Assembly: GCF_024296685.1 (NCBI RefSeq)
Contig: NZ_CP100763.1
Span: 1,426,001 to 1,490,000, forward strand
Length of the DNA stretch: 64,000 bases
Direction of reading: 5' to 3'
Origin: Natrinema marinum
GTDB taxonomy: Archaea > Halobacteriota > Halobacteria > Halobacteriales > Natrialbaceae
In this document: positions 1-64,000 of the stretch, one piece after another
Layout of the letters: every line of letters starts with the position of its first letter
Numbering within the stretch: position 1 is the first letter of the stretch
Notes under the pieces: generated by a model
What the model saw: the letters and a program-made list of their open reading frames with translations, nothing else
What the model was told of the DNA's origin: nothing
The model's database searches: none
Translations under genes and position numbers: made by a program

Positions 1-464
1 CGGACGATCGCCCGGCCCAGCGCGACTCGCTGTTGCTGCCCGCCGGAAAGCTCGCCGGGCTTGCGGTCCAGCAGGTCGTCGATCCCCATCAGCGCCGCCG
101 TCTCTTCTACCGTCTCGTCGATCTGGGCGTCCGAGCGGTCCGTCGACTCCTCGAGCCCGAACGATATGTTCGCGCGGACGGTCTTGTGAGGGTACAGCGC
201 GTACGACTGGAAGACCATGGCGATGTCGCGATCCTGGGCGGAGACGTCGTTGATCGTCCGCTCGCCGAGTCTGATCTCGCCGTCCGTCACTTCCTCGAGG
301 CCGGCGATCATGCGCAGCGTCGTCGATTTGCCACAGCCCGAGGGACCGACCAGCACGAGGAAGTCACCGTCGGGAACCTCGACCGAGACATCGTTGACCG
401 CAACGACACCGGCGTTTCCGTCACCGTACACCTTGGTTACGTCGTCGAGTTCTAAGCCCGCCAT
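1..464 (-). CDS. Sugar ABC transporter ATP-binding protein (CUT1/MalK type), partial
   Basis: ATPase subunit of a carbohydrate importer acting at the inner face of the membrane. The gene starts with ATG at 464 and runs off the left edge, so only about 154 N-terminal residues are present. Walker A (GPSGCGKS, about residue 39), a Q-loop region (MVFQSYALYPHKTV) and the ABC signature LSGGQQQR are visible; Walker B and the regulatory C-terminal domain lie outside. It begins one base after the stop of the upstream ATPase gene, as the last visible gene of the transporter operon. Two separate ATPase genes in one CUT1 operon is the arrangement of the Haloferax xylose/arabinose transporter (XacJ and XacK). 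The sugar is not determined. Confidence 0.9.
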   Translation of the reverse strand, partial: MAGLELDDVTKVYGDGNAGVVAVNDVSVEVPDGDFLVLVGPSGCGKSTTLRMIAGLEEVTDGEIRLGERTINDVSAQDRDIAMVFQSYALYPHKTVRANISFGLEESTDRSDAQIDETVEETAALMGIDDLLDRKPGELSGGQQQRVALGRAIV

Positions 465-465
465 G

Positions 466-1611
466 TTACACCTGCGTGAGTTCGCGTTCGGTTTCGAGAC
501 GACGATTACAGAGCGCGTCGCCGCTGGTTCCATCGAAGACGTGGAGCCGCTCGGGATCGAGCGTCACCACGACCGATTCGCCCGCTTCCACGACGTGCAT
601 CCCGTCGGTCACCGCCTGGATGACGTCGTGATCGTCACCCGCGTCGGCGTGCGTGAGATGGACCACGTTCTGGTCGCCGTGGGTCTCCGTGACCGTCACC
701 GTCATCCGGAACTCGTGGTCGCCGAGCGGCGTCGACACGTCCTCGGCCCGCCGAACGTCGACGGCTTCGGGACGGATCCCGATGACGAGTTCCTCGGCGT
801 CGCCGACGGCGTCGGAGAGTCGGTCGTCGAACGGATACTCGAGAAACTCGCCCACGAAGCCGGTCTCGGAGCGTCGCCCGCGGAGGAAGTTCATCATCGG
901 CTCGCCGATGAAGCCCGCGACGAACTGGTTTGCGGGCTCGTGATAGAGCTCGAGCGGTTCGCCGACTTGCTGCAGCTGCCCGTCGTTGAGCACGGCGATC
1001 CGATCGCCCATCGTCATCGCTTCGGTCTGATTGTGGGTGACGTACACTGTCGTCACGTCGAGGTCGGCCTGCAGGTTCTGGAGTTCCGCCCGCATCTGCG
1101 ACCGGAGCTTCGCGTCGAGGTTCGCGAGGGGCTCGTCCATCAGGAACGCCTCGGGATCGCGAACGATCGCCCGGCCCAGCGCGACCCGCTGTTGCTGCCC
1201 GCCGGAGAGTTCACCCGGCTTGCGATCCAACAGGTCCTCGATGCCGAGGTCGGCGGCGACCTCCTCGACCCGCTCGTCCATCTCGGCGGCGGTGTACCCC
1301 GATTCTTCTTCCAGCCCGAACCGAACGTTCTCGCGAACGGTCATGTGCGGATAGAGGGCATAGTCCTGAAACACCATCGCGATGTCCCGGTTCTGTGGCA
1401 CGCGGTAGTTCATGTGGTCGCCGTCGATGTAGAGATTCCCGTCGCTGGGCGTCTCGAGACCGGCGATCATGCGCAGCGTCGTCGATTTGCCACAGCCCGA
1501 GGGGCCGACTAACACGAGGAACTCGCTGTCCTCGATGTCGAGAGTGACGTCCTCGACGGCGACCGTGTCTCCGAACCGCTTCGTCAGGTGATCGAGTTGA
1601 ATTCGTCCCAT
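466..1611 (-). CDS. Sugar ABC transporter ATP-binding protein (CUT1/MalK type)
   Basis: Complete 381-residue ATPase of a carbohydrate ABC importer. It shows Walker A GPSGCGKS (about residues 37-44), the Q-loop MVFQDYALYPHMT, signature LSGGQQQR (about 137), Walker B AFLMDEPLANLD and the H-loop VYVTHNQTEAM, followed by an OB-type C-terminal domain typical of MalK/UgpC-like subunits. It is the first of two consecutive ATPase genes; the spacing is 3 nt from the permease stop upstream and 1 nt to the second ATPase, so it is surely co-transcribed. The Walker A region shares a 44-nt identical run with the neighbouring ATPase (301-344 and 1460-1503). Confidence 0.95.
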   Translation of the reverse strand: MGRIQLDHLTKRFGDTVAVEDVTLDIEDSEFLVLVGPSGCGKSTTLRMIAGLETPSDGNLYIDGDHMNYRVPQNRDIAMVFQDYALYPHMTVRENVRFGLEEESGYTAAEMDERVEEVAADLGIEDLLDRKPGELSGGQQQRVALGRAIVRDPEAFLMDEPLANLDAKLRSQMRAELQNLQADLDVTTVYVTHNQTEAMTMGDRIAVLNDGQLQQVGEPLELYHEPANQFVAGFIGEPMMNFLRGRRSETGFVGEFLEYPFDDRLSDAVGDAEELVIGIRPEAVDVRRAEDVSTPLGDHEFRMTVTVTETHGDQNVVHLTHADAGDDHDVIQAVTDGMHVVEAGESVVVTLDPERLHVFDGTSGDALCNRRLETERELTQV

Positions 1612-1614
1612 CGG

Positions 1615-2547
1615 TTATCCACTCTCCGTGCGCAGTCCTTCCGCGAACTGTTCGGCGAACGCGACGTACAGGATGATCGTCGGCAGGGCGGCGAGGAACG
1701 CGGCCGACATCCGGATGCCGAAGTCGACGCCGGAGGTCGACGCGCCGATCGCCGGCAGGATCAACGTCACCGGTGCCGCCGGGTGATTCGCCCCCGTGAT
1801 GAGGGTAAAGGAGAACAGGAACTCGTTGTAGATCTGGGTGAACTGGTAGATGAACACCACGGCGAACATCGGCTTCGAGATCGGTAACACGATGCGGCGG
1901 TAGATCTTCGTGATGCTCGCCCCGTCGATCTTGGCCGCCTCCACCAGCGAGTTGGGGAGGCTCTTGTAGTACGACCGAAACAGGATCGTACAGATCGGAA
2001 TCCCGTACGCGACGTGGGTGATGATCAGCGGGACGAGCTCCGAGTGGTGGCTCTGGAAGAGCGGCGCGGCCGCGAACAGCGGCTCGAGCATCCGCGCGAG
2101 CGGGAAGAGGTTGTTCCAGAACCGTGCCAGCGGCACCAGCACGGCCTGATAGGGCACGAAGACCCCAACCAGGAACAGCGAGAGGACCGCCAACTGGCCG
2201 CGCCAGTTGACCATCGTGAGGCCGTAGGCGGCCATGCTCGCCAGCAACACGTTGAGGATCGTCGCCGGAATCGCCATGAGCAGCGAGTTCACGAACGACC
2301 GCGAGAGCTGGCTAAACGCGTACTGGAGGTTCTCGAGCGTGAATCCGTCCCCGATCGGCGGCGCGAACGGCAGCGAGCGGGCGACGGCCTCGTTCGTCTT
2401 CAGTGCCGTCATGATCCCCGTCTCGAGCGGGACGAGGAAGAACCCCAAGAAGATGACGACCAACGTGTATTGGCCGACGCGTCTGAGATTAATGTCTTCG
2501 ACGAGCGATGCGACATCGAAATTCGAATCTGTAGTCGATCGTGACAT
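1615..2547 (-). CDS. Sugar ABC transporter permease (MalG type)
   Basis: 310-residue inner-membrane permease of the CUT1 sugar importer with about six predicted transmembrane segments. The EAA-type coupling loop near the C-terminal half reads EAAKIDGASITKIYRRIVLPI, the site that docks on the ATPase. ATG at 2547 was chosen because the upstream extension of the frame (to 2649) lies inside the preceding permease gene and does not look like protein. Only 2 nt separate it from that gene's stop, so the two are probably translationally coupled. The MalG-type partner sits second in the operon, as is usual. Confidence 0.93.
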   Translation of the reverse strand: MSRSTTDSNFDVASLVEDINLRRVGQYTLVVIFLGFFLVPLETGIMTALKTNEAVARSLPFAPPIGDGFTLENLQYAFSQLSRSFVNSLLMAIPATILNVLLASMAAYGLTMVNWRGQLAVLSLFLVGVFVPYQAVLVPLARFWNNLFPLARMLEPLFAAAPLFQSHHSELVPLIITHVAYGIPICTILFRSYYKSLPNSLVEAAKIDGASITKIYRRIVLPISKPMFAVVFIYQFTQIYNEFLFSFTLITGANHPAAPVTLILPAIGASTSGVDFGIRMSAAFLAALPTIILYVAFAEQFAEGLRTESG

Positions 2548-2549
2548 GA

Positions 2550-3503
2550 TTAGAGACTCCCCTGTCGGTGCTGATAGGCGAGATACGGTGCGATGACCCC
2601 CAGGGCCAGCAAGAGCAACATCGTCGCGATCGAGGCCGCGTAGGCCCACTTCCCGAACTTGAACGCTTGGCGGACCATCAGCGTGGCGAGGATGTCAGTG
2701 CCGTTGGGCGGCCGGTACTGGCCGACGAGGGCATAGAGGAAGGTAAACGCCTTGAGGGCGAACACCATCAGGACGACGGCGGCGCTGACCGACGACTCCT
2801 TTAGCTGCGGGATGATGATCCGCAGATACGTCCTGATCGTGCTCGCCCCGTCGACTTTCGCCGCCTCGAACTGGTCGGTCGGGATCGATTGGAGCCCCGC
2901 CAGATAGACGACCATCGCGTACCCGCTGAACTGCCAGACCAGTGCGAAGATGACCGAGGCGAGCGCGATCTCTGGGTTTCCGAGCCAGTTGATCGGTTCG
3001 AATCCGAACGTCTCCATGATGACCGTCAGTACCCCGCTCTCCTGGTTGTACATCCACAACCAGAGCTGGGCGGTCACGACGAACGACAGCGCCATCGGGA
3101 GGAGATAGATCGTCTGGATCTTGTCCTTGTATCGGATCCCGTGATCCAGGAGGATCGCGAGGAAGAGCCCCAAGGCGAGCGAAATCGTCGTAAAGGCGAC
3201 GAGCAAGACGAGGTTGTTTATCGCAGCCTCTCGGAACGCGTCGTTCGAGAGGGCGGTCGTGTACATCTCGAGGTCGAGGTTCGAAAACGACGGCCGGCCG
3301 AGGCCGGCGTAGTCGGTGAGCGAAATCACGACGTTGTAGCCGATGCCACCGTAGACGGCGATTCCCATCAGAACAAACGGAATCCCCCAATACGGTGACG
3401 ACCGGACGAAGTCGCTGTTCAGGAAGTACCTGAGCTTCGTCTCCCAACCGACCACCTCCTCTGTCGGTACTGAAGTCGATTCGGTCGTGTCTCCTGTTGC
3501 CAT
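2550..3503 (-). CDS. Sugar ABC transporter permease (MalF type)
   Basis: 317-residue integral membrane permease with six or so hydrophobic segments and the EAA loop EAAKVDGASTIRTYLRIIIPQ near residue 215. It forms the translocation pore together with the following MalG-type subunit. The start ATG at 3503 gives MATGDTTESTSVPTEEVV, a normal acidic haloarchaeal N-terminus; the longer open frame up to 3977 is arginine-rich shadow of the upstream gene. It lies 86 nt downstream of the binding-protein gene, a gap containing an AT-rich stretch (about 3525-3545) that could be a processing site or a secondary promoter. Confidence 0.93.
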   Translation of the reverse strand: MATGDTTESTSVPTEEVVGWETKLRYFLNSDFVRSSPYWGIPFVLMGIAVYGGIGYNVVISLTDYAGLGRPSFSNLDLEMYTTALSNDAFREAAINNLVLLVAFTTISLALGLFLAILLDHGIRYKDKIQTIYLLPMALSFVVTAQLWLWMYNQESGVLTVIMETFGFEPINWLGNPEIALASVIFALVWQFSGYAMVVYLAGLQSIPTDQFEAAKVDGASTIRTYLRIIIPQLKESSVSAAVVLMVFALKAFTFLYALVGQYRPPNGTDILATLMVRQAFKFGKWAYAASIATMLLLLALGVIAPYLAYQHRQGSL

Positions 3504-3589
3504 CGAACTAGCCAATACTCGCCACCGTAATAAAAATTGAGTTATGTTACGACGTGGTTCGTCGTCCGCCGAGCGACCGCGTGACCGGA

Positions 3590-4879
3590 CTACTGGGAGG
3601 CCGCCTCGAGCAAGCCGTCCGCGGTTGCTTCGGCGTCGTACGGGTTCGAGAAGTTGTTCCCAATAGCGCTCTTGCAGGCGTTCATCGATTCGGGGTCGAG
3701 GGCGAGGCCGTGAGCGATCGTCGGCGGATACGCCTCGGAGTCGGTGAGGTCCTCGTAGGTCAGCGCCAGGAAGTCCGTCAACTCGCTCGGATCGATGTCG
3801 GTCCGGAGCGGGACCGAGCCCTTGAGGTTGTTGAACGCGATCTGGGCCTCTTTCGTCCCGACGAACTTCTGCCACGTGACCGTCTCCTCGCGGCTCGGGT
3901 TGTTCGACGGCGTGACGAACGCGTCGACGTGGTAGAAGTACAGCCCTTCGGTGCCCGGGAACGGGACCCAGTCCCACTCCTCGCCAAAGTTGAAATCGTC
4001 GTCCGCCCGGAACATCCCGTAGAGCCAGTTCCCGCCGTGAATACAGGCGGCCTTGTCACCGATCAGCTTCTGAGCGGCCTCCGTGTAGCCGATCGACGAG
4101 GCGTCCTCGGTGATGTAGTTTTGCTGGATCTCGCGGAGCGTCTCGAGCGCGTCGATGATCTTCCCGCGGTCGCCGTTGCCCTCGATGAAGTTCATGTAGG
4201 CGTCGACGCCGCTCTGACTCGTGAGGATCTGGGCCCACGTCTGGAGTCCGAGGAACGGCGCCCGCATCCCGTGTGCGAACGGTGTGTACTCGGTGTTCTG
4301 ATCGATCGTCTCGAGCGCGTCGAGGAGGTCGGGGACGCTCCCGAGGCTCTCGGCGTCGATGCCCGCCGCGTCGAAGGCCGCCGTGTTGTAGAACAGGTTG
4401 TTCATCCGGTGGGACCCGATCGGCACCGCCGGCATCTTGTCGTTGTACGTACAGATGTCGACGACTCGGTCCTGCATGCTGTCTTTGTATCCCTCGGCCT
4501 CCCAGACGTCCTCCTCGAGGTCCATCAGCGCGCCGTCGTACCGGTTCAGGTTCTTCCCCGGCCAGTTCGCGAAGGAGCTCATCGGGTTCGAGTTGGACAA
4601 CCGACGGAGTACGGTGGTGTTCAACTCGACGTTCCCGTCACCGCCAACCGCCTGAAAGTCCGCCGGCACGTCCGAGTGCGTCTCCTCGAACGCGCTCGTC
4701 AGCGCGTCGACGGCGGCCGCGCCGTCGCCGCCCGTCCAGCCGTGCAGTACCTCGAGTTCACCCGATTCGCTGCTGCTACCGCCGACACAGCCTGCGATCC
4801 CGAGTGCAGCGCCAGCCGCGACGCCACCGAGATACGTTCGTCTGTCTATACCCTTCTCCGGTTTGTCATTGTCAACCAT
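3590..4879 (-). CDS. Sugar ABC transporter substrate-binding lipoprotein (extracellular solute-binding family 1)
   Basis: Cell-surface sugar-binding protein of 429 residues. The N-terminus has a twin-arginine motif (DRRTYLGG), a hydrophobic stretch and a lipobox ending in IAGC (Cys about 32), so it is exported by Tat and lipid-anchored, as is typical for haloarchaea. The mature part has the family 1 solute-binding pattern (LEVLHGWTGGDGAAAVDAL near its start). ATG at 4879 is preferred over the longer frame to 5041 because it places the Tat signal at the N-terminus and has a TATA box 26-33 nt upstream. It heads the operon of two permeases and two ATPases. The ligand is probably a mono- or oligosaccharide, by context only. 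Confidence 0.92.
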   Translation of the reverse strand: MVDNDKPEKGIDRRTYLGGVAAGAALGIAGCVGGSSSESGELEVLHGWTGGDGAAAVDALTSAFEETHSDVPADFQAVGGDGNVELNTTVLRRLSNSNPMSSFANWPGKNLNRYDGALMDLEEDVWEAEGYKDSMQDRVVDICTYNDKMPAVPIGSHRMNNLFYNTAAFDAAGIDAESLGSVPDLLDALETIDQNTEYTPFAHGMRAPFLGLQTWAQILTSQSGVDAYMNFIEGNGDRGKIIDALETLREIQQNYITEDASSIGYTEAAQKLIGDKAACIHGGNWLYGMFRADDDFNFGEEWDWVPFPGTEGLYFYHVDAFVTPSNNPSREETVTWQKFVGTKEAQIAFNNLKGSVPLRTDIDPSELTDFLALTYEDLTDSEAYPPTIAHGLALDPESMNACKSAIGNNFSNPYDAEATADGLLEAASQ

Positions 4880-4904
4880 ACGGATTGGCAAATATCCCCA
4901 CATA

Positions 4905-4912
4905 TTTATAAA
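4905..4912 (-). promoter_or_regulatory. TATA box of sugar ABC operon
   Basis: TTTATAAA lies 26-33 nt upstream of the ATG at 4879. This is the spacing expected for a leaderless haloarchaeal transcript that starts at or next to the start codon. Confidence 0.6.
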
Positions 4913-5135
4913 GCTACCGATGGCACACCACTTCGGCGACCCCGATGTAGAGACTGACGATCGATTCGACGGTCTAGCTGGTCGATCTCGATCGATTCCG
5001 AACCGTTTGGCCATCGCCGGTCGATACTTCGAGTGCTTCACCGGCGCTCGACAAGGGGATGGTGGGACAAACTCCCCGAGAATCAGTGCTCGAGACTAGC
5101 GATGCGAACAGACGCGTTTCGCGCTCGCGGTCGGG

Positions 5136-6365
5136 CTATGCTTCATCGAACATCTCCGCACCGTCAGCCAAGTGGTCCTCGACCGCGTCGAGGTCCAGCG
5201 TCACGCCCAGGCCCGGCTTCTCCGGCACCTCGGCGTACCCCTCGTGGATGATGTCCTCCTCGACCAGGTCCGACCACCAGCCGAGTTCGTAGGAGTGGTA
5301 CTCGACGGCCAGTGCGTTCGGAATCGCCGCGCCGACCTGAATGCTCGCCATCGTTCCAATCGGCGAGGAGACGTTGTGCATCGCGACCGGCACGTAGTAC
5401 AGATCCGCCAGATCCGCGATCTTCCGCGTCTGGCGCATCCCGCCGACGCGTGGCACGTCCGGCGCGACGATGTCGAGGGCCTGCTCCTCGAGCAGTCGCC
5501 GGTTGCCGTGGTTGCGGTAGACGTTCTCGCCGACGGTGATCGGCGTCGCCGTCCGCTTGGTGACCTCCGCCTGCACGTCGTGGTTCTCCGGCGGGATCGG
5601 GTCCTCGAGCCACCAGACATCGTACTCCTCGAGTCGCTTCGCGAGTCGGTGTGCGCTGCCGGCGCTGAACGACCAGTGGCAGTCGAAGGCTACGTCAGCG
5701 CGGTCGCCGACGCGCTCGGTGACTTTCTCGACGATCTCTGCTTTGTGTTCGATCTCGGGGTTTCGGAGATGACGGTTCGCGCGGTCTTTCTCGTGGCCGC
5801 TGGGAACGTCGAGGTCGAATTTGAGGGCGTCGTAGCCCAGGTCCTCGACGACGCGCTCGGCCTCGTCCGCGCAGGCGTCAGGGTCGGCTTCCTCCTCGGT
5901 GTGGCAGTCACAGTAGACCCGCATCTCGTCGCGGTACTTGCCCCCGATGAGCTGGTAGGCCGGCACCTCGAGAATCTTCCCGGCGACGTCGTGCAAGGCG
6001 AGTTCGATGCCGGAGATCGCCGAGATGGCTTTCCCGGAGATCGAGCCTTCACCCGAGAGCTTCTGGACGAGGTGTTCGTAGAGCCGATCGATGTCGAGCG
6101 GATTCTCGCCCTCGATGAAGGGGGCCATCCGCTCGATGATCTCCTGTTCGCCTGCGCCCCAGTAGGACTCGCCGTTGCCGACGAGCCCCGCGTCGGTGTA
6201 GACGCGTACCAGCGTCCACGGGTAGTTGCCGTCGACGATGGTCGTCTGAACGTCCGTGATCTCGACGTCGCGCGGGCCGCGGTCGGCGGAGACGCCCATC
6301 GTCTCCGCGGAGAGGTCGCGCATCGTATACTCTGCGTTCGGGTCGGACAGCTGTCTGTAGTCCAT
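5136..6365 (-). CDS. Sugar-acid dehydratase, mandelate racemase/enolase superfamily
   Basis: 409-residue enolase-superfamily enzyme, expected to dehydrate an aldonate to a 2-keto-3-deoxy acid. The N-terminal capping domain is followed by the TIM barrel with metal ligands in AFDCHWSFS (Asp), WWLEDPIPPEN (Glu) and ITVGENVY (Glu). A KFD motif near residue 197 and the His of VAMHNVSSPIG are candidate general bases. It resembles gluconate/galactonate, xylonate/arabinoate or rhamnonate dehydratases; the sequence alone does not separate these. It lies between the sugar transporter and two dehydrogenases, which supports a non-phosphorylated or semi-phosphorylated oxidative sugar pathway. It is 256 nt upstream of the transporter and probably has its own promoter. 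Confidence 0.88.
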   Translation of the reverse strand: MDYRQLSDPNAEYTMRDLSAETMGVSADRGPRDVEITDVQTTIVDGNYPWTLVRVYTDAGLVGNGESYWGAGEQEIIERMAPFIEGENPLDIDRLYEHLVQKLSGEGSISGKAISAISGIELALHDVAGKILEVPAYQLIGGKYRDEMRVYCDCHTEEEADPDACADEAERVVEDLGYDALKFDLDVPSGHEKDRANRHLRNPEIEHKAEIVEKVTERVGDRADVAFDCHWSFSAGSAHRLAKRLEEYDVWWLEDPIPPENHDVQAEVTKRTATPITVGENVYRNHGNRRLLEEQALDIVAPDVPRVGGMRQTRKIADLADLYYVPVAMHNVSSPIGTMASIQVGAAIPNALAVEYHSYELGWWSDLVEEDIIHEGYAEVPEKPGLGVTLDLDAVEDHLADGAEMFDEA

Positions 6366-6443
6366 CGACGGTGGTGAATTACCGCAAGTGCTACTAAAAC
6401 TTCCGTCTGAAACGGTCCCGCGTCACGAATCCGGTCGAACGAC

Positions 6444-7487
6444 CTACTCCCGAAGGACCGACACGTCGAACACCGGCTTGCAGGTCCCGCCAGCGAGGAA
6501 GGTCTCGAACGCGTCGTCGGCCTCGAGCAGACTGAACCGGTCGTCGAGGAAGGTCGCGTGATCCACGTCGCCCGAGTCGATCAACCGCAGCGAGCGCTCG
6601 AAGTCCTCGTACATCGAGGCGTACGAACACTGGAGGTCGATCTCCGCGCGCACGAGCGGCGAGTAGGGCATCGTCGTCTCGCCGGTCTGGCCGACGAGGA
6701 CGATCTGGCCCCCCTTCCGAACTTCGTCGACCGCCATCGTCAGCCCGGAGGGATGGCCGGTCGTATCGAAGACCACGTCGTAGCCCACGCCGTCGGTCAG
6801 TTCGTCGCGACGCGCCTCGAGGTCGTCGCCCGCGACGTTGATCGTCGGGAAGCCGAGCTCCTCGGCGAGCGGCAGCCGGTAGTCGGCGTCTTGGCCGACG
6901 CCGGCGACGACGACCTCGCCGCCCTGTGCTCGCGCGATCTGGGCCGTCAGCTGGCCGATGGGACCGGGGCCGGCGACCATGACGCGGTCGCCGGGTTTCA
7001 CGCGCGAGTTCTGGATGACCGCTCGAGCGCCGATGCTCGTCGGTTCGACGAGCGCGGCGTGTTTCGGATCCATGCCCTCGGGGACGGGGTGAAGCGCTGT
7101 CTCTGGGACGGCGACGTACCCCTCGTACGCGCCGTCGTGGTCGACGCCGGTGATCACGGCGTTCTGGCAGACGTTCTCCTGGCCCATCTCGCACTGGTAG
7201 CAGTCACCACAGCCCCGAATGGGACGCTCGACGACCCGATCGCCGACCGAGAACTTCGATACGTCGTCGCCGGTCTCGACGATGCGACCGGTGTACTCGT
7301 GGCCGATGACGGTCGGTAACTCCATCCGCTCGAACGCCGACTCGAATTCGTAGATCCCCGCGTCGCTCCCGCATAGCCCCGCGTAGTCGACTTCGATCAG
7401 CGCCTCGTCCGGTCCGGGTTCGGGGCGCTCGAGGTCGACGAGTTCCATGGCTCCGTGGCTTCGACTGGTCTTGGCTAGTCCGCGCAT
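6444..7487 (-). CDS. Zinc-dependent MDR-family sugar/polyol dehydrogenase
   Basis: 347-residue medium-chain dehydrogenase. The catalytic zinc site is seen in GLCGSDAGIYE (Cys) and VIGHEYTG (His-Glu); the structural zinc lobe CGDCYQCEMGQENVC has all four cysteines; the nucleotide-binding glycine motif is AGPGPIGQ near residue 168. Such enzymes oxidise sugars, polyols or threonine with NAD(P). ATG at 7487 gives MRGLAKTSRSHGAMELV and has a TTATAA box 24-29 nt upstream; the frame to 7607 has no protein character. It lies 78 nt upstream of the dehydratase and is divergent from the SDR gene. It could supply the first oxidation or a later keto-deoxy-acid oxidation. Confidence 0.9.
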   Translation of the reverse strand: MRGLAKTSRSHGAMELVDLERPEPGPDEALIEVDYAGLCGSDAGIYEFESAFERMELPTVIGHEYTGRIVETGDDVSKFSVGDRVVERPIRGCGDCYQCEMGQENVCQNAVITGVDHDGAYEGYVAVPETALHPVPEGMDPKHAALVEPTSIGARAVIQNSRVKPGDRVMVAGPGPIGQLTAQIARAQGGEVVVAGVGQDADYRLPLAEELGFPTINVAGDDLEARRDELTDGVGYDVVFDTTGHPSGLTMAVDEVRKGGQIVLVGQTGETTMPYSPLVRAEIDLQCSYASMYEDFERSLRLIDSGDVDHATFLDDRFSLLEADDAFETFLAGGTCKPVFDVSVLRE

Positions 7488-7510
7488 GCTTCCGGGTCGT
7501 TCGCGGGCAG

Positions 7511-7516
7511 TTATAA
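7511..7516 (-). promoter_or_regulatory. TATA box in divergent dehydrogenase intergenic region
   Basis: TTATAA lies 24-29 nt upstream of the MDR dehydrogenase start (7487), within the 102-nt region between the two divergent dehydrogenase genes. The position fits a leaderless transcript. Confidence 0.5.
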
Positions 7517-7589
7517 TTCTGTGGGGTTTCCGAGTCCGGGACGCCTCGGGACGGTAAACGTAATAGGGACGGACAGTTACGGTAGCCGT

Positions 7590-8363
7590 ATGGTCGACTA
7601 CGAACACAGTCCAGTGACCGTCAGCGACAAGCGGGCCGTCGTCGTCGGCGGCACCAGCGGTATCGGACAGGCGATCGCCCTCGGCTTCGCCGAAGAGGGA
7701 GCAGACGTTATCGCGACGAGTAGAGACGAAACGAAAGTCGACGAGACCGCGGCCGCGATCGAGGAGCGGGGCGTCGAGACGGCGCGGGTCACCTGCGACG
7801 TGACCGACCCCGAATCGCTCGAGCGCGTTCGCGAGACGGCCGTCGACGAGTTCGGCGGTATCGATATCGTCGTCGCATCTCAGGGGGCGATCTCTCGAGC
7901 GACGGTGCAGGACATCGCCGACGAGGAGTGGGACTTCGTCACCGACGTTGCGCTCGACGGCGTCCGTCGCGTCACCCAGACGTTCGCCCCCGCGATGGAC
8001 GAGGGCGGTTCGATCGTCAACATCTCCTCGCTGTCGGCTCGGCTCTCGATGGCGAACCTACCGGCGTACACCGCGGCCAAAGGCGGCGTCGAAGCGTTCA
8101 CGCGTGCGTCCGCGAAGGAACTTGCTCCCGATGTCCGGGTCAACGCGATCGCACCCGGATTCGTCATCACGCCGCAGAACGCCGAGACCTACGCCGAGGG
8201 AACGGAGAAGCGAACGCGCATCGACGATCGCACCCCGCTCGGCCGCGTCGCCGAGCGCGAGGAGATCGTCGGCGCGGCGATCTACCTCGGCAGCGACGCC
8301 GCCTCATTCGTCACCGGCGAGATCGTCACGGTCGACGGCGGCTTCGCGGACAGCGCGTTCTGA
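7590..8363 (+). CDS. Short-chain dehydrogenase/reductase (KduD / sugar dehydrogenase-like)
   Basis: 257-residue classical SDR. The cofactor motif is GGTSGIG (about residues 17-23), the NAG-like position reads VASQGA, the catalytic Ser is in IVNISSLSA, and the Tyr-Lys pair is YTAAK. The C-terminal VTGEIVTVDGG is the usual end of the KduD/FabG group. ATG at 7590 is preferred to the in-frame start at 7521 because it leaves a normal N-terminus. It is divergent from the zinc dehydrogenase and upstream of an MBL-fold hydrolase. Likely roles are aldose 1-dehydrogenase or 2-keto-3-deoxy-sugar-acid dehydrogenase in the same sugar pathway. Confidence 0.88.
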   Translation: MVDYEHSPVTVSDKRAVVVGGTSGIGQAIALGFAEEGADVIATSRDETKVDETAAAIEERGVETARVTCDVTDPESLERVRETAVDEFGGIDIVVASQGAISRATVQDIADEEWDFVTDVALDGVRRVTQTFAPAMDEGGSIVNISSLSARLSMANLPAYTAAKGGVEAFTRASAKELAPDVRVNAIAPGFVITPQNAETYAEGTEKRTRIDDRTPLGRVAEREEIVGAAIYLGSDAASFVTGEIVTVDGGFADSAF

Positions 8364-8410
8364 CCGGACCAACGTTTTTGTAGCCGCCGCGCCGACGTTC
8401 GAGTTGACCC

Positions 8411-9379
8411 ATGCGAGAGATAGCGACACGGACGTTAGCGCCCGGAATCCACCGGATTGAGACCGTCATCGACGACAAACTGCACGGCTACCACGTCCTC
8501 GAGGGGGCCGACGGCCCGATCGTCGTCGACCCCGGCGTCGTCGACGCGCCGACGACGGTCTATCGGCCGTTTCTCGAGGAGCGCGGCTGGTCGCTTGCGG
8601 ACGTTTCGCTCGCCGTCATCACCCACGCGGATGCCGACCACCACGGCGGCAACCACGAACTTCGCGAGCACGCCCCGTCGGTCACGTTGGCGGCCCACGA
8701 CGCCGACGCGGACCTGATGGAGCGCACCGATCGGATTATGGACGAGCGCTACGCGATGTTCGCCGACGAGCACGGTATCACGTACGACGACGACACGACC
8801 GACTGGCTCGAAGGGATGATGGGACCCGGCGAACGGATCGACCTCCGGCTTCGAGGCGGAGAGCGACTGGCGCTCGCGGATCGGGAACTCCGGCTCTTCC
8901 ACACGCCCGGACACACGCGCGGTCACCTGGCGCTGTACGACCCGACTCACGACGTCGTGATCGGCGGGGATGGGGTCTTCGGTCGCGGCGTGTTCACCGT
9001 CGACGGCGACTACATTCAGCCGCCGCCGTACTACCGGTATCCCGAGTACGAGGACACGATCGAACTGCTCCGAACCCTCGAGCCCGACGCGCTGTCGCTG
9101 ACCCACTACGAGGTCTTCGAGGGCGACGGCGTCGAGGACTTCCTCGACGAATCGCTGGCGTTCGCGTCCGAACTCGACGCGCTGGCGCTCGAGCTCGTCG
9201 ACAAGCGTGGGCCGATCACGCTGCGGGAGGCCATCGATGCCGTCGTCGAGCGACGCGGCAGCTACGGACTCGACGTCGACCTCGCGTACTCGCTCTCCGG
9301 CCACTTCGACGCCCACGTCGAGCACGGGACCCTCGAGCGAACGACGGCGGACGGCGTCGTCGCGTGGCGTCGGTCGTGA
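8411..9379 (+). CDS. MBL-fold metallo-hydrolase (possible lactonase)
   Basis: 322-residue metallo-beta-lactamase-fold protein. The zinc motif HADADHHGG (about residue 76) is canonical, followed by HTPGHTRGH and a GGDGVF segment that carries the bridging aspartate. The C-terminal 80 residues form a predicted helical, winged-helix-like tail also found in LACTB2-like hydrolases. It is 47 nt downstream of the SDR gene and ends convergently with the IclR gene. By context it could open a sugar lactone or a thioester, but MBL folds are catalytically diverse and this is only inference. Confidence 0.82.
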   Translation: MREIATRTLAPGIHRIETVIDDKLHGYHVLEGADGPIVVDPGVVDAPTTVYRPFLEERGWSLADVSLAVITHADADHHGGNHELREHAPSVTLAAHDADADLMERTDRIMDERYAMFADEHGITYDDDTTDWLEGMMGPGERIDLRLRGGERLALADRELRLFHTPGHTRGHLALYDPTHDVVIGGDGVFGRGVFTVDGDYIQPPPYYRYPEYEDTIELLRTLEPDALSLTHYEVFEGDGVEDFLDESLAFASELDALALELVDKRGPITLREAIDAVVERRGSYGLDVDLAYSLSGHFDAHVEHGTLERTTADGVVAWRRS

Positions 9380-9446
9380 GACGGTCGTTCGTCATTGCTG
9401 AACGAAGATTCGTGAGGTCAGCTAGCGAGGTGCCCCCACCTGGCGG

Positions 9447-10211
9447 TCAGGAATAGGTCATGTTCAACTCGATCACGTTCGCGGCGCTCTCGAGCAGTTC
9501 GGGGAGTTCGGACTCGAACCGGTCGCCCTTCATGCGACTCGTCGGCCCGGCGACGCTGAGCGCACCGATCGGTCGACCGTCGCGATCCAGGATCGGAACG
9601 GCGACACAGCAGAGCCCGCCGATGCGTTCCTCGCGATCGAACGCCACGCCGCGGTCCCGAATCGTCTCGAACTCGGCTTTGAGGTCGTCGCGATCGGTGA
9701 TCGAGTGCTCCGTGTCGGCCGCCATCCCGTGCTCGTCGATGATCTCGTCGACGCGGTCTTCCGGTAAATGCGCCAGAATCGCCTTTCCGAGTCCGGTGTT
9801 GTGAAGCGACACGCGGTGCCCGGTGCTCGCCGCGACGTTGACGGCTTGATCGCCCCGTACTCGGCAGACGTAAACCCCCTGGCCGTGTTCTTCGACCAGT
9901 AGATTCACCAGTTCGCCGGTTTCGTCCGCGATCGACTCCATTTCGGGACGCGCCGTCTCGTAGAGATCGTTGCGCTGTCTCACGTATCGACCGAGATCGA
10001 GAAACCGGAGTCCGAGATAGTACGTCCCGTCTTCCTTGACGACGTACTCCTCCTGCTCGAGCGTACTGAGATAGTTGTAGACGCTGCTTTTCGGCAACTC
10101 GAGTTCGTTCGACAACTCCGTGACGCCCGCTCCGTCGAGCCGACGCAACGTCTGGAGAATGTCGAACGTCGTGACGACCGATTTGACGGGATTGTTCGCT
10201 CGTTTGCCCAT
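9447..10211 (-). CDS. IclR-family transcriptional regulator
   Basis: 254-residue regulator. The N-terminal winged helix (residues about 8-70; VTELSNELELPKSSVYNYLS is the recognition part) is followed by the IclR effector domain (ETGELVNLLVEEHG, HNTGLGKAILAHLPEDRVD, GGLCCVAVPILDRDG, IGALSVAGPTSRM). In Haloferax, IclR proteins such as XacR control pentose oxidation genes; this one is next to a comparable gene set and probably controls it. A TATA box 23-28 nt upstream and a palindrome overlapping the start codon region suggest autoregulation. Confidence 0.93.
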   Translation of the reverse strand: MGKRANNPVKSVVTTFDILQTLRRLDGAGVTELSNELELPKSSVYNYLSTLEQEEYVVKEDGTYYLGLRFLDLGRYVRQRNDLYETARPEMESIADETGELVNLLVEEHGQGVYVCRVRGDQAVNVAASTGHRVSLHNTGLGKAILAHLPEDRVDEIIDEHGMAADTEHSITDRDDLKAEFETIRDRGVAFDREERIGGLCCVAVPILDRDGRPIGALSVAGPTSRMKGDRFESELPELLESAANVIELNMTYS

Positions 10212-10239
10212 ACACTGCCTAGTCAGTGTTTAGTATAAA
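10212..10239 (-). promoter_or_regulatory. IclR promoter with palindromic operator candidate
   Basis: Immediately before the IclR start lie ACACTG (10212-10217) and CAGTGT (10224-10229), a perfect 6-bp inverted repeat with a 6-nt spacer. A TATA box (TATAAA on the plus strand, 10234-10239) follows. In a leaderless gene the palindrome would cover the transcription start, a good position for repression. Confidence 0.5.
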
Positions 10240-11265
10240 TATCTGTGTGTTCACCAATCACGAACGGTTCGGTCGATATGTGGATAGCGCGTTCGGGTCG
10301 GTGATCGTCGATCGGCGACTGCTATCCGGCGAATCGGTGCGTGATTCGTTGTCAAGCACCAAGTTCGAGTCGCCACTCCGTTCACCAATGCCGAACCCAC
10401 ATTCGCTATCGTGATTGCTCACCACTCTCACGGTAATTGCCGGCGACATTGCCCTCATCACGAGCGATACGCGTCTCCAGCGGTACCGTCGATATCGCAA
10501 TCGCTCGAATCGGCCGTCTCGAGGCGCGCTCAGGCGATCACCGCGATGGCGACCGAATTCGATGCGTTCGCCATTACATAACAGTCGGTCCGTCGAACGG
10601 GCGAGTGTCCGCTGCCGGCTCGTCCCGGGGCCATACAGCCGTCGTTCACTCGGTAATGATGGGTGACCGATCGGAACGCGACGACAAGTACGGAGGCCGC
10701 ACGCAACCAGAATTACAAGCATATGTCTGTCAACCATGGAGTCGTGAGACCGAGAGACACGCGCCGATTTGCGTGCTGGCGCTCGGACGAGCCGGTAACT
10801 CCAAGCTTGAGCAGTAGACCCGAACGCGGACGAAGGTGAATTGCACTACGATGGTACAAACATATACTTGTCATATAATTATTTTAGATACGATAGTCGA
10901 GGCTCGAGCCAAAGCAAATCCCGTTGCCCGAACGTAGTGATATAATCGAGGGTAGAGTTATACACTTACCTCGCTATAGTGGTCATTTAGTGCATTCCCT
11001 ATACAATACACCAGTAACTGAAACTATTTTCAGTTAGTCTGTAGTGCGAGACAATGATCCCTACCCCCTGCATCATATATTCATATGTTGTCACTATTCA
11101 AAAGCAGTCCTTTTTGTTTCATATGTGCCAGCCGAAGCCGGCTACGGTCATCACGGTCTGTGAACCATGGGGAGGGAACGCACTCGAGAACGCGAACGGT
11201 GAGTTGAAGTCCGCATGGGAAAAACCGGGACGCAGTATGGACGAACGGCGCGGCCGGCGGGAACG
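10240..11265. other. 1-kb gap without a convincing gene, partly AT-rich
   Basis: The open frames in this gap are arginine-rich or short and lack family features, so none was called. Roughly 10,845-11,120 is markedly richer in A and T than the flanks. It contains a perfect 9-bp inverted repeat, TAACTGAAA / TTTCAGTTA, separated by CTAT (11015-11036). It may be a degraded mobile insert or a regulatory region for the MFS gene. Confidence 0.4.
11015..11036. repeat. Perfect 9-bp inverted repeat with 4-nt loop
   Basis: TAACTGAAA (11015-11023), loop CTAT, TTTCAGTTA (11028-11036). It sits in an AT-rich gap about 230 nt upstream of the MFS gene. It could be an operator, a transcript hairpin or an end of a lost element. 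Confidence 0.55.
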
Positions 11266-12573
11266 ATGAGCGGACCGGCAACGACGGACGCTCGGTCGTA
11301 CACGTCCGGCGAGATCCGAACGATCGCGCTCGCGATCATCTCTGGGATTTTCTTCGGCGGCGTCGCGACGGGCGTCGCCTTTCCGACGCTCCCGCTGTTA
11401 GACGAGCGGCTGGTGATCAGCGCATTGATGCTGAGCGTGATCCTCTCGGCGAATCGGATCGCTCGGTTAGTGATGAATACGCCCGCGGGGACGATCATCG
11501 ACCGCGTCGGTGCGCGCAAACCGATGATCTTCGGGCTGTTCACGCAGGCGCTTGCTCCGTTCGGTTACGTCCTCGGGCTGAACGCGCCGCCGACCATCCT
11601 CGGTTCGTTCCCCGTCTTCGGCGAGGTGTCGCTGCCGGGGATCGTCTTCGTCTGCTCGCGACTGTTCTGGGGCGTCGGTAGCGCGTTCGTCTTCATCGGC
11701 GCGTTCGCGACGATCACCTCCGTCACCACCGCTGCCAATCGGGGCCGGTGGATCGGCTACATGCGCGGCGGCCAGTCGCTCGGCTTCCCGACCGGACTCG
11801 TTCTCGGCGGTCTCCTGACCGATCTCGCCGATATGCAGACCGCCTTTCTCGTCGCCGGCGCGCTCGCGTTGATCGCCGGGACGATCGCGACGCTCGTCCT
11901 CCCGGACGTCCACGGCGGTGCCGAAACCCGATCGGCGAGCGTCCGCCAACTGCCGTCGCTGCTCGCGGGTCGCCCCACCGTCCTCGTGATCGGCTTCGGA
12001 AACTTTACCGTCCAGTTTCTCTGGGGCGGCATCCTCCTCTCGACGCTCGCCCGCTACGCGAGCGACCACGGCCTCGAGCTCGCGCTTCTCGGCGCGGCGG
12101 GCGTCAGCGGCGTCGTCATGGCACTGGGCGTGCTCATGTCGGGCGCGACGACGCTCGCGACCAGTCGAATCTCGGATCGGATGGACGACCGGACGCTGCT
12201 GACGGTGCCCGCGTTTCTGGCGATAGGGGCGGGCTTCTTCCTCATCGCAACCGTACCGACGATCGAAGCGTTGCTCGTCGCGATCGCGCTCGCCGGCGGC
12301 GGCGTGGGCGTCGCCGCGCCCGCGCTGATGGCGATTCTGGGCGATCTCACGCCCGGCGACGAGCTCGGTCGAATGGGCGGCGTCTACAACGTAATGGGCG
12401 ACATCGGACTCAGTCTCGGCCCGCTGGTCGCGATTCCGGCCGTCGACAGCGGCCTCGGCTACCAGTGGACCTACGTCGGCTGTGCCGCCCTCGTCGCGAG
12501 CTGTCTGGCGGCCGTCTCGCTCCCCTTGCTCCGAAACCCAGCCGTCTCGACGACCGCCGTCGAAGCCGACTGA
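11266..12573 (+). CDS. Major facilitator superfamily permease
   Basis: 435-residue membrane protein with about 12 hydrophobic segments in two halves. The loop 2-3 motif typical of MFS is present in degenerate form (GTIIDRVGARKPM), with a related stretch in the second half (ATSRISDRMDDRTLL). It probably exports or imports a small organic compound by ion coupling; the substrate is unknown. ATG at 11266 was chosen; an in-frame ATG at 11215 would add 17 residues and cannot be excluded. It is followed at 54 nt by an MBL-fold hydrolase read in the same direction, a possible two-gene unit. Confidence 0.85.
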   Translation: MSGPATTDARSYTSGEIRTIALAIISGIFFGGVATGVAFPTLPLLDERLVISALMLSVILSANRIARLVMNTPAGTIIDRVGARKPMIFGLFTQALAPFGYVLGLNAPPTILGSFPVFGEVSLPGIVFVCSRLFWGVGSAFVFIGAFATITSVTTAANRGRWIGYMRGGQSLGFPTGLVLGGLLTDLADMQTAFLVAGALALIAGTIATLVLPDVHGGAETRSASVRQLPSLLAGRPTVLVIGFGNFTVQFLWGGILLSTLARYASDHGLELALLGAAGVSGVVMALGVLMSGATTLATSRISDRMDDRTLLTVPAFLAIGAGFFLIATVPTIEALLVAIALAGGGVGVAAPALMAILGDLTPGDELGRMGGVYNVMGDIGLSLGPLVAIPAVDSGLGYQWTYVGCAALVASCLAAVSLPLLRNPAVSTTAVEAD

Positions 12574-12627
12574 CCGCGATCGGTCGGTACGTCAACCTTT
12601 ATCACCCGCGGTGTTCGACTCGAGACC

Positions 12628-13644
12628 GTGTCACGGACGAACCGATCGGCGGCGGCCGGAGACGGCTCCCAGCCACCGATCCATCGCCTCGAGTGTTCGG
12701 TCGACTGGCCGCCCGGCCACGCCGCGTCGTATCTCCTGCCCGGCGACGAGCGCGTGCTCGTCGACGCGGGTGCGATCGGCGACGAGGCCGAACGCGAACT
12801 TCGCAACGACCTGGCGGCCGTCGACTGCGAGCCGAGCGATATCGACCACCTGCTGGTGACCCACGCCCACTCGGACCACGTCGGGCAGGTGCGGACAATC
12901 CGCGAAGCCGGCGACGTCACGGTCTACGCGCCGGAGCTGATCAAGCAGCGCTGGGATCGCAGCCTCGAGGCGGTCCGCGACGCGACGCGGGCGAACCTGC
13001 GCGAGGCCGGCGTCGCACCTGACCGGCTCGAGCCGTCGGTCGACCGCCTCGTCGAGGCCCATCGCTCCGTTCGGGAGGCACTGCCGCTCGAGGCGGTCGA
13101 TGTCTGGATCGAACGAGGAGACCGGCTCGCGATCGGCGACTTCGAGATCGAACCGATATACGCGCCCGGCCACCACGTCACCCACTTCTGCTACGGGACG
13201 ACCGTCGCCGACGAGCGTGTCCTCCTCTCGGGCGACGTGGCGATCGATCCGTTCCGCGCGGCGGCGATCCACGTGAACTTCGACGACGGCGTCACCGAGA
13301 GCATCGACGCCTTCCGCGACGCCCTCGAGCGCCTGCAGGAGTACTCGTTCGACCGTGTCTATCCCGGTCACGGCCCGGTCCACGATCGATTCGACGCAGC
13401 CGTCGAGCGATCGCTCGCCGACCTCGAAGAGCGGATTCGACGCAGTTTCGAGGCGCTCGAGCCGACCGGGAGCACCCCCGTCGATGTTGCGGACGCAGAG
13501 ACCGACGACCCGTACGAGCGGGCGCGAGTGCTCCCCGAAATCGTCGGCTCGCTCGCCCACCTCGAGAAACGAGGGCGCGATCGCTCGGACCTCGTGGACG
13601 ACGTGCGAGTCTACGAACGGGTCGACAACGGCGACAACGTCTGA
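12628..13644 (+). CDS. MBL-fold metallo-hydrolase
   Basis: 338-residue metallo-beta-lactamase-fold protein starting with GTG. The zinc motif HAHSDHVGQ (about residue 76), the later YAPGHHVTHFC and LLSGDVAID (bridging Asp), and YPGHGPVHD give a full set of metal ligands. The second half carries a helical domain seen in LACTB2/glyoxalase II relatives, with ERARVLPEIVGSLAHLEKRG near the end. It lies downstream of the MFS gene, perhaps in one transcript. Substrate unknown; a thioesterase or lactonase activity is possible. Confidence 0.8.
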   Translation: MSRTNRSAAAGDGSQPPIHRLECSVDWPPGHAASYLLPGDERVLVDAGAIGDEAERELRNDLAAVDCEPSDIDHLLVTHAHSDHVGQVRTIREAGDVTVYAPELIKQRWDRSLEAVRDATRANLREAGVAPDRLEPSVDRLVEAHRSVREALPLEAVDVWIERGDRLAIGDFEIEPIYAPGHHVTHFCYGTTVADERVLLSGDVAIDPFRAAAIHVNFDDGVTESIDAFRDALERLQEYSFDRVYPGHGPVHDRFDAAVERSLADLEERIRRSFEALEPTGSTPVDVADAETDDPYERARVLPEIVGSLAHLEKRGRDRSDLVDDVRVYERVDNGDNV

Positions 13645-13979
13645 CCCCCGGTCGGTTATAATACTTCTGAGCACTTCGAGATACACTACGATATCTGGTA
13701 TGTGATGAGACACGTTCGCAGCCGGCTCGGCCGGTAATCCGACGACGACCAGAGCAGCGGCTGTCCGGCACAGATCGGCCCTCAAATACGTTCTACGTGC
13801 CTCGTTCGTTGGCGTCGGTCTCGGCACGGCATTCGAACTAGCGACGAACGTGATCGGGAGAGATCCGCTGCTTCTCACGACTACCGCGCGTCTTAGCGGT
13901 GATTTCAGCCCTTGACCCAGATCGTATTGGGAAACAGTTCTCCGATCCTCGATCGCTATCGTCTCCGGCCGCCGATATA

Positions 13980-13999
13980 TTTCACTACTAGTGGTGAAA
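13980..13999. repeat. Imperfect 20-bp palindrome
   Basis: Arms TTTCACTACT and AGTGGTGAAA pair at nine of ten positions around a central ACTAGT. It is about 280 nt upstream of the zinc alcohol dehydrogenase; a regulator site is possible. Confidence 0.4.
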
Positions 14000-14248
14000 T
14001 TCGACATATCTGGTGGTCATACATTCCGATCCCGAGAACCGAGCGTCGATCGAGGACCGACTCGCGTCGTCCAGTCGTTCACGGTAGCTGATGTTCTGCC
14101 GACTCGATACATCGTCCGTCCGTTTCCGGCTCCGATCGCGTATTCCGAGCGAGAAGGAGGCAGGGGCCACAGTACGGAATTCGAGACGAACACAACACGA
14201 TACAACTCACAGATAGTTTCTGATACGTCGTGAGCGGACCGCCTACAC

Positions 14249-14255
14249 TTTTATA
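14249..14255 (+). promoter_or_regulatory. TATA box of alcohol dehydrogenase
   Basis: TTTTATA lies 24-30 nt before the ATG at 14279, consistent with a leaderless transcript. Confidence 0.55.
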
Positions 14256-14278
14256 CTCGCTGACCCTACCGTGGGAAT

Positions 14279-15340
14279 ATGCGAGCAGCCGTAGTCGAAG
14301 AACATGGGGAACCGCTGGCGGTCAAAGACGTCGACTATCCGGAACCGGGTGCCGATCAGGTCATCGTCGAGACCGAAGCGTGTGGCATCTGTCGCAGCGA
14401 CTGGCACGCCTGGCAGGGCGACTGGAGCTGGATCGGCGCGGGCGTTCCCGAGGGCCAGATCCTCGGTCACGAGCCTGCCGGCATCGTCTCGGCGGTGGGA
14501 AGCGACGTCGAGACGCTCGAGGAGGGCGACCGCGTCGCGGTCCCCTTCCACCTCGGCGACGGCACCTGTCCCCACTGCCGTGAGGGGCGGGCGAACAACT
14601 GCGAGACGGTGCTCCCGCTGGGCCTCTCCGAGTTCGCGCAGGGTGCGTTCGCCGAGGCGTTCCCCGTTCGCGAAGCGGACTTCAACTGCGTCAAGCTGCC
14701 CGACGATGTCGGGTTCACCGAGATGGCCGGTCTGGGCTGCCGGTTCATGACGGCGTATCACGCGTTAGCCGACCGCGCCAATCTCCGACCCGGCGACTGG
14801 GTCGCCGTCCACGGCTGTGGCGGCGTCGGCCTCTCGGCGATCCACATCGCGGATGCGCTGGGCGCCCACCCGATCGCGATCGACCTCGTCGACGACAAAC
14901 TCGAGCGCGCGAAGGAACTCGGCGCCCGCGAAACGGTCAACGTGACCGAGGTCGACAGCTCGGCTCAAGCGGTCCAGGCCATCACCGACGGCGGTGCCGA
15001 CGTCTCCATCGACGCGCTGGGTGTCGCCGACACCTGTAAGAACTCGGTCAACAGCCTGGGTACGCGGGGCAGCCACGTGCAGGTCGGCCTGACGACCGGC
15101 GAGGAAGAGGGCCAGATCGAACTCCCCGTCGACATCATGACGATGCAGGAGATCGACTTCCACGGCTCCTTTGGCATGCCGCTGGTCCGCTACGAGGAAC
15201 TGTTCAACCTGATCGCACAGGGCACCTTAGAGCCCGATAAGATCATCGGCGAGACGCTCTCGCTCGAGGAGGCACCCGAGATGCTGGCCTCCATGGACGA
15301 CTACGAGACGGTCGGCATCCCCGTCATCACCGAGTTCTGA
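14279..15340 (+). CDS. Zinc-dependent alcohol dehydrogenase
   Basis: 353-residue MDR enzyme that should interconvert an alcohol and an aldehyde or ketone with NAD(P). The catalytic zinc residues are in ACGICRSDWHAW and ILGHEPAG; the nucleotide-binding motif is GCGGVGLSA near residue 179. The structural zinc lobe (GTCPHCREGRANNC) keeps three cysteines; the first of the usual four is replaced by Asp. It is the first gene of the region next to the Pot-type transporter and degradation genes, so it may handle an amino-alcohol or aldehyde intermediate, but its link is only by position. Confidence 0.88.
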   Translation: MRAAVVEEHGEPLAVKDVDYPEPGADQVIVETEACGICRSDWHAWQGDWSWIGAGVPEGQILGHEPAGIVSAVGSDVETLEEGDRVAVPFHLGDGTCPHCREGRANNCETVLPLGLSEFAQGAFAEAFPVREADFNCVKLPDDVGFTEMAGLGCRFMTAYHALADRANLRPGDWVAVHGCGGVGLSAIHIADALGAHPIAIDLVDDKLERAKELGARETVNVTEVDSSAQAVQAITDGGADVSIDALGVADTCKNSVNSLGTRGSHVQVGLTTGEEEGQIELPVDIMTMQEIDFHGSFGMPLVRYEELFNLIAQGTLEPDKIIGETLSLEEAPEMLASMDDYETVGIPVITEF

Positions 15341-15563
15341 ACGCGGACGATCGAGCGAATCTTCCACAAATCTGCGTTTTCGTTCCGGATCGTTGGCTCG
15401 AACGTGTCACTCGGTCGGTAGTATCTCACAGCGCGTCCACTGCTTTCACCAGAGAGTCCAGTACCTGTCACACCGATCAACGTAACCGAAACGCTCGGTC
15501 ATCGCTTCACGGCGTCCGGCCGAACACGGAACGTAAATATGATTTCCTCGCTAACTGCTATCT

Positions 15564-16088
15564 ATGGCCAAGGAGCCGACGCCGGACGATATCGACTGGG
15601 AGTTCAAGGAGCGTGATATCAAGATCCTTCGTGAACTTGCAGCCAATCCACAGATCTCGAGCCGGGATCTGGCGGACCTCCTCGATGAGAAATACGACAT
15701 CGACATCTCGAACGTCACGGTGAGCGAAACGATCCGCAAGATGCGTGAGTCGCGAATCTTCCACGAGGCCATCCTTCCCAACGAGGAGTTCTACAACTTC
15801 GCGCTGTTCGAGTTCAAATTCTTCCCGTGGGGATTCAGCGACAACTGGAAGGAGGCGATGGAGTACATCATCGAGGACGAACACACCATGATGTACTTCA
15901 TCTCGAACGGGGAGTACCAGTGGAAGACGATTATGATGTTTCGGACGCGCGAGGCGGAATCGAAGTGGATTCACGACTTCTATCGGGAGTACGGCGACGT
16001 CGTCCTGAACGTTCGCAACCACGTCGCCCATAACATGTTGAAATTCAGAACCGACCCGGAAATTTTCGAGCTACTCGACGAGCCGTAA
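15564..16088 (+). CDS. Winged-helix transcriptional regulator (Lrp/AsnC-like N-terminus)
   Basis: 174-residue protein. Residues about 16-70 form a winged helix like that of Lrp/AsnC regulators (DIKILRELAANPQISSRDLADLL and VSETIRKMRESRIFHEAIL). The C-terminal half is rich in aromatic residues (FEFKFFPWGFSDNW, FISNGEYQWKTIMMF) and does not resemble the standard RAM ligand-binding domain closely, so the effector is unknown. It ends 5 nt before the end of the convergent PotC-like gene. By position it may control the transporter or the degradation operon. An AT-rich TAAATATG about 30 nt upstream may be the TATA box. Confidence 0.8.
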   Translation: MAKEPTPDDIDWEFKERDIKILRELAANPQISSRDLADLLDEKYDIDISNVTVSETIRKMRESRIFHEAILPNEEFYNFALFEFKFFPWGFSDNWKEAMEYIIEDEHTMMYFISNGEYQWKTIMMFRTREAESKWIHDFYREYGDVVLNVRNHVAHNMLKFRTDPEIFELLDEP

Positions 16089-16093
16089 GCCCC

Positions 16094-16915
16094 TCAGTTG
16101 GTGTCGCCGGCCAGCCACCGCTGGATCGCGAAGCCGACAACCGGGACGACCATCGTGATCACGAGCACGAGCGTCGCGAGCACGTTCACCTTCGGCGTGA
16201 TCGTCGTCCGCACCATCGAGTAGATGACGACCGGAACCGTGGTCGTCTCCCGCTGTACCCAGAACTGTGAGGCGGTGAACTCTCCGAAGGAGATGACAAA
16301 CGAGAGCACCATCGCTGTCACGATCGCCGGCGCGATCTGTGGCAGCGTGATCTCCCGGAAGGTCACCACTCGATCGGCGCCGAGGGTCATCGCCGCGTCC
16401 TCGAGCGTTTCGTCGAAGAGGTAGAGGCGACTGCGGACGATCAGGAACGCGTAGGGCAACGCGAGCAGGGTGTGCATGACGATCAGCCACCAGATGTTCC
16501 GGTCCAGACCGATCTCGGTGAAGAAGCTCGTCGCCGCGACGCCGACGATCACCGGCGGGACGATCATCGGTGTCAGGAGCGCGATCGAGAGCGCCTTCTT
16601 CGCGGGAAACGGCTTTCGCACGAATCCCATGGCGGTGAGCGTCCCGATAGCGCCGGCGAGTATCGCGGCGGCGATACCGACTTGCGTGCTCACCCAGACG
16701 GCGCTGAGGAACATCTCGTCGCTGAAGAACGCGACGTACCAGTCGAGGGTCAGTCCGCTCGGCGGGAAGGTCGCGATCCGCTGTGCGCTAAAGGAGTTGA
16801 CGACGACCACGACGAGCGGCAGGATCATGCTCAGGTAGACCAGCGCGGAGACGAGCCTGATTCCGTGCCAGTTCCAGTTCGTCCTGACGTCGGCTGCGTA
16901 GTCTCGAACGCTCAT
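16094..16915 (-). CDS. Pot-type ABC transporter permease (PotC-like)
   Basis: 273-residue permease with about six membrane spans and the coupling loop EDAAMTLGADRVVTFREITLP. This is the PotC-type subunit of a polyamine/opine/iron-type importer. The start ATG at 16915 overlaps the stop of the PotB-like gene in an ATGA junction (16912-16915), implying translational coupling. The open frame extends upstream to 17725 only as an arginine-rich shadow. It is the last gene of the operon, convergent with the winged-helix regulator. Confidence 0.92.
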   Translation of the reverse strand: MSVRDYAADVRTNWNWHGIRLVSALVYLSMILPLVVVVVNSFSAQRIATFPPSGLTLDWYVAFFSDEMFLSAVWVSTQVGIAAAILAGAIGTLTAMGFVRKPFPAKKALSIALLTPMIVPPVIVGVAATSFFTEIGLDRNIWWLIVMHTLLALPYAFLIVRSRLYLFDETLEDAAMTLGADRVVTFREITLPQIAPAIVTAMVLSFVISFGEFTASQFWVQRETTTVPVVIYSMVRTTITPKVNVLATLVLVITMVVPVVGFAIQRWLAGDTN

Positions 16916-17844
16916 ATCTGGGTCCCCTCGAGCGCTTCTTCGATGTCTGCCTTTCGACTGAACAGGTAGAGTATCGCGACGATCAGCGCCACGTAGACGA
17001 GCGAGAGTGTCGCCGCGAACGGCCAGTTGAAGTCCTGGCTGAACACGGTCTCGATGACGGGAGCGATCAGTCGGTCGCTGGTCCCGCCGAGCAGTTGCGG
17101 TGCCAGGAAGGACCCCGCCGAGAGGATGAACGTGAACAGGATTCCGGAGACGACGCCGGGCCAGGAGAGGGGGAGCGTCACCTCCCAGAACGCCCGGGCG
17201 TCGCTCGCACCCAGCGTCTTCGCCGCCTGGATGATCTCCTCGTCGATCGTGCTGACGATCGAGTACACGGGCAACACCATGAACGGCATGATGCTCACGG
17301 ACAGTCCGAGCATCATCCCGCGGGTCGAGTAGAGTATCTCGACCGGTTGCCCGATGATGCCGACCCACAGCAGGAAGTCGTTGACGATTCCCTGCCGGCC
17401 CAGGATCGGGATCCACGCGTACGTGCGGATCACGAGCGGGACCCAAAACTGGACGACGACCAGTCCCAGCAGGACCGGCGTCCAGCGGCTCTTCGACCGT
17501 CCCAGGAAGTACCCGAGCGTGTAGCCGAAGGGTAAGACGATCAGCGTCGTCACGACGCCGACCACCAGCGATCGAACGATCACCTGGTGGTAGACGGAGC
17601 CGTTGACGAACCGTCGGTAGTTCTCGAGCGTCGGTTCGTAGATGATGGTACCGAACTCGCCGGAGCGGAAGAAACTGAACGCGACGATGACCGTCAGCGG
17701 GAGAAACAGAAACAGTAGTACCCACAGCAGGCCAGATCCCGGCGAGAGCACGTAGCCGACCCGCTCGCTCTCCATCAGCCGCTGTCGGATCGATTCGATT
17801 CGGTTGGGTGTCTCTGTCGTCGTCGATGCGGTTTCGCTGCTCAT
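16912..17844 (-). CDS. Pot-type ABC transporter permease (PotB-like)
   Basis: 310-residue inner-membrane permease with an N-terminal hydrophilic tail, a first span (GLLWVLLFLFLPLTVIVAF) and about five more; the EAA loop is IQAAKTLGASDARAFWEVTLPL. It pairs with the PotC-like subunit to form the pore. It starts 9 nt after the stop of the M24 enzyme gene, so the enzyme is embedded inside the transporter operon. Confidence 0.92.
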   Translation of the reverse strand: MSSETASTTTETPNRIESIRQRLMESERVGYVLSPGSGLLWVLLFLFLPLTVIVAFSFFRSGEFGTIIYEPTLENYRRFVNGSVYHQVIVRSLVVGVVTTLIVLPFGYTLGYFLGRSKSRWTPVLLGLVVVQFWVPLVIRTYAWIPILGRQGIVNDFLLWVGIIGQPVEILYSTRGMMLGLSVSIMPFMVLPVYSIVSTIDEEIIQAAKTLGASDARAFWEVTLPLSWPGVVSGILFTFILSAGSFLAPQLLGGTSDRLIAPVIETVFSQDFNWPFAATLSLVYVALIVAILYLFSRKADIEEALEGTQI

Positions 17845-17853
17845 TTGGTCACC

Positions 17854-19053
17854 TCAGATGAACTTCTCATGATCGGGATGGGGGGTTCGCGAGAGCACTT
17901 CGCTGCCGCGTTCGGTTACGAGTACCATGTCTTCGAAACGGACACCGGCCACGCCGCGTCGGAACAGGCCCGGCTCGATCATGACGATCATGTTCTCCTC
18001 GAGCGTGACATCGCCGGTCGGGCCCACGTATGGGGGTTCGTGGGCGACGACGCCGATGCCGTGGCCGATGATGCCATCGGTCAGCCACTCCTCGTAGCCG
18101 AACTCGACGAAGACGTCGCGTGCGGCATCGTACACTTCGCGGCCGGTTGCGCCGGGTTCGATGGCGTCGATCGCCGCCTCGTGGGCCGCGAACGTCGCCT
18201 GGTACATCGATCGCTGTTCGTCGGAGGGCGTACCGGGGAACGCCATTCGGGCCAGTTCGCTGTAGTAGCCCTTCCACATCGGGCCCTCGTCGAGTTGGAC
18301 GAACTCGCCCCGCCGGATGCGCTTTCTGGAGGGATACTCCTGACAGCGCGACCAGCGGACGCCGGAGCTGACGATCGCCGGGAGGGCGTAGGCGCCGGCC
18401 GCGCCGGCCGAGAGCATGGCGTCCATGATCGCGCCGGAGACCTCGCACTCGCGGACGCCGACGTCGACCGCCTCGATGCCGGCCTCGATCGCGAGTTCGG
18501 CGACCGAGAGCCCCTCCTCGATGAGCGCGATCTCCGCGTCCGTCTTGATCGCCCGCGCCTCGAAGAGCAACTCGCCCGCGTCACGCAGGTCACAACGCGG
18601 CAGCGCCCCCTCGAGTTTCCGGGCGAACCGGTACTCCATGTGCGGATCGAGAGCGACGACACCGTCCGCGACGCCGCGCTCCTCGAGCACCGACGCGAAC
18701 GTCGACGCGGCCTCGTCGTCAGTCGTCGAGAACGGGACGACGTCCGCGAGCCAGTGGCGGTCGTCTAAGTCCGCGGCCAGTCGGGGAGCGGCGACGATCG
18801 TCGGCTCGCCCGTCCGCGTCACGACCGCACCGTGTTCGGCCGATAGCGAAAAGCTGTCGTAGGGGCCGTAGCCGGTGAGATATCGGAGGTTGTCGGATCG
18901 GTTGACGAGCAGAGCGTCGACGTCCGCATCGGCCATCCGCTCCTGTACAAGTTCGAGATTCTCTCGCGCGACCGGCTCGAGGACACGAAACAGTTCCTGG
19001 CGCTCGTAGTCCAGGTGGGCCGTATCGCCGTGCTGGCACCGTGTGCCGGTCAT
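17854..19053 (-). CDS. M24-fold (creatinase/prolidase-like) hydrolase
   Basis: 399-residue protein with a creatinase-type N-terminal domain (LVNRSDNLRYLTGY) and a C-terminal pita-bread domain. The metal-ligand positions of M24 peptidases read Asp (QLDEG), Glu instead of Asp (YYSELAR), His (GHGIG with the following VVAHEPP), Glu (MIEPG) and Glu (RFEDM). The second ligand is thus altered. M24 members include Xaa-Pro peptidases, creatinase and ectoine hydrolase. ATG at 19053 overlaps the stop of the ATPase gene (ATGA, 19050-19053); the frame to 19764 is a shadow. Being embedded in a transporter operon, it probably hydrolyses the imported compound. Confidence 0.85.
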   Translation of the reverse strand: MTGTRCQHGDTAHLDYERQELFRVLEPVARENLELVQERMADADVDALLVNRSDNLRYLTGYGPYDSFSLSAEHGAVVTRTGEPTIVAAPRLAADLDDRHWLADVVPFSTTDDEAASTFASVLEERGVADGVVALDPHMEYRFARKLEGALPRCDLRDAGELLFEARAIKTDAEIALIEEGLSVAELAIEAGIEAVDVGVRECEVSGAIMDAMLSAGAAGAYALPAIVSSGVRWSRCQEYPSRKRIRRGEFVQLDEGPMWKGYYSELARMAFPGTPSDEQRSMYQATFAAHEAAIDAIEPGATGREVYDAARDVFVEFGYEEWLTDGIIGHGIGVVAHEPPYVGPTGDVTLEENMIVMIEPGLFRRGVAGVRFEDMVLVTERGSEVLSRTPHPDHEKFI

Positions 19054-20162
19054 CGACCCTCCGCGGAAATCGCCGGTTGCTCCGAGCCGTCGGCCGAGGA
19101 CTGCGACGTGGTGTAGATGACATCCGACGGATCGATGCTTACCCAAACCTCGTTGCCGGGCTCGAGCATGCTGGCGTTCGCGTGGTGGTTCACCTGTACC
19201 GTCGTCCCGAACGCGGGGACGGACACGAAGTAGACGGCTCCCTGTCCCTGGTAATCCACGCTCTCGATAGTTCCCCGGAAGGCGTTCTCGCCCGCGGGGC
19301 GATCCGTACTGAGCGACGCGAGTTCGGTCCGAACGAAGACCGCCACGTCGTCGCCGTCGTCGATCCCGTCGCGGGCCTCGACGGTCATCGTCGAGTCGCC
19401 GAACCGAACTACGGGGTCCGACTCCAGCCGGAGGGTACCGTCGATCCTGCTCGAGGTGCCGAGGAAGTCCGCGACGAACGGCGACGTCGGCCGTTCGTAC
19501 GCCGTCTTCGGATCGTCGTACTGCTCTAGGGTGCCGTCGTTGAGCACCGCGATCCGATCGCCCATCGAGAGCGCCTCCGTCTGGTTGTGGGTGACGTAGA
19601 TGGTCGTGATGCCGGTCTCGCGCTGGATGCGCTTGAGTTCGGTTCGCATCTCCCCCCGGAGCTTCTTGTCGAGGTTGGACAGCGGCTCGTCCATCAACAC
19701 GAGGTCGGGATCGAACGCGAGCGCTCGAGCGACGGCGACTCGCTGTTGCTGTCCCCCGCTGCACTCGTGTGGATACTCGTCCTCGTAGCCCTCGAGGTTG
19801 ATCATCGAGAGCATCTCGGAGACTTTCGCCTCGCGCTCGCGTTCGTCGGCGCCGCGCATCTTCAGTCCGAAGGCGATGTTCTCCGCGACGGTCTTGTGGG
19901 GAAAGAGCGCGTAGTCTTGGAAGACGACGCCGATATCGCGTTCGTACGGCGGGAGGTCCGTGAGATCGGCCCCCTGCAGTCGGATCGAGCCGGACGTCGG
20001 CGTCTGGAGACCGGCGACGTTGAGGAGCGTCGTCGTCTTCCCACAGCCGCTCGGACCGACGACCGTGACGAACTCTCCTTCCTCGACGGAAAACGAGATG
20101 CCGTCGACGGCGACGGTCTCGCCGAACTCCTTCCGCAAGTTGTCAATATCGAGAAATGCCAT
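19050..20162 (-). CDS. Pot-type ABC transporter ATP-binding protein (PotA-like)
   Basis: 370-residue ATPase. Walker A GPSGCGKTT (about 36), Q-loop VVFQDYALFPHKTV, signature ECSGGQQQR, Walker B DLVLMDEPLSNLD and H-loop IYVTHNQTEALSM are all present, followed by a TOBE-type domain (about 280-350) typical of PotA/FbpC. It energises uptake through the two permeases encoded downstream. It follows the binding-protein gene after 37 nt and overlaps the M24 gene by 4 nt. Confidence 0.94.
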   Translation of the reverse strand: MAFLDIDNLRKEFGETVAVDGISFSVEEGEFVTVVGPSGCGKTTTLLNVAGLQTPTSGSIRLQGADLTDLPPYERDIGVVFQDYALFPHKTVAENIAFGLKMRGADEREREAKVSEMLSMINLEGYEDEYPHECSGGQQQRVAVARALAFDPDLVLMDEPLSNLDKKLRGEMRTELKRIQRETGITTIYVTHNQTEALSMGDRIAVLNDGTLEQYDDPKTAYERPTSPFVADFLGTSSRIDGTLRLESDPVVRFGDSTMTVEARDGIDDGDDVAVFVRTELASLSTDRPAGENAFRGTIESVDYQGQGAVYFVSVPAFGTTVQVNHHANASMLEPGNEVWVSIDPSDVIYTTSQSSADGSEQPAISAEGR

Positions 20163-20199
20163 GTGATAGTTGTATGTATGTCGTTAGTCAGCGAGATAA

Positions 20200-21336
20200 C
20201 TACGACGATTGGATGCGCTCCCACTCCTGGGACCACTCGTCGGAGTGATCCTCCTGGTAGCCGGGATCCATGAAGGTGAGCCGCTCACCGCCCGTCGGAT
20301 CGTAGTCGCCGAGGTTTTCGATCACGTCGGAGGTCGCGCCGGTCGCCGGCGGGTAACCGAGCGCCTCAGCGAGCGGCACCAACACGTCTTCGGTGAGGAG
20401 GAAGTCGAAGAAGTCCATCGCGGTGCTGCGCTTGTCGTCGTCGATTCCGGACACCATCGCCCAGTTGTCGGACCAGCCGTACGCGCCCTCCTTCGGAATG
20501 ACGTAGTCGAGGTGATCGTGGCCATCGTCGACGGCGGCCTTGATCCGGCCGCCCCACGCTTCGCCGACGTACGCCTCGTTTTGGGCGTACATTCGGACGT
20601 GTTCGTCGCCCGTCGACCAGTAACTCGAGATCAGTTCTTTCTGCTCGCGAACCGAATCCCAGATCTGCTGAATACCGTCCTCGTACGAGCTCTCGGCGCC
20701 GATATCGTTCGGGTCCATGCCGAGGTGCAGCGCGGTCGTGAAGACGCGCACGAAGTCGGTCCCCTGCATGGTGACGTTGCCGGCGTTCGCCTGGTCCCAG
20801 CACGCTTCCCACGAGTCGAGTTCACCCATCTCGTCGCGGTTGTACGCCATCCCGATGGTCCCGTACACCGTCGGAATACCGTGGACGTCGTCACCGGCGT
20901 CGTACACCGGATTCTTGAACGTCTCGGCGAGGCTATCGTAGTTGTCGAGGTCGTCCGTATTGATCGGCTCCCAGACGCCCTCGCTCGCGCCCATATACAG
21001 CGTGTTCGCGGAGGTGATCGTCACGTGGGCGTCGGACTGCCCGGACTGGATCTGATTGTATCCGTCGAACTGGTCGCTGATCTGGTTGACTGCGACGTCG
21101 ACACCCTGTTCCTCTTCGAACGCCGAGAACACCTCGCTCTCGTACGAGTCGATGTAGTTTCCGCCGGTGACCTGCACGACGAACGGATCGCTCGAGCCGC
21201 CGCCGAGACACCCCGCCAGTCCGGCGATGCCGGCAGCACTGACGCCGCCGATCGATTGTAACACCCGCCGGCGGCTTCGATTGCTCTCTGCACGACTGCC
21301 GACGTTGGAAGTCGAATCAGTGTAGGATTTCCTCAT
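20200..21336 (-). CDS. Pot-type ABC transporter substrate-binding lipoprotein (PotD-like)
   Basis: 378-residue cell-surface binding protein. The N-terminus has a Tat motif (SRRRVLQSIGG) and a lipobox LAGC (Cys about 43). The mature domain has the PotD/extracellular solute-binding pattern (FEEEQGVDV, VYGTIGMAYNRDEMG, GWSDNWAMVSG). The ligand could be a polyamine, an opine or another cationic or zwitterionic nitrogen compound; this cannot be read from the sequence. It heads the operon binding protein-ATPase-M24 hydrolase-PotB-PotC. A TTTTATTA-like box lies about 25-35 nt upstream. Confidence 0.92.
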   Translation of the reverse strand: MRKSYTDSTSNVGSRAESNRSRRRVLQSIGGVSAAGIAGLAGCLGGGSSDPFVVQVTGGNYIDSYESEVFSAFEEEQGVDVAVNQISDQFDGYNQIQSGQSDAHVTITSANTLYMGASEGVWEPINTDDLDNYDSLAETFKNPVYDAGDDVHGIPTVYGTIGMAYNRDEMGELDSWEACWDQANAGNVTMQGTDFVRVFTTALHLGMDPNDIGAESSYEDGIQQIWDSVREQKELISSYWSTGDEHVRMYAQNEAYVGEAWGGRIKAAVDDGHDHLDYVIPKEGAYGWSDNWAMVSGIDDDKRSTAMDFFDFLLTEDVLVPLAEALGYPPATGATSDVIENLGDYDPTGGERLTFMDPGYQEDHSDEWSQEWERIQSS

Positions 21337-21524
21337 TGTACGGGACTAGCATGGAACAACCACATAATAAAACTTGCTACCTGTTCGCCAGATATATGGA
21401 AATGACGATGTACCTGAGTGCCACTTTCTAAATCAGGATTCGAGAAATAGGGCGCAAGGCTTAACAACATTTGGGCCAATTGGTGGGCAATGGCACCGTA
21501 CGATTTACCAGAACGTCAATCACT

Positions 21525-21530
21525 GGAGGT
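21525..21530 (+). promoter_or_regulatory. Shine-Dalgarno site GGAGGT of M20 gene
   Basis: GGAGGT lies 5 nt before the ATG at 21536. It decides the start, which lies 162 nt inside a longer open frame, and shows that this transcript has a leader, unlike the leaderless majority. Confidence 0.7.
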
Positions 21531-21535
21531 TGAAC

Positions 21536-22852
21536 ATGGAACCGCGTGAACGCGTCGAGGACGCCGCGGGCGAGCGCGTCGAGGCCGCCGTCGACGAACT
21601 CAGCGACGACCTCGTCGATTTCGCCGCCGAGCTCGTCCGGGTTCGAAGCGTTCTCACCGAAGAAGCGCCCGCCCAGGACCTCGTCCGAGAGCGCCTCGAG
21701 GCGCTCGACCTCGAGGTCGAAGCGATCCGCGCCGACGAGGTCCCCGACATCGAAGACCACGACGAGTACGTCGAACGCGACGCGTCCTACGAGGGGCGCC
21801 CGAACCTCTTTGCGACCCGCGAGGGAGCCGGCGACGGGTCGTCGCTGCTCTTCAACGGTCACGTCGACGTCGTCCCCGAGGGCGACCGCGACGCGTGGTC
21901 GTTCGACCCGTTCGCCGGAACCGTCGAGGACGGCCGACTCCTCGGCCGGGGCGCGTCGGACATGAAAGGCGGCGTCGCCGCGATGATTTACGCGCTCGAG
22001 GCGCTCGATCGCGCGGGGATCGAACTGCTTGGCGATCTGTCGTTCAACACCGTCATCGAGGAGGAGTACGGCGGCTCGGGCGGGACACTCGCGAGCGTCC
22101 TCGCGGGCGTCGACGCCGACGCGGACGCCGTCGTGATTCCGGAACCGACGGGCTTCGACTCGTGGATCGCGAACGACGGCGTCTCCTACTTCCGCGTGAC
22201 CGTCGACGGAAAGAGCGCTCACGCGGCGGAGACCGACGCCGGCGTGAACGCGATCTCGAAGCTGTTGCCGATCTATCACGCACTCGAGGATCTCCACGAC
22301 GAGCGCAAGACGACGGTCCACGACGAGCTCTTCGAGGAGTGGCACGAGCACACGGTTTCGCTGAACCTCGGCACGCTGCGCGGCGGCGACTGGGTCTCGA
22401 GCGTCCCCGACGAGGCAGTGCTCGAGGCGCGGATCTCCCACGCCCCCGAGGAGACGCGCGAGGAGCTCCGCGAGACGGTCGAACGAACGGTCGAACGGGC
22501 CGCCGACGGAGACTCGTGGCTCGCGGAGCACCCGCCCGAGATCGAGTGGTTCGGCTGGCGCGGCCGGTCCGCGAAGATCGACCCCGACGAACCGATCGTT
22601 CAGACCGTCGAAGCCGTCGCCGAAACGGCGCTGGACCGGGAGAGTCACGCCAAAGGGTTCCCCGGCGGGATCGACTCCCGGTTCTTCGTCAACGAAACCG
22701 GGACGCCTGCGGTCTGCTTCGGGCCGGGCGCGTACAACATCCACGGCACCGACGAGTACCTCCCCGTAGCGGAACTCGAGGAAATCACGCTCGCGCTCGC
22801 GTTGACCGCCATGTCGTGGTGTGGCTATAGGGTGACGCCGGATGAGCAGTGA
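21536..22852 (+). CDS. M20-family amidohydrolase (ArgE/DapE-like deacylase)
   Basis: 438-residue metallohydrolase likely to cleave an N-acyl or peptide bond. The two-metal site is visible: His and Asp in FNGHVDVVPEGD, the bridging Asp in GRGASDMKGG, the catalytic Glu pair in IEEEYGGSG, Glu in IPEPTG and the final His in YNIHGTDEY. Between them lies the dimerisation domain. It resembles acetylornithine deacetylase/succinyl-diaminopimelate desuccinylase, but there is no arginine or lysine biosynthesis context. It heads an operon with a creatininase-family enzyme (11-nt overlap), two CoA-transferase subunits and an aminotransferase, and is divergent from the Pot-type transporter. A degradative role is inferred. 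Confidence 0.88.
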   Translation: MEPRERVEDAAGERVEAAVDELSDDLVDFAAELVRVRSVLTEEAPAQDLVRERLEALDLEVEAIRADEVPDIEDHDEYVERDASYEGRPNLFATREGAGDGSSLLFNGHVDVVPEGDRDAWSFDPFAGTVEDGRLLGRGASDMKGGVAAMIYALEALDRAGIELLGDLSFNTVIEEEYGGSGGTLASVLAGVDADADAVVIPEPTGFDSWIANDGVSYFRVTVDGKSAHAAETDAGVNAISKLLPIYHALEDLHDERKTTVHDELFEEWHEHTVSLNLGTLRGGDWVSSVPDEAVLEARISHAPEETREELRETVERTVERAADGDSWLAEHPPEIEWFGWRGRSAKIDPDEPIVQTVEAVAETALDRESHAKGFPGGIDSRFFVNETGTPAVCFGPGAYNIHGTDEYLPVAELEEITLALALTAMSWCGYRVTPDEQ

Positions 22853-23723
22853 CGGCGGCTCGGAACCTCGCCGCTACGACGAACTCACGTGGCCCGAGAT
22901 CGACGAGGCAGCCGAGGAGGGCGCAACGGTCGTCGTCCCCGTCGGCGCGACCGAAGACCACGGCCCGCACCTCCCGCTCGACGTCGACCGTCGGATCGTC
23001 GAGGCGGTCTGCGAACCGGCCGTCGCCGCGAGGGACGACGCGCTCCTGTTTCCGACGATCGATCACGGCTATCTCCCCCACCACATGGACTTTCCGGGCG
23101 GGATCACGATCGGCTGGCGCACGTTCGTCGACTACGTCGTCGACGTCTGCGTCTCGCTCGCCCACCACGGATTCGAGCGGATCCTGCTCGTGAACGGCCA
23201 CGGCTCCAACCACCACCTCCTCGAGCTGGCCAGCCGGCAGGTGATGCTGCAGTACCCCGACGTCCACTGCGCGATGCTCTCGTGGTGGGAGATCGACGAG
23301 GTCCGCGACACCGCGAGCGCGGTTCGCGAAGCCGGCCCGCAGGGGTCGGCCCACGCGGGCGAGATGGAGACATCGATCTACATGCACCTGTTCCCCGAGC
23401 GCGTCGACATGGAGGCCGCCGCCCGCGACGCCGACTACCCCGAGAGCCGGCACTTCAACAATCTCGATCTCGCGGGTCAGACCCGTCCGGAGGACTCGAC
23501 GCCGGTGACGATGCTGGGATGGTGGTCGACGATTTCGGAGACCGGCATCCTCGGCGACGCGACGGTCGCCAGCGCCGAGACCGGCGAACTCCTCCTCGAG
23601 GCCGCGATCGACGGCCTCGGCTCCGTGCTCGAGGAGTTCGCCGAGTACCCGATCCGGTCGATCGACGACCACCACGCACGGACCGTATCCAACCGCGAAT
23701 ACGACGCTTTCAGACCACGATGA
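22842..23723 (+). CDS. Creatininase-family amidohydrolase
   Basis: 293-residue protein of the creatininase family, metal-dependent enzymes that open cyclic amides or deformylate. Metal ligands are seen in GATEDHGPHLPLDVD (Glu, His, Asp) and AHAGEMETS (His and Glu); NGHGSNHH is the conserved glycine/asparagine loop. It overlaps the M20 gene by 11 nt and the CoA-transferase gene by an ATGA junction, so it is an integral part of the operon. Creatinine itself is only one possible substrate; family members also act on pterin, F420 and mycofactocin precursors. Confidence 0.87.
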   Translation: MSSDGGSEPRRYDELTWPEIDEAAEEGATVVVPVGATEDHGPHLPLDVDRRIVEAVCEPAVAARDDALLFPTIDHGYLPHHMDFPGGITIGWRTFVDYVVDVCVSLAHHGFERILLVNGHGSNHHLLELASRQVMLQYPDVHCAMLSWWEIDEVRDTASAVREAGPQGSAHAGEMETSIYMHLFPERVDMEAAARDADYPESRHFNNLDLAGQTRPEDSTPVTMLGWWSTISETGILGDATVASAETGELLLEAAIDGLGSVLEEFAEYPIRSIDDHHARTVSNREYDAFRPR

Positions 23724-24703
23724 CACACGCCATAGACGCCACAGATACAGCCACTCGACTGGCCGAAGTCGGCGACGATGCGGCCGACCACGAGAAAGTC
23801 ACGGACCTCGTCTCCGCGATCGAGGAGTACGTCACTGACGGCTCGAGCATCGCTTTCGGCGGGATGGGCGGCCGCGACCCGGAGGCGGCGGCCCGCGAGA
23901 TCGTCCGCCAGGGAACGACGGGACTGACCGTCCTCGACGACGCCAGAACGACCCTGTTCGACATCATGGTCGGCGCCGGTTGCGTCGACGAGTACGTCGG
24001 CTCCTGGGTCGGAACGAGCCTCATCTCCCAGGGCCACAACGTTCGAAGCGCCGTCGAGAACGACGTTCCCCACCACCTCGAGATGCGCGACGTCTCGAAC
24101 TTCGGCTCCTCGCTGATGTTTCTCGCGGGGGCGATGGACCTCCCGTTCGTACCGACGCGGTCGATGCTCGATACGGACATCCCGACGCACAACGACGACC
24201 TCGCGGTGATCGAGGATCCGCTCGGGTCGGGCGATCCGCTCGTGCTCGTTCCTCCGGCGCGACCCGACGTGGCGATCATCCACGTCCAGCGGTGCGATCC
24301 GATGGGCAACGCACAGATACTGGGCAACGTCGTCAACGATCACCTCAAGGCGCGGGCCGCCGAACACACGATCGTCACCTGTGAGGAACTCGTCCCGACC
24401 GAGGAGATCAGACGACGGCCCGAACTCACCCGCATCCCGTTCTACACGGTCGACGCGGTCGTCGAGGTCCCCTTCGGCTCGCACCCGTGGCACTGCTACG
24501 GGAAGTACTACGCCGACCTGCCCTTCTACCGGGAGTACGGCCTCCGGTCGCGAGACCGCGAGGAGTTCCTCGAGTGGCTCGACGAGTGGATCTGTCCACA
24601 CGAGGAATACCTCGAGAAAGTGGGCGCCGATCGGTTGGCGACGCTCGAGCACATGGAGCAAACGATCAACGGTGCCGACTCCGCGGGGGAGACCGATGAG
24701 TGA
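23720..24703 (+). CDS. CoA-transferase family I, alpha subunit (GctA-like)
   Basis: 327-residue subunit A of a heteromeric CoA-transferase. The N-terminal SIAFGGMGGRDPEAAAREIVRQG and the region with VPPARPDVAIIHVQRCDPMGNAQI match the glutaconate/3-oxoacid CoA-transferase A pattern. With the B subunit it should move CoA between carboxylic acids. The start ATG overlaps the creatininase stop (ATGA). The C-terminus ends in GETDE followed by TGA inside the first copy of a 55-bp tandem duplication, so its coupling to subunit B has been interrupted or duplicated. Confidence 0.88.
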   Translation: MTHAIDATDTATRLAEVGDDAADHEKVTDLVSAIEEYVTDGSSIAFGGMGGRDPEAAAREIVRQGTTGLTVLDDARTTLFDIMVGAGCVDEYVGSWVGTSLISQGHNVRSAVENDVPHHLEMRDVSNFGSSLMFLAGAMDLPFVPTRSMLDTDIPTHNDDLAVIEDPLGSGDPLVLVPPARPDVAIIHVQRCDPMGNAQILGNVVNDHLKARAAEHTIVTCEELVPTEEIRRRPELTRIPFYTVDAVVEVPFGSHPWHCYGKYYADLPFYREYGLRSRDREEFLEWLDEWICPHEEYLEKVGADRLATLEHMEQTINGADSAGETDE

Positions 24704-24798
24704 CCGATCGACGGCGGGCGAGACCGCTGACTTGCCCGCGGAGGAGACCGATGAGTGACCGATCGACGGCGGGCGAGACCGCTGACTTGCCCGCGGAG
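24688..24798 (+). repeat. 55-bp perfect tandem duplication across a gene junction
   Basis: The bases 24688-24743 recur exactly at 24743-24798 with a period of 55. The unit contains the ATGAGTGA overlap between the two CoA-transferase genes plus the first 17 or so codons of the beta subunit. Because 55 is not a multiple of three, the first copy is out of frame with the beta gene. Confidence 0.95.
24696..24758 (+). CDS. 20-codon mini-ORF made by the duplication
   Basis: ATG at 24696 overlaps the stop of the alpha subunit gene; the frame encodes a copy of the beta N-terminus (MSDRSTAGETADLPAE) and ends in ETDE with a TGA that overlaps the true beta ATG at 24751. Both junctions have the same ATGAGTGA. 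It would allow ribosomes to re-initiate twice. It has no expected function of its own; whether it is translated is unknown. Confidence 0.4.
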   Translation: MSDRSTAGETADLPAEETDE

Positions 24799-25707
24799 CC
24801 GACGACCCCGATCCGCGTCGATCGGCCGGCGGAGACGGCCGACGATTACACGACGACCGAACTGCTGGCCGTCGCCGCCGCGCGCCAGATCGACGACGGC
24901 GAGACCGCGTTCATCGGCGTCGGCATGTCGCTGATGTCGGGCATCCTCGCGAAGTACACGCACGCGCCGGACTGCCAGCTCGTGACCGAGTCGGGGTACA
25001 TCGGCTCCGTCCCGCCGGGCGTGGTCCAGTCGATCTCCGACACCATCCTCGGGGTCGACGCGCTCGTCGCGACCGACCAGTGCGAGATCTTCGTCGACAA
25101 CCAGCGCGGGGCCTTCGACGTCGGCATCATCGGCGCGGGCCAGATCGACAGCCGCGGCAACACGAACTCGACGGCCGTGATCGGCGACGCGACGTACGAC
25201 CGACCGAAAGTGCGCCTGCCCGGCTCCGGCGGGAGCAACGACATCATGACCTCCTGTGGCCGGACCGTCGTCATGATGCGCCAACAGCGCCGCGCGTTCA
25301 CCACCGAGGTCGACTACGTGACCGCGCCGGGCCACTTAGAGCACTCCGACCGGCGCGAGGAACTCGGCTTCGTCGGCGGCGGCCCGGCCGCCGTCGTCAC
25401 CGACATGGCGGTGTTCGGCTTCGACGACGACGGCGAGATGGTCCTCGAGACGACCCATCCCGGCGTCAGCGTCGACGACGTTCGCGACGAAGTCCAGTGG
25501 GACCTCCGCGTCGCCGACGACGTCGAGACGACGCCGGAGCCGACGCGGGGCGAAGTCGCAATGTTGCGCGCCATCGACCCCGCCGACGTCGTCCTACGCG
25601 GCACCGACTACGTCTACGAAGTCGGCTTCGAGGAGTGGAGCGACACCGTCCTCGAGCACTGGGAGCAACTGCGAACGGTTCAGAACGACACTGACGATTC
25701 ACGATGA
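24751..25707 (+). CDS. CoA-transferase family I, beta subunit (GctB-like)
   Basis: 318-residue subunit B. The motifs VTESGYIGSVPPG, GAGQIDSRGNTNSTAVIG and LPGSGGSNDIMTSCGRTVVMM are typical for GctB/3-oxoacid CoA-transferase B; in the family a Glu near the N-terminal third carries the acyl-CoA intermediate (candidate within VTESG). ATG at 24751 lies in the second copy of the duplicated junction and gives MSDRSTAGET. It overlaps the following aminotransferase by ATGA (25704-25707). Confidence 0.88.
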   Translation: MSDRSTAGETADLPAEPTTPIRVDRPAETADDYTTTELLAVAAARQIDDGETAFIGVGMSLMSGILAKYTHAPDCQLVTESGYIGSVPPGVVQSISDTILGVDALVATDQCEIFVDNQRGAFDVGIIGAGQIDSRGNTNSTAVIGDATYDRPKVRLPGSGGSNDIMTSCGRTVVMMRQQRRAFTTEVDYVTAPGHLEHSDRREELGFVGGGPAAVVTDMAVFGFDDDGEMVLETTHPGVSVDDVRDEVQWDLRVADDVETTPEPTRGEVAMLRAIDPADVVLRGTDYVYEVGFEEWSDTVLEHWEQLRTVQNDTDDSR

Positions 25708-27089
25708 CGACACACGAGAAACCACACCGACAGACGAGAGCCGGCACCGACCTCGGCGGGATGTTCCCCCGCGCGTTCGCCGACGAGTACGTCACCATCG
25801 TCCGCGGCGACGGGCCGTGGGTCTGGGACGCGGACGGCAACCGCTACCTCGATGCCATCTCGGGGAACCAGAACGTCAACATCGGCCACGGCCGCGAGGA
25901 GGTAGCCGAGGCCGCGCGCGAACAGATCGACCGCCTCGAGTACGTCTCGAGCATGCTGTTTACGAACGAGCCCGCGATGGAGTACACCGAGAAGATCGCG
26001 GAGTTCACGCCCGAGGGCTTCGAGAAGACGTGGCTCGTCTCGAGCGGCTCGGAAGCGAACGAGAGCGCGATCAAGATGGCCCGCCAGTACCACTACGAGC
26101 GGGGCAACGAGGGCAAGTACAAGGTAATCTCGCGCCGCCGGAGCTACCACGGCAACACCGCCGGGGCGATGGCGGTCTCCGGCTTTCCGGCCCGAAAGAC
26201 GAAGATGGAGCCGCTGTTCGCGAATTTCCCGAAAGCGCCGAGCGCCACGCCGTACCGCTGTGAGCGCTGCGACGGTGACGGCGGGCACGCCTGCGGCGTC
26301 GAGTGTGCGAACGACCTCGAGCGGCTCATTCAGGACGAGGGGCCGGAGACGGTGTCGGCGTTCATCACGGAGCCGGTCACGGGTGCCGCGAACGCCGGCG
26401 CGTCTCCCCACGACGGCTACTTCGAGCGGGTCCGCGAGATCTGCGACGAGTACGACGTGCTGTTCATCGTCGACGAGGTTATGGCCGGATTCGGACGGAC
26501 CGGCGAGAACTTCGCGATCGAACACTGGGACGTCACGCCCGACATCATCACCGGCGCAAAGGGGATGAGCGGCGGCTACTCCCCGATCGGCGGCACGATG
26601 CCCCACCGCCGCGTTGCGGCGGTCTTCGAGGACGTCGAAGACGGGTTCCAGCACGGCCACACCTTCTGTTTCAACCCGGCCTCGGCCGCGATCGGCACGG
26701 CCGTCCTCGAGTACATGGATGACCACGACCTCGTGGACAACGCCCGCGAGGTCGGCGCACACCTCCGAGAACGCTGCGAGGAGTTCTACGAGTACGAGTT
26801 CGTCGGCGACGTCCGCGGGAAGGGACTGATGATCGGCGTGGAGTTCGTCGGCGACCGGGAGACGAAGGAGCCGCTGCCCGAAACCGGCGCGGAGTTCCAG
26901 TCGCTCCTGTTCGAGGCGGGGCTAGACAACGGGATCATCACCTATCCGGGTGGTGGCCACGTCGGCGGAGAGAACGGCGACTACACACTGATCACGCCGC
27001 CACTGACCATCGACGAGTCCCTCGCCGACGAGGTCGTCGACCGGATGCACGCGACGCTCGCGGACGTCGAATCGTCGCTCGAGCGGTGA
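25704..27089 (+). CDS. Class III aminotransferase with Cys-rich insert
   Basis: 461-residue PLP enzyme of the omega-aminotransferase group. Residues about 108-113 (SSGSEANES) bind PLP phosphate, FIVDEVMAGFGRTG holds the PLP aspartate, and the Schiff-base lysine is in ITGAKGMSGGY. Unusually, RCERCDGDGGHACGVEC (about 180-200) forms a four-cysteine cluster with the look of a metal site. It is the last gene of the degradation operon. A primary amine or beta/omega-amino acid substrate is likely; aldehyde products could feed the alcohol dehydrogenase or CoA-transferase steps. Confidence 0.9.
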   Translation: MTTHEKPHRQTRAGTDLGGMFPRAFADEYVTIVRGDGPWVWDADGNRYLDAISGNQNVNIGHGREEVAEAAREQIDRLEYVSSMLFTNEPAMEYTEKIAEFTPEGFEKTWLVSSGSEANESAIKMARQYHYERGNEGKYKVISRRRSYHGNTAGAMAVSGFPARKTKMEPLFANFPKAPSATPYRCERCDGDGGHACGVECANDLERLIQDEGPETVSAFITEPVTGAANAGASPHDGYFERVREICDEYDVLFIVDEVMAGFGRTGENFAIEHWDVTPDIITGAKGMSGGYSPIGGTMPHRRVAAVFEDVEDGFQHGHTFCFNPASAAIGTAVLEYMDDHDLVDNAREVGAHLRERCEEFYEYEFVGDVRGKGLMIGVEFVGDRETKEPLPETGAEFQSLLFEAGLDNGIITYPGGGHVGGENGDYTLITPPLTIDESLADEVVDRMHATLADVESSLER

Positions 27090-27239
27090 TCTCGGGAACG
27101 CGGTGATCTCGGCCCCATTCTCAAGACGGTGACCGCCATCTGACGACCGGTCACGTCGAAATTTCGATTGCTCGAGACTGAGGAGGAAGCGTATTCTCGC
27201 AGATTGTGCGAATCGGAGAAGGAGCCGCTACCCCGCCGG

Positions 27240-28574
27240 TTACGCCACGTCCTCGAGTGCGGAACGGAGCCCGTCGAGGCCGGTCTCGAGTTGCTCGCGC
27301 GAGATCGAAAGCGGCGGCTGGACGCGCATGACGTTCTTGTAGTAGCCGCCGACGCCCAACACGACGTTCGACTCCTCGCGGAGGTGGTCGCTGACGGCTG
27401 CCGCGAGCTCGCTGTCTGGTCGCGGCGCGACGTTCTGCGGTCCCGTCGCGTCCGGGTCGACGAGTTCGACGCCCCACATCAGGCCGAGGCCGCGCGTCTG
27501 GCCGACGACATCGTACTCGTCCTCGAGCGCGGCGAGTTCGCCCTCGAGCCACTCGCCCTGCTCGCGGGCGTTGTCGACGATGCCGTCCTGCAGTTCGTCG
27601 ATGGTCGCCAGCGCGGCGGCGCAGGCGACGGGGTTGCCGCCGAACGTCGAGAGGTGATCGCCCGAGTCGAATGCGTCCGCGATCTCCGCGGGTGCGGTAA
27701 ACGCGCCAAGCGGCAGCCCGTTCGCGATCCCCTTGGCCTGCGTCAGGATGTCGGGTTCGACGTCGAAGTGCTCGCTCGCGAACAGTTCGCCGGTGCGGCC
27801 GTAGCCGGTCTGGACCTCGTCGGCGATGAGCAGCGCGTCGTGGTCGTGGGCGATCTCCTGAACGCGCTCGAGCCAGCCCGCTGGCGGAACGACGATTCCG
27901 GCTTCGCCCATGACCGGTTCGACGACGACCGCGGCGAGGTCGCCGCTCGTGTGCGAGCCGATGACGCGCTCGAGGTCGTCGGCGCAACCGGCGTCGCACT
28001 GATCGCCGTCACAGCGCGGACAGCGGTAGCCATACGGCGGGGCGGTGTGGGCCACGTCGTTGAGGGTGGGTGCCATTCCCTGCTTGTAGGACTTGTTCCC
28101 CGTCAGGGCGAGACTACCGAGGGTGCGGCCGTGAAACCCCATCTCGAGGGCGATGACCTCCTTCGAGCCGGTGTACTTCCGCGCGAGTTTGACGGCGCCC
28201 TCGACCGCCTCGGTGCCGGAGTTACAGAAGAAGCTCTTCCGGAGGTCTCCCGGGGTCACGTCGGCGATCCGTTCGGCGAGGTCGGCGACCGGCTCGTTCG
28301 GATGGACGTACGAGCAGCCGTGGACGAACTCGTCGAGTTGCTCCTTCGCGGCGTCGACGACGGCCGCGTTCCCGTGGCCCACGTTCGTCACCGAGATTCC
28401 GGAGAACAGATCGAGGTACTCGGTACCGTCGAAATCCTCGAGCGTACAGCCCGACGCTCGCCGTACCGGCACGTCGAGTGACTTCCAGATCCCCATCACG
28501 TGATCGTCGTACGCCGATTCGACGGACGCGTTCGACGCGCGCCCGACGGCCGAATTAGGCTTCTGTTCAGACAT
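27240..28574 (-). CDS. Class III aminotransferase (GABA/acetylornithine type) with Cys-rich insert
   Basis: 444-residue PLP enzyme, convergent with the previous aminotransferase but only distantly similar. FFCNSGTEAVEGAVKLAR binds the PLP phosphate, LIADEVQTGYGRTGE has the PLP aspartate, LTQAKGIANGLPLGAF holds the lysine, and HLSTFGGNPVACAAAL closes the site. Like its neighbour it carries a four-Cys insert, YRCPRCDGDQCDAGC. It may act on 4-aminobutyrate, acetylornithine or a related amine. An AT-rich stretch just upstream of 28574 (28590-28620) probably holds its promoter. Confidence 0.9.
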   Translation of the reverse strand: MSEQKPNSAVGRASNASVESAYDDHVMGIWKSLDVPVRRASGCTLEDFDGTEYLDLFSGISVTNVGHGNAAVVDAAKEQLDEFVHGCSYVHPNEPVADLAERIADVTPGDLRKSFFCNSGTEAVEGAVKLARKYTGSKEVIALEMGFHGRTLGSLALTGNKSYKQGMAPTLNDVAHTAPPYGYRCPRCDGDQCDAGCADDLERVIGSHTSGDLAAVVVEPVMGEAGIVVPPAGWLERVQEIAHDHDALLIADEVQTGYGRTGELFASEHFDVEPDILTQAKGIANGLPLGAFTAPAEIADAFDSGDHLSTFGGNPVACAAALATIDELQDGIVDNAREQGEWLEGELAALEDEYDVVGQTRGLGLMWGVELVDPDATGPQNVAPRPDSELAAAVSDHLREESNVVLGVGGYYKNVMRVQPPLSISREQLETGLDGLRSALEDVA

Positions 28575-29173
28575 ATGGAGTACAGACGATTTTCCATCCT
28601 AATAAGCTATCGTATATTGTATCCAGTTCGGATACCGGCGACCGTGCCTCCGACAGGGCTGCCCCCACGGCCCGGACGACGACTCGTCTTCCGTCGCGTT
28701 TCGATCCGAATCCGACGCTCGAGCAGTCGGTGGGGCCGTGGTACGCGAGTTGTCCATCACGGGCTCGCTGTGACACACGAGCGAGCGGCGCGTCGGCTTC
28801 GAGCCGGCGCGCTACGGAGAACGGAACGGTCGGACGAGCTCACCGATGAAGACGGAGCCGGCGCACGGCTGTTCGGTGTCGCGTCGGAAACCCGGGCGGG
28901 CGGGAACCGCCCTGGGCGTGAGAGACATGAGCGTACTCGAAGCGGGGGCGAGTCCACGTCCGAGCGATCCGGGCACGAACGCACGCAATCGGCGTATGGG
29001 TTGGGCCAAGCGCGTACCCGGCGGGGTGTTTCCTCCCCGCAGGTCGGCTAATGCAAGAGCTGCCTATTGTTATGCAGCAGCTTGGTCGCCGGTAGCGACC
29101 CCGAACCGATCGCAGGCGGCGTATAACGCGCGGGTAGACACCCGCTACCGACGGTGCACGGCGCTCACCGCGC
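28575..29173. other. 600-bp gap with many hairpins, no gene recognised
   Basis: No open frame looks like protein. From 28787 to 29145 there are at least six stable stems: 28788-28798 with 28802-28812 (11 bp, one G-U, loop TCG), GGGCGG/CCGCCC (28898-28912), GCGGGG/CCCCGC (29021-29040), an interrupted stem at 29054-29084, GGTCGC/GCGACC (29084-29100) and GCGGGT/ACCCGC (29130-29145). This could be a structured non-coding RNA. It does not show the signature boxes of SRP RNA or RNase P RNA. Confidence 0.4.
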
Positions 29174-29419
29174 TCAGGCGAGCGTGCGGTCGACGTACTC
29201 GAGGATGTTTTCGGACTCCGCCATCGTCACGCCGTGGTCGTCGTCGACGAGGACCGGGACCGCCCGCTGGCCCGAGACGCGCTTGACCTGGTCGCGGCCC
29301 GAGTGCAGTGCCGGGACCTCCTCGCGCTCGTAGTCGATTCCTTCGGCGTCGAGCCGATCGGTGACGGTCTCGCAGTACGGACAGCCCTCGAGTACGTACA
29401 CTGTGGGTTCAGTTGCCAT
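29174..29419 (-). CDS. Glutaredoxin-like protein
   Basis: 81-residue thioredoxin-fold protein with the redox motif CPYC after LEGC (near residue 13), the cis-proline stretch AVPVLVDDD and an acidic end (SENILEYVDRTLA). It should reduce disulfides or coordinate thiol chemistry in the cytoplasm. ATG at 29419 (MATEPTVYV) was chosen; an in-frame ATG at 29425 would add two residues. It stands alone, divergent from the oxidoreductase gene. Confidence 0.9.
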   Translation of the reverse strand: MATEPTVYVLEGCPYCETVTDRLDAEGIDYEREEVPALHSGRDQVKRVSGQRAVPVLVDDDHGVTMAESENILEYVDRTLA

Positions 29420-29545
29420 GCCCATAGTTACCGACGCAGGCTGAAAGCGCTATGGGCATCGGACGATAGCGAACCGGAACGGCCGTCGGCGATGCTTGCT
29501 CCCGACACGTCCAGAGGGATGAGGCTGGCGCCCGTTGGAGCGGGT

Positions 29546-30556
29546 ATGAGCGACGACGCTCCGTCACGCCCGACTCGGATCGGTATCGTCGGCCTGGGAT
29601 ACATCGGCACCACCGTCGGCGGGGAGTTCCACCGCCATCCTGACGCGACCGTTCGCGCGATCTGCGATCTCGATGCCGATCGGCGCGAGGCCGTGGGCCG
29701 TGACTTCGACGTTCCCCTAGACCGACAGTACGCCGACTACGCGACGATGCTCGAGGATTCGGCCATCGACGCGGTCCTCGTCGGCACGCCCCACACGCTC
29801 CACTACGAGCAGGTCCTCGCCGCTCTCGACCGGGACTGCGACGTCTACTGTGACAAACCGCTGACGACCGACTTAGAGCGGGCGCGGGATCTCGCGACGC
29901 GAGCCCGGCGAAGCGACCGGACCGTGATGGTCGGCTACCAGCGTCACCTCCAGACCGCGTTTCGGACGGCTCGCGAGCGGTTCGCCGGCCGGGAGGCGAC
30001 CTGGCTGACCGCCACGATGACCCAGGACTGGATCGACGACTCGCGCGGGACGTGGCGGCTCGATCCCGAACTGTCTGGCGGCGGGTTCCTGTACGATACG
30101 GGTAGCCACGTCCTCGACGGCGTCTGCTGGACGACCGGCCTCGAGCCGGTCTCTGTCGCAGCGAGCATGGACTTTTACGACGAGGCGAGGCGGATCGACC
30201 GTCGCGCCCACCTCGACGTACAGTTCGAGAACGGCGCGACCGGGACGTTCTCCTTTCACGGCGACGCACCGTCGGTCCGCGAACACCTCCACCTGTGGGA
30301 CGACGAGGGGGCGATCTACCTGGAGGGCACCCAGTGGGGCTCCCGCGACGTGGTCGAGATCGACTCCGAGGCCGGGGAGTACGCGCCGTACATCGACCCG
30401 CGACGCGAGCAGTCGCGCGCCGACGCCTTCCTCGAGAGTGTCCTCGAAGGAACGGAGCCGCCGGCGACGGTCGCGGACGCGCTGCGGGTAACGGCGCTGA
30501 CTGAAGCAGCCTACGAGGCGGCGCGAACGGGCGATCGAATCGCGGTCGAGACGTGA
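29546..30556 (+). CDS. Gfo/Idh/MocA-family oxidoreductase
   Basis: 336-residue NAD(P)-dependent oxidoreductase. The Rossmann motif GIVGLGYIGTTVGGEF is near residue 14, the EKP-like motif reads CDKPLTTD (Asp in place of Glu), and the C-terminal domain has the SGGGFLYDTGSHVLD segment of the family. Substrates in this family are sugars, inositols or their amino derivatives; in haloarchaea one member is xylose dehydrogenase, but this protein cannot be assigned so far. ATG at 29546 places the glycine motif at the usual distance. It is monocistronic and is followed by a hairpin. Confidence 0.85.
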   Translation: MSDDAPSRPTRIGIVGLGYIGTTVGGEFHRHPDATVRAICDLDADRREAVGRDFDVPLDRQYADYATMLEDSAIDAVLVGTPHTLHYEQVLAALDRDCDVYCDKPLTTDLERARDLATRARRSDRTVMVGYQRHLQTAFRTARERFAGREATWLTATMTQDWIDDSRGTWRLDPELSGGGFLYDTGSHVLDGVCWTTGLEPVSVAASMDFYDEARRIDRRAHLDVQFENGATGTFSFHGDAPSVREHLHLWDDEGAIYLEGTQWGSRDVVEIDSEAGEYAPYIDPRREQSRADAFLESVLEGTEPPATVADALRVTALTEAAYEAARTGDRIAVET

Positions 30557-30580
30557 CTCGACGCCGGTTGATCGCGAACG

Positions 30581-30600
30581 GCCACCGACGCATCGGTGGC
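30581..30600 (+). terminator. Hairpin after Gfo/Idh gene
   Basis: GCCACCGA (30581-30588), loop CGCA, TCGGTGGC (30593-30600): a perfect 8-bp stem 24 nt after the stop codon. There is no T-run directly after it, so it may mark a processed or protected 3' end rather than a classic terminator. Confidence 0.4.
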
Positions 30601-30914
30601 GCTCGAGCACCGGTCACGCGGTTTCGTTCCCGGTGGCTGGAGGCGATAATCGTCACGTTTCTCGGTTTACGCTGTCGGAAAAGACGTGTTTTCGCCGTTC
30701 GTCACGGGCTGCGAGCGGCCGCAGCCGAAACCGACGCCTTCCCCGGATTACAAGGGAATTACTCACGTGCTACACCGTTCGAACGGCCGGGAACGACGGG
30801 GAACGAATCGCGCGTCTCCCCCGACGACCGCCCGCCGGGTAAGAGTCGCATAGTCTCTCATCCCTTTCGGTTACAAGCCGGATAACTACGGTCGGTGCTG
30901 GCTATCGAACCGAT
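30601..30914. other. Intergenic region, no gene recognised
   Basis: About 310 nt between the hairpin and the small zinc-ribbon gene. The open frames are short and arginine-rich. Apart from presumed promoter sequence for the next gene nothing is recognised. Confidence 0.4.
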
Positions 30915-31130
30915 ATGATCACCTGCACCAACTGCGAGACCGCCCAGTTCCTGCAGATCACGCAGAGCCGTGTCTACTTCGAAGACGGGGAGATGATCAA
31001 CGAGATCTCCGAGACCTACGAGTGCACGCTCTGTGGAGCGACCGGCAAGTACATCTACGACGACGACTCCGACGAGGAGAGCGTCACCGGCGAGGTCGAG
31101 CACACCACCGAACGCCCGAAATACGCCTGA
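30915..31130 (+). CDS. Small zinc-ribbon protein
   Basis: 71-residue acidic protein with two CxxC knuckles, CTNC (residues 4-7) and CTLC (about 40-43), separated by a beta-rich stretch with TQSRVYFEDGEMINE. This is a minimal zinc ribbon; many haloarchaeal proteins of this kind have no assigned role and may bind nucleic acid or protein. It is a single-gene unit, followed by two perfect hairpins. Confidence 0.75.
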   Translation: MITCTNCETAQFLQITQSRVYFEDGEMINEISETYECTLCGATGKYIYDDDSDEESVTGEVEHTTERPKYA

Positions 31131-31136
31131 CCGTCG

Positions 31137-31176
31137 GCCCCCGTCAGGGGGCGCGATCGGCCGAGTTCTAACTCGG
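31137..31176 (+). terminator. Two tandem hairpins after zinc-ribbon gene
   Basis: GCCCCC/GGGGGC with loop GTCA (31137-31152) and CCGAGT/ACTCGG with loop TCTA (31161-31176), starting 6 nt after the stop. Both are perfect 6-bp stems with 4-nt loops. They probably shape the 3' end of the mRNA. Confidence 0.45.
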
Positions 31177-31254
31177 TCTCGAGCCGAACTGCGTCGGTCT
31201 CCCGTCGTCCCCGCCTCGCTTTGCTTTTCGCTTTCCCCGGTCTTCGGCTGTCCG

Positions 31255-32274
31255 TTACTGCTGGAGGACGAACGGCCCTGCGCCCGCGGTTCGCCGGGCA
31301 ACGGTCGCGATTCGGAGCGTGAAGGCCGTCAGCACGATAAACGGTGCCAGCGCGATAGTGAACGAGACGGAGACGAACGTCAACAGCGGCGGAAGGCCGA
31401 ACACCCACACACCCGGCAGGAGCTGCGCGTCGATCGCGAGTATCGTCAGGACGGTCACGATAATCGAGGGGAACGAGGAGACGAGGAGCGTCCGCGAGAG
31501 TTCGGAGATTTCCCGGCTGTAGTAGAGCGTCTTGAAATACTCCCGGCCGGTCGCGAACAGTTCCAGGGCCTCCAGCAGTTCCTCGAACGGATCGTCGGTC
31601 ACCTCGGACTCGTCGTCTTCGAACCGGAGGGTGAACTCGCGCGTCTGGTCCATCATCGGCCCATAGTCGGTCTCGAGGCCGAGCCAGAGCACGCCGAACT
31701 CGGCACCGCCGGCCTCTTTGAGCGAGTTCTCGAGGTGATCTGCGGTATTCGAGATCGAATCGACGTACTCCTTGACATCCTTGGCGAACTCCTCATCGCC
31801 CTTTTGGGCGACGTCTTCCAGGGTGTCGGCCCGTTGTTTGATCGTCTCGGCCATGACCTGGATGAACATATTCGGGTTCGTCGGATTCTGTTCCGTCGCG
31901 ACGATCCGATTCAGTTCGCGACGAAACTGCCGCATTCCCTCGATCCGGTCCTTTTGAGCGCTGATGTGAGTGATGTCGTAGGAAAGGACCGTCGAGTTGA
32001 TCGAGACGACGATCGAGACCAGCAGAATGATGCCGCTCAGAAACGTATTCAACACCGTCTGGACGGCCTGCGTCTCGGTGAGTAGCCGCTGCATCTCGAA
32101 CGTCCAGAGCGTCCCGATCAGGAGAAACGTGGCGAACGTCATCGTCAGCAGTGCGCCGGTGACGGCGTATCGATTCCCTTCCAAAAGCAGCCATCGGCTA
32201 AGTCTGACGCCGCGTTTCCTGCTCGGAACTGGAACCCAGCTTCGCAGGTTGTCGAACCCATCAGAGATGCTCAT
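31255..32274 (-). CDS. Membrane protein of unknown function
   Basis: 339-residue protein. Two hydrophobic segments lie near residues 38-60 and 75-100 (YAVTGALLTMTFATFLLIGTL), then a long hydrophilic, helix-prone part (about 110-250), then two further spans (SSFPSIIVTVLTILAIDA and VSFTIALAPFIVLTAFTL). It may therefore be a four-span protein with a large soluble domain, possibly channel-like or a sensor; no family is recognised. ATG at 32274 (MSISDGFDNL) was preferred to the longer frame to 32448. Confidence 0.7.
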   Translation of the reverse strand: MSISDGFDNLRSWVPVPSRKRGVRLSRWLLLEGNRYAVTGALLTMTFATFLLIGTLWTFEMQRLLTETQAVQTVLNTFLSGIILLVSIVVSINSTVLSYDITHISAQKDRIEGMRQFRRELNRIVATEQNPTNPNMFIQVMAETIKQRADTLEDVAQKGDEEFAKDVKEYVDSISNTADHLENSLKEAGGAEFGVLWLGLETDYGPMMDQTREFTLRFEDDESEVTDDPFEELLEALELFATGREYFKTLYYSREISELSRTLLVSSFPSIIVTVLTILAIDAQLLPGVWVFGLPPLLTFVSVSFTIALAPFIVLTAFTLRIATVARRTAGAGPFVLQQ

Positions 32275-32503
32275 ACTGTTGAAATAACGAAAGGCCGTCC
32301 GGACGCGTTCTAACGCCTTCGGAGTGCCTATCGCAACATAATCGAATGCTATGAAACACTTAAGCAGCCGGCCGGCCAGTACCGCCGTATTTAGTGTGGT
32401 AGGCCACTGATACTGGCGTGACGGCGTCGCCTTCTCGCTCACCGTCACGGCGACCGCAACGCCGAAGTCGACATCGGCCGTCGACTCGAGCGAGCACGTT
32501 CCA

Positions 32504-32839
32504 ATGACCGACCGACCAGTCTACGGCGTCGACGTCGATCCCGAGACGCGGTGCGCTCACTATCACACCGACCGCGACGTAGTTGCGTTCAAATTCGCCT
32601 GCTGCGAGCGGTATTATCCGTGTTTTCGGTGCCACGGGGAGCGTTCCGATCACGAGGCCGTCCCGTGGCCCCGCGATCGCTTCGACGAATCCTCGGTACT
32701 GTGTGGCGTCTGCGGGACCGAACTCACCGTCCCCGACTATCTCGAGGGCGACTACCGCTGTCCGGCCTGTGACGCCGCCTTCAATCCCGGCTGTGCGAAC
32801 CACGCGGAGCTGTACTTCGAGACGGAGGCCGACTCGTAA
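32504..32839 (+). CDS. CHY-type zinc finger protein
   Basis: 111-residue protein with the CHY zinc-finger layout: CAHYHTDRD, the FACCERYYPCFRCH core with DHEAVPW, then CGVC and CPAC knuckles and a final CANHAELYF. About nine cysteines and several histidines should bind three zinc ions. In eukaryotes this module is found in ubiquitin ligases; stand-alone prokaryotic forms have an unknown role, and redox or protein-binding functions have been suggested. It is a single gene convergent with the membrane-anchored regulator. Confidence 0.88.
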   Translation: MTDRPVYGVDVDPETRCAHYHTDRDVVAFKFACCERYYPCFRCHGERSDHEAVPWPRDRFDESSVLCGVCGTELTVPDYLEGDYRCPACDAAFNPGCANHAELYFETEADS

Positions 32840-32872
32840 CCACCGAATTCGCCCGGAGCGCGAGCGCCGGCG

Positions 32873-34123
32873 TCAGTCGTCGGCCGGCGCCGGACGCGAG
32901 CCGGTATCCGACGCGGGGTCGTCGACCAGCGTCGCCTCGACCCGCGGCGGGAGTTCGTTGACGACCGAGCGGCCGTCCTTCTCCCGGACCACCAGGTCGT
33001 CCTCGGCGAGCGCCGAGAGGTGGTGAGAGACCGTGCTCGGATCGCGCTCGAGTTCGTCCGCGAGCCGACCGTTTGGGACGCGACCGAGGTCGGCGAGCGT
33101 CTCGAGGACCGCCCGCTTTGCCGGCTCCGCGAGGGCGGCCCGCAGTTCGGCGTCGTCCGCGTCGCGGAAGTACCGGCGCTTGCCGTTGACCTTGATCCCT
33201 GTCACCAGGCCCTCGTCCTCCAGAATTCGGACGTGATGGCGGACCGTCGAGAGGGGGATGTCGGCCCGGTCGCTGACCCGAGAGAGGTAACAGCCCGGCT
33301 CGCGCTCGATGACCTCGTAGACCGCCCGGCGGCGGTCGTGCTCGAGCGGGTCCGAGTCATCGTACTTGCTGTATCGAAACAGCGGGAGGATCTTCCACGG
33401 GAGACTCGAGCCGGCCCGCTGGAGCGCGCGGACGGGACGGGACTGGCTCAGCCAACTCGCCGTTGCGGTACTCGCGCCGCCGGCCGCCCCCGAACCGCCG
33501 GTAGCGCCAGCCGCCGCGCCGGAGGCAGTGATCGCGCCCAGCGCCCCGACGAGCGCGGCGTCGGCGGCTGTCTCCGTCGGACTTGGCGTCTCGGACGGGG
33601 CCGCGTCCCCGCCGCCGTCGCTTCCGTCGCGACCCGTCGCCGGCTCGCCGCCGCTCGAGCCATCGCTGCCCCCGCTCGCGTTTCGCCCGTCGGCTCCGAT
33701 GTCGGCCCCTACCGAGGCGTTGATCGCCGTCTCGTTGACGGTGCCCATCGTCTCGCCGACCGTCGCGTCGATGGTATCGGTCGTGGTCGAGACGGTGCCG
33801 TCGACGGCAGTGGTCGTCTCGTCGACGGCCGTTCCGACCGATCCGTTCGATCCGACCACCTCGTCGGTGGTGTTCTCGAGCGCGTCGGTCGTCCCGTCGG
33901 AGGTGTTTTCGACGGTGCCCGTCGTCCCGTCGGAGCCGTTTTCGATGGAACTCGTCGTCTCGTTGGTAGTGAGAGTGCCGTCGATCGTGCGGGCGGTCGA
34001 ATCCGAAAGCGCCGAGGCGCCGCTCGAGGTCCCCGCAGCGATCCCCGCGACGCCGCCGCTCAGCAGCGCGACGACGAGGACCAGGGCGAGCGTTCGCGCC
34101 GCGCTCGACGAGATCGATTCCAT
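32873..34123 (-). CDS. Membrane-anchored double winged-helix regulator with secreted Ser/Thr-rich domain
   Basis: 416-residue protein. It has an N-terminal signal or first span (TLALVLVVALLSGGVAGIAAG), then about 150 residues rich in Thr, Ser, Gly, Asp and Asn with at least eight Asn-X-Ser/Thr sequons, a second hydrophobic segment (AALVGALGAITASGAAAGATG) and a cytoplasmic half with two winged helices. The first wHTH is around residues 265-320 (GCYLSRVSDRADIPLSTVRHHV), the second around 335-390 (RLADELERDPSTVSHHLSAL). The likely topology is an outside sensor or stalk with DNA-binding domains inside. Relatives in haloarchaea have a double wHTH; the target is unknown. Confidence 0.75.
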   Translation of the reverse strand: MESISSSAARTLALVLVVALLSGGVAGIAAGTSSGASALSDSTARTIDGTLTTNETTSSIENGSDGTTGTVENTSDGTTDALENTTDEVVGSNGSVGTAVDETTTAVDGTVSTTTDTIDATVGETMGTVNETAINASVGADIGADGRNASGGSDGSSGGEPATGRDGSDGGGDAAPSETPSPTETAADAALVGALGAITASGAAAGATGGSGAAGGASTATASWLSQSRPVRALQRAGSSLPWKILPLFRYSKYDDSDPLEHDRRRAVYEVIEREPGCYLSRVSDRADIPLSTVRHHVRILEDEGLVTGIKVNGKRRYFRDADDAELRAALAEPAKRAVLETLADLGRVPNGRLADELERDPSTVSHHLSALAEDDLVVREKDGRSVVNELPPRVEATLVDDPASDTGSRPAPADD

Positions 34124-34258
34124 ACTGCTCGTCCGGCCATGTGTGATCGAGCGTAATACGTGTTTTCCGTTTCGTGACAGTCAAGAAATCGGATCGGTGG
34201 CACCGCGACAGGGGGCGATCCAGCAAGGTATTTCCGCGTCGGGCGGCCGATTTCGGGT

Positions 34259-37060
34259 ATGGATCCGGCGCTTGGCCCGCCCGAGGCGATGGCCGAGAAA
34301 CGCGACGAGCTGACGCCGATGATGGCGCAGTACCACGACCTCTGTGCGCGCTACGACGACGCGATCGTCCTCTTTCAGGTGGGGGACTTCTACGAGACGT
34401 TCTGTGGTGCGGCCGAACGCACCGCCCGCCTGCTCGAGATCGCCCTGACCAGCCGGGAGGATTCCACCGGCGAGTACCCGATGGCCGGCATTCCGATCGA
34501 CAACGCCGAATCGTACATCGAGGAGTTACTCGAGGCCGGCTACCGGGTCGCCGTCGCCGATCAGGTCGAAGAACCCGGCGAAACCTCGGGCGTCGTCGAG
34601 CGCGCAGTAACCCGTGTCATCACCCCAGGGACGCTCACCGAGGACGAACTGCTCGCCGGCGACGACAACAATTTCGTCGCCGCGGTCGCCTGTGACTCCG
34701 GCTCAGGCCACGACGACCGCGAGGTCGCGCTCGCCCTGCTCGACGTCTCGACCGGCGACTTTCTTGCGACGAGTTCCACGTCGCGAGAGTCGATCGCCGA
34801 CGAGGTGAGCCGGTTCGCTCCCGCCGAGGCCGTCGTCGGTCCCGATGCGCCCGTCGATCTGTTCCCCGACGACTGCATGGTCACGCCCTACGACGGGGCG
34901 GCGTTCGACCGCGATCGGGCGGCAGAAACGCTCTCGGCGTACTTCCGCAACCCCGACGCCCTGCTCGCGGGCGACGCCGAAATCCGGGCCTGCGGCGCGC
35001 TCCTTTCTTACGCCGAGTACGTCCGCGGCGGCGCACACGAGGGCGAGCGCGGCGAGACGGACGACAACGACGCGAACCCAGACGGCACCGGAGACGAGAC
35101 CGCCGACGATTCCGGCGCTCCGGACGGCGACAACCGCCTCGAGTACCTCACACACCTCACGCGATACGATCCCCGCGAGTACCTGCTGCTCGATGCGGTG
35201 GCGCTGCGCAGCCTCGAGCTGTTCGAACCCCGCGCGGTCCATGGCCGGGACGACGCCACGCTGGTCGGCGTCCTAGACGAGACCGCCAGCGCGCTCGGCG
35301 GCCGCAAACTCAGAGACTGGCTCCGGCGACCGCTGCTCGAACCCGATCGGATCGAGGCGCGTCTCGACGCCGTCGAGGAACTCACGAGCGCGGTCCGGAC
35401 CCGCGAGCGGCTCCACGACCGGCTGCGGGAGGTCTACGACCTCGAGCGGCTGATTGGCCGAATTTCTCGCGAACGGGCGAACGCGCGGGACCTGCGCTCG
35501 CTGCGGGACACGCTGGCCGTCGTCCCCGACGTTCGCGACGGACTCGACGACGCGGACTGTGACCGCTTGCAGCGGTTACACGGGAACCTCGATCCGCTGA
35601 CGGACGTCCGCGAACTGATCGAGGACGCGATCGTCTCGGACCCGCCGATCGAGATCACCGAAGGCGGGATCATCGCCGAGGGGTACGACGAGGACTTAGA
35701 CGAGTTGCGCGGGACTGCCCGCGACGGCAAACAGTGGATCGACGACTTAGAGGAGCGCGAGCGCGAGCGGACCGGGATCGACTCGCTGAAGGTCGGCTAC
35801 AACTCGGTCCACGGCTACTACATCGAGGTGACGAACCCGAACCTCGAGTCGGTGCCCGAGAACTACCAGCGCCGACAGACCCTCAAGAACTCCGAACGGT
35901 TCGTCACGCCGGAACTCAAAGAGCGCGAGGATCAGATCGTCGGCGCAGAGGAACGAGCGGACGAACGCGAGTACGAACTCTTCCGCGAGGTGCGCCGCGA
36001 GATCGCGGACGAGGTCGAGCGCGTCCAAGGGCTCGCGGCGGCGGTCGCGACGCTCGACGCGCTCGTTTCGCTCGCGAGTGCCGCCGCGCAGTACGACTAC
36101 TGCCGGCCGGAGATCCTCGAGCGAGACGGGAGTCAGACCCTCGAGATCGAAAGGGGTCGCCACCCCGTCGTCGAGCGCACGCAGGAGTCGTTCGTCCCGA
36201 ACGACGCCCGGTTTTCGCGCGATCGGCGGCTGGCGGTGATCACGGGGCCGAACATGTCGGGCAAGTCGACGTACATGCGACAGGTCGCCCAGATCGTCCT
36301 GCTGGCGCAGGTCGGCAGCTTCGTCCCCGCCAGTGCGGCCCGGATCACGCCCGTCGATCGCATCTTCACCCGCGTCGGAGCGAGCGACGACATCGCCGGC
36401 GGCCGCTCGACGTTCATGGTCGAGATGGACGAACTGGCGACGATTCTCGAGGAGGCTGACGAGCACTCGCTCGTGTTGTTAGACGAGGTCGGCCGAGGCA
36501 CGTCCACGGCCGACGGGATGGCCATCGCGCAGGCGATCACCGAACACCTCCACGACGCGGTCGGCGCGACGACGCTGTTCGCGACTCACCACCACCCGCT
36601 GACCGAACTCGCAGACGACCTCGCGGCCGCGTTCACGCTGCACTTCGAGGTCGACCAGCGGGACGGCGAGGTCGTCTTCCACCACGAGATCGCCCCCGGC
36701 GCGGCCACGGGTTCCTACGGTGTCGAAGTCGCGACCGCCGCGGGCGTCCCCGATTCGGTCGTCGATCGGGCGCGGACGCTGGTCGCGGACGCGGAGGACG
36801 CCGACGGTGACGCCGAAGTGAGGGCGGAGACACGCGAGGAGTCGGCTCCCGCGTCGAACGCGGAGGCGGCCTCGGCGGCCACCGCAGACGGCGGTGAGCG
36901 AACCGAGGGCGGTTCGCGATCCTCGGCGGAGTTGCGCTCCGACGTTGGTGACGTGCCGACCGACGTGGCCGCGGAACTCCGCGCGCTCGATTTGGCCCAC
37001 CTCACGCCCGTCGAGGCGCTGACGGAACTCGACCGGCTGAAGCGGTTGCTCGAGGAGTAA
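34259..37060 (+). CDS. mutS: DNA mismatch repair protein MutS
   Basis: 933-residue MutS1-type ATPase. The mismatch-recognition motif (VGDFYETF) near residue 40 has the Phe-Tyr-Glu that stacks on the mispair. The connector, lever and clamp domains follow, then the ATPase with Walker [10 protein letters not shown] (about 663), Walker [17 protein letters not shown] and [10 protein letters not shown]. An acidic, low-complexity insertion (about residues 264-290) and an Ala/Glu-rich tail stretch (about 855-900) are haloarchaeal adaptations. No MutL follows; the EndoMS/NucS gene lies 860 nt downstream on the other strand. Confidence 0.96.
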
Positions 37061-37204
37061 GCTGCGCCGCTGCCGGCCGATACCGTCGGATCGTCAGTAC
37101 CGGAGACACGGTCGAAGAACGGTGCGGATAGCGAACAGTCGCCGTAATCGATGCGTACGCAGATTGCGAGGTCCTGCAGAACACACAACTGTTCCGGCAG
37201 CGAC

Positions 37205-37357
37205 ATGCGGAGTATGACATATCGAACGACGATCGGCTGGTCGCTCATCTCCTCGGGCATCGTCACGCTGTTGCTGGCGTATCTCCCGGGAAAGTCGTGG
37301 TGGTGGGGCGTCGGACTATTGCTCCTCGGAATCGTGATCTTCACCGTGCGCCGATAG
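37205..37357 (+). CDS. Small two-span membrane protein
   Basis: 50 residues (or 47 from ATG at 37214). A basic N-terminus is followed by two hydrophobic segments, WSLISSGIVTLLLAYL and WWWGVGLLLLGIVIFTV, separated by PGKS, and it ends in RR. It is too small for a known family. The open frame from 37151 has a non-coding-like leader, so an internal start is preferred. Position 145 nt after mutS suggests a separate transcript. Confidence 0.55.
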   Translation: MRSMTYRTTIGWSLISSGIVTLLLAYLPGKSWWWGVGLLLLGIVIFTVRR

Positions 37358-37499
37358 CCACACCGAAATCGATCCCCTCAGTCGCGCCGACCGGCGCGCG
37401 GAAGCCGCCACGGTCGTTGTAAGCTTTTACGAGGACGGTAAACGGCCGACGTGCCGGCGATCGTTTGGGAACATTTCTATGGCAACGCAAAGAGGCGGC

Positions 37500-37904
37500 C
37501 GAACTAACCGAGAACGATGACGGTGACCGGCTCGAACGCTTCTGGTCGGGGAGCCGGCGGTCCTCGAGACGTGGCATCTGAGCGCCGGAACCGTCGACGA
37601 CGTGGTGACCGCGAGCCACGAGGATCGTCTCGACTGCGTCGGCAGCGCGTGCCGGCTGCCGGACGGCAACCTCCAGTGTGTGGCCGAACTGCCGTCCGAT
37701 GTCGACGACTGCGGCACGATCGAAACGCTCCAGGGGGGCGTCTCCCGACCTCGAGGTGGTCGCCCAGCGAACCCATCAAATCGACGACCGAACCGTCGCC
37801 GAGATGCTCGAATCTCGCCGGCGACCTTCTCCCAGCACCTCCGGGCCGGCCAGCGAAAGATCATGGAAACGCTACTCGGCGAGGAGGAAGACGACGAGCG
37901 CTGA
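37500..37904 (+). pseudogene. Frameshifted HTH regulator remnant (Bat/HTH-10-like)
   Basis: Protein-like stretches continue from one frame into another. One frame reads LVGEPAVLETWHLSAGTVDD to CGTIETLQGG (37545-37739), a second reads SPDLEVVAQRTHQIDDRTVA EML (37741-37809), then the first frame resumes with ISPATFSQHLRAGQRKIMET and ends at 37904. The first switch falls in a run of six G (37733-37738), the second near 37810. Joined, the last two parts form a continuous helix-turn-helix (VAEML then ISPATFSQHLRAG), like the C-terminus of Bat-type regulators. A third frame upstream (37480-37545, KEAAELTENDDGDRLERFW) may belong to it. Either a decayed gene or sequencing errors in homopolymers. Confidence 0.55.
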
Positions 37905-37919
37905 CCTACCGCGGGGGAC

Positions 37920-38663
37920 TTACTCCGTCGGCGGCTCGAGCGCGACGAAGTCGAGGCTGTGGTCGGCGAGCAGCCGACTCGCGCGGTCGGTCACCGAGGG
38001 CGCGACCAGAATGCCACGGACGGCGGCGTCGGCGTGGAGGTCCCGCTCGAGGGCGTCGACGTAGCGCCGGAGCTGGCTCACCGCGTCGGGGCCGACCCGG
38101 CGGCGCTTCAGTTCGACCACGACGGGTCGACCGGCGTCGTCCGTGCCGTAGATGTCGACGGCGCCCGCGGGCGTGTCCCGCTCGGTGGCAAGCGGCGTGA
38201 AACCGGGCTCGAGCAGGTTCGGCTCCGCCAGAATCCGCTGGCGGAGGTCCTCTTCCGTGCCGACGAGCGCGAGTTCCGTCTCGTCGGAGCCCGAAAACGC
38301 CGACACCTGTAGCACCTCCCCGAAGCGGACCCGCAGGCGCTCGTCCGGCGCCGATCGCAGGCTTTCGATGACGAGCGCGCCGTCGTCGCAGAACGCCTCG
38401 TGGTCACAGCCCGGCGGCTGCCAGTTGACCGGCTGTTGCCCCTCGTCGGTGTGGACCAGCGCCGCCCCGTCGGGCTTGAGCATGACGTGGCGGTCCCCTG
38501 CCTCGAGATAACTCGCCGCCCGGCCGTCGTAGTCGACGGTACAGCGGCCGTAGACGGTCACGATCGCGTCGCGGTCGATCCCGCGAACGACGACGTCCCG
38601 CGCGGCCGCCGGCGTCGGGTTCTGGAGGGTTTCCGCCCGCTGGTCGGACGCTGAATCGCTCAC
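37920..38663 (-). CDS. nucS: Mismatch-specific endonuclease EndoMS/NucS
   Basis: 247-residue nuclease that cuts both strands at mismatched base pairs (as known for archaeal EndoMS) and can act on branched DNA. The N-terminal dimerisation/DNA-binding domain is followed by the RecB-like catalytic domain (about 150-230) with Asp in GAVDIYG, VVVELKRRR (Glu-x-Lys) and Gln in AVSQLRRYVDAL. It starts with GTG at 38663; the frame to 38774 is not protein-like. In haloarchaea it works with or instead of MutS/MutL; here mutS is nearby. Divergent from the lipoprotein gene. Confidence 0.93.
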   Translation of the reverse strand: MSDSASDQRAETLQNPTPAAARDVVVRGIDRDAIVTVYGRCTVDYDGRAASYLEAGDRHVMLKPDGAALVHTDEGQQPVNWQPPGCDHEAFCDDGALVIESLRSAPDERLRVRFGEVLQVSAFSGSDETELALVGTEEDLRQRILAEPNLLEPGFTPLATERDTPAGAVDIYGTDDAGRPVVVELKRRRVGPDAVSQLRRYVDALERDLHADAAVRGILVAPSVTDRASRLLADHSLDFVALEPPTE

Positions 38664-38781
38664 TGGAACCGCGTAGGGTCGGAACCGATAAAAGGTGCCC
38701 GACGGCGACCGGTCGCGACCGCAGCCCTCGAGCGGGCCGACGCAGAAGGTACTTGAGCGCTCGTCCCCGCGCACGACACGA

Positions 38782-39366
38782 ATGTCGAACCTTCAGACCC
38801 GTCGCGGCCTCCTCGCGCTGACTGGCACCGGCGCGGCCGCGTCGCTCGCCGGCTGTTCGCAACTCGAGTCGATCACGGGCGGCGCCGACGCCGACGACGC
38901 GCTGACGGTCACCGTCCAGCCGGATCGGGAGCAACTATCGGCCCTCGAGGAGGAGCTTCGGGCCGGCCTCGAGAGCGGCGATATCAGTCAACAGGAGGCC
39001 CAACAGCGGTTCAGCGAGACACAGCGGCGCCTGACCGAGGAGGCCGCGGCGACGTTCGAGGAGACGGCCGCGAACAGCGGCGAGCTGTCGATCGTCGAGT
39101 CGGCTCCGTCGTACGGCTTCTTCCTCGTCGACGCGTCCGGGGCGGCGATCGTCGACGCCCTCCGGCGCGGCGAAATCGCGGCGATCTATCCCCGCGCCCA
39201 GTTCGAGCAGTTCGCCCAGCAGCGGGATCGACTCGAGCAACAGCGCTCGGCGATGCGCAGTCAGCAAGGCGGGAACGGCACGACGAACGGCGGAAACGAG
39301 ACGGCGACCGACGGAAACGAGTCGACCGCGAACGAATCGGACACCGGTACCGACTCCGGGACGTAG
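38782..39366 (+). CDS. Small Tat lipoprotein of unknown function
   Basis: 194-residue cell-surface protein. The N-terminus has a Tat motif (TRRGLLALTG) and lipobox LAGC (Cys about 25). The mature part is helix-prone with many Glu and Gln (SALEEELRAGLESGDISQQEAQQRF), a central domain with ESAPSYGFFLVDASG, and a C-terminal tail rich in Asn, Gly and Thr with several Asn-X-Ser/Thr sites (GGNGTTNGGNETATDGNEST). The function is unknown. ATG at 38782 puts the Tat signal at the start; the longer frame from 38695 was rejected. Confidence 0.75.
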   Translation: MSNLQTRRGLLALTGTGAAASLAGCSQLESITGGADADDALTVTVQPDREQLSALEEELRAGLESGDISQQEAQQRFSETQRRLTEEAAATFEETAANSGELSIVESAPSYGFFLVDASGAAIVDALRRGEIAAIYPRAQFEQFAQQRDRLEQQRSAMRSQQGGNGTTNGGNETATDGNESTANESDTGTDSGT

Positions 39367-39403
39367 TCGGCTCGAGCCCGTCGTCTCGTCCGCTATCAGC
39401 GAC

Positions 39404-39886
39404 TCAGTCGACGGCGAACGGACTGTCGCGCTCGAGCCAGTCCCAGCCGGGCAGTCGTTCCTGAAAGCCAGCGGCCAGTGCGGCCTCGCAGTCGTCCACG
39501 CCGGCGGCTTCGGCCTCGCCGCCGTGGTGATGCACGTCGACGTAGTGAAAGGTGGCTTCGCCGAGCGTCCGCAGGGGCTGGGTGCCGGCGACGGTCGCGG
39601 CCAGTTCGCGCCCGAGGAGTTCGTCGACGACGAACCCCGGATAGTCCCCGTCGACGTCGAGGTCTCTGAGGATCGCGACCATAGCGGCGACGTTGACGGC
39701 CAGATCGCCGTCAGCGAAGACGACGTCGACTTCGCCGCGGTACTGCCGTTCGGTGACCGCGTCGACCTCGGTATCGAAGCGCTCGCCGAGGTCCTCGCGG
39801 ACGTCGTTGACGAGCGGAACGACCGTTTCGGCCCGATCGGCGACCCAGTTCCGTTCCGCTCTGACGCGGGCGGGCGTAAGGCGCAT
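39404..39886 (-). CDS. Conserved-looking haloarchaeal protein, unknown function
   Basis: 160-residue acidic soluble protein beginning MRLTPARVRAERNWV. It has alternating helix/strand character with VVFADGDLAVNVAAMVAIL in the middle and a histidine-rich segment YVDVHHHGGEAEA near residue 118 that could bind metal. No family is recognised. It is convergent with the lipoprotein gene and stands alone. Confidence 0.7.
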   Translation of the reverse strand: MRLTPARVRAERNWVADRAETVVPLVNDVREDLGERFDTEVDAVTERQYRGEVDVVFADGDLAVNVAAMVAILRDLDVDGDYPGFVVDELLGRELAATVAGTQPLRTLGEATFHYVDVHHHGGEAEAAGVDDCEAALAAGFQERLPGWDWLERDSPFAVD

Positions 39887-40030
39887 ATACGGGTTCGACG
39901 CCGCTGTCGGACAAAACGCTTTAGGCGACGGTCGCGGTCCCCTGATCGCCGCGTCACTGATCCTGCGATCGTTCAGTCACTGACTGTCGGCTGACAGCAC
40001 TGTCCGGTTGGCCCCGATTTTTGCGAAGGC

Positions 40031-40037
40031 TTTTATA
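40031..40037 (+). promoter_or_regulatory. Likely distal promoter (TATA) of fttA
   Basis: TTTTATA is the best TATA box in the 457-nt gap before fttA. Transcription from it would start near 40060 and give a 5' leader of about 280 nt, long for this group. Confidence 0.4.
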
Positions 40038-40143
40038 CCACGCAAAGAATAGCGTCGAGTAAGCGGGTTCTCCCTGGAATTGTCCCGCACGGACCAGGAT
40101 AACCGATCCGGGAGCGTGTTCGTCAGGCACGGAGTAGGATACG

Positions 40144-40347
40144 ATGATCCGGACACCGAGACGGAGTGTGAGCTACGTTGTCACCCGTGGGCGACGTGAC
40201 TCACGACCGGTTCCGACGCGACGGCCGTCGAACGGCGGCCGTCACCGGACCGCCTTCCGCTCGCTGTCACCGATCGCGAACGCTTCGCCTGCCGCCGCGT
40301 GCGGCCCCGGACGGCGAGTTCACGCAAGCCACATTGGCGACCTATGA
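40144..40347 (+). other. Possible upstream ORF overlapping the fttA start
   Basis: A 67-codon frame from ATG 40144 ends with TGA at 40345-40347, overlapping the fttA ATG at 40344 in an ATGA junction. Its product would be very arginine-rich with no family match, and the base composition is not clearly coding. It could still act as a leader peptide for translational coupling. Confidence 0.25.
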
Positions 40348-42278
40348 GTACTGTAGAGCAGCAACTCGACGATTTGAAAGCACAGATCACGAGCGAGTTA
40401 CCGAGCGATATCTCGGTCTCCTCGGTGAAATACGAGGGCCCCGAACTGGTGGTCTACACTCGCGATCCGAAGAAGTTCGCCCAGCAGGGTGATCTCATCC
40501 GACAACTCGCGAGCAAACTCCGCAAGCGGATCACCGTCCGGCCGGACCCAAGCGTCCTCTCGCGGCCCGAACAGGCCCGCGAGGAGATCATGAACGTCAT
40601 CCCCGAGGACGCGGGCGTCACCGACCTCGACTTCCACGCCGACACCGGCGAGGTCGTCATCGAGGCCGAAAAGCCCGGTATGGTGATCGGCCGCCACGGC
40701 TCGACGCTCCGCGAAATCACGAAGAACGTCGGCTGGACACCCGAAGTCGTCCGCACGCCGCCGATCGAGTCCTCGACCGTCTCGAACGTCCGCAGCTTCC
40801 TCAAACAGGAACGAGACGACCGACGCGATATCCTCGAGAAAGTCGGCCGACAGATCCACCGCGAGGAGATGTCCGACGACGAGTACGTCCGCATCTCGAC
40901 GCTGGGCTGCTGTCGCGAGGTCGGACGGGCCTCCTTTATTCTCTCGACGCCCGAGACGCGCATCCTCATCGACTGCGGGGACAAACCCGGCGCGGAAGGC
41001 GAAGTGCCCTACCTCCACGCGCCCGAGGCGCTCGGGGCCGGTCCACAGACCATCGACGCCGTGGTCCTCACCCACGCCCACCTCGACCACTCCGCGCTGA
41101 TCCCGCTACTGTTCAAGTACGGCTACGACGGCCCGATCTACTGCACCGAGCCCACGCGGGACCTGATGGGCCTGCTGACGCTCGACTACCTCGACGTGGC
41201 CGCCAAGGAAGGGCGCGCTCCGCCCTACGAGAGCGAGCAGGTCCGCGAGGCGATCAAACACACCATTCCGCTCGAGTACGGCGACGTCACCGACATCGCG
41301 CCGGACGTCAAGCTCACCTTCCACAACGCCGGTCACATCCTCGGCTCGGCCGTCTCGCACTTCCACATCGGTGACGGCCTCTACAACGTCGCCTTCTCCG
41401 GCGACATCCACTACGAGGACACCCGCCTGTTCAACGGCGCGGTCAACGACTTCCCGCGCGTCGAGACGCTCGTCCTCGAGTCGACCTACGGCGGTCGCAA
41501 CGACTACCAGACCGATCAGGAAGACTCCGAGCGCAATCTCAAGCAGATCATCAACGACACCTACGATCGGGGCGGCAAGGTCGTCATCCCCGCCTTCGCG
41601 GTCGGTCGGTCTCAGGAGCTCATGCTCGTCCTCGAACAGGCGATGCGCAACGGCGACATTCCGTCGATGCCGGTCCACCTCGACGGGATGATCTGGGAGG
41701 CGACGGCGATCCACACCACCTATCCCGAATACCTCCGCGACGATCTCCGAGATCGGATCTTCCACGAGGACGAGAACCCGTTCCTCGCCGAGGAGTTCAA
41801 CCACATCGACGCCGGCGAGGAGGAACGACAGGACGTTGCCGACGGCGACGCCTGTATTATCCTCTCGACCTCCGGGATGGTCACCGGCGGCCCGATCATG
41901 TCCTGGCTCTCCCACATCGGCCCCGACCCGGACTCGACGCTCGTCTTCGTCGGCTACCAGGCCCAGGGAACCCTCGGGCGGCGCATCCAAAACGGCTGGG
42001 ACGAGATTCCGACCAGCGAGGTCGGTGCCATGGGCAACGGCGGTGGCCGCGGCACCCTCTCGCTGAACATGGATGTCGAGACCGTCGACGGCTTCTCCGG
42101 CCACGCCGACCGCGCCGGCCTCGAGAACTTCGTCAAGACGATGAACCCCCGCCCCGAGAAAGTGCTCTGCGTCCACGGTGACGAACGCTCCACGCAGGAC
42201 CTCTCGAGCGCGCTCTATCACAACTACGACATGCGCACCTTCGCGCCGAAGAACCTCGAGACCTTCCGCTTCCTCTGA
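40344..42278 (+). CDS. fttA: Transcription termination ribonuclease FttA (aCPSF1)
   Basis: 644-residue KH/metallo-beta-lactamase/beta-CASP ribonuclease, the archaeal relative of CPSF73 that ends transcription. The N-terminal KH-like domains (about 1-150; GMVIGRHGSTLREI) bind RNA. The MBL domain has LTHAHLDHSAL, HNAGHILGS and SGDIHYED; the beta-CASP part has IPAFAVGRSQELML, STSGMVTGGP and FSGHADRAG, and the last His is in CVHGDERS. ATG at 40344 gives MSTVEQQLDDLK. It is preceded by a long leader and followed by an array of perfect hairpins, both unusual. Confidence 0.95.
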   Translation: MSTVEQQLDDLKAQITSELPSDISVSSVKYEGPELVVYTRDPKKFAQQGDLIRQLASKLRKRITVRPDPSVLSRPEQAREEIMNVIPEDAGVTDLDFHADTGEVVIEAEKPGMVIGRHGSTLREITKNVGWTPEVVRTPPIESSTVSNVRSFLKQERDDRRDILEKVGRQIHREEMSDDEYVRISTLGCCREVGRASFILSTPETRILIDCGDKPGAEGEVPYLHAPEALGAGPQTIDAVVLTHAHLDHSALIPLLFKYGYDGPIYCTEPTRDLMGLLTLDYLDVAAKEGRAPPYESEQVREAIKHTIPLEYGDVTDIAPDVKLTFHNAGHILGSAVSHFHIGDGLYNVAFSGDIHYEDTRLFNGAVNDFPRVETLVLESTYGGRNDYQTDQEDSERNLKQIINDTYDRGGKVVIPAFAVGRSQELMLVLEQAMRNGDIPSMPVHLDGMIWEATAIHTTYPEYLRDDLRDRIFHEDENPFLAEEFNHIDAGEEERQDVADGDACIILSTSGMVTGGPIMSWLSHIGPDPDSTLVFVGYQAQGTLGRRIQNGWDEIPTSEVGAMGNGGGRGTLSLNMDVETVDGFSGHADRAGLENFVKTMNPRPEKVLCVHGDERSTQDLSSALYHNYDMRTFAPKNLETFRFL

Positions 42279-42285
42279 AAGTCTC

Positions 42286-42410
42286 CGAAAACGCGGAGGC
42301 GTTTTCGAGAAGCCAAAAATCGCTCCGCGATTTTTGAGCTCCCTCGGCGAGCCCTGGCGGGCTCGCTCCGCGGCTTCGCCGCTTCGCTTCGAGGTCGCGA
42401 AGCGACCTCG
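42286..42410 (+). repeat. Array of four or five perfect hairpins after fttA
   Basis: Stems: CGAAAACGC/GCGTTTTCG (42286-42307, loop GGAG); a 10-bp stem 42314-42323 with 42327-42336 (loop TCC); GCGAGCCC/GGGCTCGC (42347-42366, loop TGGC); GCGGC/GCCGC (42370-42382); CGAGGTCGC/GCGACCTCG (42390-42410, loop GAA). The first is 8 nt after the stop of fttA. The stems are all perfect and differ from each other in sequence. Confidence 0.85.
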
Positions 42411-42673
42411 CACCGCTCGCCCTTTCAATGTCCGCCAGGACCGCACTCGCACGCCGCGCGGTCGGCCTGCCCTCCCCCGTGACTCGAGCGCTCGCCCCGA
42501 GGGGAGGCGAACGCTCGAGACGGCCACAGCGGCCGATCGATCGGAGTGGTCGACCGTCGCACCGCCGTGGAGGGTCAGAACGCGACCTCACGGCGACGGA
42601 CGCGCGATGGCACGGCGGCGGAGGCGAACCCGATCAGGGATCACCGCGGCCGGTCGCCGGAGTCGTCGTCTCG
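42411..42673. other. Intergenic region, no gene recognised
   Basis: About 260 nt between the hairpin array and the convergent BluB gene. Overlapping frames are arginine-rich. Nothing else is recognised. Confidence 0.4.
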
Positions 42674-43333
42674 CTATCGGCGGTCGTCGCCCTCCCATCG
42701 CTCTTCGTGGACGAGCGTCTCGACCTCGAGTCGGTCGCGCCAGCCCTCCCGCTGGAGGACCGGCTCGTCGGGGAAGCCGTCCGCCGGATAGCCCACACAG
42801 AGATAGGCGACCGGGTTGACGTGCGGCGGAACACCGAGTACCTCCTGCACCTCGTAGGGATAGAGGACGCTCACCCAGCCGACGCCGACGCCCTCCGCTC
42901 GAGCGGCCAGCCAGAGGTTCTGTACGGCGAGACAGGTCGAGTAGACATCAGTCCGCTTCATCGAACTGCGGCCCAGGACGTGGGGCGCGCCGCGAGTCGG
43001 ATCGCAGGTCACGCAGATGTTGACGGGGGCGTCGCGGATCCCCTCGAGTTTCAGGTCGGCGAACTCGCTTCGGCGCGGCTCTTCGTACCCCTCGCGGGCG
43101 GCGGCGATCGCCCGCTCGGCGATCGCAGCGATCTCGGCTTTCGTCCCCTCGTTCTCGATGACGACGAGGTCCCAGGGCTGCGAGAAGCCGACGCTCGGGG
43201 CGTGATGGGCAGCGTCGATGATTCGCTCGAGTACGTCGTCCGGAATCGGCTCGTCGCGAAATCGCCGAATATCGCGTCGGGCGTAAATCGTCTTGTAAAC
43301 CGCCTCGCGTTCCGCGTCGCTGAATACAACCAT
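42674..43333 (-). CDS. bluB: 5,6-dimethylbenzimidazole synthase BluB
   Basis: 219-residue flavin destructase of the nitroreductase fold, which breaks FMNH2 with oxygen to make the lower base of cobalamin. The family signatures are clear: RRDIRRFRDEPIPDDVLERI near residue 19, AHHAPSVGFSQPWDLVVI, KLEGIRDAPVNICVTCD, GAPHVLGRSS, YSTCLAVQNLWLAARAEGVG and VAYLCVGYPADGFPD. No other cobalamin genes are in the window. It is monocistronic and convergent with the fttA region; the upstream gap to 43430 is short. Confidence 0.92.
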   Translation of the reverse strand: MVVFSDAEREAVYKTIYARRDIRRFRDEPIPDDVLERIIDAAHHAPSVGFSQPWDLVVIENEGTKAEIAAIAERAIAAAREGYEEPRRSEFADLKLEGIRDAPVNICVTCDPTRGAPHVLGRSSMKRTDVYSTCLAVQNLWLAARAEGVGVGWVSVLYPYEVQEVLGVPPHVNPVAYLCVGYPADGFPDEPVLQREGWRDRLEVETLVHEERWEGDDRR

Positions 43334-43430
43334 TGTTTACTGTGTGAAAGTAGAGTTGCATAAAGGCGCTGGCTGACTGGCCGCGCGCCGACTCGAGTCC
43401 CTTGCCGCGATCGCCGTCTTCCGGTGCCGA

Positions 43431-44354
43431 TCACTCGGCCTCGGGGGCCTCGGCGGGATCGACGACTTCGTCGGTTTCGGGGTAGACGCCGACCTGCTCA
43501 CAGACATCGGCCATCGGACACGCTTCGGGGTCCTCGAGGCAGGCCGGCTTCCGTGCCCGGCAGTACTCCCGGCCGAATTGGATCGTCGCCGTGTGGCCGA
43601 AGCCACACTTGGCCGCGGGCACGTCGCGCTCGAGGACCGCACGAACCCCCTCGTGGTCGGCCTCTGGCGGCGCGATCCCCATGCGCCGATAGATCCGGTG
43701 GACGTGCGTGTCGACGGGGAAGACGCCGCCACGGCCGCCCGAAAAGAGCAGGACGCAGTCCGCCGTCTTCGGCCCGACGCCGCGGACGGAGAGCAGCGTC
43801 TCTCGCACCTGGGACGGCTCTTCGTCTTTCACGAACTCGTCGAAGGCCGCGGCGGAGCCGAACTCCTCGAGCACCCACTCGGCGACGTCGATGATGATCT
43901 CCGATTTCTGGTTGTACAGGCCCGCCGAACTGATCGTTTCGGCGAGCGTCGACTGTTCGGCGTTCGCGAGCGATTCGGCGAGATCGATTTCGTCCGCTCG
44001 CGATCGCCCGCTCACGGCTTCGCCGTTCGCATCATCGAGACCCTCACGTCGTTCGCGCCTCGCACCGCTCGCGCTGCGTGCGTCGCGTTGTGACGCGCTA
44101 CCATCGTAGCGCTCGAGCAGGGCGTCGTGGGCCGGCTGGCTCGCCTTGTCGCTCGTGTTCTGGCTCAGGATCGTTCGAACGAGGCAGGTGAAGGCGTCCT
44201 GCCCGCCGTACGTTTTCTGCCAGTACAGTTCACCCAGCCGGTCGACGACCAGTTCCGCGCGGGTGTCCGCGGTGGCCGGATCGAACTCGGCCGCCGCACC
44301 GCCGCCGTCCGCGCCGCCGCTGATGTTCTCGGTCGGCTCCGGATCGTCGCTCAT
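43431..44354 (-). CDS. nth: Endonuclease III (base-excision DNA glycosylase/AP lyase)
   Basis: 307-residue HhH-GPD glycosylase that removes oxidised pyrimidines and nicks AP sites. The helix-hairpin-helix with catalytic Lys is SVRGVGPKTADCVLLF, the catalytic Asp is in FPVDTHVHRI. The C-terminal iron-sulfur loop has four cysteines with spacing C-X6-C-X6-C-X5-C, where the usual spacing is X6-X2-X5. An insertion of about 45 residues rich in Arg, Ser and Asp (about 85-125) splits the N-terminal helical region and makes the protein longer than the usual 210-230 residues. Confidence 0.93.
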   Translation of the reverse strand: MSDDPEPTENISGGADGGGAAAEFDPATADTRAELVVDRLGELYWQKTYGGQDAFTCLVRTILSQNTSDKASQPAHDALLERYDGSASQRDARSASGARRERREGLDDANGEAVSGRSRADEIDLAESLANAEQSTLAETISSAGLYNQKSEIIIDVAEWVLEEFGSAAAFDEFVKDEEPSQVRETLLSVRGVGPKTADCVLLFSGGRGGVFPVDTHVHRIYRRMGIAPPEADHEGVRAVLERDVPAAKCGFGHTATIQFGREYCRARKPACLEDPEACPMADVCEQVGVYPETDEVVDPAEAPEAE

Positions 44355-44432
44355 ACCCTCGCGTTAGAACGTGGACGGCAAAACGACGGCGGAACCGTCA
44401 GCGACTCGAGGCAGTCCGGGTCGCCGACGAGA

Positions 44433-44846
44433 TCACTCGACCGAAATCGTCACCGTCGCCTCGGCGCCGTCGGCCAGCGCCGCCACGAGGTCGCGATCGA
44501 ATCCCTCGGCCGCGAACGCGGCCCCGTTCACGATCGTCCGATCGTCGACGTAATCGCTGGTCCGACCGACCGCACTACGCTCGTTGGTGAACTCGAGCGC
44601 GGGATCGCCTCGTCCCGTCACCGACTCGCGGTGGCCGTCGGCCTCGATCTCGAACGTGATCGTCGCGTCGGCGTCCCGGCAGGCCGCGACGAACTCGGGG
44701 TCGAAGTCTGCGGGTGCGCGGTCGGCTTCGATCGCGAGGATGCAGTCGCCCGCGGGGGTGAGGTAGTCGTCCGTCGTTACCTCGAAGGTGCTCGCATGCT
44801 CGGCGGTGACGTGCTCGTGGCCGCGAGCGTGAATGACTTCTTTCAT
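44433..44846 (-). CDS. DUF371-family protein
   Basis: 137-residue archaeal protein of unknown function. The N-terminal IHARGHEHVTAEHASTFEVT and LTPAGDCILAIEAD are the conserved features of DUF371; the rest alternates strands. It is cytoplasmic. It lies 78 nt downstream of the nth start on the other side of a short gap, same strand, and may share a transcript with nth (DUF371 first). Confidence 0.8.
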   Translation of the reverse strand: MKEVIHARGHEHVTAEHASTFEVTTDDYLTPAGDCILAIEADRAPADFDPEFVAACRDADATITFEIEADGHRESVTGRGDPALEFTNERSAVGRTSDYVDDRTIVNGAAFAAEGFDRDLVAALADGAEATVTISVE

Positions 44847-45044
44847 GAGTGGGAGTTCGGTGCCGGCCGGAAAACGGGATCGAATCCGAGCCGAAGCCGA
44901 TAGTGGACTCGAGCGCCCATAGGGAGGCTTTCGGATCGGACGCCTGGTCGGTCAGCACCGTCGCCTGTCGGGCGAGAGTCACAGTGAACAGCGATGTTCA
45001 GCCGAAACAGAATTGATTATTTATGCCCCGGATATACTGTAACT

Positions 45045-45233
45045 ATGCGCGCTATCGGAGCTGTGCCCGTCGCCGTACTGGTCGCGTTGTTCGTTGGCTT
45101 CACTGCCGCGTTTACGATCAGTCCGGACCCGACAGGAACGCTGCCGCTCGCCGTCGGAGCCGGGATCACCGCGGTACTAACGCCGCTCGCGTACGTCGGT
45201 ATCCGAAGCGCCGGCACCAGCGATCTCAAATAA
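45045..45233 (+). CDS. Small two-span membrane protein
   Basis: 62-residue hydrophobic protein with spans VPVAVLVALFVGFTAAFTI and LPLAVGAGITAVLTPLAYVGI separated by SPDPTG, ending in a short polar tail. No family recognised. ATG at 45045 is favoured because an AT-rich GATTATTTATG about 25-35 nt upstream fits a TATA box; the longer frame from 44994 would include it. Confidence 0.7.
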   Translation: MRAIGAVPVAVLVALFVGFTAAFTISPDPTGTLPLAVGAGITAVLTPLAYVGIRSAGTSDLK

Positions 45234-45292
45234 TCGTTTCAGTCGCTGCCTCGGCTGCTATCGCCCGCGAACGAACGCGACGCCGATTCGAG

Positions 45293-45661
45293 TCAGGATC
45301 GTGATCGATAGCCGGCACGAAACTCGTGAACGCCTGCACCGACGACGTTCCCGACCACGACGACGAAGAGTATTGCAACGAGCCCACCGCTCCACTCCGC
45401 GTTCGGGGAGCCCGTTACGACGCCGGCGATCATGGCGACCGTCGCGCCGACGACTGCAAGCGCTGCCAAACCGAGTTGGAGTCTCGACCCGCTGTGGCGC
45501 GAGAGCAGATACTGAGGGAGCCCGACCCCGATGGCCAGATAGACCGCGATTCCGACCGGCGTAGTACCGAGCACGGCTGGACTCGCGGTGATCGCACTGA
45601 CGACGCCGGCAAGCAGGAGTGCCAGCGCGAAGCCGGCTCCGACGAGACGGGCGTCTCGCAT
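45293..45661 (-). CDS. Small four-span membrane protein
   Basis: 122-residue hydrophobic protein with spans at about 9-28 (GAGFALALLLAGVVSA), 34-52, 62-82 and 90-112, and a basic C-terminus (FRAGYRSRS). No family recognised; it is convergent with the preceding small membrane protein. ATG at 45661 (MRDARLVGAG) was chosen; the frame up to 45760 overlaps the neighbouring gene and is arginine-rich. Confidence 0.65.
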   Translation of the reverse strand: MRDARLVGAGFALALLLAGVVSAITASPAVLGTTPVGIAVYLAIGVGLPQYLLSRHSGSRLQLGLAALAVVGATVAMIAGVVTGSPNAEWSGGLVAILFVVVVGNVVGAGVHEFRAGYRSRS

Positions 45662-45728
45662 ACTGAGCGATCGAACGGCGGCGAAAATATAGCTTCTGGT
45701 AATCCGAGCGGAACGGCGGCGACGGTCC

Positions 45729-47072
45729 TCAGACGAGGCTCGTGCCGTCGAACTCGCCACGACCGTAGTCGATGTCCATCAGCTCGAGGATCGTGGGCGT
45801 GATGTCGAAGAGGTCGGCGTCGTCGATCGTCGCGTCGGGGCTGTCGATGTACAGCGACGTGTTGTCGAAACTGTGCATCCCGTTTCGAGGACCGGTGTCG
45901 AAGATCTCGGAGTCAGCCTTGAAGCCGGATTTGAGGTCGAAGCCCTTGTTCGGGATTGCGACCAGATCGGGCGCGATGTCGTCGTGGTCGCCACGGAACG
46001 CCCGTTCTTTCTCGACCACGCGGTCGACGACGTTGTTCCCGTTCGGTCCTTCGAGCGCCTCGAGGTCGGCTTTGAGTTCGTCGCGGACGGCGTCGTACTC
46101 GTCTTGGGGCACGGAGCCGCGGGGCTCACGTCCCTCGAGGTTGATGTAGAAGCGACCGGGGATGAACGAGTAGGCCGTCGTTTCGTCGGCGATGTCGCCC
46201 AGTTCCTCGGGCTCGTCAGTCCGGAAGGAGAGCCAGCCCTCCTCGCGGAGCCACTCGTTGAAGTGGACCTCGTAGTCCAAGCTGGTGAAGCCGTGGTCGG
46301 AGGCGACGATCATGGTGACGTCTTCCGGCAGCGCTTCGCGCAACCGACCGATGTAGTCGTCGACCTTCCGATAGAACTCGATGAACTCGTCTCTGTACTC
46401 GCCATCGCGCTCGTAGTCTTTGAACAGGAAGTGGTTGACCCGGTCGGTCGTCATGAAGACGCCGAAGAACAGGTCCCAGTCGTCCTCCTCGATGTAGTGT
46501 TCGAAGGCCTCGAACCGGGCGTCGACGGTGGCGTGGGCGTCCTCGATGAACTCAGACTTGTCGTCCTGATGGCCGAGTTTCGGGTTGACGTCGATCCGGT
46601 AGTCGAGCGTCTCCAGATACTCGCGAACCTCGTCCGGGTAGGCGGCCTTCGCGAGGCCGGGCGAGAGGAAGCCCGAGACCATCCGCTGGACGTTGCGCTG
46701 GGGTGGGAACGTGACGGGGACGTTCAACACGGTGGCCTTGCGACCTTCCTCCTGTACGCGGTCCCAGACGCGGTCGGCCTGGACCTCACGGCCCATCGGA
46801 ACGTAGGTGTCGTAGGTGCCGACCTCTCGATCCTGGAAGCCGTAGACGCCAGTCTCGCCGGGATTGACGCCGGTCGTCAGCGAGGGCCAGCAGGCGCTGG
46901 ATTCGGGCGGCACGATACTCGAGATCTCGCTCGCCGTGCCCTCGTCGGCGATCGCGGCGAAATTGGGGAACAGTTCCTCGTTCTCCGACAGGAGACTATA
47001 CGGCACGCCGTCGACCCCGATAAATGCGACCCGGGGATCGCCGTCGCCCCGCAATCGATCGAACAGACCCAT
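45729..47072 (-). CDS. Alkaline-phosphatase-superfamily phosphodiesterase/phosphatase
   Basis: 447-residue protein of the type I phosphodiesterase/nucleotide pyrophosphatase group. The metal site is seen in AFIGVDGVPYSLL (Asp), ESSACWPSLTTG (nucleophile region), DRVNHFLF and VASDHGFTSLD (Asp-His), with GMHSFDNTSLY and ITPTILELM near the end. No signal peptide, so it should be cytoplasmic. Relatives in haloarchaea are near sulfatase or nucleotide functions; the substrate is unknown. ATG at 47072 (MGLFDRLRGDGDPRV) replaces a longer frame to 47150. Confidence 0.85.
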   Translation of the reverse strand: MGLFDRLRGDGDPRVAFIGVDGVPYSLLSENEELFPNFAAIADEGTASEISSIVPPESSACWPSLTTGVNPGETGVYGFQDREVGTYDTYVPMGREVQADRVWDRVQEEGRKATVLNVPVTFPPQRNVQRMVSGFLSPGLAKAAYPDEVREYLETLDYRIDVNPKLGHQDDKSEFIEDAHATVDARFEAFEHYIEEDDWDLFFGVFMTTDRVNHFLFKDYERDGEYRDEFIEFYRKVDDYIGRLREALPEDVTMIVASDHGFTSLDYEVHFNEWLREEGWLSFRTDEPEELGDIADETTAYSFIPGRFYINLEGREPRGSVPQDEYDAVRDELKADLEALEGPNGNNVVDRVVEKERAFRGDHDDIAPDLVAIPNKGFDLKSGFKADSEIFDTGPRNGMHSFDNTSLYIDSPDATIDDADLFDITPTILELMDIDYGRGEFDGTSLV

Positions 47073-47212
47073 AGGCGGACGTAGTTCGACCGCATACAAG
47101 AAGGTTCGTTTCGAGATAGTGTTTTGCGAATATCTGACACACGTTCCCACACCAGTCGATGTCGTCGGAGCCGGCGGCCGAGAGCGCGTATCGATGAACT
47201 GTCGGAAGTCCG

Positions 47213-47347
47213 TTACTCGTCCGGCTCACTCGAGTCTTCGGGGTCGAAGTTGGTGGGTACGACCGTGAGATGTGCCATTCCGACCCCGTCGGTGGTCGCG
47301 TCGTCGGCGGTCGGTGACGTTCGTGCGGACGAGTTAGATGCTGCCAT
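47213..47347 (-). CDS. Putative 44-residue acidic protein
   Basis: ATG at 47347 opens a 45-codon frame including the stop: an N-terminus rich in Ala, Ser and Thr followed by VGMAHLTVVPTNFDPEDSSE and an acidic end. The VVPTNFDPED part looks like a conserved short motif, and codon third positions are mostly G/C. No known family is assigned. It fills most of an otherwise empty 410-nt gap. Confidence 0.45.
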   Translation of the reverse strand: MAASNSSARTSPTADDATTDGVGMAHLTVVPTNFDPEDSSEPDE

Positions 47348-47482
47348 ACGGGAGGACGTACGGCAGCAACGGGAATAAAATTACTCATGCTCATAATGCA
47401 TCCGACGGTCGACGGAGATAACTCTGGGAAATCTGTCGAGCAGGGGCAGAAGGAATCGCGCTGTGAGCGCGGACTGCGGTCG

Positions 47483-48016
47483 CTACTGGAAGTGCTCCTG
47501 ATAGAGGTCCTGAGCGTGTTCGATCGCGTCGTAGGCGGCCTGCTTGTCCTCCCAGCCCTGCGTCTCGACTTCCTTGCCGGCCTCCAAGTTCTTGTAGGTC
47601 GCGAAGAACTCGTCGATCTCGTCGAGTTGCTGCTGGGGGATATCCTCGAGGTCCTCGATGTGATCGTATCGCGGATCCTCGCTCGGGACGGCGATGACCT
47701 TATCGTCCTGTTCGCCGTCGTCGTCCATCTTCATCAGCGCGACGGGACGGGCCTCGATGACGCAGCCGGGGAACGTCTGGTCCTCGACGAGGACGAGGAC
47801 GTCGAAGGGGTCCTCGTCGTCGTAGTACGACTGCGGAATAAAGCCGTAGTCACTCGGGTAGTGAACATTACTGTGGAGCACGCGATCGAGGACGACGCCG
47901 GGAACGTCCTTGTCGTACTCGTACTTGTTCCGTTCGCCCTTGAGGCACTCTACGACGGCGTAGATCTCTTCGGGCGCGTTCGGTCCGGTCTCGAGGTCTT
48001 CCCAGAGGTTGACCAT
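47483..48016 (-). CDS. ppa: Inorganic pyrophosphatase (family I)
   Basis: 177-residue soluble enzyme that hydrolyses pyrophosphate to phosphate and so drives biosynthesis. The family signature DDEDPFDVLVL (Asp-x-Asp-Pro-x-Asp) near residue 66, the N-terminal ECLKGERNKYEYD, HYPSDYGFIPQ and the later DPRYDHIEDLEDIP are all present. It is typical in length. Monocistronic; the start MVNLWEDLETGP is standard for haloarchaea. Confidence 0.96.
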   Translation of the reverse strand: MVNLWEDLETGPNAPEEIYAVVECLKGERNKYEYDKDVPGVVLDRVLHSNVHYPSDYGFIPQSYYDDEDPFDVLVLVEDQTFPGCVIEARPVALMKMDDDGEQDDKVIAVPSEDPRYDHIEDLEDIPQQQLDEIDEFFATYKNLEAGKEVETQGWEDKQAAYDAIEHAQDLYQEHFQ

Positions 48017-48192
48017 GTACCGGAAACTCCACCGTCGATCAAAAAGTACTTTCGTAATCGAGTGTCACTAGCTACGTGACGGTTGCCAGATCCCCGACAG
48101 ACACGAAACGGACACGTTCGACCGCTGTCCGGCCGCGTAGCGGGCAGTAGCGAGCTGTCCAATCGACTGATACGAGGCAATAGTTGACAAGT

Positions 48193-48200
48193 CTTAAATA
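48193..48200 (+). promoter_or_regulatory. TATA box of PadR gene
   Basis: CTTAAATA lies 23-30 nt before the ATG at 48223, consistent with a leaderless transcript. Confidence 0.5.
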
Positions 48201-48222
48201 GTCTGGTGACATTTGCACACGT

Positions 48223-48582
48223 ATGTCAGAGGCACAATCAATCACCGGCGAACAGAGCATTGCACGCGAACTCACCGCCTTCCAGAACAACATCCTCGTC
48301 ATCCTCGCCAAAGAGCCCATGTACGGGCTCGCGATCAAGCGCGAACTCGAGGACTACTACGGCACGGAAGTAAACCACGGGCGTCTCTACCCCAACCTCG
48401 ACGAACTCGTCGATCTGGGGCTGGTCGAGAAGAGCGAACTCGACAAGCGAACCAACCAGTACTCGCTGACCGATGACGGCTACGACGCCGTCCTCGACGG
48501 TATCGAGTGGACGCTCTCGAAGGTCGTCACGGGCGACGACCGCGCCGACGAGATTTCCGAGATCGTCGAGAACAGTTACTGA
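48223..48582 (+). CDS. PadR-family transcriptional regulator
   Basis: 119-residue winged-helix protein. The PadR pattern is clear: LTAFQNNILVILAKEPMYGLAIKREL, then VNHGRLYPNLDELVDLGLVEK and TNQYSLTDDGYDAV. The short C-terminal helix should mediate dimerisation. It is a single gene whose target is not obvious; autoregulation is common in the family. Its 3' end overlaps the convergent RNase H-associated gene by 7 nt. Confidence 0.92.
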   Translation: MSEAQSITGEQSIARELTAFQNNILVILAKEPMYGLAIKRELEDYYGTEVNHGRLYPNLDELVDLGLVEKSELDKRTNQYSLTDDGYDAVLDGIEWTLSKVVTGDDRADEISEIVENSY

Positions 48583-49202
48583 ACGTCTGGAATCGGTTCT
48601 CCGGCCGTTTCGAAGGCGAGTTCGATCGACTCGCCGATCATCTCCCGTTGTTTTTCCGACGGCCAGGCGTTCCGCACGAAGTATTCGGTCCGGAACTCCG
48701 TGATCTCCGCGCTCGTCAGCGACGCGATCGGCTTTGCGTAGTGGTTGCCCGCGAAATCGGCGAGCAGCGCCGCGTTGTCGCCGTGGACCTCGCCGTGAGC
48801 TGCCCGCACATCTGCGACGAGCTCCCGATTCCGCGCGTCGACTTTGTCCCAGTCGTTCGGATCACCCGTTCCCTCGAGCGGAATCTCTACCGCGCGGTCG
48901 ATGTCTTCGATGCGGTCGGTTCGGATGACGCCGTCTGCTTGCCACTCCGCGGGGTGGCAAACGAGCACGTCGTCGCCGTCGTCGTCGCGGATTCGGGCGG
49001 TGAACTCGTACTCGTCGAGCAGGTCGTCGCGCCGCGTCTCGTAGGCGTCGGCCTCGTTCTCGTCGACAGCAGTACGCTCGAGGCGGGTCAGCCGCTCGAT
49101 CTCGTCGACGACGCCTCTGGGGAGTTCCTCGCCGTCGTTCTCGTCGGGACGGTCGGCGCCGTCCACCGCGTTTGGATCGTCTACCGCGTCCGGGTTCGTC
49201 AT
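48576..49202 (-). CDS. RNase H-linked haloarchaeal protein of unknown function
   Basis: 208-residue acidic protein, helical at its start (GVVDEIERLTRLERTAVDE), then a small domain with FTARIRDDDGDDVLVCHPAEW and a C-terminal part with HGDNAALLADFAGNHYAKP. Similar proteins in haloarchaea are found beside the RNase HI gene, as here (432 nt downstream of it). The role is unknown. ATG at 49202 was chosen; another in-frame ATG at 49268 is possible. Confidence 0.75.
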   Translation of the reverse strand: MTNPDAVDDPNAVDGADRPDENDGEELPRGVVDEIERLTRLERTAVDENEADAYETRRDDLLDEYEFTARIRDDDGDDVLVCHPAEWQADGVIRTDRIEDIDRAVEIPLEGTGDPNDWDKVDARNRELVADVRAAHGEVHGDNAALLADFAGNHYAKPIASLTSAEITEFRTEYFVRNAWPSEKQREMIGESIELAFETAGEPIPDVQ

Positions 49203-49634
49203 GGACGATCGTATGCGCTCGAGCGGTTTTGGCCTTGCCGATCCGTTCTCGGAGTCCATTTTGGTCACCTTCCGGCCGGTTTGCTCTGTGTATGGAAACG
49301 GGATGCGCCGACGAGAATCCAGTAGAAAATGCGTCCTACTATCGTGGCGACAGGGATCTCCGCGTCCTCCCCGGCCGATTTCTACTCACGACGGCGGAGC
49401 CGGCGTTCGGATGGGTCGCGGGACCGGAGGTTCCGCGCTCCCCTCGGTCCCTTCGGTCACTCGCTCATCCACCGGAAAACGCGTCACGTCTTCCGAGCCG
49501 GTCGCTCGCAGGCTCGCGAAGACCTCGCACGCTGTTATCGGCCGCCCTCACTGTCGTTCGGTCGGCCGACAGCGCGCGCCACCGCGATGGCTGATCGGGT
49601 TCAGTATTACAGTGACTCCCACCCTTGAGCGCGC
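49203..49634. other. 430-bp gap, no gene recognised
   Basis: All frames here are arginine/serine-rich shadows or lack a plausible start. No stable repeat was seen. The gap separates the RNase HI gene from the associated downstream gene. Confidence 0.4.
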
Positions 49635-50228
49635 TCAGGCTTGATCGAGCGCCTCGTTCACGAGGCCGTCCGCGCGTTCGTTGACCTCGCGCGGGACGTA
49701 CTCGAGGGTCCATTCCTCGAACGCGGCCAGTAGCTCGTGGACGGTCACGCGCTTCTCGCGCAGTTCGGGGTTGTTAGTGTCGTACTCGCCGCGGACCTGC
49801 TTGACGATGAGTTCGGAGTCGCCGCGAATGTGGACCTCGTCGTAACCGTAGTCGCGGGCGGCCTCGAGGCCCGCGATCAGCGCCTCGTACTCGGCTTGGT
49901 TGTTCGTCGCGGAGCCGATCGTCTCGCCGTCCTCGGCGACGATGCCGTCGCCGGTGACGATCACCCAGCCGACCGCGGCAGGGCCGGGGTTCCCGCGCGA
50001 GCCGCCATCGAAGTAGACGTGTGCGCGCCCGCCACCCTCTCGCAACAGTGCCTCGAGATCCCGCGGGTCGGCCCCCTGAATCACGACTTTGTCGTCGTAG
50101 GCGACGGCGGTTGCGTCGCCGCGGCTCGCGCGCCAGCGTTCGTGGTCGGTATTTCCCGATCCGACGGCAACGTTTGCCGCCTCGAGCCGCTCGCGAGCCG
50201 TCTCCACATCGCACTCGATGACGGGCAT
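49635..50228 (-). CDS. rnhA: Ribonuclease HI with N-terminal extension
   Basis: 197-residue nuclease that degrades RNA in RNA-DNA hybrids. The catalytic domain starts near residue 68; the four acidic residues are in VYFDGGSRGNPGPAA (Asp), ATNNQAEYEAL (Glu), HIRGDSELIVKQV (Asp) and EVNERADGLVNEAL (Asp). The first 65 residues (VIECDVETARERLEAANVAV, DKVVIQGADPRDLEALLREG) form a separate small domain seen in haloarchaeal RNase HI that may help bind hybrids. It is divergent from the TFB gene. Confidence 0.95.
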   Translation of the reverse strand: MPVIECDVETARERLEAANVAVGSGNTDHERWRASRGDATAVAYDDKVVIQGADPRDLEALLREGGGRAHVYFDGGSRGNPGPAAVGWVIVTGDGIVAEDGETIGSATNNQAEYEALIAGLEAARDYGYDEVHIRGDSELIVKQVRGEYDTNNPELREKRVTVHELLAAFEEWTLEYVPREVNERADGLVNEALDQA

Positions 50229-50355
50229 TCGTCCCCGAAATCCGGGGGAATCGGATAAAGGTTTTCCGGTTCCGAAGCGTAAACCTCGACCCTGAACGCC
50301 TGTCGGGCACGTTTTCGGCGGATACGGGTCTGGTGCTCAAAACGCTTACCGAATA

Positions 50356-50363
50356 TTTATATA
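50356..50363 (+). promoter_or_regulatory. TATA box of tfb
   Basis: TTTATATA lies 28-35 nt before the ATG at 50391. A second AT-rich site, ACTATAAAAG, is only 5-14 nt before the start and is not likely to be the TATA box. Confidence 0.5.
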
Positions 50364-50390
50364 CTATGGTGATACTACTATAAAAGTGCG

Positions 50391-51353
50391 ATGACACGGT
50401 CCACCCGCCAGCGGGAGCGAACGCGCGAGACGGACGAGACCGAGGAACAAGAGGGGGTACGTGCCTGCCCCGAGTGTGAATCGGATAATCTCGTCAAGGA
50501 CTCCGACCGGGGAGAGCTCATCTGTGAAGACTGTGGGCTCGTCGTGGAGGAGGAACAGATCGACCCCGGCCCGGAGTGGCGGGCGTTCAATCACCAGGAA
50601 CGGCAGGAAAAGTCCCGCGTCGGCGCACCGACGACCCAGACGATGCACGACAAGGGGCTGACGACGACGATCGACTGGAAGGACAAGGACGCCTACGGAC
50701 GCTCTATTTCCTCGAAAAAGCGCAGTCAGATGCACCGACTGCGCAAGTGGCAAGAACGGATCCGCACCAAAGACGCCGGCGAACGGAATCTTCAATTCGC
50801 GTTAAGCGAGATCGACCGAATGGCATCCGCGCTGGGCGTGCCGCGCTCGGTTCGCGAAGTCGCTTCGGTGATCTACCGGCGCGCACTCAAAGAAGACCTC
50901 ATCCGCGGGCGCTCGATCGAGGGCGTCGCGACATCCGCGCTGTACGCCGCGTGTCGAAAGGAAGGGATCCCGCGAAGCTTGGAGGAAATCTCGGAAGTCT
51001 CCCGCGTCGAACGCAAAGAGATCGGTCGCACGTATCGATACATCTCGCAGGAACTCGGCCTCGAGATGCGTCCCGTCGACCCGAAAAAGTACGTCCCCCG
51101 CTTCTGTTCTGAACTCGAACTCTCCGAAGAGGTCCAGACCAAAGCCAACGAGATCATCGAGAAGACGGCCGAGGAAGGGCTCCTCTCCGGAAAGTCACCA
51201 ACCGGCTACGCCGCCGCCGCGATCTACGCCGCCTCGCTGCTGTGCAACGAGAAGAAGACCCAGCGCGAAGTGGCCGACGTCGCGCAGGTGACCGAAGTGA
51301 CGATCCGGAACCGCTATCAAGAGCAGATCGAAGCGATGGGCATTCACGGCTGA
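50391..51353 (+). CDS. tfb: Transcription initiation factor IIB (TFB)
   Basis: 320-residue basal transcription factor. The zinc ribbon ([10 protein letters not shown] and LICEDCGLV, about residues 24-46) recruits RNA polymerase; the B-finger region follows ([26 protein letters not shown]); the two cyclin repeats (about 120-210 and 215-310) contact TBP and the BRE. Haloarchaea have several TFBs, so this is one paralog and its specific role is not known. Confidence 0.95.
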
Positions 51354-51439
51354 TCGAGGTTCGCTCGATCTCCGATTTTTGCGGTGGAATCGTACGTGAG
51401 CGGTCGCTGTGCCACTGACACGCCGCCGGAATCACCGCG

Positions 51440-52096
51440 TTACTCGTCTTTGCCGACGCTGATGACCTGCAACAGCGAGTAGACGGGGACGCCCTCGAGC
51501 TCCTCGAGGCCCTGCTTGTCCGCGAGGACGACACACGCCAGCGGTGTCCCGCCTTCGGCGCGGATCGCCTCGATCGTTTCGCGCATGGTGGTGCCGCTGG
51601 TGATGGTGTCGTCGACGACGTAACACTCGCGGTCGCGGATGCCGGCGAAATTGCGCGAGAAGGTGCCGCCGAGCTCTTCGATGTCGCCTTCTTCCCACTG
51701 GTGTTTCGCGGGGGTGTAGGTCCCGAGATCGGTCTCGAGTTCGCGGGCGACGAGGGTGGCAATGGGGCCGCCGGCCTTCTCGATGCCGATCGTCAGATCC
51801 ACGTCCTCGCCGTGTTTCGCGAGCAGGTCGGCCATCGCCGACGCGATGTGGCTCATCCGCTTGCTGTCCCGTCCGACCGCCGACCAGTCGACGTGAATAT
51901 CCTGCGGGCCGCCGGCACCGGCGGTGTCGGATCGCTGTGGCGGTTGTTCGGATGTCTGCGGAGCTGTCCCGCTTCGTTCGACGAGCCAGCTCGCGGTCTC
52001 CCGCGAGACGTTCAACTCGTCCGCGATTTCGCCCTTCGAGAGGCCCCGAGCCGCGAGCTCGGCCGCGCTCTCGATCAGGTCGTCGACGTTTTTCAT
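51440..52096 (-). CDS. gfcR: GfcR-type sugar-metabolism regulator (HTH plus PRTase domain)
   Basis: 218-residue protein formerly annotated as orotate phosphoribosyltransferase-like. The N-terminal HTH (LSKGEIADELNVSRETASWL) is followed by a phosphoribosyltransferase-type domain with the PRPP loop ECYVVDDTITSGTTMRETI. In Haloferax, GfcR controls glycolytic and gluconeogenic genes; its ligand is a KDPG-like sugar phosphate in that model. The ATG at 52096 overlaps the stop of the glucose dehydrogenase gene (ATGA), so regulator and enzyme are one operon. Confidence 0.92.
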   Translation of the reverse strand: MKNVDDLIESAAELAARGLSKGEIADELNVSRETASWLVERSGTAPQTSEQPPQRSDTAGAGGPQDIHVDWSAVGRDSKRMSHIASAMADLLAKHGEDVDLTIGIEKAGGPIATLVARELETDLGTYTPAKHQWEEGDIEELGGTFSRNFAGIRDRECYVVDDTITSGTTMRETIEAIRAEGGTPLACVVLADKQGLEELEGVPVYSLLQVISVGKDE

Positions 52097-53214
52097 ATAT
52101 CGGTGAATTCGACCGCCGTTTTTATAGGCGTGTCGTCATTCGGGGCCGCCGTCGCCCCGTGGCCGGCCGGGACGCTCGCGGTGGCCTTCGGGAACGCGAG
52201 GTCTACTTCCTCGAGGCCGTAGACGCCGGTGACGATCGCCTCGAGGACCCCCTCGGGAAGCGCCGCGAGCGTGTCGATGGCCGCTTCGAAGTGGCCGCGG
52301 TTCGAGTTGACGCTGCCCACGATCGCTTTGTTGTGGAGGACGAGTTCGCGGTGGAGGCGGCCGCCGTCGATCTCGAACGACCAGTCGCCGGGGACGCCGA
52401 GTAAGGCGGCGACGCCGTTGGGAGCGAGCGCGTCGACCGACTCGAAGGCGTGTTTCGCGTAGCCGGTCGCCTCGTAGACGAGGTCCATCGGCTCGTACGC
52501 GTCGGGAATCTCGGCGAGGGGCGTTTCGCGGGAGTCGATATAGGTCGCGCCCAGCCGCTCGATGATGTCGATCGAGGGGTCGGGCCGGTCGCGACGGCCG
52601 AGGCAGTAGACGCGCTCGTAGCCGAGCGTCTCGGTGAACATCGCGACGGTCAGCAGGCCGAGCGAGCCGTTGCCGAGGACGAGCGCGGACTCGGGCTGCC
52701 AATCGAACGCCGAGCGAGTCGCGTACGCGTGCTCGAGGGCCTTCTCGGTGATGCTGATCGGTTCGACGAGGAAGCCCCACGCCGCGAGTTCGGCGGGAAT
52801 CGGGACGAGGCAGTCGGCCGGGCTCGTGATGTACTCGGCCATGAATCCGTGCGCGCCGACGATGCCGCGCTCGACGTACTCGCCCTCGGGGGCCATATCG
52901 GGCTCGCCGCGCTCGAAGTAATCGTTGGTCTCGACGCCCGCTGGGGGTCGGCGGACCGTCGGGACGACGTACTGGCCTTCCTCGAGGCCCGTTCCGTTGG
53001 CGTCTTCGACGACGCCGACGGCCTCGTGGCCGAGCACGAGTCGGTCGTCACCCGCGGGGACGCCACCGTGGCTCCCTTCGATGACCTCGTAGTCGGTGCC
53101 GTCGACGCCGACGCGGCAGATCCGGACGAGGGCCTCGCCGGGGGCTGGTTCTGGAACGGGTCGCTCGACGATTTCGGGGACACCCGCTCCGGGCTGGACT
53201 GCGATGGCTTTCAT
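52093..53214 (-). CDS. gdh: Glucose 1-dehydrogenase (zinc MDR family)
   Basis: 373-residue enzyme for the first step of the semi-phosphorylative Entner-Doudoroff route, glucose to gluconolactone with NAD(P). The site that is cysteine in other MDR enzymes is Asp (GVDGTDYEVIEG), as in Haloferax glucose dehydrogenase; the next ligands are in LGHEAVG and LVEPISITEKAL. The nucleotide-binding motif is LGNGSLGL. Unlike the other MDR enzymes here it lacks the four-cysteine structural lobe. It is the first gene of the gdh-gfcR operon and has an AT-rich TATA region (AAATATTTA, 53241-53249) 27-36 nt upstream. Confidence 0.93.
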   Translation of the reverse strand: MKAIAVQPGAGVPEIVERPVPEPAPGEALVRICRVGVDGTDYEVIEGSHGGVPAGDDRLVLGHEAVGVVEDANGTGLEEGQYVVPTVRRPPAGVETNDYFERGEPDMAPEGEYVERGIVGAHGFMAEYITSPADCLVPIPAELAAWGFLVEPISITEKALEHAYATRSAFDWQPESALVLGNGSLGLLTVAMFTETLGYERVYCLGRRDRPDPSIDIIERLGATYIDSRETPLAEIPDAYEPMDLVYEATGYAKHAFESVDALAPNGVAALLGVPGDWSFEIDGGRLHRELVLHNKAIVGSVNSNRGHFEAAIDTLAALPEGVLEAIVTGVYGLEEVDLAFPKATASVPAGHGATAAPNDDTPIKTAVEFTDI

Positions 53215-53240
53215 GCTAGAGAAGGAAGAACCGCGATGTT

Positions 53241-53250
53241 AAATATTTAT
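53241..53250 (-). promoter_or_regulatory. TATA region of gdh-gfcR operon
   Basis: AAATATTTAT on the plus strand lies 27-36 nt upstream of the gdh ATG (53214). The region between it and the start is where a regulator such as GfcR could act. Confidence 0.5.
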
Positions 53251-53373
53251 TCCTGATCGAGTAAATTCCTGTGCTATCGGATCGGCAGACCGTCGGTCGG
53301 CCGCTCGAAGCGACGACGGCCGAAACCTGCCACACTGCAAACGATTATCCGGCTCCCCCTGCCTGTATCTACC

Positions 53374-54672
53374 ATGGAACGGTACGATCTCGTCTATCGG
53401 CTCTACGACGAGTACGACACGAAGACGTTACGCGAGTACCAGGAGTTCGTCGACGTGTTCCCCGCCGTCGACTCTCGGGTCGCCCTCGAGCACTGGCAGG
53501 GCGCGACGGAGGAACTCGAGGAGCGCAAAGACGAGATCCGGTCGTCGTTCGCGGCCGGCGAGACGTTCGCGGAGATCGCCGCACACGCGACCCGCGATCA
53601 GGCCTTCACCGCGTTGGACCTCGAGGCGAAGTACGGTCGCGCGGTGAACGTTCTCGTGCTCGACGTCGACGAGACGTTGCGCTCGGCCGGCGGGACCGAC
53701 AACGAAATCCCGCGGGACACGCTGCACCTGCTGACGGAATTTCACGAGGCCGGCGTTCCGATCGTCATCTGCACGGGTCAGACCTTGGAGAACGTGAAGG
53801 GGTTCGCGATCCAGGGGTTGGGCAGCGAAATCGTCCACTCGGGTGATCTCTCGATCGTCTACGAAGCGGGGACGGGCGTGTTCACGCCGGGCCACGGCGC
53901 GGACACGAAGCAACTGCTCTACGAGGACCTGGGTGAGGAAATCCGATCGGTCTTCGACGACGTGCGCTCGCGGGTACTGCCGGAGGCCCCCGAAGATCTT
54001 CGCCGAGGCTGTCACCTCCAGGGCAACGAGTTCAACGTCACCATCAAGCCCAACTACGAGACCGGTTCGACGGACGCCCGCGCGATCATCGACGAGGCGC
54101 TGGTCTACCTCATCGACCTGCTCGCCGACGCCGTCGGTGCGACGCTCGAGGGCGACGACGCGGACCACAGCCACACCGACGCGGACGACGACGGTGGGAC
54201 GACCCTGTCCGACGAGACGATCGTCGACTGGACGCGCGCCTATTACGCCGCGCAGGACTCCGAGGTCAGGGCCGTTCTCGAGGGCGAGGGGGCCTACCCC
54301 GATCTCGATACCGACGCGATTCCGGAGCGGCTCGCGGCGGTCTTAGAGCGCATCGATGTCGCCTACTACGAGGCCGACGCGGCCGAAATCGGCAGTCTCG
54401 AGTTGAACAAGGTCGTCGGCGTCGAGCGCGCGCTGAACGTGCTGGGCGTCGACGACCCGTTCGCGCTCGTGATGGGCGACTCCAAGAGCGACCTGCGCGT
54501 CATGCAGTGGGTGGCCGAAAACGACGCCGGTATCGCGGCCGCGCCGGAACACGCCTCGCAGGACACCTTAGAGCACGTCCTCGAGATGGACGACCTCGTC
54601 TTCGATCGCGGGAAGAGCGTCGACATCCTGCGGACGGTGTACGCGCTCAATCGACTGGCTCGACTCGGCTGA
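53374..54672 (+). CDS. HAD-superfamily hydrolase
   Basis: 432-residue protein. After an N-terminal helical domain of about 95 residues, the HAD nucleophile motif appears (VLVLDVDETLRSAGG, first Asp near 106), motif II is in VPIVICTGQT, and motif IV is FALVMGDSKSDLRVMQW near 367. A cap domain with GCHLQGNEFNVTIKP and an acidic, His/Asp-rich insertion (DDADHSHTDADDDGG) lies between. It should be a phosphatase of a sugar phosphate or similar metabolite; substrate unknown. Confidence 0.85.
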   Translation: MERYDLVYRLYDEYDTKTLREYQEFVDVFPAVDSRVALEHWQGATEELEERKDEIRSSFAAGETFAEIAAHATRDQAFTALDLEAKYGRAVNVLVLDVDETLRSAGGTDNEIPRDTLHLLTEFHEAGVPIVICTGQTLENVKGFAIQGLGSEIVHSGDLSIVYEAGTGVFTPGHGADTKQLLYEDLGEEIRSVFDDVRSRVLPEAPEDLRRGCHLQGNEFNVTIKPNYETGSTDARAIIDEALVYLIDLLADAVGATLEGDDADHSHTDADDDGGTTLSDETIVDWTRAYYAAQDSEVRAVLEGEGAYPDLDTDAIPERLAAVLERIDVAYYEADAAEIGSLELNKVVGVERALNVLGVDDPFALVMGDSKSDLRVMQWVAENDAGIAAAPEHASQDTLEHVLEMDDLVFDRGKSVDILRTVYALNRLARLG

Positions 54673-54985
54673 ACGGAGACATCGGGGGACCGTCGTTATC
54701 GCCGTCCAGTCACGTGATTCTGACCCTCTTCAGGGGCGACCTGCGCTTGTAAAGGGCCTGAAGGGGAAAGCCCGCTCATCAACCGTCTCCGAGCCCTCTC
54801 CTCTGTCAGCACGGTCCGGACAAGTACAGTCGTCAGCGGCGGTCACATGACTGTCCTGACGGCTCGTTTCGGACGCGCCGAGCGATCGGCTGGACGGTTA
54901 TGCGCGGAATCGAGTCCCGCTACTCCCGCGACAGCGTGGTCGTTCGCCGACCGGACTCGAGCCAGCGGTACGAGGTGACCTTCCA
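54673..54985. other. 313-bp gap with one weak inverted repeat
   Basis: The 7-bp arms CTTCAGG (in the stretch CCCTCTTCAGGGG, near 54727-54736) and CCTGAAG (near 54759-54765) could pair across a loop of about 24 nt. There is no gene-like frame. The end of the gap carries a strong Shine-Dalgarno sequence for the next gene. Confidence 0.35.
54972..54978 (+). promoter_or_regulatory. Shine-Dalgarno site GAGGTGA
   Basis: GAGGTGA lies 7 nt before the ATG at 54986 and indicates a leadered mRNA for the Bat-like regulator. Confidence 0.6.
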
Positions 54986-55669
54986 ATGACGACCATCGCA
55001 GAACTTTCGCTTTCGACAGACGGGTTCGCGCTCGCAGAGACATTCCAGCAACTACCGGCCCTCGAGGTCCGCGTCGAAAGCGTCGTCGCGGAAGGGCCGG
55101 TCCGGACGACGCCTCTCGTCTGGTTCTCGAACGTCGACCGCGACGACGTAGAGAGCGCCATCGAGGCGGACCCGACCGTCGCCGAGTACAGCCAACTGCT
55201 CGAGGACACCGAAGACGGCGAACTGTTCTACCGGCTGCAGTACACCGAGGAAGTCGGCTCGATCTGCCGATGTGTCTATACGCACGGCGGAACGGTCCTC
55301 GACGCCCACGTCACGGACGGCCAGTGGACGCTCCGACTCCTCTTCCCCGACCGCGAGGGGCTCTCGAGCGCCGTCTCTGCCATCGAGGAACGCGACGTCC
55401 GGATCGACATCAAGCGCATGGTCGAGGCCGGCCAGAACGACGACCTCGAGACGACGGCGGCTGCCCTGACCGAACCCCAGCAGGAGGCCATCGCCGAGGC
55501 CTATCGGCAGGGGTACTACGACGTGCCCCGTGAGATCTCGCTCGAGGAACTCGCGAACGAACTCGACATCTCCCACCAGGCGCTCTCCGAACGGCTGCGC
55601 CGGGCGAACCGCGTCCTCGCGGGCGAACAGTTGGACGAGCCGGCCGGTGAGATGGCGACGCCAGACTGA
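54986..55669 (+). CDS. HTH-10 (Bat-like) transcriptional regulator
   Basis: 227-residue haloarchaeal regulator. The N-terminal part (about 1-145) has the repeated strand-helix pattern of the bacterio-opsin-activator sensory region (IAELSLSTDGFALAETF, VSAIEERDVRIDIKRM). The C-terminal HTH-10 reads LTEPQQEAIAEAYRQGYYDV and LEELANELDISHQALSERLR. It lies upstream of the DapA-family aldolase in the same direction with 88 nt between them and could control it, but no target is shown. Confidence 0.92.
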   Translation: MTTIAELSLSTDGFALAETFQQLPALEVRVESVVAEGPVRTTPLVWFSNVDRDDVESAIEADPTVAEYSQLLEDTEDGELFYRLQYTEEVGSICRCVYTHGGTVLDAHVTDGQWTLRLLFPDREGLSSAVSAIEERDVRIDIKRMVEAGQNDDLETTAAALTEPQQEAIAEAYRQGYYDVPREISLEELANELDISHQALSERLRRANRVLAGEQLDEPAGEMATPD

Positions 55670-55757
55670 GGGTCGCTCGAGCGCGTCCCGAGGATCGACC
55701 CCGGCGTCGATTGCAGGCGGCGGGCGTTTTTTGACCGTGCCCGGCGGACGATCGGTC

Positions 55758-56675
55758 ATGTCGCATCACGATCCCGGCGCGGCGGACCCGTTGTCGCTTC
55801 GCGGCGTCGTGCCGCCGACCGTTACCGCGTTCCAGGACGACGAGTCCGTCGATTACGAGACGACCGCCGCACACGCCCGGTTCGTCGTCGATCGGGGTGC
55901 ACACGGCGTCTTCCCGCTTGGCACCAACGGTGAATTCCCGCTGCTCTCGGACGCGGAACGCGACCGCGTCGTCGAAGCCGTCGTCGACGAAGTCGGCAAC
56001 GAGGTACCGGTCATCGCCGGCGTCGGCGCGCCGAGCACCTACCGGACGGTCGCCCGTGCCGAACACGCCGAGTCGGTCGGCGCCGACGGTATCGTCGTCG
56101 TCACGCCCTACTACTATCCGTTGGACCACGAGGGCGCACTCGAGCACTACCGGCGGGTTGCCGAAGCCGTCGACCTCCCGGTCTACATCTACCACATCCC
56201 GAGCAAGACCGGCAACGAACTGTCGCTCGAGACCCTCGCGGCCCTCGCCGAGATCGACAATCTCGCGGGCGTCAAGGACTCGAGCAAGGACGTGCCGTGG
56301 CTCGCGCAGGCGATCGACGCCCACCCCGAGTTGACCTTCCTCGCCGGATCGGACTCGCTGATCTTCACCGGGCTCGAGGTCGGCTGCTCGGGCGCCGTCA
56401 GCGCCGTCGCGAACGTGTTCCCGGAACTCGTCGTCGACTGTTACGAGGCCTACGACGGCGGCGACGAGGACCGCGCGCGGGAATTGCAAAGCGAGATCTT
56501 CCGCGTGCGAGACGCGTTCAAGACCGGCGGCGCGTACATGTCGGGTGTGAAAACCGCGCTCCGAATGCGGGAGTTCGACGCCGGTCCGCTTCGAAGTCCG
56601 CTGCGGCTGAAAGACGACGAGGCCGCCGACGAAATGCGGGCTCGACTCGAGGCACTCGAACTCGAGGGGCTCTGA
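55758..56675 (+). CDS. DapA-family aldolase (probable 2-keto-3-deoxygluconate aldolase)
   Basis: 305-residue class I aldolase of the DHDPS/NAL family. The Schiff-base lysine is in LAGVKDSSKD (about 175), the catalytic Tyr in YIYHIPSKTG, the TPYYYPL stretch shapes the substrate pocket and GTNGEFPLLS is the family glycine/Thr motif. In haloarchaea members of this family cleave KDG/KDPG or KDGal/KDPGal; the presence of gdh and gfcR 3 kb away fits that. A role as dihydrodipicolinate synthase or sialic-acid lyase cannot be fully excluded. Confidence 0.82.
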   Translation: MSHHDPGAADPLSLRGVVPPTVTAFQDDESVDYETTAAHARFVVDRGAHGVFPLGTNGEFPLLSDAERDRVVEAVVDEVGNEVPVIAGVGAPSTYRTVARAEHAESVGADGIVVVTPYYYPLDHEGALEHYRRVAEAVDLPVYIYHIPSKTGNELSLETLAALAEIDNLAGVKDSSKDVPWLAQAIDAHPELTFLAGSDSLIFTGLEVGCSGAVSAVANVFPELVVDCYEAYDGGDEDRARELQSEIFRVRDAFKTGGAYMSGVKTALRMREFDAGPLRSPLRLKDDEAADEMRARLEALELEGL

Positions 56676-56744
56676 GACCGGCCCGATCCGTACCGCGACC
56701 GATCCCGACGCCGAGACTTTTATCGCGGCCGTCGAATGGCCGGC

Positions 56745-57881
56745 ATGGAACTCACTCCGGAACAGGAGGCGGTCCGCGAGACCGTCCGGGAGTTCGCCAG
56801 CGAGGAGATCAGGCCGACCGCGCTCGAGGCTGACAGGGACGAGGCGTTCCCCGAGGCCGTCTGGGACGGCCTCGCCGACCTCGACCTGACCGGGCTGACG
56901 GTCCCCGAGGAGTACGGCGGCTACGACGCGGCTCCGGTGACGGCTGCCGTGGTCAACGAGGAAGTCGCCTACGGCATGCTCGCGGTGGCGACGGCGCTGT
57001 CGGTCCACTCGCTCGCGACGTCCTGTATCGCGGAGTTCGGGAGCGAAGACCAGCGGGAGCGGTGGTTGCCGGAGATGGCCGAGGGTCGGCCGGTGGGCGC
57101 GTTCGCGCTCTCGGAGCCCCACGCGGGGTCGAACCCCGCGGAGATGGCCACCGAGGCGCGACGGGAGGGTGACGAGTACGTCATCGACGGCGAGAAACAG
57201 TGGATTACGAACGGCGAACGCGCGGGCGTCTATATTCTCTTCGCGAAGACGGATCGTGACGATCCGTCGACGGTCACGCAGTTCCTCGTCCCCGGTGACG
57301 TCGACGGGCTGACCGTCGGCGAACCCGAGGAGAAACTCGGCCTGCGCGCGAGCGACACCACGAGCCTGACGTTCGACGACGTTCGGCTCCCCGCCGAAAA
57401 CCGGCTGACGGAGGAGGGCGCGGGGCTGTCGGCCGCGTTCCACATCCTCACCGGCGGGCGGATCGCCATCGCCGCCCAGTCGGTCGGCCTCGCACAGTGC
57501 GCGTTCGACGAGGCCCTTGCCTACAGCCGGGAGCGCGACCAGTTCGGCGGCCCGATCGCCGACATCCAGACGATCCGGCACAAGCTCGCCGAGATGGCGA
57601 CCCGGATCCGAGCCGCGCGGCTCTTGACGCGAGACGCGGCCCGGAAGCGAGGGGCCGGCTCGAGCCCCGGCGGCGCGGCGCTCGAGGCCAGCATGGCGAA
57701 GTACTTCGCGAGCGAGGCGGCGATGTTCGTCACGAACGAGGCCGTCCAGATCCACGGTGGCTACGGCTACGTCACCGAAGGCAGGGTCGAGCGGCTCTAC
57801 CGCGACGCGAAGATCACCGAGATCTACGAGGGGACGACCGAGATCCAGAAGACGGTGATCGCGCGGGAACTGCTCGAGTGA
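56745..57881 (+). CDS. Acyl-CoA dehydrogenase
   Basis: 378-residue flavoenzyme that oxidises an acyl-CoA to the 2-enoyl-CoA. The family patterns are GAFALSEPHAGSNPA (FAD/substrate), DGEKQWITNGERA, GRIAIAAQSVGLAQ and IHGGYGYVTEGRVERLYRDA; the catalytic Glu is in YEGTTEIQK near the end. ATG at 56745 fits a TATA box (CTTTTATC, about 56717-56724) better than the ATG at 56736. It stands alone; the acyl chain length is unknown. Confidence 0.93.
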   Translation: MELTPEQEAVRETVREFASEEIRPTALEADRDEAFPEAVWDGLADLDLTGLTVPEEYGGYDAAPVTAAVVNEEVAYGMLAVATALSVHSLATSCIAEFGSEDQRERWLPEMAEGRPVGAFALSEPHAGSNPAEMATEARREGDEYVIDGEKQWITNGERAGVYILFAKTDRDDPSTVTQFLVPGDVDGLTVGEPEEKLGLRASDTTSLTFDDVRLPAENRLTEEGAGLSAAFHILTGGRIAIAAQSVGLAQCAFDEALAYSRERDQFGGPIADIQTIRHKLAEMATRIRAARLLTRDAARKRGAGSSPGGAALEASMAKYFASEAAMFVTNEAVQIHGGYGYVTEGRVERLYRDAKITEIYEGTTEIQKTVIARELLE

Positions 57882-57964
57882 GCAGGCGGAGCTCGGGGCC
57901 GCGCGGGGATCGGGAACGACGAAGCGGCGAACAGTATATTCGGCGGCCGCACCTACAATAGACC

Positions 57965-58504
57965 GTGACCGGATACGACGCCATCGTCTACGATCTGGAC
58001 GGGACGCTCGTCGAGCTCGATGTCGACTGGAACGCAGTCGCCGTCGACGTCCGCGAGGTGTATCGCCACGCGAACATCGAGCCGCCGGGCGACGGGCTCT
58101 GGGGCATGCTCGAGACCGCCGGCGACGCCGGAGTGGCCGCCGAGGTGGAGTCGGCCATCGCGGCCCACGAACACGACGGCGCGCGAACGTCAGACCGGCT
58201 CGCCCATGCCGACGACCTCCTCGAGCGGACGGTGCCGGCCGGCGTCTGCTCGCTGAACTGTGAGCGGGCCTGCCGGATCGCGCTCGAGGAACACGCCCTC
58301 GAGACGGCGGTCGACGCGGTCGTCGGCCGCGACACGGTCGGGACGTGGAAACCGGACCCCGAGCCGCTGCTCGCGACGGTCGAGCGACTCGACGCGGACC
58401 CAGAGCGAGCGCTGTTCGTCGGCGACTCGGCGCGGGATCGAAAAACGGCGGACAGAGCGGGCGTCGCCTTCGAGTTCGTCGGCGACGGCCCGTCGGGCGT
58501 CTGA
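57965..58504 (+). CDS. HAD-superfamily phosphatase (phosphoglycolate phosphatase-like)
   Basis: 179-residue hydrolase that starts with GTG. The nucleophile motif is IVYDLDGTLVELD (residues 6-18), motif II is near VCSLNCERACR, the lysine lies in GTWKPDPEPLL and motif IV is ALFVGDSARDRKTADRAG. It is short for the family, with a small helical cap. Likely a sugar-phosphate or phosphoglycolate phosphatase. Convergent with the DUF5822 gene. Confidence 0.87.
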   Translation: MTGYDAIVYDLDGTLVELDVDWNAVAVDVREVYRHANIEPPGDGLWGMLETAGDAGVAAEVESAIAAHEHDGARTSDRLAHADDLLERTVPAGVCSLNCERACRIALEEHALETAVDAVVGRDTVGTWKPDPEPLLATVERLDADPERALFVGDSARDRKTADRAGVAFEFVGDGPSGV

Positions 58505-58530
58505 TCCTCGCCCGCGAGAGGACGGAGCGA

Positions 58531-58764
58531 CTACTCCTGTTTGTGCTTCGCGTAGGCGAAGACCGTAATCGCCGTGAGCAACCAGACGACCGCACCGACC
58601 CGGATCGCGAACTCGGCGCGCGAGCCCCAGGTCGGCAGCGAGGCGGTCGTCGACAGGCCGGCGACGACGGGCGCGCCGACCACGATGGTGGCGACGAACG
58701 TCGTCTGCATCACCCAGCCGTAGTCGACGCCGTCGGGCGAGGTCGTTTCGACGCGTTCTGGCAC
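58531..58764 (-). CDS. Small two-span membrane protein (DUF5822-like)
   Basis: 77-residue protein from a GTG start at 58764 (PERVETTSPDGVDYGWVMQ). It has two spans, MQTTFVATIVVGAPVVAGL and VGAVVWLLTAITVFAYA, and ends KHKQE. The pattern resembles DUF5822, a haloarchaeal family without known role; the longer frame to 58863 is not plausible. It is divergent from panB. Confidence 0.7.
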   Translation of the reverse strand: MPERVETTSPDGVDYGWVMQTTFVATIVVGAPVVAGLSTTASLPTWGSRAEFAIRVGAVVWLLTAITVFAYAKHKQE

Positions 58765-58890
58765 GCTTGGAACTGACGACCCGGACCTCTTAAGCGTCGC
58801 GGGTGGGGCCGGCGGACGACGCTCGACCGGGACTGGTTTTCGCCGTCGCTCGAGGAAGAACAACGACGTTTAACCGTGGGAGACCAACCT

Positions 58891-59709
58891 ATGCGTATGC
58901 CTACCGTGCGGGACGTACGAGCGAAGGCGGGCGAGGAGCCGATCACGATGCTGACGGCCTACGACGCGCCGACGGCGGCGATCGTCGACGAGGCCGGCGT
59001 CGACATCATCCTCGTCGGGGACAGCCTCGGGAACACGAGCATGGGCCACGAGACGACGCTCCCCGTGACCGTCGACGACATGGCGCGCCACACTGGCGCG
59101 GTCGCGCGCGCGACGGAGAAGTCCCTTATCGTCGCCGATATGCCCTTCCTCTCGATCGGCGTCGACGAGTCGGCGAGCCTCGAGAACGCCGGCCGGATGC
59201 TCAAAGAAGAAGACGCCCACGCGGTCAAACTCGAGTGTGGTCCACACACCGTCGACCTGACGGAGAAGTTGGTTCAGTTGGGCATTCCGGTGATGGCCCA
59301 CCTCGGGCTGACGCCCCAGCACGTCAACCAGTACGGCGGCTATCCCAGGCAGGGCACGGATCCGGAAGCGGCCGAGCGCATCCTCGAGTTGGCCGAGGCT
59401 CACGAGGAAGCGGGCGCGTTCTCGCTCGTCCTCGAGCACGTGCCGTCGAATCTCGCCGCCGAGGTCACCGACGCGATCGACATCCCGACGATCGGGATCG
59501 GCGCAGGTCCCGACTGCGACGGACAGGTCCTCGTCGTCGACGACGCCATCGGACTGAGCGAGTGGACGCCCTCGTTCTCGAAGCAGTTCGGAAACGTTCG
59601 CGCGGAGATGGAGTCGGCGATCGGCGCGTACGTCTCGGCAGTCGAATCCGGCGAGTTTCCCGCCGAAGAACACGGTCACGAGGAGACCGATCTCGAGGAA
59701 CTGTACTGA
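58891..59709 (+). CDS. panB: 3-methyl-2-oxobutanoate hydroxymethyltransferase (PanB)
   Basis: 272-residue enzyme that adds a hydroxymethyl group from methylene carrier to ketoisovalerate to make ketopantoate, for coenzyme A synthesis. The metal and substrate residues are in LVGDSLGNTSMGHETTLPVT, VKLECGPHTVDL, VMAHLGLTPQHVNQYGGY, LEHVPSNLA and IGIGAGPDCDGQVLV. ATG at 58891 (MRMPTVRDVRAK) was chosen from three nearby options (GTG 58876, ATG 58897) because of length and an AT-rich GTTTAACC about 20-25 nt upstream. Confidence 0.95.
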   Translation: MRMPTVRDVRAKAGEEPITMLTAYDAPTAAIVDEAGVDIILVGDSLGNTSMGHETTLPVTVDDMARHTGAVARATEKSLIVADMPFLSIGVDESASLENAGRMLKEEDAHAVKLECGPHTVDLTEKLVQLGIPVMAHLGLTPQHVNQYGGYPRQGTDPEAAERILELAEAHEEAGAFSLVLEHVPSNLAAEVTDAIDIPTIGIGAGPDCDGQVLVVDDAIGLSEWTPSFSKQFGNVRAEMESAIGAYVSAVESGEFPAEEHGHEETDLEELY

Positions 59710-59783
59710 TTCCAACCAGTCGCAGGTGATGATACTAGGGAAATAATATAACATACAGAGATAGACCGCGTTTAGGGGCAGTG

Positions 59784-59790
59784 TTTATAT
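59784..59790 (+). promoter_or_regulatory. TATA box before small conserved gene
   Basis: TTTATAT lies about 45-51 nt before the ATG at 59835, which leaves a leader of around 20 nt; GGTGGATC nearby could bind the ribosome. Confidence 0.4.
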
Positions 59791-59834
59791 GGTGTGATTC
59801 CGTAAGCTGAGTTACATCACGGTGGATCGACACC

Positions 59835-60035
59835 ATGACAGAGTCAACAAGGGGAACGCCGGTCGCAGGCGGGCTAGACGCCGATCAGCCATCGCAGCTA
59901 CAACACGTCACCGTAGAGCGAGACGACGTCGCAGTCTGTACGATGTTCCCGCGAGAGATCGGTGAGGACGCGGTATCGGAGCAGTGGATCACCGCGACCG
60001 CGGACTCGTTCGTCCCGCTCGTCCAACAACGATAG
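59835..60035 (+). CDS. Small haloarchaeal protein (DUF7511-like)
   Basis: 66-residue protein with the pattern VAVCTMFPREIGED then WITATADSFVPLVQQR, similar to the short DUF7511 family of haloarchaea (Cys-Thr-x-Phe-Pro and Trp-Ile-Thr-Ala). The function is unknown. It is monocistronic. Confidence 0.75.
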   Translation: MTESTRGTPVAGGLDADQPSQLQHVTVERDDVAVCTMFPREIGEDAVSEQWITATADSFVPLVQQR

Positions 60036-60103
60036 ATCGCTTCTCAGCGTTGGCGTCGGTTCGGCGGCCGGCCCCAGCACGGACGAATCGCCGTTTCGAT
60101 CGC

Positions 60104-60880
60104 TCACCCGCTACCACCCTGTAGAAAGTCGTCGACGACCGTATTGAACGCAGTCGGTCGCTCGAGCATCGCTAGATGGCCCGCGTCCTCGATTTCGGCC
60201 AATCGGCCGCGTTCGGTCTCGTCGGCGAGATACTCGTGGAACCACGGCGGCGTCAACTGATCGTACTCGCCGTAGGCCGCCAGCACGGGCGTCTCGATTT
60301 CGCCGAGTCGGTCGCGAACGTCGAACTCGTGGCAGGTCAGGAAATCGCGGCGCGTCACCGCCTGGCCGGTGTCGTACATCCGCTCTATCGACCGCTCCCG
60401 GAGGTCCGAATCGGGGTCGTGAAAGAGCCGATCCGGGCCGTGGAGGAACTCGACCGCCCGATCGAAGTCGGACTTGAGCCACTCGAGGAGGTCGTCCAGA
60501 ACGCCGAGTCGGGCACCCGTCCCAGTCAGGACGACCGCATCCGGGTCGAACGAGCGCTCGAGCAGGACGTGCTGGACGACCGCACCGCCGAGCGAGTTGC
60601 CGACCAGAACGCGAGCGTCCGTCGCTTCGGCGACAGCCAGCACGTCGTCGGCGTAGGCCGACAGCGCGGTGTAGCCGGCGCTCGCGTCGACATCGTCCGA
60701 ATCGCCGTGGCCGCTGAGGTCGACCGCGATGATCGGGTATCGATCCGCGAGCGAGTGTTGACCGGTCCAGACCTTGCGCGAGCCGCCGCTCCCGTGAAGA
60801 CAGCAGATCGGCGGGCCATCGCCTCCACGGTCGACGACTGCGTACGCCGTTTCCCGGCCGTTGTGTGCTACCGTTTCCAT
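60104..60880 (-). CDS. Alpha/beta-fold hydrolase
   Basis: 258-residue esterase or peptidase-like enzyme. The oxyanion-hole loop is CCLHGSGGSRKVW, the nucleophile elbow GNSLGG (Ser about 94), the acid is likely in YGEYDQLTPPWFHEYL and the His in EDAGHLAMLERP. It is cytoplasmic and of usual length. Substrate unknown. It stands alone, convergent with the preceding small gene. Confidence 0.88.
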   Translation of the reverse strand: METVAHNGRETAYAVVDRGGDGPPICCLHGSGGSRKVWTGQHSLADRYPIIAVDLSGHGDSDDVDASAGYTALSAYADDVLAVAEATDARVLVGNSLGGAVVQHVLLERSFDPDAVVLTGTGARLGVLDDLLEWLKSDFDRAVEFLHGPDRLFHDPDSDLRERSIERMYDTGQAVTRRDFLTCHEFDVRDRLGEIETPVLAAYGEYDQLTPPWFHEYLADETERGRLAEIEDAGHLAMLERPTAFNTVVDDFLQGGSG

Positions 60881-61119
60881 ACGTAGCGAAACGTTCTGAA
60901 CCGGTATAAAGTCATGAGGCGAGGCGACTGGAGAGCGCCAGCAACGGGACTATACTCGCGCCACGCATCGCCCTATTCACCGACCGCCCTGGCCGAAGAA
61001 ACGCGACCTGGCCTCCTGTGAACTACGAACAATCACCTTTCGACGGACCACATTGTCGTCGGGCGATTACCGCCGAAACATTTATATATCTGTGGTGCTT
61101 ACCTTGGGTTAGTTGAACC
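60881..61119. promoter_or_regulatory. Promoter region of the small-protein/cdc48 operon
   Basis: TTTATATA at 61081-61088, 32-39 nt before the ATG at 61120, is the clearest TATA box. The rest of the gap (about 240 nt) shows no gene; it also holds the promoter of the divergent hydrolase gene. Confidence 0.45.
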
Positions 61120-61368
61120 ATGACTCTCGAACAATTCACCCGTGAAGAGGGGCAGTTAGCCCGTCGGTACGAGTACGACGACGGGGCGGTCCTCGCCGTC
61201 GACTTCGGGACCGCCGAGGCTGACGCCTCCGTCGATCTGGTCGATGACACGGTTATCGTCGTCGTGAAAGACGAGCAGTACGAGATCGATCTCCCCGACG
61301 CCACCGGGGACGCGCACACGTTTATGAAAAACGGCGTCCTGACTGTCGAACTGGAGGAGGAACTATGA
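61120..61368 (+). CDS. Small acidic protein coupled to CDC48
   Basis: 82-residue protein, mostly beta-strand by pattern ([48 protein letters not shown]). The strand order recalls a small Hsp20/alpha-crystallin-like sandwich, but no family is certain. The stop overlaps the cdc48 ATG (ATGA, 61365-61368), so the two are translationally coupled; a role as adaptor or cofactor of the unfoldase is a fair hypothesis. Confidence 0.8.
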
Positions 61369-63626
61369 AGCTCACCGTCAAACCCCTGAAACAGAAGGAT
61401 GCGGGTCGCGGACTGGCCGCTATCGACCGCGTCTCGATGAACGAACTCGACCTCGAGAACGGCGACTACATCGTCATCGAGGGCAAGGGCGACGGTCAGG
61501 CCGTCGCGCGCGTCTGGCCCGGCTATCCCGAGGACGAAGGCCGTGGAATCGTCCGGATCGACGGCCGCCTCCGCCAGGAGGCCAACGTCGGGATCGACGA
61601 CACCGTCACCATCGAGTCGGCCGATGTCAAACCAGCCAAGTCCGTCACCGTGGCGCTGCCACAGAACCTGCGGATCCGCGGCGACATCGGCCCGCTCGTG
61701 CGCGACAAGCTCTCGGGTCAGGCCGTTACCGAAGGCCAGACGGTACCGTTCTCGCTGTCGTTCGGCCCGATGGCCAGCTCCGGCCAGTCGGTGCCGCTGA
61801 AGATCGCGAGCACCTCTCCGTCGGGCACGGTCGTCATCACCGACTCGACGAGCATCGACATCTCCGAAACGCCGGCCGAGCAGGTCAGCTCGAGTGGCGG
61901 CACGTCCGCCGAGGGCGTTCCGAACGTCACCTACGAGGACATCGGCGGCTTAGACGAGGAACTCGACCAGGTCCGCGAGATGATCGAGTTGCCGATGCGC
62001 CATCCCGAGCTGTTCCAGCAGTTAGGGATCGAGCCGCCGAAGGGCGTCCTGCTGCACGGCCCGCCGGGCACCGGGAAGACCCTGATGGCCAAGGCCGTCG
62101 CCAACGAGATCGACGCTCACTTCGAGACGATCTCCGGGCCGGAGATCATGTCGAAGTACTACGGCGAAAGCGAGGAACAACTCCGCGAGGTCTTCGAGGA
62201 GGCCGAGGAGAACGCGCCCGCGATCGTCTTCATCGACGAACTCGACTCGATCGCTGCCAAGCGCGAGGAGGCCGGCGGTGACGTGGAACGGCGCGTCGTC
62301 GCCCAACTGCTCAGCCTGATGGACGGCTTAGAGGAGCGCGGCCGCGTCACGGTCATCGCCGCGACCAACCGCGTCGACGCGATCGACCCCGCGCTCCGCC
62401 GCGGCGGCCGGTTCGACCGCGAGATCGAGATCGGCGTCCCGGACAAAGAGGGCCGCAAGGAGATCCTCCAGGTCCACACCCGCGGGATGCCCCTCTCCGA
62501 GTCGATCGACCTCGAGCAGTACGCCGAGAACACCCACGGCTTCGTCGGGGCCGACCTCGAGTCGCTGGCCCGCGAGAGCGCGATGAACGCGCTCCGGCGC
62601 ATCCGCCCAGAACTCGACTTAGAGTCCGAGGAGATCGACGCCGACGTCCTCGAGTCGCTCGAGGTGAACGAGCGGGACGTCAAGGAGGCGCTCAAGGGCA
62701 TCCAGCCCTCCGCGCTGCGCGAGGTCTTCGTCGAGGTCCCCGACGTCACCTGGAACGACGTGGGCGGCCTCGGAGACACCAAAGAGCGCCTGCGCGAGAC
62801 GATCCAGTGGCCGCTGGACTACCCCGAGGTGTTCGAGGCCATGGACATGCAGGCCGCGAAGGGCGTCCTCATGTACGGCCCGCCGGGGACCGGGAAGACG
62901 CTGCTCGCGAAGGCAGTCGCCAACGAGGCCCAGTCGAACTTCATCTCGATCAAGGGTCCCGAGCTGCTGAACAAGTACGTCGGGGAGTCCGAGAAGGGCG
63001 TCCGCGAGGTCTTCGAGAAGGCCCGCGAGAACGCCCCGACCGTGATCTTCTTCGACGAGATCGACTCGATCGCGGGCGAACGCGGCCAGCGCCAGAGCGA
63101 TTCCGGCGTCGGCGAACGGGTCGTCTCCCAGCTCCTGACCGAGCTGGACGGCTTAGAGGAGCTCGAGGATGTCGTCGTCATCGCGACGACTAACCGACCC
63201 GACCTGATCGACAACGCCTTGCTCCGTCCCGGTCGGCTCGACCGCCACGTCCACGTGCCGGTCCCCAACGAGGACGGTCGCAAGAAGATCTTCGAGGTCC
63301 ACACCCGCAACAAGCCCCTGGCCGACGCGGTCGACCTCGAGTGGCTCGCCGCAGAGACGGAGGGCTACGTCGGCGCCGACATCGAGGCGGTCTGCCGCGA
63401 GGCGTCGATGGCCGCCAGCCGCGAGTTCATCAACTCGGTCGATCCCGAGGAGATGGACGACACCATCGGCAACGTCCGCATCAGCCGCGAGCACTTCGAG
63501 CACGCGCTCGGGGAGGTCAACGCGAGCGTGACGCCCGAGACGCGGGAGCAATACGAGGAACTCGAAGAGGAGTTCCAGCAGGCCGAGCCCGGTGGGGAAG
63601 AACAGGTCGGACGGACCTTCCAGTAG
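61365..63626 (+). CDS. cdc48: CDC48/VAT-type AAA+ ATPase
   Basis: 753-residue hexameric unfoldase that extracts and unfolds proteins. The N-terminal double-psi barrel (about 1-180) is followed by D1 with Walker A GPPGTGKT (about 230) and Walker [13 protein letters not shown], and D2 with Walker A GPPGTGKT (about 503) and Walker [13 protein letters not shown]. The pore and arginine-finger regions are intact. It works with the proteasome and its adaptors. The end is rich in Glu and Gln, typical for haloarchaea. Confidence 0.96.
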
Positions 63627-63650
63627 GGTCGCCGACCGCGGCGCAGTCTC

Positions 63651-64000
63651 CTATTCTTCGCACGTCTCGCACTCGCCAGTGACGTCGCCCGACCGCGGGT
63701 CGTCGCCGGTGACGAACTCGAGACGCGCCAGTCGTTGCTCGAGGACGTACCGGAACCAGCCGACGAGCCCGTGAGCCCGCTCGCTGGCCCAGATTCCGAC
63801 CTCGGTCCGTTCGTCCGGCACGAGGCCACTGGACAACGCGCTCAGCACGACTGTTTTCCGATCGACCAGTACCAGTCGGCCGATCGACCGTCCCGGTCGA
63901 ACGTGCGCGTCGAACGCGAACTCCGAGACAGCGACCGCGGCCGCCGGCATCTCATTGTGAACGCGTCGCCGGTCGACCGCCGAGGGGACTTCGACGAACA
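63651..64000 (-). CDS. C-terminal part of a putative transcriptional regulator, truncated
   Basis: The frame stays open to the right edge, so the true start is outside. The visible 115 or so residues contain IGRLVLVDRKTVVLSALSSG, then TEVGIWASERAHGLVGWFRY and a C-terminal CETCEE. This resembles the effector part of TrmB/ArsR-like haloarchaeal regulators in which a DNA-binding domain lies upstream. The final CxxC could bind metal. An internal ATG at 63950 exists but reading continues before it. Confidence 0.55.
   Translation of the reverse strand, partial: FVEVPSAVDRRRVHNEMPAAAVAVSEFAFDAHVRPGRSIGRLVLVDRKTVVLSALSSGLVPDERTEVGIWASERAHGLVGWFRYVLEQRLARLEFVTGDDPRSGDVTGECETCEE

Follow-up and report, generated by a model that had tools for sequence, protein, structure and literature searches.

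The hairpin array directly downstream of fttA in Natrinema marinum is probably a layered composite, in which an old 3' end of the gene, built on the hairpin h3, was later joined by mobile twin-hairpin insertions, with stems renewed at the DNA level. The array lies in a window of 64,000 nucleotides, corresponding to positions 1426001-1490000 of the 3.77 Mb genome. In the proposed mechanism, h3 (loop TGGC) and the U-containing stretch that follows would form the fttA 3' end. Twin elements of about 50-60 nt, in which a linker of 4-10 nt joins two perfect hairpins whose loops are mostly of 3 nt, would have inserted beside or inside the h3 palindrome, once or repeatedly, in different species. Template switching or hairpin inversion would then copy one arm from the other, flip the loops and renew perfect pairing. 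The inserted units could supply U4 or U5 on each strand, so that fttA and its neighbour would share a symmetric 3' end, and the region would act as a passive, roughly symmetric terminator for both convergent genes rather than as an FttA-specific sensor. It is also possible, as a tentative and broader proposal, that tiny haloarchaeal mobile twins of 50-60 nt target hairpins, insert into palindrome arms (even those of their own kind) and in frame into essential genes (valS), keep their arms perfect and their loops random by inversion, and pile up on the fttA hairpin.

Layered organization of the fttA array

The fttA gene, encoding the beta-CASP ribonuclease termination factor aCPSF1, occupies positions 40344-42278 of the forward strand, including the stop codon (TIGR03675, E 4.9e-292), and its product matches the KH_TffA, Beta-Casp and RMMBL profiles. 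The convergent bluB is on the reverse strand at 42674-43333 (TIGR02476, E 3.6e-83). The initial annotation described four perfect hairpins of 8-10 bp and a short one between 42286 and 42410, and all of them are present, starting 8 nt past the fttA stop: h1 (CGAAAACGC[GGAG]GCGTTTTCG, 42286-42307, 9 bp stem), h2 (CAAAAATCGC[TCC]GCGATTTTTG, 42314-42336, 10 bp), h3 (GCGAGCCC[TGGC]GGGCTCGC, forward strand, 42347-42366, 8 bp perfect, with 9 pairs scored in relatives), the short hairpin GCGGC[TTC]GCCGC (42370-42382, 5 bp) and h4 (CGAGGTCGC[GAA]GCGACCTCG, 42390-42410, 9 bp). The array does continue, however, past 42410 to about 42527. In the predicted RNA fold the segment TGAAAG, which includes the stop codon (42276-42281, forward strand), pairs with CTTTCA at 42422-42427 and encloses the whole array; this AAAG...CTTT frame is retained in relatives. 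The folding energy of 42276-42430 is -84.5 kcal/mol, compared with -57.3 +/- 3.9 for shuffled sequences (z -7.0). No match to Rfam was found within 40000-45000. A pseudoknot between the TGGC loop and the downstream CCGCCAGG (42432-42439) was considered; it is seen in N. marinum, but was rejected because the pairing is lost in relatives that carry CCACCAGG or have the loop inverted.

Such clustering is unusual. The array is the sole place within the window with at least three such hairpins per 200 nt, and strict twin hairpins number 8 in 864 kb (23% of the N. marinum genome), as compared with 0-1 in 12 first-order simulations; two of these eight belong to the fttA array. A general enrichment of hairpins in intergenic regions is weak, coding regions being equally rich, so that the tight twins alone are unusual. 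Likewise, purine-rich 5' arms do not constitute a general rule (mean 0.48-0.59, with no clear pattern).

The fttA 3' regions of 29 genomes of the same genus and 80 other haloarchaeal loci, with some species in both sets, were compared, and those bearing an array were aligned, except for L105, where the fttA end is wrong. The aligned rows have a common frame, (G)AAAGCCCTCG - 9-bp stem - TGGC - 9-bp stem - TCGCCCTTT(T)C, surrounded by discrete two-hairpin units whose presence varies by species. Unit U2 (42282-42340, about 59 nt) is composed of h1, a 6-nt linker and h2; it is carried by N. marinum, L097 and L110, persists as a decayed remnant in L031, and most relatives have no insert separating TGAAAG from CCCTCG. 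Unit U4 (42367-42416, about 50 nt, with ends uncertain by 1-2 nt) comprises the short hairpin and h4 and is limited, among the aligned rows, to N. marinum and L097. Two further units occur in relatives. U1 (ACCGGAGCGCC.. + CGGAAATC.., 54 nt) is present in L090, L091, L093, L101, L110 and L013, and the alignment of L091 with L089 gives its size with clean edges. In L109 and L099, as compared with L107, U3 (57 nt) interrupts the left arm of h3. Decayed remnants of h1 are also visible in L085 and L095. For each of the four units, which differ from one another in sequence, carriers and non-carriers can be aligned cleanly on both sides of the insertion.

In the fttA gene tree the unit-bearing species are scattered over several branches, and therefore units must have been gained or lost repeatedly. 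Judged from the alignment, the array is a composite of an old h3 and twin-hairpin units of about 50-60 nt inserted later. The units at fttA probably reached their sites as DNA and did not originate in place, although neither a target-site duplication nor a transposase was identified for them.

Twin hairpins at other genes and a possible shared transcript end

Similar twin hairpins are found at other places of the N. marinum genome, namely in a divergent gap (L130, 17443-17604) and at L178 (10648-10695), L122 and L167. Twins also occur within the ends of elements that carry TnpB-type ORFs (L136, L137, L138 and L145), the ORFs of L145 and also L137 matching OrfB_IS605. As a separate observation, twins at L136, L138, L145, L152 and L154 lie within the palindromes that terminate probable IS605/TnpB-type elements. 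The arms of h1, with other loops, were detected in 11 of the 121 family genomes, in a few of them at fttA itself and otherwise at unrelated places, among which are the ends of these TnpB-type elements. Exact-arm searches of the N. marinum genome gave 2 sites for h1 and 1 for h2, which rules out high-copy repeats, and the intergenic region as a whole has no long second copy there, only short partial matches. Another dispersed element, GGCCTGCCCTCCCCC-(palindrome 42483-42519)-GGCCAC, follows at 42464-42527; four copies are present in the 864 kb sampled (one in the window, two in L132 at 3571 and 5297, one in L169 at 3799), and its palindrome, imperfect here, is perfect in most relatives. It matched no known counterpart in our comparison.

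One family of twins also lies inside coding genes. Its full form is GAGAATCGC[NNN]GCGATTCTC(GC)AGCCCATCAGAAGTGC[NNN]GCACTTCTGA, abbreviated as GAGAATCGC[NNN]GCGATTCTC..TCAGAAGTGC, with freely varying triloops; the first hairpin is present in 13 of 121 family genomes. In several ORFs this element is read in one same frame, as RESxSDSRSPSEVxxTSEDAS. The host ORFs match ValRS, LeuRS, enoyl-CoA hydratase (menB-like), AsnC/NirDL-type, Lhr-type helicase and alpha/beta hydrolase proteins, the insertions in the leucyl-tRNA synthetase (L216) and Lhr-type helicase (L223) ORFs being in frame. The same is true of the hydrolase-type ORF at L167, 8962-9014 (G000:C1:348962-349014), whose ortholog in G016 is shorter by more than 30 residues at the element position and represents an empty site. 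In valS (L201, the valS ORF of G028, and L202-L205), the site is empty in most relatives, a first palindromic insert is found in four, and in one a 60-nt twin is nested in frame in an arm of this older in-frame insert. Such nesting in a palindrome arm is common to the valS twin and to U3 in h3. The fttA units resemble the in-gene element in architecture, without clear sequence likeness; for h2 the common sequence is limited to AATCGC[NNN]GCGATT. This likeness in architecture suggests that both belong to one mobile class.

The position of the array between two convergent genes raises the possibility that it was selected as a bidirectional terminator, with U-run hairpins built up in the gap and DNA mobility incidental or absent. 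The initial annotation regarded the region as poor in U-runs, which is misleading. Indeed, runs of at least four T do exist in the 395-nt gap and, on either strand, are confined to h1 and h2 (T4 at 42302-42305 and T5 at 42331-42335 on the forward strand, mirrored on the reverse strand). A bidirectional 3' end at the array is plausible, since the gap has no U/A runs outside these two hairpins. Hairpins with loops of 3-4 nt reach 52 per 100 kb in convergent gaps, a value to which the array itself contributes, as compared with 18-34 elsewhere, and in a reporter assay in Haloferax volcanii, 59% termination was obtained with a single hairpin (PMC7237163). On the other hand, similar units are located in a divergent gap and within coding genes, the hairpins hA and hC carry no U-run, and sister species have lost units or retain them in a decayed form. 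Selection for bidirectional termination as the origin of the array appears unlikely.

The suggestion of a strong 3' end, made earlier, holds up as plausible within the composite reading: a conserved h3 stands behind the stop, followed by CCCTTT(T)C, with h1 and h2 providing U4/U5 on both strands. The candidate fttA 3' end is TCGCCCTTTCA (42417-42427, forward strand), a pyrimidine/U stretch 3' of the core that is conserved to Halostella. Counting against this reading, several close relatives manage fttA with no run of at least four T in the gap. A roadblock specific to bluB transcription, also suggested, found no support. The array stays behind fttA whatever the convergent neighbour: besides bluB, this can be an ABC permease, a histidine kinase or some other gene (identities other than bluB being read from the sequence), and it is because the neighbour differs between species that the link to bluB was rejected.

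The core hairpin h3 and the probable renewal of perfect stems

Among the hairpins of the array, h3 is linked to fttA. Two-sided changes affect all 9 pairs in a set of 13 distinct sequences drawn from five genera, in which 95.7% of the cells are paired; the covariation score was reached by none of 500 shuffles, and slid controls fail. The loop TGGC is invariant save for one inversion, GCCA, in L089. With a threshold of at least 7 of 9 pairs, h3 was detected at 28 of 109 fttA loci (some species being counted twice), in Natrinema, Haloterrigena, Halopiger, Natronococcus and, together with its conserved flanks, in Halostella, which belongs to another family. The flank CGCCCTTTCAATGTC occurs in 5 of 121 genomes, always at fttA and nowhere else in the 121. 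In Halostella pelagica (L050), a five-hairpin array occupies the first 170 nt past fttA, and its TGGC hairpin and flanks are common with Natrinema. In one genome, G007, fttA is present twice with identical scores, on separate contigs (L093 and L112), perhaps an assembly duplication.

The covariation has to be read together with the behaviour of the loops. Both loop orientations were observed on the same or similar arms in 5 of 7 hairpin types: TCC/GGA in h2, TGGC/GCCA in h3, TGC/GCA in hA, TTC/GAA in hB and AGGTTC/GAACCT in hC. The h2 loop is the inverted GGA in L097 and GAA in L110, and the h4 loop is TGC in L097. Replication template switching is known to leave loop inversions and one-step compensatory changes (PMC8794818). 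Since the loops flip, perfect pairing is maintained at least partly at the DNA level. The comparison of compensatory changes proposed in the initial annotation therefore has a mixed outcome: stems are conserved inside the genus, where drift without stem conservation was not seen, but stem covariation speaks less strongly for an RNA function here, given that the loop inversions indicate DNA-level homogenization. For an RNA function of h3, the constant TGGC loop is a better argument than covariation. From this conservation, h3 may be a functional 3' hairpin, and it is by itself a candidate for an fttA-specific function.

Autoregulation as the purpose of the whole array, with the fttA mRNA level controlled through binding or cleavage of the structured 3' region by FttA itself, is quite improbable. 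Such a function could explain why h3 and its flanks are exclusive to fttA, with strong covariation and a constant loop, and why h3 recurs in another family. However, h3 was not found at most other haloarchaeal fttA loci compared. The remaining hairpins (h1, h2, the short one and h4) are insertions specific to certain lineages: a few relatives carry them, they are decayed in others and missing from most haloarchaeal fttA genes, and their architecture recurs at unrelated genes. Furthermore, archaeal terminators are U-tracts that do not strictly need a hairpin, and aCPSF1 is reported to recognise U-tracts (PMC8716108). A purely local origin, each hairpin being made in place by template-switch errors with no insertion, agrees with the own sequence of every fttA unit, the flipping loops and the one-step perfect stems that template switching allows (PMC8794818), but is very unlikely, since discrete units made of two hairpins and measuring 54-59 nt, together with near-identical copies of one such unit that recur with sharp edges at many places, require copying between sites.

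Comparison with known systems

With the layered composite as the preferred reading, what appeared to be an RNA regulatory array becomes evidence for a little-studied process of archaeal mobile DNA, in which hairpins would land in hairpins and sometimes in frame within essential genes. It also illustrates that compensatory base changes, the standard proof of an RNA structure, can come from DNA template switching, and it singles out h3 as the one real candidate for an fttA-specific function, testable alone.

Bacterial clustered-hairpin terminators (PMC8355165) and the hairpin terminators of Haloferax volcanii (PMC7237163) share with the array hairpins placed right after the stop that may end transcription; the fttA array differs from them in that conservation at the gene does not extend to most of its units. 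Among mobile palindromes, Rickettsia palindromic elements (RPE), REP/BIME and SMR-A/PATE were considered, and none fits the twin units on all defining points. REP and BIME are short palindromes, often paired, that are common at the 3' ends of genes and in convergent gaps (PMC3733652). Unlike them, the fttA hairpins have hypervariable loops and no identified RAYT, no GTAG/CGTC tag flanks h1-h4 or the in-gene element, and the few exact-arm sites of h1 and h2 given above differ from the high copy number of REP.

RPE are short palindromes inserted in frame in likely functional protein genes (PMC3733652). In-frame insertion and empty sites are shared by the in-gene element, in valS and the hydrolase gene, whereas the fttA units are intergenic. 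The haloarchaeal units also differ from RPE in being twins of perfect hairpins with 3-nt loops. No archaeal equivalent of such in-frame palindromes was found in the literature searched, the coverage of which was incomplete.

PATEs are haloarchaeal, palindrome-bearing, linked to IS605-type elements and as short as 52 bp (PMC3119063); they resemble IS605 ends. No IS605 target oligonucleotide or conserved terminal sequence was seen at the fttA units, the ends of which are defined only roughly, to a few nt. SMR-A of Haloquadratum walsbyi are likewise haloarchaeal and transposase-free, with no target duplication described (PMC3119063). By description they are about 110 bp long, conserved and homogeneous, with terminal inverted repeats, in contrast to the diverse twin units of 50-60 nt. 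The insertion sites of SMR-A are palindromes near the ends of IS605-type elements and of PATEs (PMC3119063); similarly, the twin units are located inside the ends of TnpB elements, as in the OrfB_IS605-type case L145 and also in L137, and inside the h3 palindrome.
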